Shown in pieces: positions 1 to 32,729 of a stretch of DNA of 32,729 bases (position 1 is the stretch's first letter; each line of letters starts with the position of its first letter). Below the pieces are notes generated by a model, which saw only the letters and a list, made by a program, of their open reading frames with translations, was not told where the DNA came from and did not search any database. This DNA comes from Pectinatus brassicae. Lineage in GTDB: Bacteria > Bacillota > Negativicutes > Selenomonadales > Selenomonadaceae. The stretch spans positions 1 through 32,729 of the forward strand of contig NZ_JACHFH010000032.1 of the NCBI RefSeq assembly GCF_014201835.1. The letters run 5' to 3'. A program made the translations under genes and the position numbers.

Positions 1-94
1 CACGGTGGACACCCTTGCCTTGAGCTATGTGCTTGGCACTATTAACCCACACTCGGGACTTTCACCCGTTAGACTGCGCCCATGCCGGGCGCAC
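1..94 (-). mobile_element. Group II intron, probable class IIC, 5' end (partial)
   Basis: Read on the minus strand, position 94 begins GTGCGCCCGGCATGGGCGC, followed by the GGGTGAAAGTCCCGA hairpin and, near the window edge, CAAGGGTGTCC. This is the conserved 5' splice site (GUGYG) and domain I start of bacterial group IIC introns, and it closely resembles, from memory, the Oceanobacillus and Bacillus halodurans IIC introns. The rest, including any reverse transcriptase gene, lies outside the window. It sits two bases after the T-tract of a hairpin terminator, which is the usual target of class IIC introns. I am sure it is a group II intron and fairly sure of the class. Confidence 0.85.
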
Positions 95-96
95 CC

Positions 97-138
97 AAAA
101 AAAGACGCACAAATCCAATACCTGGATTTATGCGTCTT
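97..138 (-). terminator. Rho-independent terminator of the MATE-arsC operon and intron target
   Basis: AAGACGCA (102-109) pairs with TGCGTCTT (131-138), extended by AAATCC/GGATTT inside the loop. On the minus strand it ends in seven T residues (97-103). It lies about 50 nt after the arsC stop codon. Confidence 0.85.
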
Positions 139-188
139 AGCTACTCGGTTAATAGTATATTAATATAATATTTTAGTCTTGTCAATTT

Positions 189-590
189 TTAATAAAGTTC
201 ATTTTTACTAATTCTAGCAATCAATTGCTCAACTTTATTATGAATACTATTGATTATTTTTGTAAATTCTTCATCTGACTTGCCCGAAGGATCATCAAGT
301 CCCCAGTCTTCACGATATTTGCAGGGAAGATATGGGCACTGGACATTACAGCCCATAGTTATAACTACATCAATCGATGGTAATGTTGATAACAACTTGG
401 ATTTTTGCAGTATTTCCATATCAATACCTACCTCTTTCATCAAGCGTACGGCATCCTGATTTATACTGTCCTTCGTTTCTGTTCCTGCTGAATAGGACTC
501 ACAAATATTAAGTCCCATAACCCGCATAAAAGCTTCCGCTATTTGTGACCGACATGAATTATGCACACAGACAAATGCCACTTTGACCAA
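189..590 (-). CDS. arsC: ArsC-type arsenate reductase / low-molecular-weight protein tyrosine phosphatase
   Basis: This 133-aa cytoplasmic protein has the phosphatase loop CVHNSCRS (Cys8-X5-Arg14) at its N-terminus, further cysteines at 81, 85 and 90, and the WGLDDPSG segment holding the general-acid Asp. That pattern fits thioredoxin-coupled arsenate reductases, which reduce arsenate to arsenite through a cysteine relay; members of this fold can also be tyrosine phosphatases. The start is TTG at 590, backed by AGGAGGA six bases upstream. It follows a MATE efflux gene by 15 nt and is probably co-transcribed with it. No arsR, arsB or acr3 is seen nearby, so arsenic resistance is inferred from the family only. 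Confidence 0.85.
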   Translation of the reverse strand: MVKVAFVCVHNSCRSQIAEAFMRVMGLNICESYSAGTETKDSINQDAVRLMKEVGIDMEILQKSKLLSTLPSIDVVITMGCNVQCPYLPCKYREDWGLDDPSGKSDEEFTKIINSIHNKVEQLIARISKNELY

Positions 591-605
591 ATTAATTCCT
601 CCTGA

Positions 606-1949
606 TTATACAGCTTCAATATATTTATGATTTTTCCATTTACCGCTGCGCCAGCGAAATATAAAAATAATCCCCCTAATACATTCATCACAGGCCATGC
701 CTATCCAAATGCCTATAAGTCCCATACCTAGTACTATACCAAAAAAATATGATAATCCAACGGCAAAACTCCACATGCAAATTATACCGACTATTACCGG
801 CAGCTTTATATCACCCGCAGCCTGCAAAGCGCTGACCATAACAATATTAATGCCCCGACCAATTTCCAATATAATTTCTACCAGTAGAACCATGTGACCC
901 AACTGCAAAATTTCCCGATCATCTGTAAACAAACGCAGTACATAATCACTGCCAAAATAAAACAGCAATGTCATCGTTGTGCAGATACTAACTGACAACA
1001 AAGCTGTCTGCCACACTTTTCTGCCAACAATATCTTCCCTATTGGCTCCTATAAAATAACCAACAATAATCTGACCGGCTGAAGCCAGAGCTATAGAATA
1101 AATATAACAAAAAGTTGCCAATATATAAACATATACTTTAGTATTGATAACAGCCAACCCAAACATATTAACCATTTTCATAACCGTCATCTGCGACAGC
1201 TGATAGGAAAGGGTTTCGCCGCCGGAAGGTATACCAATAGACAATACCTGCCGCAATGTTTTCCACGGAAAAGGCTGTAAATATTTCCACGACATATTTA
1301 CCTTTAAATAGCGACGGAAAACAAAAAATAAAATTAATAAGCCTAATAATTTATTACCATTTGTCGATATAGCTACACCTAAAACGCCTAATGCTGGTAT
1401 TGGTCCCAACCCAAAAATAAGAATAGAGTTGCTTACTATATGAAATATATTCATGACCAATGATACTACCATTGTTGTCTTTGTCCAGGAATGACCGCGA
1501 AAGGCGGCTACCAGTGAAAAATATAATCCCTGGAAAATTATACCGCCGCCAACAATTGTTAAATATGTATTGGCTTCAGCCATAATATTTGACGGCAGAT
1601 CCAGCCATATAAATAACTCCTGGTGAAAAATAATCAGCAAGGCACTTGCTGCTAAACTAAAAACCCCATTAAAGAAAAATGATACTGTACAAACTTCTTC
1701 AATCTTTTTTTGATTCTTAGCACCAAAGTATTGGGCAATCAAAATTGTTGTTGCTGTACTCATAACCGTCAATAATATAATAATGACGTTCATTATCTGA
1801 TTAGCATTGGCTACCGCGGCAACTGACTGCTGTGAATAATGGCTTATCATAAACTGATCAACATTCCCCATCAGCATTTGCAAAAAAACTTCAATAAAGA
1901 TCGGCCAGCTCATCTTTAATATTGAAGCATTAAAATTCATTTTTGCCAT
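606..1949 (-). CDS. MATE family efflux transporter
   Basis: A 447-aa integral membrane protein of usual MATE length with about 12 hydrophobic segments. The N-terminal part (IFIEVFLQMLMGNVDQFMIS, then a VAAVANANQI segment) and the duplicated second half match MATE/NorM-type antiporters, which expel organic cations or drugs in exchange for Na+ or H+. GGAGA lies upstream of the ATG. It is the first gene of a two-gene unit with the arsC-type gene and has a promoter at 1984-2012. The substrate cannot be told from sequence. Confidence 0.88.
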   Translation of the reverse strand: MAKMNFNASILKMSWPIFIEVFLQMLMGNVDQFMISHYSQQSVAAVANANQIMNVIIILLTVMSTATTILIAQYFGAKNQKKIEEVCTVSFFFNGVFSLAASALLIIFHQELFIWLDLPSNIMAEANTYLTIVGGGIIFQGLYFSLVAAFRGHSWTKTTMVVSLVMNIFHIVSNSILIFGLGPIPALGVLGVAISTNGNKLLGLLILFFVFRRYLKVNMSWKYLQPFPWKTLRQVLSIGIPSGGETLSYQLSQMTVMKMVNMFGLAVINTKVYVYILATFCYIYSIALASAGQIIVGYFIGANREDIVGRKVWQTALLSVSICTTMTLLFYFGSDYVLRLFTDDREILQLGHMVLLVEIILEIGRGINIVMVSALQAAGDIKLPVIVGIICMWSFAVGLSYFFGIVLGMGLIGIWIGMACDECIRGIIFIFRWRSGKWKNHKYIEAV

Positions 1950-1983
1950 AGTAACTCTATCTCCTTCTCTTTCATAGATAGCT

Positions 1984-2012
1984 ACTATAACACTTATTAT
2001 TTAAAGTAACAA
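1984..2012 (-). promoter_or_regulatory. Sigma-A-type promoter for MATE-arsC
   Basis: On the minus strand: TTGTTA (2007-2012), a 17-bp spacer, then TATAGT (1984-1989), 35 nt before the MATE start codon. Confidence 0.55.
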
Positions 2013-2087
2013 GCAGTTTAATGTAAATTATTCAATATAAATATATTCTTATTTTAACAAAAATTCTTATATTTTTTCAGGATAAAC

Positions 2088-2857
2088 TCAACCAAATTTT
2101 CTAAAAACATTCCACCATTTCATTATTATACTATCAGGAATAATCTTCGTTTTTATATGATAAATAGTTGCTATAAACCCTGGTGTTGATACATTTTTAT
2201 TTTTTTTAGCATCATGCAGCGCTTTACGCGCAACATCTTTTTTATTAGATGCAAATATAAAATTTTTCACATAGCTGTTATTTTTTGTCTTTTGTGCCGT
2301 TTCAATAAAGCTTGTATCCTTTATCCAATAGGGACATACGGCTGTCACTGATATTTTTCCGCTGATAGCTCAACTGCCAACGCCCGGCTGTAATGATACA
2401 AAAAGGCTTTACTTGCTGCATAAATATTTATATATGGCAGAGGATGAAATGCCGCTATCGAACAAATCTGCATAATATGACTGCCTTTTTTCATAAAAGG
2501 GATTACCAGCTGTGTTAGAAGCACCGCGGCCCGGCAGTTGAGATCTACCATATCAGTGCAATCTTTAATATCTATATCTTTATAACTGCCTATTTTCCCT
2601 TTACCAGCAGCATTGATTAAATATTTTACCTGTATTTTTTCCTGATACAATTTTTTTTGAATAATTATAAAAGGTTCTTTTTGCGTAAGATCAAAATCTA
2701 ATATTTCCACATTAGTCTTCATTTGTGACGCAATTTTCTCCATACCCTGCCTCGAACGTGCTATCAGCCATATTACGTCAAGTTTCTCATTATCCAACAA
2801 ATAAGTTAACTCTTCTCCCAATCCACTTGATGCCCCAGTTACTATAGCTATTTCCAT
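2088..2857 (-). pseudogene. Short-chain dehydrogenase/reductase, broken by a single-base frameshift
   Basis: The first part (from 2857) has TGASSGLG for nucleotide binding, a LINAAGKG segment (NAG motif) and the YAASK catalytic Tyr-Lys pair. It runs into TGA just after VELSAEKYQ. The next frame continues with TAVCPYWIKDTSF, the expected SDR sequence after the active site, to 2088. Adding one A to the A5 run (T5 at 2354-2358 on the plus strand) restores one frame of about 257 aa, a normal SDR length. The start at 2857 is chosen because AGAGG lies 8 nt upstream; a GTG at 2866 is too close to it. Either a recent inactivation or a sequencing error. Substrate unknown. Confidence 0.8.
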
Positions 2858-2940
2858 TCTACTCACCTCTCTTATTTTTTTATTTTATTTTCTCAGCGAA
2901 ATTCCTTTATTTTATATAAAATAACTAAACATGCCATACA

Positions 2941-2969
2941 GCTATATATAAAGCTAACCGTTTTGTAAA
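2941..2969 (-). promoter_or_regulatory. Possible promoter of the SDR gene
   Basis: TTTACA (2964-2969), 17 bp, TATAGC (2941-2946) on the minus strand. The -10 is poor. The rest of 2858-3067 shows only AT-rich non-coding sequence. Confidence 0.3.
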
Positions 2970-3067
2970 AGGTAATTATGTAATCTATTCTTAGCTTAAC
3001 TTATTTCTACTTGATTAACTGTTACTAACTTTTATAAATATGTAATTAGCACTTACTTCATAAATAC

Positions 3068-3114
3068 AAAAAGAGCAGTTTAGTCATATCAAATAGTGAC
3101 AAAACTGCTCTTTT
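3068..3114 (-). terminator. Terminator downstream of alsD (bidirectional)
   Basis: AAAAGAGCAGTT (3068-3080 region) pairs with AACTGCTCTTTT (3103-3114), with an inner GTCA/TGAC pairing. A and T tracts on both sides allow use from either strand. It follows the alsD stop by 45 nt. Confidence 0.8.
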
Positions 3115-3158
3115 ATATTTTTATTCTATATTCCTACCACAAATCACTTTAATTTTAA

Positions 3159-3866
3159 TTAACCTTCAGTAATGTTTATTTCTTTCAGCAAATCTTTACG
3201 TGATAATTGGGCATTTAAAAATGCCTTTGTCGTTGGCGTATACAAATTCATATGTGTCTTTTGATCTATATATACAGTGCCCTTATCAATTATATAATCA
3301 AATACATGGCCGCCTTTTTGCAGGCTTTCATCAATAAAATGGAAATGATAACCAGCTACCGCTATGCCTTGAGCATATGCCGGCGTCCAAAACCCAACAA
3401 TAGTTCCTTTGGTATTTTCAAATTCGATAGATTCCTGTTCCTTAACAGCCTGCACCATCGGTACATAATGTTCCTGATAACTTACCGTACGCGTACTTAC
3501 TTTTTTAAACGTGCCTTCAATCAAAATTGCATAATATAAATTTTCACTGGGTATTAAATCCTTTACCAATGTTTCAAAAGATTTTTTTGTCATTGGCTCA
3601 TCTATTTTATATTTTTTCTGCGGATTAAAATACGTTATGGTAGAAAATGGTGTAGAATCCTCTGATCCTAAAGGAATAGCTTCACCACCACGCAAGCGGT
3701 AAAATTTCCCATCAAAAGCAATAAGTTCACCATCCAAATGGTCAAATGTTCCTATGCCGAAATCGCCATGCTCTTTTATCTGATCATAAGTAAGTGCTCC
3801 ATCATAGACGCCATCGAGTAAAGAACTCATTGTGGAAATCTGATATACTTCACCAGTTTTATCCAT
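3159..3866 (-). CDS. alsD: Alpha-acetolactate decarboxylase
   Basis: A 235-aa protein of normal family length that decarboxylates acetolactate to acetoin in the cytoplasm. The metal site is visible as GYHFHF followed by GGHVFDY, giving three His ligands, preceded by a VSTRTV segment and FWTPAYAQGIAVAG. The N-terminal TMSSLLDGVYDG is also typical of the family. It follows alsS by 52 nt on the same strand, so the two form an alsS-alsD operon for acetoin formation from pyruvate, which spares acid production and recycles carbon under low pH or pyruvate excess. A hairpin terminator ends the operon. Confidence 0.95.
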   Translation of the reverse strand: MDKTGEVYQISTMSSLLDGVYDGALTYDQIKEHGDFGIGTFDHLDGELIAFDGKFYRLRGGEAIPLGSEDSTPFSTITYFNPQKKYKIDEPMTKKSFETLVKDLIPSENLYYAILIEGTFKKVSTRTVSYQEHYVPMVQAVKEQESIEFENTKGTIVGFWTPAYAQGIAVAGYHFHFIDESLQKGGHVFDYIIDKGTVYIDQKTHMNLYTPTTKAFLNAQLSRKDLLKEINITEG

Positions 3867-3918
3867 ATAAGAATTCCCCCTTCATCTATAACACCTCTTT
3901 CATATTTTTTATCAATAA

Positions 3919-5625
3919 TTAATTCAATTTATTAGGCAGCATTTTCTGCCCCAAAGCAATATTATCACTGTAATCAACCGGTATATCAACAACAACCGGA
4001 CCTTCATTATAATCAAGTGCTTCCTGAATAACATCCTGCAATTTATCTGGTGAATCCACCCGTAGCCCCTTAGCACCAAAAGCTTCAGCATATTTAACAA
4101 TATCTACCGAACCAAAATCAACACCAGAGGTACGATTGTATTTCATAACCTGTTGAAAAGCTACCATGTTGTATGACCCATCACGCCAAACGAAATGAAC
4201 AACTGGTAATTTTAATCTTACTGCCGTTTCTAATTCCATTGCTGAAAATAAAAATCCGCCATCTCCAGAAATAGATATTGTTTTAGCTTTATTATTAACG
4301 AGGCAGGCAGCAATTGCCCAAGGCAGAGCCACACCTAATGTCTGCATACCATTGCTGAATAATAATGTTTTAGGTTCATAGGCACGGAAATGACGTGCCA
4401 TCCAAATATAGTGTGAACCAATGTCGCAGGCTACTACTGTATTATCACTTATCATATTGCGCAGAGTATGAATAAATTCCAGTGGATGGACAAGATTGTC
4501 ATTGCGCAATTTTATCAAACGACTGCTTTCAGCCAACTGTTCACGCATTGCTGCCAAAAAATATCGATTTTCCTTAGTTATTTCTAATTTATTAAGATAC
4601 TTTGCTAATTCATTAACTGTTGCATCAATGCCGCCTATCAATTCAACATCAGGATAATAATAATTATCAATATCCGGCGGACATTCATCAAGATGAATAA
4701 TTGTCCGGCCATCGTTTTGATTCCAATATTTTGGATCATATTCTACCGGATCATAACCAATAGTCATTATTACATCTGCTTTTTCCAAAACCTGATCACC
4801 AGGCTGATTACGAAACAGTCCAACACGCCCAAGAAAATTTTCTTTCAAATCCCTTGAAATAAGACCAGCTGCCTGAAATGTTTCTACCACAGGAATACTG
4901 CATTTCCCCAGCAAATTTCTTACCGCTTTCACTGCTGAAAATCTGCTGGCACGAATCCCTGCCAATATTACCGGCATCTTAGCTTGCTTTAAAAGTTTAG
5001 CAGCTTTTTCAATAGAGGTGACTGATGCCATTCCCTTCTCAGTCTTTACTACTGGCTTAAAGGGGCGAACCTCCGCCTCATCAGCCAATACATCCTGTGG
5101 CAGACTTACTACTGCTGCCCCCTGTTTTGAGGACTGTGCTGAACGAAAAGCATTTGTCATAACTTCCGGTACTGTATTAGCATCAATTACTTCTGCGCTG
5201 AATTTTGTAATCGGATTAAATACGGCTACATTATCCAATGCCTGATGTGTCTTTTTTAATTTATCATCACGACTGACATTGCCTACCAAAGCTATCACTG
5301 GATCATTTTCTACATTTGCCGTTACAAGTCCGGTAGAAAGATTTGTTGCACCCGGTCCTGATGTTACAAGACAAACCCCTGGTTTACAGGTTAACCTTCC
5401 AACCATTGCTGCCATAAAAGCAGCATTTTGTTCATGCCGACAAACTATCAATTCAGGACCATGGTCTTGTAATACATCAAATACTTTATCTATTTTAGCT
5501 CCAGGTATGCCAAAAATATATTTTACATCCTGTTTTTCCAAGCTATCAACAACAAGCTCCGCACCCGTCAATCTTGTTTTTTGCGGTGCCTGCACTTTTT
5601 TCTTCTCTAAAATTAATGATTTCAT
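3919..5625 (-). CDS. alsS: Catabolic acetolactate synthase
   Basis: Thiamine-diphosphate enzyme joining two pyruvates to acetolactate. Seen in order: GIPGAKID near residue 40, the RHEQNAA segment with the catalytic Glu near 65, the central domain, and the C-terminal cofactor-binding GDGGFLF segment followed by [11 protein letters not shown]. Its closeness to Bacillus AlsS in the first 70 residues and its pairing with alsD and an alsR-like gene point to the catabolic rather than the biosynthetic enzyme; no small regulatory subunit gene is present. I start it at the ATG at 5625 (568 aa) because GGAGAGG lies 8 nt upstream; an ATG at 5652 adds nine residues but has a poorly placed RBS. Confidence 0.95.
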
Positions 5626-5652
5626 AAGCTCTACCTCTCCTGCACTTATCAT

Positions 5653-5820
5653 TCATCATCTAATAATCCTCTGGCCAGAGAAAATATGATAACTTAGTTG
5701 GTTATAAATTTTATTAATGGAATTTATTATTTTCTATAAATATAATATAACATTCGTAAATTAATTGTTCAATTACATTTTTTCGATTATTATAATAGAT
5801 ATAAACTATCATAGGAGGAA
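5653..5820. promoter_or_regulatory. Divergent alsS / alsR control region
   Basis: The only space between the divergent genes, so it must hold both promoters and any LysR-type operator. ATAAATT (5704-5710) and AATTTAT (5721-5727) form a perfect inverted repeat with a 10-bp centre, a possible regulator site. TATAAT at 5791-5796 with TTCAAT 17 bp upstream could serve alsR. No clear alsS promoter was found. Confidence 0.45.
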
Positions 5821-5823
5821 AAA

Positions 5824-6705
5824 ATGGAAATACGTCACTTGCAATACTTTATTGCTGTTTGTAAACATCTGCATTTTACCAAAGCTGCTGAAAGCCTAAA
5901 TATAGCCCAACCAACACTAAGTCAGCAAATCCATGTGCTGGAACAGGAAATTGGCGCAGAACTTTTTGACCGTGTCGGCAAAAAAGTTCTGCTTACACCT
6001 GCTGGTGAAATACTATTTCGCCATAGTATGCGCATATTTGATACCATTGAGCAGGCTTTAGCTGAAATAAGCCAACTCAACGGGCTGGAACGCGGCCAAA
6101 TAAAAGTAGCTTGTCTTGGCACTTATCTGGCTATGGAAACTATCATTGAATTTCATAAACAATACCCTAATATCCACATTGAACTGGAGCAATTATCCAC
6201 AGAACAAATACGCCATAAATTACTGCAAAATGAACTTGATTTTGGGGTTGTTTTTCTGCCATTAGCCGATAAGGAACTCGAAAGCATCCCGCTTTATCAG
6301 GAAAAAATGGTTGTTATGGCTTCAAAAAATCATCCCTTTGCCCAAAAAAAGAGCCTGCTTTTTGAAGAACTAAGCAATGCCCCACTCATAATGATGTCGG
6401 AAAATTTTATTATACGAAGAATTTTTGATCAAACCTGTCATGAAAAAGGCTGTGCCTTCACACCGATATTAGAATTAAGCCAAATGGATGACTTGCGGGA
6501 AATGGTTGAACAAAATATTGGCGTCAGCGTATTACCTTCACTTTATATCCACAGTATGTGTAATCGCCGCAGCATCAAAGCTATTCCTTTTATCAATACA
6601 CAAATCGAACGCACTATTGGCATTGTCTATCGCAAAGGCCGCCATATGTCCGCTGCTTCATTAGAACTTATTGAAAAACTGCAGGCATTTTTCCGTAAAA
6701 GATAA
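5824..6705 (+). CDS. alsR: LysR family regulator, probable activator of alsSD
   Basis: A 293-aa LysR-type regulator. The N-terminus (MEIRHLQYFIAVCKHLHFTK, then AAESLNIAQPTLSQQI) is a classic winged helix-turn-helix; residues from about 90 form the two-lobed inducer-binding domain (VACLGTYLAMETIIEFHKQY, DFGVVFLPL). AGGAGG is well placed before the ATG. Its divergent position next to alsS-alsD matches Bacillus AlsR, which activates those genes in response to acetate and acidity. The function is inferred from context; the family assignment is certain. Confidence 0.85.
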   Translation: MEIRHLQYFIAVCKHLHFTKAAESLNIAQPTLSQQIHVLEQEIGAELFDRVGKKVLLTPAGEILFRHSMRIFDTIEQALAEISQLNGLERGQIKVACLGTYLAMETIIEFHKQYPNIHIELEQLSTEQIRHKLLQNELDFGVVFLPLADKELESIPLYQEKMVVMASKNHPFAQKKSLLFEELSNAPLIMMSENFIIRRIFDQTCHEKGCAFTPILELSQMDDLREMVEQNIGVSVLPSLYIHSMCNRRSIKAIPFINTQIERTIGIVYRKGRHMSAASLELIEKLQAFFRKR

Positions 6706-6863
6706 TTAATACAAATTCATCAGCAATCTCCTTTACTTAAATAAATTTATTTTTTTAGCCTATTTTATTAAAAAAGTTACTTTTTTCTATATAATTTAAT
6801 TAAAAAATAAAGTATAATTAGACGATAAGTGTTTTTCTATTATCATAATTTGGAGGATGTTTT

Positions 6864-8240
6864 ATGAATTTATTTCGGACTAAAGACATTGAGCAAATGC
6901 GCGCCCTCGTTCGCGCTTCCGGAATGGCAAAAAATCTCGGTGTCATTGATCTTATTTTACTTGGTATCGGCGGTGTTATCGGTACGGGCATTTTTGTACT
7001 TACTGGTGTTGCTGCTGCTGAATATGCTGGTCCTGCCGTTATGCTTTCATTTATTATTTCTGGTTTTGCCTGTGGAATGGCTGGTCTTGCTTATGCTGAA
7101 TTTGCATCAATCGTTCCAGCTTCAGGCAGTGCCTATACATATTCCTATGCAGCCCTAGGTGAAATAGTCGCGTTTATTGTCGGATGGAACCTCGTACTTG
7201 AGTATACTGTTACGTCAAGTGCTGTTGCTGCCGGCTGGGCTGGCTATGTAACCGGCTTATTTAAATCAGCTGGTATTCATCTGCCCTTTGCCTTGACTCA
7301 TGTACCTGCCGATGGCGGTATTATAAATATCCCCGCCATACTAATCACATTGCTTTTATCAATATTCCTGATACGAGGCACTAAAGAAAGCACCCGTCTT
7401 AATCGAATTTTAGTTGGCGTAAAACTTTTAGCTGTTTTTATCTTCTTACTATTAGCCGGTCCACATGTAAATACTATGAACTGGCAGCCATTTATGCCAT
7501 TTGGCTTTTCCGGTGTAGCTGGTGGTGCGGCTATTGTCTTTTTTGCCTATATTGGTTTTGATGCCGTAGCCACTACTGCTGAAGAATGTAAAAATCCATC
7601 ACGAGATTTACCGATTGGCATGATTGGTTCACTTATTATCTGCACTATATTGTATGTTATTGTAGCTGCTGTACTTACTGGTGTCGTACCTTATACTCAC
7701 CTAAATAACCCTGAACCCGTAGCTTATGCCCTACGCTATATTGGTTACAATATTGGTTCAGCCCTTGTTGGGGTAGGTGCTATCTGCGGCATCACAACTG
7801 TATTATTAGTACTGTTATATGGCCAGGCTCGTATATTTTTTGCCATGAGTCGTGATGGTATGATTCCTGCTAAAATCTGTAAAATACATCCACGCTTTCA
7901 AACACCCTATCTTGTTACTATTACCGGCTGTATTTTCGTATCATTGATTGCCGGCTTTGCCCCTATCGGTGTAATTGCTGAAATGGCTAATATTGGCACA
8001 CTATCAGCTTTTTTTGTTGCCTCTCTTGGTGTAATGGTTCTGCGTATAAGAAAACCTGATCTGCCACGTACTTTTCGCTGCCCATTAATTTGGCTGGTTG
8101 GACCTCTAGCTGTATTGTCATGCGGTTACCTGATGTATAATCTACCTTGGGAAACATGGGTACGTTTTATCGTCTGGTGTATCATCGGCTTTATTATTTA
8201 CTTTAGTTATAGTTATAAACACAGCTTTCTTAATAAATAA
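6864..8240 (+). CDS. APC family amino-acid permease (YfnA/CAT-like)
   Basis: A 458-aa membrane protein with about 12 transmembrane segments. The first segment, LGIGGVIGTGIFVLTGVAAA, is the APC-family signature with the backbone-binding GVIGTG loop, and the sequence resembles the cationic amino-acid transporter branch (Bacillus YfnA). A typical short YfnA-like N-terminus (FRTKDIEQMRALVRASG) precedes it. GGAGG lies before the ATG, and TATAAT at 6813-6818 may be its -10. It stands alone between alsR and a hairpin terminator. It probably imports an amino acid with protons; the substrate is not predictable. Confidence 0.88.
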   Translation: MNLFRTKDIEQMRALVRASGMAKNLGVIDLILLGIGGVIGTGIFVLTGVAAAEYAGPAVMLSFIISGFACGMAGLAYAEFASIVPASGSAYTYSYAALGEIVAFIVGWNLVLEYTVTSSAVAAGWAGYVTGLFKSAGIHLPFALTHVPADGGIINIPAILITLLLSIFLIRGTKESTRLNRILVGVKLLAVFIFLLLAGPHVNTMNWQPFMPFGFSGVAGGAAIVFFAYIGFDAVATTAEECKNPSRDLPIGMIGSLIICTILYVIVAAVLTGVVPYTHLNNPEPVAYALRYIGYNIGSALVGVGAICGITTVLLVLLYGQARIFFAMSRDGMIPAKICKIHPRFQTPYLVTITGCIFVSLIAGFAPIGVIAEMANIGTLSAFFVASLGVMVLRIRKPDLPRTFRCPLIWLVGPLAVLSCGYLMYNLPWETWVRFIVWCIIGFIIYFSYSYKHSFLNK

Positions 8241-8250
8241 ATATTTATAG

Positions 8251-8298
8251 AAAAAGCGGGACTGCCTTCATGTATTTAAGCATGAGAACAGTCCCGCT
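8251..8298 (-). terminator. Convergent terminator between the APC and FNT genes
   Basis: AGCGGGACTG (8255-8264) pairs with CAGTCCCGCT (8289-8298). The T-tract is best on the minus strand (8251-8255), serving the FNT gene; it may also stop the permease transcript. Confidence 0.85.
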
Positions 8299-8314
8299 TC
8301 TAGTTTACTTCTTA

Positions 8315-9202
8315 TTATTTTTTCAAACATTTTTCTGCTTCTTTTAATTCGCGGCTAACTTGTGCATAAACAAGTACTGTAAATACAAATGTTCCACCCA
8401 AAATATTTCCTACTCCTGTAGGAATAAGAAAACGAATGAAATAATCATAAAGATTTGCTCCACCATTTATTACTTCATAAGCTAATTCGCTGGAACCAAC
8501 AACTACATGCGCAAAGCTCCCCAAAGATATAAAGTAAGTAAAAAATAATATCAAAAATAAACTAAAACTTTGTGACATCGGCATCATCCAAACAATCGCT
8601 GCAATGAGAATTCCTGCCGGTATTCCCTGAATTATATTTTGCATAGGCGTCATAGACACTACATGAGATGCTATCCCATGCAATGCTGCCGATAATTCCG
8701 GTGTTACAAATGTCGGTATTGATAAAAATATTGCTGCCAGCAGCGTTCCTATCAAATTTGATAAAAACACCAGTCCCCACAACCTGCTTATCTGCAATAA
8801 TTTATCTAGCGAAAATTCCCTAAATAATGGTATCACTGTTGTTATTGTGTTTTCGGTAAAAAGCTGCATTCGTCCTAAAATAACAATAATAAAACCTGAA
8901 GTATATCCTATGCTGGTAATAAGATTAGCCCACGGTTTATCTGGTAAATACATCGTAAGCACTGCCTTAAATAAAAAAGAAAATGATATTAAAATCCCCG
9001 CAGCAAAACCAGAATAAATTAAAGCTTTTGTTGGTCTTGATAATTCTTCATCACCGTCACGCCGTATAATTTCAAACAATAAATGCGGTGATAATCGTTC
9101 ATGTTCTTCTAGTATAACCTGCTCTTCACATGATATTTTGGGTTTATCATCTCCCTTTATTTTTATAATTTTTCTTTCCATACTACTATCAGCATGTATC
9201 AT
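8315..9202 (-). CDS. Formate/nitrite transporter family protein (YfdC-like)
   Basis: A 295-aa protein: about 50 charged residues at the N-terminus, then six hydrophobic segments. The segment GRMQLFTENTITTVIPLF corresponds to the conserved family motif around the first half of the pore, and FAHVVVGSSELAYEVINGG matches the second-half repeat. The long soluble N-terminus resembles the YfdC subgroup rather than FocA or NirC. FNT proteins are pentameric channels for small anions, but the YfdC subgroup's substrate is not known to me. The gene follows the nitroreductase by 32 nt, so they are likely one operon. GAGGTG lies rather far (about 13 nt) from the ATG. Confidence 0.85.
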   Translation of the reverse strand: MIHADSSMERKIIKIKGDDKPKISCEEQVILEEHERLSPHLLFEIIRRDGDEELSRPTKALIYSGFAAGILISFSFLFKAVLTMYLPDKPWANLITSIGYTSGFIIVILGRMQLFTENTITTVIPLFREFSLDKLLQISRLWGLVFLSNLIGTLLAAIFLSIPTFVTPELSAALHGIASHVVSMTPMQNIIQGIPAGILIAAIVWMMPMSQSFSLFLILFFTYFISLGSFAHVVVGSSELAYEVINGGANLYDYFIRFLIPTGVGNILGGTFVFTVLVYAQVSRELKEAEKCLKK

Positions 9203-9234
9203 TATATTTTATTTACACCTCACTTAAATCCTTA

Positions 9235-9825
9235 TTAACGTATATATGATATTATATCAGTCTTGCGTTTTGGCGCCAATTGTCCAATTACTTTTTCACC
9301 TTTATAACCTAATGTTACTGCAAAAAAGGGCTTATAATTTTCTGGAATATGCAGTTTTTCTGTTTCTGGCAAAGCAAAGAAAAAATTGACCAACCCCAGC
9401 CAACAACTGCCAATGCCAATGCTTTCTGCTGCCAGCATCATATTCACTATAGCACCAGCACAATCTACCAGCGGTGTATAGTGAAAATTGGTACCTGCTA
9501 ATGGCAACGGTGAAGAAGCAGTCTCATCACCTGATACTATAATTACTGTCGGTGCCTCATAAAATACATTAAACCGTGATGATTCCCCCATTTTATTAGC
9601 CCATTCATGCTGAGGCAACCGCATCTGTTCTTTTATTTTCTCATTCATTAAATTAAGTAAATCTTTATTTTGTATTACAGTAAAGTGCCATGGCTGACAG
9701 TTATGTCCACTTGGTGCATAGGAAGCCGCTTCAAGAATTGTTGTCAATTCTACATCTTTTATTTGCTCCGCTTGATACTGTCGCACACTTCGTCTATTTT
9801 TTATTGTCTTTAATACTTCATTCAT
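9235..9825 (-). CDS. Nitroreductase family protein
   Basis: A 196-aa flavoprotein of the NfsA/NfsB fold. IKNRRSVRQYQ near the N-terminus and APSGHNCQPWHFTVI are the FMN-binding signatures, and the C-terminal AVTLGYKGE with the KRK tail is usual in the family. Such enzymes use NAD(P)H to reduce nitro compounds, quinones or enones. I start at the ATG at 9825, preceded by GGGAGG; an in-frame ATG at 9846 lies upstream of that RBS and is unlikely. It is first in an operon with the FNT transporter, downstream of a perfect 14-bp inverted repeat. Confidence 0.9.
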   Translation of the reverse strand: MNEVLKTIKNRRSVRQYQAEQIKDVELTTILEAASYAPSGHNCQPWHFTVIQNKDLLNLMNEKIKEQMRLPQHEWANKMGESSRFNVFYEAPTVIIVSGDETASSPLPLAGTNFHYTPLVDCAGAIVNMMLAAESIGIGSCWLGLVNFFFALPETEKLHIPENYKPFFAVTLGYKGEKVIGQLAPKRKTDIISYIR

Positions 9826-9862
9826 TTCGATTCCTCCCTGTATCATCTATTTCCCAGCGTTG

Positions 9863-9930
9863 TTCATATTAATAAAATACCATTTTTTTAGCAATATTCC
9901 TGTATAGTTCGTAATATTTATTAATATGAA
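9863..9930. promoter_or_regulatory. Perfect 14-bp inverted repeat upstream of the nitroreductase operon
   Basis: TTCATATTAATAAA (9863-9876) and its exact complement TTTATTAATATGAA (9917-9930) are separated by 40 bp in the only space available for the operon's promoter. It could be a split operator or a leader hairpin. No clear -35/-10 pair was found. Confidence 0.4.
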
Positions 9931-9933
9931 TAG

Positions 9934-9971
9934 CAAAAAAAATGTTATATTAATCTCACTTAATATAACAT
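9934..9971 (-). terminator. Terminator of the merR gene
   Basis: ATGTTATATTA (9942-9952) and TAATATAACAT (9961-9971) form an 11-bp stem followed, on the minus strand, by eight T residues. Confidence 0.85.
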
Positions 9972-9996
9972 CTTTTATCATTATATGACAATCTTA

Positions 9997-10386
9997 TTAT
10001 TTATCATCAGTATTAGCCAGTTTTTCTTCATACTTTAATAAATGTGTTTCATAACCATCTATTTTTTTGTCTAAATATTCCAGCATTGTTTGCAGCTCTG
10101 TTATTTTTTCCCTAACATTTTCCCGCTGTTCAACTAGTAAATTTTTTCTTGATGGTATTGTACTATCGCCTTTTTGAAAAAGACTTACATATTCAATTAA
10201 TATTTCAATGGATAATCCGGCACTGCGCATGCATTTAACAAAGTTGACCCACATACAGTCTTTTTCTGTATAATCCCGGTTGCCATTACTGCCCCGATTA
10301 ACTGGTGGCAATAAACCAATTCTTTCATAATAACGTAATGTATCCGCACTTATATTATATTTTTTACTTACTTCAGTTATGGTCAT
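9997..10386 (-). CDS. MerR family regulator, AdhR/NmlR type
   Basis: A 129-aa protein with a MerR winged helix at the N-terminus (ITEVSKKYNISADTLRYYER, then IGLLPPVNR) and a C-terminal coiled coil (about 75-125). I start at the ATG at 10386, preceded by AGGGAGGG; an in-frame upstream ATG at 10437 falls inside the promoter. With this start, FVKCMRSAGLSIE places a Cys at residue 52, the position of the redox/aldehyde-sensing Cys52 of Bacillus AdhR (from memory); a second Cys is at 44. Its own promoter has a 19-bp spacer with a dyad, and three other loci in the window carry the same site, so it is probably autoregulated and the head of a local electrophile-response regulon. Confidence 0.88.
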   Translation of the reverse strand: MTITEVSKKYNISADTLRYYERIGLLPPVNRGSNGNRDYTEKDCMWVNFVKCMRSAGLSIEILIEYVSLFQKGDSTIPSRKNLLVEQRENVREKITELQTMLEYLDKKIDGYETHLLKYEEKLANTDDK

Positions 10387-10411
10387 TTTTATCCCTCCCT
10401 TTCTTATTTTT

Positions 10412-10442
10412 ATAATATAGGTTAAAGGTAACTCCAAGTCAA
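10412..10442 (-). promoter_or_regulatory. MerR-type promoter/operator of merR (site a)
   Basis: On the minus strand: TTGACT (10437-10442), exactly 19 bp, TATTAT (10412-10417). The spacer holds CTTGGAG-TTAC-CTTTAAC, a degenerate copy of the dyad found at three other promoters. The -10 ends 26 nt before the start codon. Confidence 0.75.
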
Positions 10443-10451
10443 GAAAAAAAG

Positions 10452-10493
10452 AAGCTTGTTACATATTTTATCAACATGCAACAGCCCCTAAAT
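10452..10493 (-). terminator. Terminator after the secreted/membrane protein pair
   Basis: On the minus strand GGGGCTGTTGCAT pairs imperfectly with ATGTAACAAGCTTC, followed by CTTTTTTT. It lies 10 nt after the small membrane gene and directly before the merR promoter, insulating it. Its sequence resembles the terminator at 24071-24116. Confidence 0.7.
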
Positions 10494-10502
10494 AATGTTA
10501 GT

Positions 10503-10691
10503 TTATTTGATTCCATCAAGCAATATATATATACATAATAAATATGTCATCATCATAACACTAATTGCAGCACTAACCATTCCTAAAACAATATTTATAG
10601 CCATTGGCAGTTTTTTTATTTTTTTGCCGAAGAAAAAACCACTTGCCAGCATAGCTATTATCATAAAAACTAACGCCGAATAAACAGTCAT
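10503..10691 (-). CDS. Small membrane protein, unknown function
   Basis: A 62-aa protein with two predicted membrane helices (about 4-21 and 30-55) separated by a basic KKIKK loop. The start at 10691 is supported by AGGAGAGG; an upstream TTG would overlap the preceding gene's stop codon. It follows the secreted protein gene by about 20 nt and ends at the same terminator, so the pair is likely an operon. I recognise no family. Confidence 0.6.
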   Translation of the reverse strand: MTVYSALVFMIIAMLASGFFFGKKIKKLPMAINIVLGMVSAAISVMMMTYLLCIYILLDGIK

Positions 10692-10711
10692 TTTCCTCTC
10701 CTTATTTATAA

Positions 10712-11134
10712 TCAACCTGCTGCGTTTCCATATTGCCAGCTAAGATGCCCTCTTGTTACTTTCCAATGGGCTACAGGCCAAATGTCTTTATCGGAACCAC
10801 GATGTATTCTGAAACGATGCTTTGATGTCGCCCAAGGTGACATCATTTTATCAAAATTACCAAAAGTTCCCTGTACTGTATCTGATTCGCCATTTTCACC
10901 AGTAATATATGCTGTAAGTGTTATATCATTTATATGATTGATATATTTATCCGTATTATTTTGGAAATAACCTTCAATTATCAATGTATGACTCAAACCA
11001 TTTTCGGTCATTGGATAGTATACCTTCGTCGTGTGCCAATCCAGCTTAGCTGCATCGGCATGTACTGGCATTATGCACAGTATTCCCAAAAATATAGTCA
11101 CTGCCAAAAAAATTGTAGTAATATTTTTGATCAT
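10712..11134 (-). CDS. Secreted protein of unknown function
   Basis: A 140-aa protein with a clear signal peptide: basic MIKN, a hydrophobic run, and a probable signal peptidase site at PVHADAA near residues 24-29. The mature part (TLIIEGYFQNNTDKYINHIN, then TLTAYI and later FRIHRGSD) looks like a small beta-sandwich similar in pattern to SLAP or FxLYD-type exported domains; this is only a resemblance. AGGAGGG is placed 8 nt before the ATG. It heads a two-gene unit with a small membrane protein. Confidence 0.7.
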   Translation of the reverse strand: MIKNITTIFLAVTIFLGILCIMPVHADAAKLDWHTTKVYYPMTENGLSHTLIIEGYFQNNTDKYINHINDITLTAYITGENGESDTVQGTFGNFDKMMSPWATSKHRFRIHRGSDKDIWPVAHWKVTRGHLSWQYGNAAG

Positions 11135-11321
11135 TATTTATGCCCTCCTATCTACATTCCCAACTCCCCGCAATACTTCCTAATTAAACATATCTATAAA
11201 ATATTTCACCTCCTATATTTCAAACAAGATATATAACAATTATGAATAATTTTACAATTGTAAAAACTACATATATATTAATTTTACCTAATATATATAA
11301 AATCCTTTATTATTCCAGATA

Positions 11322-11375
11322 AAAAAACATGGGATTATTATACACAGTCACTCGTATAATAATCCCATGTTTTTT
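11322..11375 (-). terminator. Strong bidirectional terminator after rsmH
   Basis: A 22-bp perfect stem (11322-11343 with 11354-11375) flanked by A6 and T6, overlapping the rsmH stop codon. Confidence 0.9.
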
Positions 11376-12435
11376 ACTGCGCCTTTATCGCCCAACGCAT
11401 TTTTGTAGAATGAGCCCGACTATTGCGGAAACACTCTTCTTTAGACGGTCTTATCACATCTTTAGCGATTTCCTCATATATTCCCTGACGCTGATATTCC
11501 TTAAATGCCTTTTTTACCAAACGGTCTTCGCCTGAATGAAATGTCAGTATTGCTATCTTCCCGCCTGGAGCAAGTACCTCTGGCAGCTTGGCTAAGAATT
11601 CATATAATACTTCAAATTCACGATTTACATCAATACGCAATGCCTGAAAAACACGTGCACTTGATTTTTTTACTACATCTTTTTTATCTTCAATTACTAT
11701 ATCTTCTAATGCTTTTTCTATTTCATTATGCAGTTTCATAGTTGTATCTATTGCCATACCGGCCTTAATATCTGCCACTATTGTTTTGGCTATTTCTTCG
11801 GCATACGGTTCATCGGAATTTTCCACCATCATTCCTGCTAATTCTTCCTGTGATAAATTTTGCAATAATTGACTGGCAGCAATCCCTTCATTAGGATTTA
11901 ATCGCAAATCAAGCGGCCCATCATTTTTATAGGAAAAACCTCTTTGCGGATCATCTATCTGCATCGAAGATACGCCCAAATCTGCCAAAATAAAATCAAA
12001 AGGTCTTGTTTCTTTCATTAATTCATCAATTTGGGCAAAATTCATCTGCTTGATTGTAAGTATTTCTTCACCATAGCCTTTTTGTGCTAAACGTTCTTTT
12101 GTTTTTACCGATTCAATCGGATCAACATCAAGCGCATAAAGATGACCTTCACCTTTAAGCTGTTTTAACATTTGTCCACTATGTCCACCATAACCCAATG
12201 TAACATCCAGCCCATGCATGCCTGGCTTTATCTGAAAGAAATCAAGTATTTCATTTACCATAATAGGAATATGCATACCTGCTGGTGTACTGCCTTTACT
12301 TATTACCTTTTCTACCGTATCCGCATATTTTTCCGGGTTATGTTCCTTGTATTTTTCGGAAAACTTCCGTGGATATTTCCCCTTATAGCGCACACGTCTT
12401 TTATGCTGCTTAGTTTCACTATTATTTTGTTCCAT
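11374..12435 (-). CDS. rsmH: RsmH-family methyltransferase paralogue with basic N-terminal extension
   Basis: A 353-aa SAM-dependent enzyme. The RsmH/MraW features are present: HIPIMVNEIL near residue 55, the SAM loop LDVTLGYGGHSG, ADLGVSSMQIDDPQRGFS, GPLDLRL and LTFHSGEDRLVKKAF. RsmH methylates N4 of C1402 in 16S rRNA. This copy has about 50 extra N-terminal residues (KRRVRYKGKYPRKFSEKYKE, then PEKYADTVEK), reads TFHSGEDR where the canonical enzyme usually has SFHSLEDR, and lies alone rather than at the head of the division/cell-wall cluster. It therefore looks like the second paralogue common in Firmicutes, whose target may differ. GGGTGA precedes the ATG. Confidence 0.85.
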   Translation of the reverse strand: MEQNNSETKQHKRRVRYKGKYPRKFSEKYKEHNPEKYADTVEKVISKGSTPAGMHIPIMVNEILDFFQIKPGMHGLDVTLGYGGHSGQMLKQLKGEGHLYALDVDPIESVKTKERLAQKGYGEEILTIKQMNFAQIDELMKETRPFDFILADLGVSSMQIDDPQRGFSYKNDGPLDLRLNPNEGIAASQLLQNLSQEELAGMMVENSDEPYAEEIAKTIVADIKAGMAIDTTMKLHNEIEKALEDIVIEDKKDVVKKSSARVFQALRIDVNREFEVLYEFLAKLPEVLAPGGKIAILTFHSGEDRLVKKAFKEYQRQGIYEEIAKDVIRPSKEECFRNSRAHSTKMRWAIKAQ

Positions 12436-12465
12436 TAAATCTCACCCTTATTTTAAATTATTTTT

Positions 12466-12471
12466 ATTATA
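12466..12471 (-). promoter_or_regulatory. Extended -10 promoter of the rsmH paralogue
   Basis: On the minus strand TGGTATAAT gives an extended -10 about 30 nt before the start codon; no good -35 is seen. Confidence 0.45.
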
Positions 12472-12510
12472 CCATTATTTACACCAAACTAATAAATTTA
12501 TGCTGTCCGC

Positions 12511-12539
12511 TTGTTAATATATTAATTATGCTATATAGT
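12511..12539 (+). promoter_or_regulatory. Promoter of the HD-domain gene
   Basis: TTGTTA (12511-12516), 17 bp, TATAGT (12534-12539), 54 nt before the ATG. Confidence 0.55.
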
Positions 12540-12593
12540 ATATGATTAATAGTTTTCAAATTTACAGCTTATATTAAATTGAGGAGAATTTTT

Positions 12594-13085
12594 ATGGATA
12601 GTATAACTAAAGTCCTTGATTCTATGGTTTCTTACTATGGCAGTGATATTAAACGCATCAGCCATTTTTTAAAAGTACATGGCTTTACCAAGTTAATTGC
12701 TGCCAATGAGAATCTGGACTCAGCCCAACAGGAACTTCTTGAAATCACTGCCCTTACCCACGATATTGGCATTAAAATCAGTGAAGAAAAATATAATAGC
12801 TCCGCTGGTAAATACCAGGAAATCGAAGGACCGGCTGAAGCTGAAAAAATGCTTACAGATTTGGGTATCGATGAAAAGATAATTACCCGTACCTGCTGGC
12901 TTATTGCCCATCACCATACTTATGACAATATTGATTCAGTTGATTACCAAATATTGGTAGAAGCTGATTTTCTTGTAAATATCAACGAAGATAATATGTC
13001 TGCTGCTTCAATTAAAAGTATTGAGAAGAAGATATTTAAAACTGCCTCTGGCTTAAGATTACTACATCATTTATATCCGTGTTAA
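12594..13085 (+). CDS. HD domain phosphohydrolase-like protein
   Basis: A 163-aa protein with the metal-binding HD pattern: His29 in KVHGF, the His56-Asp57 pair in LTHDIGIK, the HHH cluster at 106-108 and Asp125 in VEADFL. HD proteins hydrolyse phosphate esters of nucleotides or similar compounds; the substrate here is unknown. The start at 12594 is preceded by GAGGAG; an earlier in-frame TTG overlaps that RBS and is rejected. It is monocistronic, divergent from the rsmH paralogue, and ends at a hairpin terminator. Confidence 0.85.
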   Translation: MDSITKVLDSMVSYYGSDIKRISHFLKVHGFTKLIAANENLDSAQQELLEITALTHDIGIKISEEKYNSSAGKYQEIEGPAEAEKMLTDLGIDEKIITRTCWLIAHHHTYDNIDSVDYQILVEADFLVNINEDNMSAASIKSIEKKIFKTASGLRLLHHLYPC

Positions 13086-13104
13086 AATTTAATATTAAAT
13101 ATCA

Positions 13105-13149
13105 TAAAGAGGCCGTTTACGCATTTGCGTATAACAGCCTCTTTATTTA
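13105..13149 (+). terminator. Convergent terminator between the HD gene and the DUF4132 operon
   Basis: TAAAGAGGC (13105-13113) pairs with GCCTCTTTA (13137-13145); inside, TACGCA/TGCGTA pairs too. T-rich on the plus side; it probably serves both strands. Confidence 0.8.
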
Positions 13150-13151
13150 TT

Positions 13152-16100
13152 TTACCCTAAAAATTTTAAAATCTCGGGATCCTTTATTTTTTTATCATTG
13201 GCTAACAATAATACTTTACTGATAAGCTCGGCTGTTTTAGGATCTTCATCCACAAATGGCAAAAAGATATGGCCGCGATGCTGTGAATGAACAGGGAATA
13301 CTGGCAGCATACCACTGCCTTCTTTATGAATTACACCAGAACCAAGGTGAATATTATATCTGCCATAGTGTCCATCAATCATCATATGATGACCATCAAT
13401 AGAATAATTATCCAGCTTAAACAACTGTAGATTATATTCCAAAATAGATTTACGCATAGCCAGTGTCGAGTGATTAAGCTGGACATCAATACCTCCAACA
13501 TAAGCCACGCTTACTACAAGATCAAGATCACGCATTGTTTCTGAAAATAAAATTGGTGATAATTCCTGCATATCTTTACTCTTACCAGTTTTATTATCGA
13601 CAAATACAACTCGTTCCAATGACGGACTTTCAATTTCCGATGGCATAAACCAATCAGCATAGGAATATAAATCAATGCGCAGATTCTGCTTGTGATTTAT
13701 TTTTTCAAAACCTTCACTGTCGTTTACAATCCAGTTTCTCGATTTTAAGATGCCCAATGCTTTACGTCCTTCAATCTGATAACCGGAAAATCTTTCAGTA
13801 TAGCCATTTTGCTCTTTTTCCTCAGCTGTCATCATATATAATTCACGAAACACCTGTTTAAACGGCTGGATAATTCCATCTGCTAATATTTTTTTCTGCC
13901 AAAGCGGCCACTGTCCGACTTCATTTAAATCTGCCGGATGTGCCAGTGTCAGCTGTGCATCTTGCGGGATAATCACTTCATCAGTAAGTGTGTACATAAT
14001 ATCAGCCTTAATGAAGCCTATTTTATCTTTATATTTAAATAATAATAATTTAAGCATTGAACCAATAATCGGATGTTTTTCTAATGCTGTTATTTCCTCG
14101 CTGGTAAGAATATCTTCGTTTATCATACAATCTTCCAGCGAACGTCTGGCCCGCATAAACTGTTCTTTAAGTGATTTTTTTAGTTCATTAAGTTCTAAAA
14201 TATAAGCATTTTTTTTATATTTGGCCGGAATATTTTTTAACTGTTTGCCATTTTTTTCGACAATTATCTCTGGTTTAGATGGATTTTCCAATGACAATGC
14301 TACCGTTATTTCATCAATCTGCTTAGGTATAAAAAATTGTTCTTTGCTGTTTAACAGCTCAATTTCCATTGCCCACATAAAGCGATTTACATCATTATAG
14401 CCATAAGTCCGCGCCAGATTACTAAGAGCTATTGTCGCCTTACTAAGTTCTGTTGCCCGTCTTTGTGCACCGAACTGACGGCTTTCTTTGATAAACGCCT
14501 GCAGACGTTCATAGCGCTTAAGTGCCGATTTTTTCTTATTGCTGCCACGCAGCGGCAATAAGCCATAAGCCAGTACCATTTCCTGATTGCGCTTATCATT
14601 TATTCGTGCTAAAACTTCACTTTCTTTTAATTTACCACGTACCGCATCAGCAAAATACTGCGCTCGTTTATGATTCCCGCCCGAGGAAATATATTTGGCA
14701 CAATCGTATAATTCAGCGAATTTTTTTGTACCAAGCTCTTTATAACTGTCCTTGAACCAGTCTATGTCCATTTGTCCGGCATTAAGATCAGCAAAATCAA
14801 TATCAGTATATCGATGAACTTTAACCGCATCGGCTTTGGAAAGGCCTTCATTCATATGTGCTTTAAAGTAATAAGCTGCTTTCCTTAAGCCCTTAAATTT
14901 CAGACATTTTTCTGTGAAATCAATAAAATCAAGATTATACATTGTTGCTTCCAGTAATTTTTTGCGGGTAATCTTATATTTTTTTACTAATTCAGCAAAT
15001 TTTTCCTGTGTATCACTGTCATTAGGTTTTGCATAATAAATAATATGGGAAAACATTCCTTTTCGCCCGTTATCACCCCAGATATAACCACGAACAAACG
15101 GTGTATCAGCCATTTTATAAATAGCCTTCAAAAAAATTTCCATGCCATTAAATATATTAGCCTTATGCAGTACAGCTGAATATTCAGTCTCTGTTTCCGT
15201 ACGCTCCAGCTCTACCTTAAGCATTACATCAATCACCTTATCATATATTTCAGTAATTAATTTATCTGCTTCCTGCCGTCTTATAAGTCTTGATATTTCA
15301 TTAATTAAGCGGCTGCTGTTGGATTCCTGGAAATATCCTCTTTCTTTTTTTACTTCGGTGTCCATCAATAATTTATAAATATAATCTTCTTTAATTAAAT
15401 TATTTTTGATAAATGCCTGTAATGCTATAAGTTCTATACAATTAACCGGAGCTTTATTCATTTTTTCCGCATGCATTACTATATTAAAGATGTCCTTGAT
15501 TCTTTCGCCATCCAAGTTTTCTTTATTTACGACTTTATAGCGCAGCATTATATCTATATCACTGCTTTTATATTTATCTTCAGCTGCTTTTTCATCGAGC
15601 ATCAGCATATATTGGTATAAATCAATATAAAAATCATTATCTTTTTTATTGTTATACTTCCCCTGCTCATTTTTATATAAGCGAACAATGTCAAAAACAG
15701 CCATTACACTTTCCCAATGAGTTGACCTTTGTCCCTTATCCATTTCTTGCAGGAATTGGCGAAATTTCTTAAACTCTGGGAAATAGCCTACTGTACTTAA
15801 ATAATCAAATCGACTTATTAGTGTTTTATTATTATAAGAATTATATACCTCTTCAATAACGTCACTATAATAAATATACAATGGCAGTATATCATCATTT
15901 ATTTTATCAGCCAGTGACAAAAATTCTTCATAAAAAAGATATTCTTTATAATCATTTTTATCATAGTCTCTGCTTTTACGATGGCAGATATGACGACAAC
16001 GATAATCTATGCCAAATTTATACCATTCTTTAGTACCATCATAATTTTCATATTGACATTCCCTGCCGACTAATGATTCATGAATAGCTATGATTTTTTT

Positions 16101-18020
16101 TACTATATCGATATAAGCCGCTTCATCCAGCTTGATGAAGCTATCAATATTTTCCTGCTGATAACTAAGTTCGCCAATTTGTGGTTCATAATCTTCATCA
16201 TAGAAATTAAGCAGCTGCTGTTTTTTCTCTTTACTGTCTTTATCTATTATCTGGCTGATATAATCAGCCGTTACTGAATCTTTTTGCATTGCCTGAGCTT
16301 GTTCTATTACTCCCGTATACTGCGGTAATTTCTCCAATCGTTCTTTATTATCAAGCAATAGCACCAGCCCGCCATGACGGCATTCTTTTTTCTTATCATT
16401 AATAAGATTTTCGGCACAGCTCAAGACAATCTGCGGCTCAGCTTGTAAAAATAATTTACTGAGATATTTGCGCAAATCATTGCGGCGGCTCTTAAAATAA
16501 GCAGCTATCTGCTGATATTCTTCAGCCTGTAAAACAACATCATCCGCCTGTAATTTTTTAAAGGCAAACTGACGTATATCCCCTAAATTAGAGGATAATA
16601 ACTGCAGTGCTTTTTCTTTTACATATGGCACCTGCATATTTTTAAAACCATGTCCATATTCTAATTTATCAACATGACGATAACCAAAATCATAATGATC
16701 CTGCATACTATCGGCCAAATCTATTTGTTTTTCAATAATGCGGTTATAATAGATTTCCCGCGTTATTTCTTTATCCATTAAATGATAAGTTTTTGGTGGT
16801 TTCTTCCCAGCATTATCAAGACATTGCGCCGCTGTTATTAAATAATACAGCTTGTCATTATCATTATTGAAATACAGTTTTCTTACTGTAATATCGAGCA
16901 TAGCAATTGATAATGTCAGATTATCTTCCATCTCCATGCTTATTAAATCACTAATAGTCCGGACATCCATATATGTATTGCAACGTTCCATAAAATCAGC
17001 ACATACCACCTGCTTATAAAATGGATAATTCCTGATATTTTCATTGATAAACTGTAAAGTATTATCAAGATTATCAAGCGACATCGTATATAAAGCTATG
17101 TAAAAATCAAAGGCTGATTCACTAGCGAGATATTCCTGCTGTTTATCTTCTACAAGACATTCATAAATCTTTTGCGGCAGACGAGCCAAATTTTTATCAC
17201 TAATATCCATACTAAGTCCGGTAAAATACATAAATGACTGTTTAACCGAAGAAAAACGTATCAGATTTTCTTCAACAATATATTGCAAAAATCTTTTAAA
17301 TACACTTATCTCGGCAAAATCAATTTTACTGACAATTGATTGGCGTAATCCCTCAGCCGTTTGCGCTGTTTTCAGTAAGTCCATCACCATATCCTGTGCT
17401 TTTACCGATGTTGATGCCAGCATACCAAAGATAAGTGTCTGGGAAAAATTAAGCAAATTTTCATTATCATAAAGCATATGGGATATATAGGTATTTAATT
17501 CGTCAGCATCTTCCAAAGATAAAGCTGCTGCCCAAAACACACCGCCCGCTATACGTTCATTATATTCATCAAAATATTTTTTCCCCTGCAGATAATCTGC
17601 CGGATCAAAAGTCATATTCTGTAATAATAAAAGCTTCTGAACAAATCCACATAATTTTTCAAATTCATTATAAATGCTTTGTGGACGATAAGCTCTTACA
17701 TCGCCATAACGCTCAAATAATACCCTTGTAGCCATTAGGTCTATAGCTTTACAATATATATTTTTATAATAATCATTAAGCTGACTATAAAAAAACCTTA
17801 TTATTTCATTTTCTAATAATTCTTCCTTAGTTTTCGGTGCATTATTTAATTCCTGCTTGCGTAACGCTTGCAGCCGTTCTCGCTCTTTATAATCACCTAT
17901 ATATCTGTTTTGAATAGCCAATAAACGATCATATAGATTTATTGACTCTTTTTTAGCCATCTCCAATAATAAATTAGTCTGCTCTTTTTCATATGTATAG
18001 TAACTTGTTTTTTCTTCCAT
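13152..18020 (-). CDS. Giant DUF4132 domain protein
   Basis: A 1622-aa protein without signal peptide or membrane segments. Most of it is helical and charged, with HEAT-like repeats most evident around 480-600. The DUF4132 core lies at about 1260-1490 (LAHPADL near 1359, then QPFKQVFRELYMMT near 1385), followed by a conserved C-terminal block from about 1499 (VAYVGGIDVQLNHSTLAMRK, then LPVFPVHSQHRGHIFLPFVD, ending SKVLLLANDKKIKDP). The family includes E. coli YehI and MolR, where the same domain often follows a WGR domain and lies near MoxR/VWA genes; none of these is present here. AGGAG precedes the ATG. It is the last gene of an operon after a macro domain gene and a 133-aa gene, ending at a shared terminator. 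Biochemical role unknown. Confidence 0.85.
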   Translation of the reverse strand: MEEKTSYYTYEKEQTNLLLEMAKKESINLYDRLLAIQNRYIGDYKERERLQALRKQELNNAPKTKEELLENEIIRFFYSQLNDYYKNIYCKAIDLMATRVLFERYGDVRAYRPQSIYNEFEKLCGFVQKLLLLQNMTFDPADYLQGKKYFDEYNERIAGGVFWAAALSLEDADELNTYISHMLYDNENLLNFSQTLIFGMLASTSVKAQDMVMDLLKTAQTAEGLRQSIVSKIDFAEISVFKRFLQYIVEENLIRFSSVKQSFMYFTGLSMDISDKNLARLPQKIYECLVEDKQQEYLASESAFDFYIALYTMSLDNLDNTLQFINENIRNYPFYKQVVCADFMERCNTYMDVRTISDLISMEMEDNLTLSIAMLDITVRKLYFNNDNDKLYYLITAAQCLDNAGKKPPKTYHLMDKEITREIYYNRIIEKQIDLADSMQDHYDFGYRHVDKLEYGHGFKNMQVPYVKEKALQLLSSNLGDIRQFAFKKLQADDVVLQAEEYQQIAAYFKSRRNDLRKYLSKLFLQAEPQIVLSCAENLINDKKKECRHGGLVLLLDNKERLEKLPQYTGVIEQAQAMQKDSVTADYISQIIDKDSKEKKQQLLNFYDEDYEPQIGELSYQQENIDSFIKLDEAAYIDIVKKIIAIHESLVGRECQYENYDGTKEWYKFGIDYRCRHICHRKSRDYDKNDYKEYLFYEEFLSLADKINDDILPLYIYYSDVIEEVYNSYNNKTLISRFDYLSTVGYFPEFKKFRQFLQEMDKGQRSTHWESVMAVFDIVRLYKNEQGKYNNKKDNDFYIDLYQYMLMLDEKAAEDKYKSSDIDIMLRYKVVNKENLDGERIKDIFNIVMHAEKMNKAPVNCIELIALQAFIKNNLIKEDYIYKLLMDTEVKKERGYFQESNSSRLINEISRLIRRQEADKLITEIYDKVIDVMLKVELERTETETEYSAVLHKANIFNGMEIFLKAIYKMADTPFVRGYIWGDNGRKGMFSHIIYYAKPNDSDTQEKFAELVKKYKITRKKLLEATMYNLDFIDFTEKCLKFKGLRKAAYYFKAHMNEGLSKADAVKVHRYTDIDFADLNAGQMDIDWFKDSYKELGTKKFAELYDCAKYISSGGNHKRAQYFADAVRGKLKESEVLARINDKRNQEMVLAYGLLPLRGSNKKKSALKRYERLQAFIKESRQFGAQRRATELSKATIALSNLARTYGYNDVNRFMWAMEIELLNSKEQFFIPKQIDEITVALSLENPSKPEIIVEKNGKQLKNIPAKYKKNAYILELNELKKSLKEQFMRARRSLEDCMINEDILTSEEITALEKHPIIGSMLKLLLFKYKDKIGFIKADIMYTLTDEVIIPQDAQLTLAHPADLNEVGQWPLWQKKILADGIIQPFKQVFRELYMMTAEEKEQNGYTERFSGYQIEGRKALGILKSRNWIVNDSEGFEKINHKQNLRIDLYSYADWFMPSEIESPSLERVVFVDNKTGKSKDMQELSPILFSETMRDLDLVVSVAYVGGIDVQLNHSTLAMRKSILEYNLQLFKLDNYSIDGHHMMIDGHYGRYNIHLGSGVIHKEGSGMLPVFPVHSQHRGHIFLPFVDEDPKTAELISKVLLLANDKKIKDPEILKFLG

Positions 18021-18062
18021 GTATTTTCTCCTATTCGGGGATATTTTTCATCTTTTATACTA

Positions 18063-18464
18063 TTAGAAGCAGCGGCCGGCCAGCATTGTCAGGCGCACTA
18101 AAACAATAACATCATTATTTTGCAATGATAAAACTGTATTTGTATCTTCAATCTGCTTATCATTAATAAAAACCACAAATAACCCATCGTTAAATGCTTC
18201 TATTGCTGTTCTTTTTGCCTCACTGCGGTCAATCACTACATCTTCACGATATTTAAAACCAAAAGTTACCTTGCCCTGTTCCAGCATAGTATCGATATCA
18301 GCCTGACTTAATACTTTAAGTTCATCCTGTTCATAACGGTCAATTTCACAATCAACCAATGCACCAATAAGTTCCAGCAGATTTTTTACTGCTGTCAGCT
18401 CATAATCACGATATTCAATATTACGCCTTTTTGCTGCTGATTTTACTGCAATTTTTACTATCAT
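18063..18464 (-). CDS. Unknown 133-aa protein, possible beta-grasp C-terminus
   Basis: No family recognised. The first part (to about 60) alternates a strand (MIVKIAVKS) with a helix (TAVKNLLELIGALVD). The C-terminal 45 residues read as strand, turn, strand: GLFVVFINDKQIEDTNTVL, then LQNNDVIVLVRLTMLAGRCF. The spacing of a VxIN turn, a short acidic loop and a 'dgD-V-L-R-L-AG' ending recalls MoaD/ThiS and ubiquitin-like beta-grasp proteins; this is a visual resemblance only, and the tail lacks a clean terminal Gly-Gly. AAGGAG precedes the ATG. It sits 16 nt after the macro domain gene and 42 nt before the DUF4132 giant, so all three are probably made together. Confidence 0.75.
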   Translation of the reverse strand: MIVKIAVKSAAKRRNIEYRDYELTAVKNLLELIGALVDCEIDRYEQDELKVLSQADIDTMLEQGKVTFGFKYREDVVIDRSEAKRTAIEAFNDGLFVVFINDKQIEDTNTVLSLQNNDVIVLVRLTMLAGRCF

Positions 18465-18480
18465 ATCTGCTCCTTATCAT

Positions 18481-18927
18481 TTATCTGCCAGTAAATTTTA
18501 CTAAAGTATGATTTTCACCAGCCAGCTCTTCATCAATAATTTTTGCTATTATTTCCCAGTCACCGCCGGCCAGACCAGCTCCGATAAGCGGATAACCGAT
18601 TTTTTTACCGGAAAAATCTTTTTTTATTGCTCGAAACACCTGACGAACAGCTTCATAATAAACTAAACAACCTTTTCCCCGCCAGTTAAACTGTGTATAG
18701 GCATTGATAACAGTAACCTGTTCAATTTTTGCTTTTGAATAAGTCCCCATTTTAGCCTTGCTGCCTTTTTCCGTCTGACAATCAGCTGCATAAGCCTCGG
18801 GAAATTGCTGTTTAATTGATTTAGCAATACCCGCTCCCATAGTACAATGACAATTGCAGCCATGAACAATCACATCAAACTTGCCTTGCTTAGCCAGCAT
18901 TAAAAGATCACCTGTAATAATTTTCAT
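18481..18927 (-). CDS. Macro domain (ADP-ribose-binding) protein
   Basis: A 148-aa stand-alone macro domain. Ligand-pocket signatures are visible: ITGDLL at 4-9 (Asp7 for adenine), VHGCNCHCTMGAGIAKSIKQ at 21-40 with the Gly-rich loop, VINAYTQF, and the phosphate loop PLIGAGLAGGDW at 113-124. Macro domains bind ADP-ribose, O-acetyl-ADP-ribose or ADP-ribose-1''-phosphate, and many hydrolyse ADP-ribose from proteins or nucleic acids. The CxC in the first loop is unusual. GAGGGG precedes the ATG, with a sigma-A promoter at 19019-19048. It heads the operon with the 133-aa protein and DUF4132. Confidence 0.92.
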   Translation of the reverse strand: MKIITGDLLMLAKQGKFDVIVHGCNCHCTMGAGIAKSIKQQFPEAYAADCQTEKGSKAKMGTYSKAKIEQVTVINAYTQFNWRGKGCLVYYEAVRQVFRAIKKDFSGKKIGYPLIGAGLAGGDWEIIAKIIDEELAGENHTLVKFTGR

Positions 18928-19018
18928 TAATATCCCCTCTTTCTATAATATTCAGCTTATAAATCTAAGTATTCAAGAATATAAATTATTAGTTGGTCTT
19001 TTATTACTTAATATTTAT

Positions 19019-19048
19019 ATATTACGATTACTAGTATTTATATGTCAA
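19019..19048 (-). promoter_or_regulatory. Promoter of the macro-DUF4132 operon
   Basis: On the minus strand a perfect TTGACA (19043-19048), 18 bp, TAATAT (19019-19024). The leader is about 85 nt. Confidence 0.65.
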
Positions 19049-19076
19049 TAAAACTTCCTAAAAATAAATATAGCAT

Positions 19077-19122
19077 AAAAAAAAGGCATATTTTTGTCAT
19101 TAGCAACAAAATATGCCTTTTC
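19077..19122 (-). terminator. Terminator of the C39-like gene
   Basis: AAAAGGCATATTTTTGT (19081-19097) pairs with ACAAAATATGCCTTTT (19106-19121), and T8 follows on the minus strand. It separates this gene from the macro operon. Confidence 0.85.
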
Positions 19123-19133
19123 TTGTTATTTAA

Positions 19134-19733
19134 TTACTTCGCATCAATTAATACAATACCGCCCTTACGCTCATAGCCGCTGTCCCATAAATCATCGAGT
19201 GACAGCCAATGCTCTGCCCCATATGTTATTGCTTTAACCATAAGATTATCACCTGTTTTTTTATAACCGGCCAGCCAAAACCAATGCCAAACATAATCAC
19301 TAAGCTCAGGATCTTTATGTTTAAGATTAAGATACGGTACAGGCATTTTTTTATCTATTTGCGCACATACTGCATTTTTAAAATTAATTAATGAACAATT
19401 GCTGTATATACCGGCAAAATTTGTATTTTTCTCACCATTATCAGCAAGATAGTCCTTAAAACCATCCATAAATATTTCCAATGTATCTATTCCTGTTACT
19501 CTTGGCGATAAATACGGCTTCATTATATTGGAAAAATTTATATAATCTTTTTTGCTAATCTGTGCCAAATTATATGGATATAATAATTTTTTACCAAAAT
19601 ACAATGATAAATATATACAGATATCACAGGCTGTAACTGCACCACAGCCACCAAGTTTCATCCAATAATCAGTAAACCAATCCTGATTGCCGCCTATAGC
19701 TTTATCTATTGTAAAAAGTTTTAATTCATCCAT
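19134..19733 (-). CDS. Papain-like/C39-type cysteine peptidase-like protein, unknown role
   Basis: A 199-aa protein without signal peptide. MKLGGCGAVTACDICIYL places a Cys at residue 30 at the start of a helix, as in C39 peptidases, and PVPYLNLKHKD followed by VWHWFWLAGYKK gives the usual strand, His150 and next strand; LSLDDLWDSG supplies acidic candidates near 180-184. The Cys/His/Asp assignment is an inference from spacing. The start at 19733 is favoured by GGTGA five bases upstream; an ATG at 19751 has no RBS. Monocistronic, between larB and the macro operon. It could also be a non-catalytic relative. Confidence 0.65.
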   Translation of the reverse strand: MDELKLFTIDKAIGGNQDWFTDYWMKLGGCGAVTACDICIYLSLYFGKKLLYPYNLAQISKKDYINFSNIMKPYLSPRVTGIDTLEIFMDGFKDYLADNGEKNTNFAGIYSNCSLINFKNAVCAQIDKKMPVPYLNLKHKDPELSDYVWHWFWLAGYKKTGDNLMVKAITYGAEHWLSLDDLWDSGYERKGGIVLIDAK

Positions 19734-19810
19734 TATATTCACCCAATTCATATCTAAAATAATTTTTTATATTATACCATTTTACTATTATTTTTCCAAT
19801 TATAATTTTA

Positions 19811-19855
19811 AAAAAAGAACTTCGGGTTTTATATTTCCATATAAAACCCAAAGTT
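19811..19855 (-). terminator. Terminator of larB
   Basis: GGGTTTTATAT (19824-19834) pairs with ATATAAAACCC (19839-19849), extended by AACTT/AAGTT, with a T6 tail on the minus strand. Confidence 0.85.
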
Positions 19856-19857
19856 AC

Positions 19858-20604
19858 TCATAAATGATTTATCATACTGGCTGAATAAGCAGCTCCAAAA
19901 CCATTGTCAATATTTACCACGCTAATACCACTGGCACAGCTATTAAGCATAGTAAGCAGTGCTGTCAGGCCACCAAAGCTAGTACCATATCCCACGCTTG
20001 TCGGTACTGCGATCAACGGCTTATCAATTAATCCGCCAATAACACTGGCCAATGCGCCTTCCATTCCGGCAACAACAATCACAACCTTGGCCCCACGTAT
20101 AATATCAAGCTTATCAAAAAGACGATGAATACCTGCTACTCCGACGTCAACTATCTTTTCTACTTTATTGCCCAGTATTTCAGCTGTAGCTGTCGCTTCT
20201 TCCACTACTGGTAAATCTGATGTTCCTGCCGACACTATCGCTATATAGTTATCTGTCAGCTTCGTTTCTTTTTGTCTGATGGTAATTATCCGTCCCAGCT
20301 CATTATAAACTGCCTCTGGACAAATTTTATAAACTGCCTCATATGTATCTTTATCGGCTCTGGTAGCCAGTATATTATTTTTTTTCGTCAACATAAATTC
20401 AATAATTTTAACGACCTGCTCTACTGTTTTACCCGCACAGTAAATCACTTCAGGATAACCATTACGCAGTTCCCGCTCATTATCAATTTTGGCAAACCCC
20501 AAATCTTTATAAGAAAAATCTTCCAGCTCTTTTAAAGCATTATCTATACTCATATTGTTTTGCTGCACTTGCTGTAAAAGAGATTTTAATTCTTCTTTAT
20601 TCAT
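19858..20604 (-). CDS. larB: LarB-type NaAD carboxylase/hydrolase (nickel-pincer cofactor synthesis)
   Basis: LarB carboxylates the nicotinate ring of NaAD and hydrolyses the dinucleotide, the first step of nickel-pincer nucleotide synthesis for lactate racemase-type enzymes. The PurE-like half is clear: [61 protein letters not shown] and [19 protein letters not shown], whose Cys (about 223) corresponds to the catalytic Cys of Lactobacillus LarB. Several Met codons cluster at the start; AAGGA supports 20604 or 20607. No larA, larC or larE is in the window, so it is an orphan here. It has a MerR-type promoter. Confidence 0.9.
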
Positions 20605-20645
20605 CATATTCATCCTTACCATTATTTAAATTTATTCTTTATCTA

Positions 20646-20676
20646 ATAATACAACTTAGTGCTAACTCTAAGTCAA
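20646..20676 (-). promoter_or_regulatory. MerR-type promoter/operator of larB (site b)
   Basis: On the minus strand: TTGACT (20671-20676), exactly 19 bp, TATTAT (20646-20651). The spacer holds the dyad CTTAGAG-TTAG-CACTAAG. The -10 ends about 42 nt before the larB start. Confidence 0.8.
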
Positions 20677-20703
20677 TATTTTTCACTATAAAACATCATT
20701 ATT

Positions 20704-21513
20704 TTATTTATTACTGCAATCACTATTTTTACTATTGGCAAAGCGTGCATCAGCCTTACGAATAAATAAACTGTATTTCTTACTAAGTTCAGTAAAAGTT
20801 TTTTGTACTTTAACGGGAATATCTACATGAGCAATATAGTCTTTTCCTTTTGGACCATAGCCATTTACATCATCCATAAGACGTGGTATTTCGCCTAACA
20901 GCAAACTTATATATTGCTGCATTGTCCACATTCCCCATATTTTATCATCAAATAGAAGTTCATTATTTTTTGTAGTTACTTTTACTTTATATGCAGTAAA
21001 ATTAATAATATCAATATCATTTCGGTATTTTTTTAAACCAGCAGCCATTCGCCTCTGCATGGCTGCATCCTGTATCATTATAATATTTTTACAATCTATA
21101 TTATTTTCTTTTAATAAATTAAGCAGCAAAGTAATATTATTGCCGCAATTTGTTGATTTCGTTTCTAATAAATCAACCTGCAAACTATATTTTTCCTGTA
21201 AATAAGCCGCAAAAATTTCCGCTTCCGATAGATTACTGATATCAATATCCAATAAGACTGATTGCATTTTTTTGCGCAGATTATCAGTCGTATGACCTGC
21301 CCCGCCCACAATAATATATTTTTTAGCAATATTATTATGCATTGCTTCAGCCAATACATCCCCACCTGCCAATATACTGCCACCAAATAATACTAATACA
21401 TCAGCCTGTTTTATTTTATATTTTTTGTACAAAATTTCCTGCGATAAATTATCAATATCCCTTTGCCCACAAAACTCTGCCAATGTATTTATGCAGTGTG
21501 CAATTTTTTCCAT
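20704..21513 (-). CDS. YdcF/SanA-like DUF218 family protein
   Basis: A 269-aa protein resembling E. coli YdcF: ADVLVLFGGSILAGGDVLAE, IIVGGAGHTT, SEAEIFAAYLQ, LETKSTNCGNN and IIMIQDAAMQRRM are the DUF218 signatures in order. No signal peptide is seen, so it is cytoplasmic, unlike the envelope SanA group. YdcF binds S-adenosylmethionine in a crystal structure, but its reaction is unknown. AGGAGGAG precedes the ATG. It stands upstream of larB but has its own promoter, and larB has another one between, so co-regulation is uncertain. Confidence 0.85.
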   Translation of the reverse strand: MEKIAHCINTLAEFCGQRDIDNLSQEILYKKYKIKQADVLVLFGGSILAGGDVLAEAMHNNIAKKYIIVGGAGHTTDNLRKKMQSVLLDIDISNLSEAEIFAAYLQEKYSLQVDLLETKSTNCGNNITLLLNLLKENNIDCKNIIMIQDAAMQRRMAAGLKKYRNDIDIINFTAYKVKVTTKNNELLFDDKIWGMWTMQQYISLLLGEIPRLMDDVNGYGPKGKDYIAHVDIPVKVQKTFTELSKKYSLFIRKADARFANSKNSDCSNK

Positions 21514-21547
21514 GCTCTCCTCCTACTGACCAATATTAATTGTCTTA

Positions 21548-21576
21548 TATATAATAAGCATACTATTCTTGGTAAA
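21548..21576 (-). promoter_or_regulatory. Promoter of the ydcF-like gene
   Basis: On the minus strand TTTACC (21571-21576), 17 bp, TATATA (21548-21553), 34 nt before the start codon. Confidence 0.45.
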
Positions 21577-21721
21577 ATCTGTTTTTTTGTACATCATATT
21601 TTATTATTGTATTTTTATACTGATGAAATTTATTGGCAAAATAAAAACTGGGAATAATGGACTTTCTCATAATAAAATACTCCTAATCAAATATCTGTTT
21701 GCTTTCCCTCAAATGATGTTT

Positions 21722-21750
21722 TTATCCAAAGGAAAAACAGTTATTATAAG
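21722..21750 (+). promoter_or_regulatory. Candidate promoter of a small RNA
   Basis: TTATCC (21722-21727), 17 bp, TATAAG (21745-21750). The -35 is weak. The next plus-strand gene is 8.7 kb away, so a promoter here would only make sense for a short transcript. Confidence 0.35.
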
Positions 21751-21756
21751 TGTAAC

Positions 21757-21898
21757 ATAAATCAGCAGCTATCAACAAAACAGCTGTGTAAAATAATAAA
21801 TAAATTTTAGTTAGGAGAAAAAATATTATTAAAATTACAGCTCACTAATAATCCACATTAGACACGCCTCCCCGATGTTCTAATGTGGATTATTTTTT
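21757..21898 (+). ncRNA. Candidate small RNA with anti-Shine-Dalgarno loop
   Basis: About 140 nt between a possible promoter and a strong plus-strand terminator, in a region with no credible reading frame. It contains a small CAGCT/AGCTG hairpin, an unpaired AGGAGA stretch, and a terminal hairpin whose loop reads CACGCCTCCCCGATGT. CCTCC in a terminator loop is complementary to ribosome binding sites, a feature of several Gram-positive regulatory RNAs. Existence and boundaries are inferred. Confidence 0.4.
21847..21898 (+). terminator. Strong hairpin terminator on the plus strand
   Basis: A perfect 16-bp stem (21847-21862 with 21879-21894) followed by T6 on the plus strand; the minus-strand side has no T-tract. 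It touches the stop codon of the DUF2238 gene and may still help end that transcript. Confidence 0.75.
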
Positions 21899-22511
21899 AA
21901 TTATTTTTTATTCTACTCAATACCCTATCATGATATTTACGAAAAATTATAAGAGCTGTTATTGCTCCAATGAGCGCCATCAACATATCCCATTGCGTAT
22001 CCCATATATCTCCCTGAGTGCCTAAAAAAGCTTCTGCTGCTTCGCCAGTCATCTTTGCTACAGCAAATTCAATAAGCTCATAGCTGGCACTAATCGCTAA
22101 ACATATGCACACCACTATAAAATTCAATAATTTGCCAGCTTTCAGTGGTGATTTTCGCAGTAATATCTCACGAGCAGTAATTGCCGGAATAAATCCCTGG
22201 GCAAAATGTCCCAATCTGTCATAATAATTGCGGCTAAGATCAAAAGTATCCCGCAACCAGTTAAAAACCGGCATTTGGGCATAAGTATAATGACCACCAA
22301 TTATTAAAATTACAGCATGCACCGCCAATAGACAATATACAAATGTCGAAAACTTAAATTTTTTATATGTGCCTATAAGAATAACCATACCTATCAAAAC
22401 CGGCAGCACTTCCAAAAACCAAGTAAAAAAATCATGGGGATAAATACCAGAGCATATCAATGCCACGATTACAAGCATCAATAATATTGAATTATTATAT
22501 TTACTGTTCAT
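21897..22511 (-). CDS. DUF2238 (YjdF-like) membrane protein
   Basis: A 204-aa protein with about six hydrophobic segments. GGHYTYAQMP, YDRLGHFAQGFIPAITAREI, ISASYELIEFAVA and the late GTQGDIWDTQWDML segment are the family's signatures; the conserved His and acidic residues lie near membrane borders. Family members have no established activity. GAGGA precedes the ATG. It appears monocistronic. Confidence 0.88.
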   Translation of the reverse strand: MNSKYNNSILLMLVIVALICSGIYPHDFFTWFLEVLPVLIGMVILIGTYKKFKFSTFVYCLLAVHAVILIIGGHYTYAQMPVFNWLRDTFDLSRNYYDRLGHFAQGFIPAITAREILLRKSPLKAGKLLNFIVVCICLAISASYELIEFAVAKMTGEAAEAFLGTQGDIWDTQWDMLMALIGAITALIIFRKYHDRVLSRIKNN

Positions 22512-22600
22512 AGTTCATCCTCAATTTTCTTAATATTTATTTATTCTATTCTAGCAGCATCTATATTAATCCTGTTTTATGCCCAGCCATATATTCCCCG

Positions 22601-22635
22601 CCAAAACAAGCCTTGGACTAAAATGTCCAAAGCTT
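22601..22635 (-). terminator. Terminator of the MBL hydrolase gene
   Basis: AAGCCTTGGAC (22608-22618) pairs with GTCCAAAGCTT (22625-22635), with a short T-rich tail on the minus strand. Confidence 0.65.
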
Positions 22636-22654
22636 ATTTTTCTGGCATATTCGT

Positions 22655-23764
22655 TTATTCTAAAGACTTCCACCACTCACTAAACTGCTGCTCCGCATCA
22701 CCAATACGAACTACATCACCAATTTCCGGAGTAAGAAGCTTATAACCTTTATCTATGCTGCTTGCTTCTAAACGATCATAAGGATTATACCAGGTGTGAC
22801 TGCTTAAAGCAAATTTACCATTATGAGCTGGTATAACTGTTTTTGCATTTATATCTACTGATGCCTGCGCAGTCTGCTCTGGCATCATATGGATACGCGG
22901 CCATTTTTCGTTATACTGCCCATCTTCCATTATAGCCAGATCAAAGCTGCCAAACATCTGTCCAATTTCTTTAAAATGAACGCCATAACCACTATCGCCA
23001 CTATAAAACACACGTTTTTGTGGTGTGACAAAAGCAAATGAAGCACATTCTGTCTGATTTTTTTTCAATAATCGTCCAGAAAAATGCTGTGCCGGCAAAA
23101 TATAGACGCTAAAGTCATCAGATAATTTTACCTGAGTATACCAATCTTCCTCATGAATCTGCTGTGTGGAAAAACCCCATTCCTCAAAATATTCCCCCAC
23201 ACCTAACGGACAAACTACATCCTTAATTCTATCCTTCAGTGCTTTCACCGTATTATAATCAAGATGATCCCAATGATCATGCGATATTACGAGTATATCA
23301 ATATCCGGCATATCTTCCGGCTTATAAGCATCTGTTCCCTTAAACGCTTTATTAATAAAAGAAAGTGGTGAAGCATAATTTTCAAGTACCGGATCAATAA
23401 GAATGCTTTTGCCGTCAAGCTGCATATAAAAAGACGAATGCCCCAGCCATACAACAATATCCTTTTTTTTATCCAGCTGCTTTAAGTTTATTTTTTTCAC
23501 CGGCAATGGTTTATCCGGAACGATATTTGTTTTATCTTCGGTCAGATAACGAACTGTTGCTGCAAACTGACTGCCTTCAACGATTTGTTTTACTGGTTCC
23601 AATGCCTGAAACTCACCATTAATATAATGCGGTGATGCTTGTATTCTGTCCAGTCTTTTTCCTGTTGCCATGTGACCAAATTCCGGCTGCTGCAAAAAAG
23701 CATACGCCATCCCGGAAATCAGTATCAACATTATTATAATCAATATCAATATTTTCTTCACCAT
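22655..23764 (-). CDS. MBL-fold metallohydrolase, NAPE-PLD/UlaG-like, membrane-anchored
   Basis: A 369-aa protein. An N-terminal hydrophobic helix (about 4-25) after a basic start suggests a signal anchor or signal peptide. The metal-binding HDHWDH motif, the preceding WLGHSSFYMQLDGKSILIDP, a later FYSGDSGYG and IPAHNGKFALSSHTW form the complete metallo-beta-lactamase site. The insert and order resemble N-acylphosphatidylethanolamine phospholipase D-like and UlaG-like enzymes, so a lipid or phosphodiester substrate is plausible but unproven. AAGGA directly abuts the ATG, which is poor spacing, so the true start may be slightly downstream. It is single-gene, with a terminator. Confidence 0.85.
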   Translation of the reverse strand: MVKKILILIIIMLILISGMAYAFLQQPEFGHMATGKRLDRIQASPHYINGEFQALEPVKQIVEGSQFAATVRYLTEDKTNIVPDKPLPVKKINLKQLDKKKDIVVWLGHSSFYMQLDGKSILIDPVLENYASPLSFINKAFKGTDAYKPEDMPDIDILVISHDHWDHLDYNTVKALKDRIKDVVCPLGVGEYFEEWGFSTQQIHEEDWYTQVKLSDDFSVYILPAQHFSGRLLKKNQTECASFAFVTPQKRVFYSGDSGYGVHFKEIGQMFGSFDLAIMEDGQYNEKWPRIHMMPEQTAQASVDINAKTVIPAHNGKFALSSHTWYNPYDRLEASSIDKGYKLLTPEIGDVVRIGDAEQQFSEWWKSLE

Positions 23765-23827
23765 TCCTTATTCTACCATCCATTCACTAACTATTACTCA
23801 TTATCTAAAATTATATATTATATTTGC

Positions 23828-24062
23828 ATTGTGCTAGTTGAGTTTTAGCTGCCTAAAAGGCTTCCCTATATGCTATAGTTCTTTGCGCTTTAGCGCATAT
23901 ACTACAGTTCTTTGCACTTCAGTGCTTAGAAATGTAGTAGACAAAGCAGAAATATAGTACCCACAGTGTGCAAAGCTGCCTGAAAGTTTAATATTAATTA
24001 GCTTATAAACTAACCCTTCCGTCACTGCTTCGCAGTGCCACCTTCCCTAAAGGGACGGCTTT
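23828..24062 (+). repeat. Modular palindromic repeat, copy A
   Basis: Begins with ATTGTGCTAGTT, the terminal repeat of copy D, and ends with the ACCTTCCCTAAAGGGACGGC hairpin shared with copy B. A palindromic module of about 100 bp (about 23867-23970; hairpins around TTTGCGCTTTAGCGC and GCACTTCAGTGC) interrupts the left arm, whose halves are GGCTTCCCTA and AAGCTGCCTGA. The right terminal repeat is missing. It fills most of the 368-bp gap between the MBL and alcohol dehydrogenase genes. Confidence 0.75.
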
Positions 24063-24070
24063 AAAATTAC

Positions 24071-24116
24071 AAAAAATGAGGTTGACGCACATATTTTATT
24101 AACATGCGTCAGCCCC
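24071..24116 (-). terminator. Terminator of the iron alcohol dehydrogenase gene
   Basis: On the minus strand GGGGCTGACGCATGTT pairs with a region reading ATGTGCGTCAACCTC, followed by ATTTTTT. It shares its loop and 3' half with the terminator at 10452-10493. Confidence 0.8.
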
Positions 24117-24132
24117 ATAAAAAAAACCTTTA

Positions 24133-25299
24133 TCAATAAGCTTTTTTAAGTATGTCTAATATTTCTCCAGCAGTCATTTTTTTATAGCCGCCATCAAGAA
24201 TTACAGTAGAATTAGCAATCTGTGGCAGCATTTCTTCAGTTGCGCCTAATTCTTTAAGACTTGTTACCATACCGCATTCTTTAGTAAATGCTTCCAATGC
24301 ATCGATACCCGCTAAAGCAATTTCTTCTTTAGTTTTACCAGTACCATCAATATTCCACACATTTTCAGCATAACGAACAAATTTATCAAGCCCATATGAA
24401 TAGATATATCTGTAATATGGCAATGATACTGCAGCTAAGCCCATACCATGTGCGCAATCAGTATAAGCACCAACCTGATGTTCAATCATATGAACTTCCC
24501 AATCCTGCTTTTTGCTAAGTCCCATAATTGGGTTCATAGCCAAAGTAGAACTCCACATCAAATTACTTCTTGCTTCATAATCTTTAGGGTCTTGAACTGC
24601 TTTACGGGCACTATGAATTATAGAGCGAAGCAATCCTTCAATTAAGTAATCAGTAGTAACATCATCTTCATTGGAAAAATATGATTCCATTAAATGGGAC
24701 ATCATATCAAAAATACCGCTTACCATCTGATATTTAGGCAATGTAAATGTATATTCAGGATTTAAAATCGAAAATTTAGGATTTACATTAGCAGGGAAAA
24801 CACGACCCATTTTAAGTTTTTGTTCTTCATTGGTTATAACAGATCCGGCGTTCATTTCTGAACCTGTTCCTGCCAAAGTTAAGATAGAAGCAACTGGAAC
24901 TACTTCATTAGCCAATGGTTTAAAATCAATCCAATAACGTTTCCAGTAATCTTCTTCACAATGTGCTGATACAGAAATTGCTTTGGCACAGTCAATTACT
25001 GAACCGCCGCCTACAGCTAAAATCAAATCAACATTATTTTTACGAACTAATTCTACACCTTCAACTACTTTTTTATAAGTTGGATTAGCCATAATACCAG
25101 ACAATTCAACTACTTTTTTGCCGCCATCCTGTAAAATTTTCATTACGGAATCATAAAGGCCATTTCTTTTAATAGCACCTTTACCATAAGCCAACATTAC
25201 GGTATCACCGTATTTTTTCAGCTCATCACCTAAAACATCTAATGAATTTTTACCAAAATGTATTGCCGTTGGATTTTCATATGTGAAATCTATATTCAT
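24133..25299 (-). CDS. Iron-containing alcohol dehydrogenase (YqhD/BdhA-like)
   Basis: A 388-aa group III alcohol dehydrogenase of usual length, reducing aldehydes to alcohols with NAD(P)H. The coenzyme motif AVGGGSVIDCAKAI and metal ligands in GIFDMMSHLMES (Asp, His) and HMIEHQVGAYTDCAHGMGLA (His, His) are all present; the wider sequence looks like the NADPH-dependent YqhD/BdhA butanol dehydrogenase group. AGGAG precedes the ATG. A MerR-type promoter lies 240 bp upstream with repeat copy B inside the leader, and an extended -10 (TGGTATAAA, 25332-25337) lies closer. Control by an aldehyde-responsive MerR protein would match Bacillus AdhR and its adhA. Confidence 0.93.
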   Translation of the reverse strand: MNIDFTYENPTAIHFGKNSLDVLGDELKKYGDTVMLAYGKGAIKRNGLYDSVMKILQDGGKKVVELSGIMANPTYKKVVEGVELVRKNNVDLILAVGGGSVIDCAKAISVSAHCEEDYWKRYWIDFKPLANEVVPVASILTLAGTGSEMNAGSVITNEEQKLKMGRVFPANVNPKFSILNPEYTFTLPKYQMVSGIFDMMSHLMESYFSNEDDVTTDYLIEGLLRSIIHSARKAVQDPKDYEARSNLMWSSTLAMNPIMGLSKKQDWEVHMIEHQVGAYTDCAHGMGLAAVSLPYYRYIYSYGLDKFVRYAENVWNIDGTGKTKEEIALAGIDALEAFTKECGMVTSLKELGATEEMLPQIANSTVILDGGYKKMTAGEILDILKKAY

Positions 25300-25369
25300 C
25301 TAAATCACTCCTATTAATTAGTTTTATTTGCTTTATACCAGTTAATAGTATAAATCTTTTTCTGTTCTT

Positions 25370-25482
25370 AAAGGCTCCCCTGTAGGGGAGCTGGCAGCGC
25401 AAGCTGACTGAGGGGTTTCTATCATATAATTAACCCTTCCGACTTGACTTCGTCAAGCCACCTTCCCTAAAGGGACGGCTTA
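25370..25482 (+). repeat. Modular palindromic repeat, copy B (short form)
   Basis: Two hairpin units: CTCCCCTGTAGGGGAG with its CTGGCAGC...GCTGACTGAGGGG partner, and AACCCTTCCG ... ACCTTCCCTAAAGGGACGGC. It lacks the 100-bp inner module of copies C and D and both termini. It lies within the predicted leader of the alcohol dehydrogenase transcript. Confidence 0.75.
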
Positions 25483-25538
25483 AAAAACATAACACTTTAT
25501 TAACCAATATAATACAAATCAATATTTCCTACAAATTT

Positions 25539-25569
25539 ATTCTAACACTTAGAGTAATCTCCAAGTCAA
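25539..25569 (-). promoter_or_regulatory. MerR-type promoter/operator of the alcohol dehydrogenase (site c)
   Basis: On the minus strand: TTGACT (25564-25569), exactly 19 bp, TAGAAT (25539-25544). The spacer holds the best dyad of the set, CTTGGAG-ATTA-CTCTAAG. It lies 28 nt after the aminotransferase stop and reads toward the dehydrogenase. Confidence 0.8.
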
Positions 25570-25596
25570 ATGTTTTTTCAAAATTTATAATTATCT

Positions 25597-26763
25597 TTAT
25601 TTCTTGTTATATGATAAAATACTTGCTTTTAATCTTTGCATGCCGTCATTAAGATTATCTTTAGTACAAGCTGTATTTATCCTGACAAACTTATCACTGT
25701 CACCACGATACTGTCCGCCAGCAGTTATAATTAAGCCTGTTTTTTCCTGTATATAATCGCATAACTTATCTGTATCATTTGTAACGGCACTACAGTCAAT
25801 CCACAAAAGATATGTCGCTTTTTCTGAAACTACTTTAAGCATTGACAGATTTTCTTCAATAAATTCACGCACGATTTTCTTATTGGACTGCAAATATTTT
25901 CTAAGCTCATCAAGCCATTCTTCGCCTTCATTAAAAGCGGCAATTGCTGCATCAATAGCAAAAGAATTAGGTTCAGCCAGTTCATCAGAATTTAAGCCGC
26001 GTACTACTTTTTCCCGCAAGATTTTATTAGGAATCATAACAGCTGCCGTCTGCAAACCGGCAATATTAAAAGCCTTGCTGGCCGATATGCAGGTCATACT
26101 GATATCGGCACATACTTTAGATGCAGCCGCAAAAGGAACATATTCACTGCCTGGGTCTATCATATCACAATGGATTTCATCCGATAAAACAGTAACTCCA
26201 TACTTTTTACATAATCCGCCAATCCGCGTCAGCTCTTCTTTCGTCCAGATTTTACCAACAGGATTATGCGGATTACATAAAATCATCATTGTCGTAAGCG
26301 GCTGCGCTAATTTTTCTTCTAAGTCGGAAAAATCGATAGAATAACGACTGCCATCATAGTGCAGTTTATTTTCCAATACATGACGACCACCGTTTTCCAC
26401 TGAATGAAAAAAAATATCATATACAGGTGTCTGTACTAATACATTATCACCAATATTTGTCAGTCTTTTAACAGCACTTGATATTGCTGGTACAACCCCG
26501 GTACAAAAAGTCAGCCATTCTTTTTCAAAAAAAATCCCATGCCGTCTTTTCCACCAATTGCCGATAGCTTCATACCAGCTATCCGGAACTATTTCATAAC
26601 CAAAAGTTCCTTTTTCCACTCTTTTTATCAATGCTTCACGAATTGCCGGTGCTGCCATAAAATCCATATCAGCAACCCACATTGGCAGTTCATTTTCTGC
26701 TACATCCCATTTTAACGAATTTATTGTACGGCGATTTACTGCCATATCAAAATCAAATTGCAT
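25597..26763 (-). CDS. MalY/PatB family aminotransferase (cystathionine beta-lyase type)
   Basis: A 388-aa PLP enzyme of fold type I. The N-terminal MQFDFDMAVNRR and ELPMWVADMDF are typical of MalY/PatB C-S lyases; CNPHNPVGKIW, LSDEIHCDM and the PLP-lysine segment SASKAFNIAGLQ follow in order. Such enzymes cleave cystathionine or cysteine to pyruvate, ammonia and a thiol or sulfide. The start at 26763 is set by GGGAGG 7 nt upstream; an in-frame ATG at 26850 would extend deep into the MATE gene. It overlaps the MATE stop by 11 bp, so translation is coupled. It is the last gene of the DUF3737-MATE-PatB operon. Confidence 0.92.
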   Translation of the reverse strand: MQFDFDMAVNRRTINSLKWDVAENELPMWVADMDFMAAPAIREALIKRVEKGTFGYEIVPDSWYEAIGNWWKRRHGIFFEKEWLTFCTGVVPAISSAVKRLTNIGDNVLVQTPVYDIFFHSVENGGRHVLENKLHYDGSRYSIDFSDLEEKLAQPLTTMMILCNPHNPVGKIWTKEELTRIGGLCKKYGVTVLSDEIHCDMIDPGSEYVPFAAASKVCADISMTCISASKAFNIAGLQTAAVMIPNKILREKVVRGLNSDELAEPNSFAIDAAIAAFNEGEEWLDELRKYLQSNKKIVREFIEENLSMLKVVSEKATYLLWIDCSAVTNDTDKLCDYIQEKTGLIITAGGQYRGDSDKFVRINTACTKDNLNDGMQRLKASILSYNKK

Positions 26764-28198
26764 TATAATGCCTCCCGTTATCTTCCCTTTTAAACCACTC
26801 TTTACGCCATAACCGCATAAACAACAATAATCCCCGACAACATAATTCAATGCTCATGGCAATCCATACACCCATTACCCCCAGCGAACTTGCCAATAAC
26901 AACGATAATGGTATACGTACACACCAGATACTGCAAATATTTAGTATACTTGGCACAAAAGTATCACCTTCACCACGTAACACTCCTGCAATTACTATTG
27001 ATAAGGCAAACATTGGCTCAGCAAACATTTCAATGCGTAAAATTTTTGTTCCTATTTCCTGTACAGCCAAATCCGGTGTTAAAAAAGCAAAAATATACGG
27101 TGCTATAACAAACATTATAAATGCCATAATTGTCATTATAACTACACCCATGCCAACTGTAATCCTGGCAAAATGATGTGTCAAATCCCAACGTTTAGCC
27201 CCAATGCTCTGCCCAACTAATGGAGATGCCGCTATTGCAATACCATAGCCCGGCATATAACATAAACTTTCTGCTGTAACAGCAAAAGAATTAGTAGCTA
27301 TCGCCACAGCACCAAGTGGTGCTACAATTGCAGTTGTTACTACAATCGCTCCTGTCAGTACAGCATGTTCCAAGCCAACAGGAAAACCTAATTTTATTGC
27401 TTTATATACATACTCACGAGTAAGCTTCCATTTATCATGCTTAAGAAAATGCAGTATTGGGGACTTACAGCATACCATCCATAACATGGCTATAGCTGCT
27501 ACAGCTTCAGCTACTGCTGTTCCTAATGCAGCCCCTGCTACTCCCATGTCTAAGCCTGGCATAGTAAAACTAATATTTCCTATCATTATTTGATGACTAG
27601 GGAATATAAACAATAAATTAAAAACAATATCAAGTAAACACATCACTGTATTTATGATACTTGGAGCACGCATATTACCGCTGCTTTGCAGCAGCATTGC
27701 TGCCAAATTCTTCAGCTGATATATCGGCAATGAACAGGCATAAATAAAAAAATAATCTATTGCATCTTTTTTTATCGCCGTACCACTGCCCAGCCAATCT
27801 GGCAAATATGAACTTATCGCCATTCCGATAGCTGCCAAAAACAAAGAAAATATACCTGTTACTATAATCCCCTGCCTGAGCATTTGTCTGGCTTTGTCAT
27901 TTTCTCCTGCACCAATACAATGAGCTGTTTGTATCGAAAAGCCAACAGATGCCGCATTACACATACCGCCAAACAACCATGTTGTCGACAATACAAGTCC
28001 AATTGCCGCTGAAGCTGCTGCTCCCATACTGCCCACCATAGCTGCATCAATATACTCCATCATAATGAAACTTACCTGGGTCAATATTGCCGGCAGACTC
28101 AGCTGCATCACTAAGTTTATTTTCTGTTTATATGTCAACGGCTGCACTGATTTCAGTGCAGCTACCAATGTCATTTTATTATTTATTACGCTGCTCAT
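26753..28198 (-). CDS. MATE family efflux transporter
   Basis: A 481-aa protein with about 12 membrane helices. LPAILTQVSFIMMEYIDAAM, then VGSMGAAASAAIGL, and the second-half KLGFPVGLEHAVLTGAIVV are MATE signatures. Not closely similar to the other MATE protein in this window. Its ATG overlaps the stop of the DUF3737 gene (ATGA), with only a weak RBS, so it is probably translated by coupling. Middle gene of an operon with DUF3737 and a C-S lyase, under a MerR-type promoter; it may export a toxic electrophile, thiol or peptide product. The substrate is unknown. Confidence 0.9.
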   Translation of the reverse strand: MSSVINNKMTLVAALKSVQPLTYKQKINLVMQLSLPAILTQVSFIMMEYIDAAMVGSMGAAASAAIGLVLSTTWLFGGMCNAASVGFSIQTAHCIGAGENDKARQMLRQGIIVTGIFSLFLAAIGMAISSYLPDWLGSGTAIKKDAIDYFFIYACSLPIYQLKNLAAMLLQSSGNMRAPSIINTVMCLLDIVFNLLFIFPSHQIMIGNISFTMPGLDMGVAGAALGTAVAEAVAAIAMLWMVCCKSPILHFLKHDKWKLTREYVYKAIKLGFPVGLEHAVLTGAIVVTTAIVAPLGAVAIATNSFAVTAESLCYMPGYGIAIAASPLVGQSIGAKRWDLTHHFARITVGMGVVIMTIMAFIMFVIAPYIFAFLTPDLAVQEIGTKILRIEMFAEPMFALSIVIAGVLRGEGDTFVPSILNICSIWCVRIPLSLLLASSLGVMGVWIAMSIELCCRGLLLFMRLWRKEWFKREDNGRHYNAI

Positions 28199-29055
28199 CC
28201 AGCTAATGAAGAGTCTGCTGTACTCACACTTATTTCAGTTTTCTCACTGTCAACTTTAGGATCATCAAAAATAATTTCATCTATACCTTCTGAAATTATT
28301 CGTCCTGAATATGGATTTTTTACGCTGTCAATTTTACTGATGATTTCTGCATCAACAGTAGAATACTCAAAAGCAAGATTTGTATTTATCAATTTACAAT
28401 TTTTTAGTACTACATTTTCCATATAGCAAAAGCCTTGCAAACTTTCAATCGTGCAATTTATTAATGTAACATTTTTTGCATTCCAGCCAAAATATTCACC
28501 GGAAATAAAAGAATCATAAACAGTAACATTTTCCGCATTCCAAAAAGCATCTTTTGATATCATTTTAGCATTACGGACAGTTATATTCTTACCACCATCA
28601 AAGGAATAATCACCAATCAAAGTGAACCCATCAATTTCGATATTTTCACTATTCATAGCAAAATTTGGTCCTTTAGCCGTTACATTTTTCATCTTAATAT
28701 TTTTGCAATTCCATAATGTTTCATTGGCATTGGGCATATCAATGTTTTCCAATTTCATATTATTGCAACGACGAAATGTTTTAGGCGCCTGAATAGTGAT
28801 ATTTTTCATATCAAGATTATTTGTGTACCATATACCTGCCCGCGCCATTTCCAGCAGCATACTATCTTCAACCTTAATATCTTCACAATACCACAATGGA
28901 TATTTCCATTCAAATATACTGTTTTTTAATTTAATATTTTTACTTTCTTTTAGAGGTGATTCGCCATCAACAAATGTACAATAATCAATTTCTAAATCAT
29001 TACTTTTAAATAAGGCTCTTTCACCTATAAATTTTTCTTGGGAATAATTTTTCAT
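28195..29055 (-). CDS. DUF3737 beta-helix protein
   Basis: A 286-aa soluble protein built from about ten imperfect repeats of roughly 20 residues with the pattern 'N-I-x-(I/V/L)-x-N-x-x-(I/M)' (for example ENIEIDGFTLIGDY, KNITVRNAKMISKD, ENVTVYDSFISGEY, KNVTLINCTIESLQ). This predicts a right-handed parallel beta-helix, as in pectate lyase-like proteins. DUF3737 has no assigned function. AGGAAAGGA precedes the ATG. First gene of the operon, with a MerR-type promoter 60 nt upstream. Confidence 0.88.
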   Translation of the reverse strand: MKNYSQEKFIGERALFKSNDLEIDYCTFVDGESPLKESKNIKLKNSIFEWKYPLWYCEDIKVEDSMLLEMARAGIWYTNNLDMKNITIQAPKTFRRCNNMKLENIDMPNANETLWNCKNIKMKNVTAKGPNFAMNSENIEIDGFTLIGDYSFDGGKNITVRNAKMISKDAFWNAENVTVYDSFISGEYFGWNAKNVTLINCTIESLQGFCYMENVVLKNCKLINTNLAFEYSTVDAEIISKIDSVKNPYSGRIISEGIDEIIFDDPKVDSEKTEISVSTADSSLAG

Positions 29056-29115
29056 TATAGTTCCTTTCCTAATAAAATCTACAAATTGCTTTTTCCAATA
29101 ATTAACTATGTTTTA

Positions 29116-29146
29116 ACTTTATCACTTGTAGTTCACTCTAAGTCAA
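29116..29146 (-). promoter_or_regulatory. MerR-type promoter/operator of the DUF3737 operon (site d)
   Basis: On the minus strand: TTGACT (29141-29146), exactly 19 bp, TAAAGT (29116-29121). The spacer holds CTTAGAG-TGAA-CTACAAG. Confidence 0.78.
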
Positions 29147-29149
29147 GCA

Positions 29150-29188
29150 TAAAAAATAAGCATACCTAAAAAATACTAAGATATGCCT
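29150..29188 (-). terminator. Possible insulating terminator before the DUF3737 promoter
   Basis: AGGCATAT and GTATGCTT (29181-29188, 29158-29165) can pair on the minus strand, followed by ATTTTTTAT. The stem is short with one G-T pair. Confidence 0.4.
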
Positions 29189-29234
29189 GTTTCGAACAAT
29201 ATTTAATTTCTATTCTATTTACCTTCAGATACCC

Positions 29235-29425
29235 AAAAGGCTCCCCCATAGGGGAGCTGGCAGCAAAGCTGCCTGAGGGGTTAACCCTTCTAGCTAGACT
29301 TCACAAAACTACCTTTCCTATGTGTAGCTCTTAATGCTTTAGCATTCTATGCTACAGTTCTTTGCACTTTAGTGCTTAGAACTGTAGTAGGCAAAGATAC
29401 AGTACATACAGTGCAGGGACGGCTT
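29235..29425 (+). repeat. Modular palindromic repeat, copy C
   Basis: Starts like copy B (AAGGCTCCCCCATAGGGGAG), but the second hairpin is split between TTTCCTA and AGGGACGGC by the 100-bp inner module (about 29320-29414), itself made of hairpins around AATGCTTTAGCATT, GCACTTTAGTGC and the CTACAGTTCT/AGAACTGTAG pair. It has no terminal inverted repeats. Confidence 0.75.
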
Positions 29426-29461
29426 AAAAACTATAATATTTTACTAACTATAAAATATTAT
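29425..29461 (-). terminator. Terminator of sppA
   Basis: ATAATATTTTA (29433-29443) pairs with TAAAATATTAT (29451-29461), overlapping the stop codon, with a short T5 tail on the minus strand. All A-T pairs, so moderate strength. Confidence 0.5.
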
Positions 29462-30252
29462 AACTTCAATTCAGTCGTTACCTGAAGCAATTCTTTAACC
29501 ACTGCCTGCAAATTTAATATTTTGCCAATAAAACTCTTTTTCTTGCTGTCTTCAATAATTTTTACATCTTTTTCTTTTACATCCAATTTTTTACAAAGAT
29601 ACTCCAGGGCATCATAATATGTACCAAATTCATCAATTAATCCATTTTCTTTGGCTATAACAGCAGATACAAATCGCCCGTCTGTCATTTCCTCTATATT
29701 CGTTATCGTTCGATATTTTTGTACCATACGAATAAATTCCTGATGACTTTCTTCAGCCATCTCCGTAAGATAAATACGTTCTTTTTCCGTCATTTCACGC
29801 ACTGGATTACCAATATCCTTCATTTCTCCAGCTTTAATCGTATTATATGTAACACCAAGTTTCTCTGATATTCCCTTAAAATTAGGGATTTGCATTATAA
29901 CCCCGATTGAACCCGTCATTGCCATCTGATTGGCAAAAATATAATCACAGACACTGGCTATCATATAGCCGCCGCTGCAGGCCATATCAGCAATCGATGC
30001 AATTACCGGCTTACCTGCTTTACGTACAGCTTCGACTGAATTTGCTATCTCCTGTGAAGCTCCGGCGGTACCACCCGGGCTGTTTATTCGCAACAGTACT
30101 CCACGTATACTGTCATCATTTTTTATTTCATGCAAAATCTTAAGCACCGCCATGCTGCCTTCCGACTGATTTAATAAGCCTTTACTGCCTGTTGCTGAAA
30201 TAACACCATCTATATTTACTACTCTTATTTTTTTCTTTTTATTAAACAACAT
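29458..30252 (-). CDS. sppA: Signal peptide peptidase SppA-like (S49), without membrane anchor
   Basis: A 264-aa serine protease of family S49. RINSPGGTAGAS, the nucleophile segment DMACSGGYMIAS and the catalytic Lys in AGEMKDIGNP are all visible and ordered as in the short Bacillus SppA, which degrades leftover signal peptides and membrane proteins. The protein begins MLFNKKKKIRVVNIDG and so lacks the N-terminal transmembrane helix usual for SppA (about 330 aa in Bacillus). GGAGG is 8 nt before the ATG, so the short form is probably real. It has its own promoter and terminator. Confidence 0.9.
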   Translation of the reverse strand: MLFNKKKKIRVVNIDGVISATGSKGLLNQSEGSMAVLKILHEIKNDDSIRGVLLRINSPGGTAGASQEIANSVEAVRKAGKPVIASIADMACSGGYMIASVCDYIFANQMAMTGSIGVIMQIPNFKGISEKLGVTYNTIKAGEMKDIGNPVREMTEKERIYLTEMAEESHQEFIRMVQKYRTITNIEEMTDGRFVSAVIAKENGLIDEFGTYYDALEYLCKKLDVKEKDVKIIEDSKKKSFIGKILNLQAVVKELLQVTTELKL

Positions 30253-30284
30253 TTATTATTCCTCCATATTTTTTTCACTTCTTT

Positions 30285-30313
30285 ATAATAGTCTTCTTAA
30301 AACAATTATGCAA
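30285..30313 (-). promoter_or_regulatory. Promoter of sppA
   Basis: On the minus strand TTGCAT (30308-30313), 17 bp, TATTAT (30285-30290), 32 nt before the start codon. Confidence 0.6.
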
Positions 30314-30446
30314 AAAATAACATATTCCTGCAAATTAACTATTCTATGCCAAAGGTTCCTTTTAAAGGATATATATGATACAATACATGTCATTACGCTT
30401 ATTATGAAATTTTTATAAAATATATTTTACAGGAGGATTTTTTGTT

Positions 30447-31879
30447 TTGTTTCAGACTTTAAAAAAAGAATGGTTTTCCAATGTTCGTGCCGATATTTTA
30501 TCAGGAATAGTTGTCGCTTTAGCACTGATTCCCGAGGCCCTGGCTTTTTCTATTATTGCCGGTGTTGACCCGATGGTTGCACTTTATGCATCTTTTTGCA
30601 TTGCTGTGATTATTTCTATTGCTGGCGGTCGTCCGGCGATGATTTCCGCTGCTACCGGCTCAATGGCTCTGGTCATGGTTCCCTTAGTCCATGATTACGG
30701 CTTACAGTATCTGCTGGCAGCTACAATTCTCACCGGTATTTTACAATTTATTTTTGGATTATTAAATATAAACCAGCTTATGCGTTTTATACCTAATGCC
30801 GTCATGATTGGTTTTGTAAACTCCTTAGCTATACTTATATTTATGGCACAGATTCCTTATTTTTGGAATATATCTTCGACCGCATATATTTTTGTTATTG
30901 TAACCTTAGCTATAATTTATATCCTGCCGAAATTTTTCCGCGGCATTCCAGCCCCGTTAATTGCTATTATCATTCTTACTTTTGTCACTATTAAATTCAA
31001 TCTCATAATGCCTACTGTCGGGGATCTCGGACAAATAAGCAAAAGCCTGCCAACATTTTTAATTCCTGATATTCCATTTAATTTCAATACTTTATCAATT
31101 ATTTTTCCTTATTCACTAGCCTTATCTATTGTTGGTCTTATGGAAACGCTGCTTACCGCTTCAATAGTAGACGATATGACTGAAACAAATAGTGATAAAC
31201 AACGTGAATGCTGTGGTCAGGGTATTGCCAATATCATTAACGGGTTTTTAGGTGGCATGGGCGGCTGTGCCATGATTGGTCAATCCGTAATTAATATTAA
31301 ATCCGGCGGACGCGGTCGTCTTTCCACCTTTGTTGCCGGTATGTTTTTAATGTTTCTTATCATGGTACTTGGTGACCTTGTTATAAAAATCCCAATGCCA
31401 GTGTTGGCTGGTATTATGATAATGGTTTCTGTAGGCACTTTTGAATGGTCATCATTCAGCTACTTAAAAAAGCTCCCAAAAGCGATGCCTTTGTTATGCT
31501 GCTTACTGTAATTATCGTTGTTGCTACTGGGGACCTGTCTAAAGGTGTTATCGCTGGTGTCATTATCAGCTCCCTGTTATTTGTTGCCAAAGCTTCCAGC
31601 GTAAAAATAAATAAAGAAATTACTGATTCTAAGATTATTTTTCAAATAAATGGCCCTTTATTTTTTGCTTCACTAGATACCTTCATGGATCATTTTGATT
31701 TTTCTGTTGCAAATAAAGAAATCATCTTAGATTTTTCCCAAACAACAGTATGGGATGAATCAGCTGCGGCAGTTATTGATAAAATTCTGCTTAAATACCG
31801 CGATAATGATAATACCGTTGATTGCCACGGTCTTAATACATCCAGTAAAAAACTGATGAAAAAACTTTCCATTTCCTAA
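30447..31879 (+). pseudogene. SulP family anion transporter with STAS domain, frameshifted
   Basis: The first part (355 codons from a TTG start at 30447, AGGAGG 10 nt upstream) holds the transport domain: [20 protein letters not shown], then GGRPAMISAATGSMALV, GLMETLLTASIVDD and GGMGGCAMIGQSVINIKSGG. It runs off frame at KKLPKAMPLLCCLL. The next frame resumes with KSDAFVMLLTVIIVVATGDL and continues through a C-terminal STAS domain to 31879. One extra A in the A-runs at 31466-31471 or 31478-31481 restores one protein of about 477 aa, the normal size. SulP proteins carry sulfate, bicarbonate or dicarboxylates. Extended -10 TGATACAAT at 30376-30384. Inactivation or sequence error. Confidence 0.85.
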
Positions 31880-31904
31880 TATTCACTTTAAATTATAAAT
31901 TCAT

Positions 31905-32137
31905 ATTGTGCTAGTTAATAAATTAGTGTGCCCTTAAAGCCGTCCCTGCACTGTGTGTACTGTATCTCTGCTTTGCCTACTACAGTTCTAAGCACTAAAG
32001 TGCAAAGAACTGTAGCATAGAATGCTAAAGCATTAAGAGCTACAGCATAGGGAAGGTAGCTTGACGAAGTCAAGTCGGAAGGGTTAACCCCCTCTACAGG
32101 AGAACCTTTTAGGCATCTAAACTTCAACTAGCACAAT
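31905..32137 (-). repeat. Modular palindromic repeat, copy D (complete, MITE-like)
   Basis: 233 bp bounded by perfect 12-bp inverted repeats ATTGTGCTAGTT (31905-31916) and AACTAGCACAAT (32126-32137). Inside, in inverse orientation to copies A-C, are the CCTTCCG...CGGAAGG-type hairpin arm and the 100-bp inner module (about 31947-32049). No transposase-like frame. No clear target duplication. It fills the gap between the SulP and UspA genes. Confidence 0.8.
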
Positions 32138-32218
32138 GTGATATAAATATATTATTATAATATAAGTTAACTGAAGGATACTATATTTTAAAATATTCTT
32201 AATAAAGAAAGGTCTAAT

Positions 32219-32674
32219 ATGTATAATAAAATCTTACTTGCCGCTGATGGCTCAGAAAATTCCCTGCGTGCTGCCAATGAGGCAATAAAAATTTCCAAGC
32301 TTAGCACACCTAAGCATTTAGAAATTGCCTGCGTTATAAAATTTGATGATTCCAAAACCCAGATACTGCACAGCACCAGTGAATCCGAATTAAAAAATAT
32401 CCGTCAGCAAAAACTCCAACCAATTGAACAGCTTTTCCAAGCAGAAAAACTTGACTATAGTATAAAATTTTTACATGGCGAACCAGGTCCTGCCCTTGTT
32501 AAATATGCCAATAACGAAAAATTTGATATAGTCATAATCGGCAGCCGCGGTCTTAATACTCTGCAGGAAATGGTATTGGGTAGTGTCAGTCATAAAGTTG
32601 CCAAACGTGTTAACTGTCCCGTTTTAATCATAAAACTCAAACTTCGCACATCAATAAAAGTCGATGTACCTTGA
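32219..32674 (+). CDS. Universal stress protein, UspA family
   Basis: A 151-aa protein with the UspA fold: the N-terminal strand KILLAADGSENSLRAANEAI and the ATP-binding GSRGLNTLQEMVLGSVSHK (G-x2-G-x9-G-S pattern), followed by CPVLIIK. ATP binding is therefore likely. AAAGG lies 6 nt before the ATG. Small UspA genes often follow SulP transporters; here the two are separated by repeat copy D. No function beyond the family can be read. The last 55 bases of the window hold nothing I can name. Confidence 0.92.
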   Translation: MYNKILLAADGSENSLRAANEAIKISKLSTPKHLEIACVIKFDDSKTQILHSTSESELKNIRQQKLQPIEQLFQAEKLDYSIKFLHGEPGPALVKYANNEKFDIVIIGSRGLNTLQEMVLGSVSHKVAKRVNCPVLIIKLKLRTSIKVDVP

Positions 32675-32729
32675 AAATTCAATAATTGGCGTTATTTAAA
32701 TAGCAATATTTCAGGCTATTTGGCGTAGC

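Follow-up and report, generated by a model that had tools for sequence, protein, structure and literature searches.

The window analysed here is one whole contig of 32,729 nucleotides from the 2.85-Mb genome of Pectinatus brassicae. Its minus strand carries three closely spaced genes, encoding a macro-domain protein (P0003), a small protein (P0002) and a giant protein with a DUF4132 domain (P0001). The question raised by this locus is whether the three genes form one functional unit, as was suggested by a first-pass annotation that proposed a three-gene system linked to ADP-ribose chemistry, or whether some other unit is conserved, and what that unit might do. We find the observation itself confirmed and its interpretation partly supported. 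The finding survives in a changed form, as a pair consisting of a predicted ubiquitin-fold protein and a DUF4132-DUF7737 protein that is damage-controlled where studied, and not as a macro/ADP-ribose trio.

Gene order and boundaries of the locus

The coordinates of the three minus-strand ORFs and the gaps between them, 16 nt between the macro and the small gene and 42 nt between the small and the giant gene, were verified, and the macro and DUF4132 identities were borne out by Pfam. The features of the region are as follows.

12436..19133, both strands: block holding the macro, small and giant genes together with the HD-domain gene convergent to them, absent from between the orthologous flanks in the sister genome G004
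13104..13146, minus strand: stem-loop 3' of the giant gene (fold of 13095-13160, -28.5 kcal/mol, z -7.9 against shuffles)
13152..18020, minus strand: giant P0001, 1622 aa, DUF5724-DUF4132-DUF7737 (Pfam)
13164..13460, minus strand: DUF7737 domain, giant residues 1521-1619 (Pfam)
13731..14249, minus strand: DUF4132 domain, giant residues 1258-1430 (Pfam, 140.6 bits against a cut-off of 27)
14367..17930, minus strand: DUF5724 region, giant residues 31-1218 (Pfam; the structural model covers residues from 878 and is helical there)
18063..18464, minus strand: small partner P0002, 133 aa, predicted ubiquitin/MoaD-like beta-grasp (homologues upstream of giants; AlphaFold2 model; fold comparison)
18066..18092, minus strand: conserved C-terminal tail of P0002, LTMLAGRCF (residue counts; pLDDT)
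18481..18927, minus strand: macro-domain protein P0003, 148 aa (Pfam Macro, E 4e-9)
19019..19048, minus strand: promoter-like TTGACA-18-TAATAT (consensus match only)
19078..19124, minus strand: terminator-like hairpin that belongs to the preceding gene and sets it apart from the trio (fold of 19060-19125, z -4.5, T run)

Both ends of the trio are marked, since a stem-loop follows the giant gene (z -7.9), as the claim of a closing terminator had it, and a hairpin follows the preceding gene (z -4.5). The idea of a compact operon is supported. The stem-loop at 13104..13146 perhaps also serves the convergent HD-domain gene (12579-13085, plus strand), which lies inside the block. One strong promoter had also been claimed. 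A match to the consensus is indeed present at 19048-19019, but its strength is unproven because the number of promoter-like sites in the region does not stand out clearly from that in shuffled sequence (49 sites against a shuffle mean of 39.5, sd 5.8). The trio is preceded by a gene for a 205-aa protein (19134-19751, minus strand) that has no Pfam or NCBIfam match and whose counterparts in each of the four sister genomes share 63-72% identity with it. Further upstream, at 19858-20622 on the minus strand, lies a gene for LarB, a protein of nickel-pincer cofactor synthesis (306 bits; cut-off 175).

The proposed link to ADP-ribose had been drawn through WGR domains, which were said to occur often in DUF4132 proteins elsewhere. 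They do occur in two such proteins described below, but P0001 contains no WGR domain at E 1 in Pfam, and this line of reasoning is not supported for the giant.

The small protein and the giant as a conserved pair

A survey of the neighbours of DUF4132 genes had been suggested as a check of the system, and its outcome was divided: the small gene proved to be conserved beside the giant, and the macro gene did not. Of at least 576 giant relatives in a species-genome collection, the 80 that scored best were inspected. A small ORF was found upstream of the giant in 74 of these 80 loci, and in the six others (L033, L036, L055, L059, L076 and L093) the available sequence stops within 0-242 nt of the start of the giant ORF. 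These 80 loci lean to Paenibacillaceae, and several are metagenome-assembled genomes (MAGs). All 87 loci with both genes, a set that includes the window's own locus and excludes the duplicates L010 and L013, have them on one strand, and in 82 of the 87 the gap, measured to the first possible start, is at most 89 nt. The five wider gaps (L069, L086, L039, L008 and L057) range from 184 to 2703 nt. The giant ORF is split in L009/L012, L008/L013 and L057, and one TGA is reported in G062; some of these copies may therefore be broken, or their sequences in error. Among 398 genomes of the phylum, a DUF5724 giant over the cut-off, the small protein and DUF7737 were each found in nine, and these were the same nine genomes; in a tenth (G071) the giant match reached 17 bits only, which is under the cut-off.

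The pair is not confined to one phylum. Judged from their titles, the pair loci among the 80 top-scoring relatives (out of at least 576) belong to Bacillota, Bacteroidota, Planctomycetota, Lentisphaerota, Actinomycetota and Pseudomonadota, the last represented by an uncultured MAG only, and plasmid records add Deinococcus and Bacteroides to the range. An archaeal MAG contains the giant at a contig end and without the small gene. More distant DUF4132-DUF7737 proteins without DUF5724 are found in Novosphingobium and Nonomuraea, and both have a small protein encoded directly upstream: with a 64-row model the Novosphingobium protein was detected at E 4e-7 (ORFs of three loci) and the Nonomuraea protein at E 1e-5, and the latter reached E 1e-8 once the Novosphingobium protein had been added to the model (ORFs of eight loci). 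The small partner was not detected in an Acetobacter locus (L154) and a second Nonomuraea locus (L158), where DUF7737 is present, nor in five loci (L159-L163) with DUF4132 proteins devoid of DUF7737, two of which contain WGR. The small protein, listed at first as an unknown, still has no Pfam family over the cut-off, and it is now seen to be the conserved partner of the giant.

The macro gene behaves differently. In the ORFs of 97 loci, a search with P0003 at E values up to 10 returned its own locus only, and so did a macro HMM built from 19 sequences, which recovers its own 19 sources. At the other 86 pair loci the sequence available upstream of the small gene amounts to at least 450 nt in 83 and at least 1000 nt in 77. 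No second macro protein besides P0003 turned up in its own genome, and relatives occur in 2716 of 50,697 phage records, 59 of 72,556 plasmids and 19 of 299 phylum genomes (its own included); seven of 20 phage relatives among the matches listed are annotated as phosphatase. P0003 matches the NCBIfam profile of DarG at 59 bits (cut-off 250) and has a weak DarG match in PADLOC (57 bits), but unlike in DarTG its neighbours are the small gene and the genus-conserved 205-aa gene. The macro domain of Thoeris ThsA was not found in P0003 over its cut-off (18.4 bits against 25). The conserved unit is therefore two genes, small and giant, and not three; the macro gene looks like a local addition inside the block and outside the conserved pair, although it may be co-transcribed and useful at its own locus.

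It is still considered very improbable that the three genes make up a true ADP-ribose module. The 16-nt gap, the shared boundaries of the transcription unit and the joint presence of all three genes in one block that is missing from sister G004 would agree with such a module, but no macro ORF stands at the other pair loci scanned, the giant lacks WGR, and the relatives of P0003 are scattered over phages, plasmids and genomes. An anti-phage defence module with the macro protein as a sensor or eraser of ADP-ribose we likewise consider quite improbable. The patchy distribution with apparent transfer, the insertion as a block and the weak DarG match of P0003 are what one might expect of defence genes, but neither the giant nor the small protein matches a PADLOC model, among 136 neighbours each PADLOC family matched at E 1e-10 is represented three times at most, scanning of the other pair loci turned up no macro gene, and the best-described regulation of the pair is by DNA damage (see below). 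A viral origin was also considered and rejected: viral_contigs gave 37 pattern matches, none of them a relative, and the distant Novosphingobium giant has no match in phage records.

Predicted fold of the small protein and a putative mechanism

Structure prediction, another check that had been suggested, was fruitful for the small protein and less so for the giant. The AlphaFold2 model of P0002, built with 60 sequences, is a beta-grasp with a mean pLDDT of 84, and it has the beta-beta-alpha-beta-beta-beta topology with a free C-terminal tail, the scores of the comparisons being moderate. The best Foldseek rows include ubiquitin-like domains, SUMO and MoaD, and also PI3-kinase domains, none of them at E <= 0.001 (best 0.017). 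Comparison with VIA-align 2 gave Z 8.2 with a U11 snRNP protein (8y6o_X; rmsd 4.1, 88 aligned), the only Z value to reach 8, followed by Z 7.8 with human molybdopterin synthase (5mpo_B; rmsd 4.6, 80 aligned), Z of about 6.5 with ubiquitins (rmsd mostly 2.3-3.3, about 70 aligned) and Z 6.4 with Urm1 (rmsd 4.0, 88 aligned). P0002 itself has no ThiS match in Pfam, and the list of its solved relatives by sequence begins at E 0.15. When 64 rows of the family were compared with Pfam, ThiS-like appeared in two (best E 0.047), ThiS in two (best E 0.095) and Urm1 in one, all at E 0.03-0.1, and in the same list the unrelated EcsC appeared in three rows (best E 0.006). Because the Pfam matches are no better than those to unrelated families, the fold rests on the model. 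A MoaD/SAMP1-like fold has also been predicted for the Deinococcus protein DR_A0165, as given in the accessible part of PMC9650054. Taken as a prediction, P0002 would be a ubiquitin/MoaD-like beta-grasp protein, and a large DUF family would thereby acquire a specific partner whose predicted fold can be recognised.

Few parts of P0002 are as well conserved as its C-terminal tail. Leu and Gly in alignment columns 162 and 164 are present in all 87 rows, and the other tail residues are Thr in 80, Met in 82, Ala in 77 and a final Trp in 76 of them; likewise L128 and G130 are invariant in the 64 rows. As to the ends, 80 of the 87 tails read G-x-x-aromatic, LAGR-x-aromatic accounts for 52, and only three end in GG. 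A terminal GG is seen in Deinococcus (LTALAGG) and in the proteins from Novosphingobium (LTPLKGG) and Nonomuraea (LVPLVGG). The P0002 of the window ends in GRCF, and its residues 129-133 are disordered in the monomer model (pLDDT below 50).

In the giant the C-terminal half is the more conserved part, with 40 rows being 36-53% identical to the window's protein over this half, compared with ten rows at 26-29% over the full length of P0001. The C-terminal model has a pLDDT of 88 and no PDB match in Foldseek at E <= 0.001, so no active site was picked out, and solved relatives by sequence were none. Two candidates from the PDB comparison, which mostly covered little of the model past residue 339, were set aside as too weak to use: importin-type repeats against the helical part (best Z 8.8, rmsd 2.4, 71 aligned) and 2pww against model residues 528-630 (Z 8.1, rmsd 2.7, 95 aligned).

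In molybdopterin synthase the tail of the small subunit MoaD is flexible and functional, and it enters MoaE. The beta-grasp fold of the small subunit in MoaD-MoaE (MOCS2) is like the one predicted for P0002, but here the partner is a DUF5724-DUF4132-DUF7737 protein of about 1600 aa, there is no ThiS match, and 80 of the 87 tails are capped. By our reading, the small protein and the giant would be produced jointly, as a complex induced by stress. The disordered, conserved tail would enter the DUF4132-DUF7737 core of the giant much as the MoaD tail enters MoaE, and the small protein would act as a working or regulatory subunit and not as a freely attached tag. A complex with a docked tail is the simplest reading because the tail is disordered and yet near-invariant, the partner is encoded next to it, and the C-terminal half of the giant is the more conserved one; even so, we would place its chance of being right at about one half. 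Counting against it are the loci that have DUF7737 and no detected small partner, the lack of a GAACNNNNGTTC-type box near the trio, and two published results on DR_A0165 given below, namely the higher H2O2 resistance of the deletion mutant and Trx1 as a binding partner. From these data we infer a physical complex, tail docking and damage induction of the window's copy, together with any enzymatic activity that the complex may have. The tail-in-core mechanism can be tested in D. radiodurans.

The beta-grasp prediction also brings to mind ubiquitin-like conjugation or a thiocarboxylate pathway, in which the C-terminal Gly would be activated, either by a housekeeping ThiF/MoeB protein or by the giant, and then be attached to targets or serve as a sulfur carrier, the tail cap being removed first in most lineages. 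The predicted ubiquitin/MoaD-like fold, the terminal GG in three lineages and the two ThiF-family genes in the window's genome agree with this, but most tails are capped, a comparison of both these ThiF proteins with the ORFs of the 97 loci gave nothing at E 1e-3, and the 25 neighbour families listed, out of 206, include none of the E1, E2 or JAB type (longest-ORF calls from up to 38 chosen loci, proteins above 900 aa dropped). We regard this pathway as possible but rather unlikely. Since a cap is present on most tails and the 97 loci yielded no ThiF-type neighbour, we favour docking over free conjugation. It seems unlikely that the pair is a damage-induced ubiquitin-like system devoid of the usual E1-E2-E3, spread over several phyla in terminal-GG and capped forms, in which the giant itself would activate, hold or transfer the small protein via its DUF4132-DUF7737 core. 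If the tail should turn out to be activated or transferred, this would be a bacterial ubiquitin-like system of a new design.

Origin of the block and stress regulation of the pair

The giant is present in one of five genomes of the genus within a 60-genome set and in ten of 189 genomes of the family, and neither the giant nor the macro protein has a match in the four other genus genomes. In the window the trio and the convergent HD gene stand between the 205-aa gene and rsmH. In the one sister whose stretch shows both flanks (G004, locus L136) the 205-aa gene is matched up to 2091 and rsmH from 2144 onwards, so that the two matches are about 50 nt apart. Two giants of another genus of the family (L119 and L121) are identical in DNA to the giants of Selenomonas infelix and S. 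flueggei over about 5 kb. The window's giant groups with Boudabousia of the Actinomycetota (100/100) and apart from the two Selenomonas rows in a tree built from 45 C-terminal sequences, the window's row being flagged for unusual residue make-up. The base composition of the locus is ordinary (31-36% G+C). We read the block as horizontally acquired, although its absence in the sisters may instead reflect loss there. The HD gene for its part has relatives of 51-53% identity in three of the four sister genomes, with no rsmH match in the stretches around them.

A role in repair or stress signalling was among those first considered, and here the best-studied copy of the pair gives support. DRA0165-DRA0166 of Deinococcus radiodurans (DR_A0165 is SEP068184) is a homologous pair in the same order, with a giant of the same three Pfam families, a DdrO operator upstream and no macro gene in the annotated stretch; the tail of DRA0165 ends LAGG where P0002 has LAGRCF. 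According to the available text of PMC8533742, which calls the pair an operon, a DdrO motif lies 83 nt upstream of DRA0165, depletion of DdrO strongly up-regulates drA0165-drA0166, and mitomycin C raises DRA0166-V5 in the wild type and not in an irrE mutant. In Deinococcus the module belongs to the DNA-damage response governed by DdrO and IrrE.

We found the DdrO-type palindrome TTATGCTATTTACATAA as an exact match upstream of the pair in L015 (D. radiodurans) and L016, and with two mismatches in L017; in L015, where it precedes DRA0165, it lies about 80 nt upstream of 7006. In the accessible part of PMC9650054, DR_A0165 is described as a cytoplasmic protein that binds Trx1 and whose deletion increases both H2O2 resistance and catalase, and it is called Deinococcus-only and devoid of an RDRM motif. 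These last two statements, as they stand in that part of the paper, conflict with the homologues in other phyla and with TTATGCTATTTACATAA upstream in L015 and L016, respectively. The papers found on DUF4132/DUF5724 proteins and DRA0165-DRA0166, judged from titles, abstracts and available passages, contain the Deinococcus operon and not the pair as a wider system, and the accessible portions of PMC8533742, PMC7824862 and PMC9650054 do not treat the pair as a conserved system. Two stress genes of Deinococcus, of which one had been described as restricted to that genus, now become one widespread and tightly linked pair.

Around the trio in the window we found no GAACNNNNGTTC within one mismatch, and GAACNNNNGTTC may not be the LexA site of this lineage. 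LexA-like boxes were scanned across the pair loci with the Bacillus LexA consensus. With at most two mismatches and within 250 nt upstream, such boxes occur at 20 of 60 pair loci compared with 15 of 411 other genes in the same loci, and with three mismatches the counts are 28 of 60 and 144 of 411 (p 0.056). The enrichment at some pair loci is suggestive only, because the rows are related, the boxes are a mixture in which several are other palindromes, only four have a single mismatch, and the difference fades at three mismatches.

The two WGR-containing proteins mentioned above, of E. coli (L163) and Sinorhizobium (L159), are of the MolR/YehI type and have the DUF4132 domain in common with P0001; they carry WGR, lack DUF7737, and no small partner was found in these two loci. 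Membership of the LexA regulon is mentioned in connection with MolR in the available text of PMC8533742. The Sinorhizobium protein, in a stretch at 2256-9314 of its locus, is encoded beside DUF5682, VWA and SWIM genes, which is a different DUF4132 neighbourhood.
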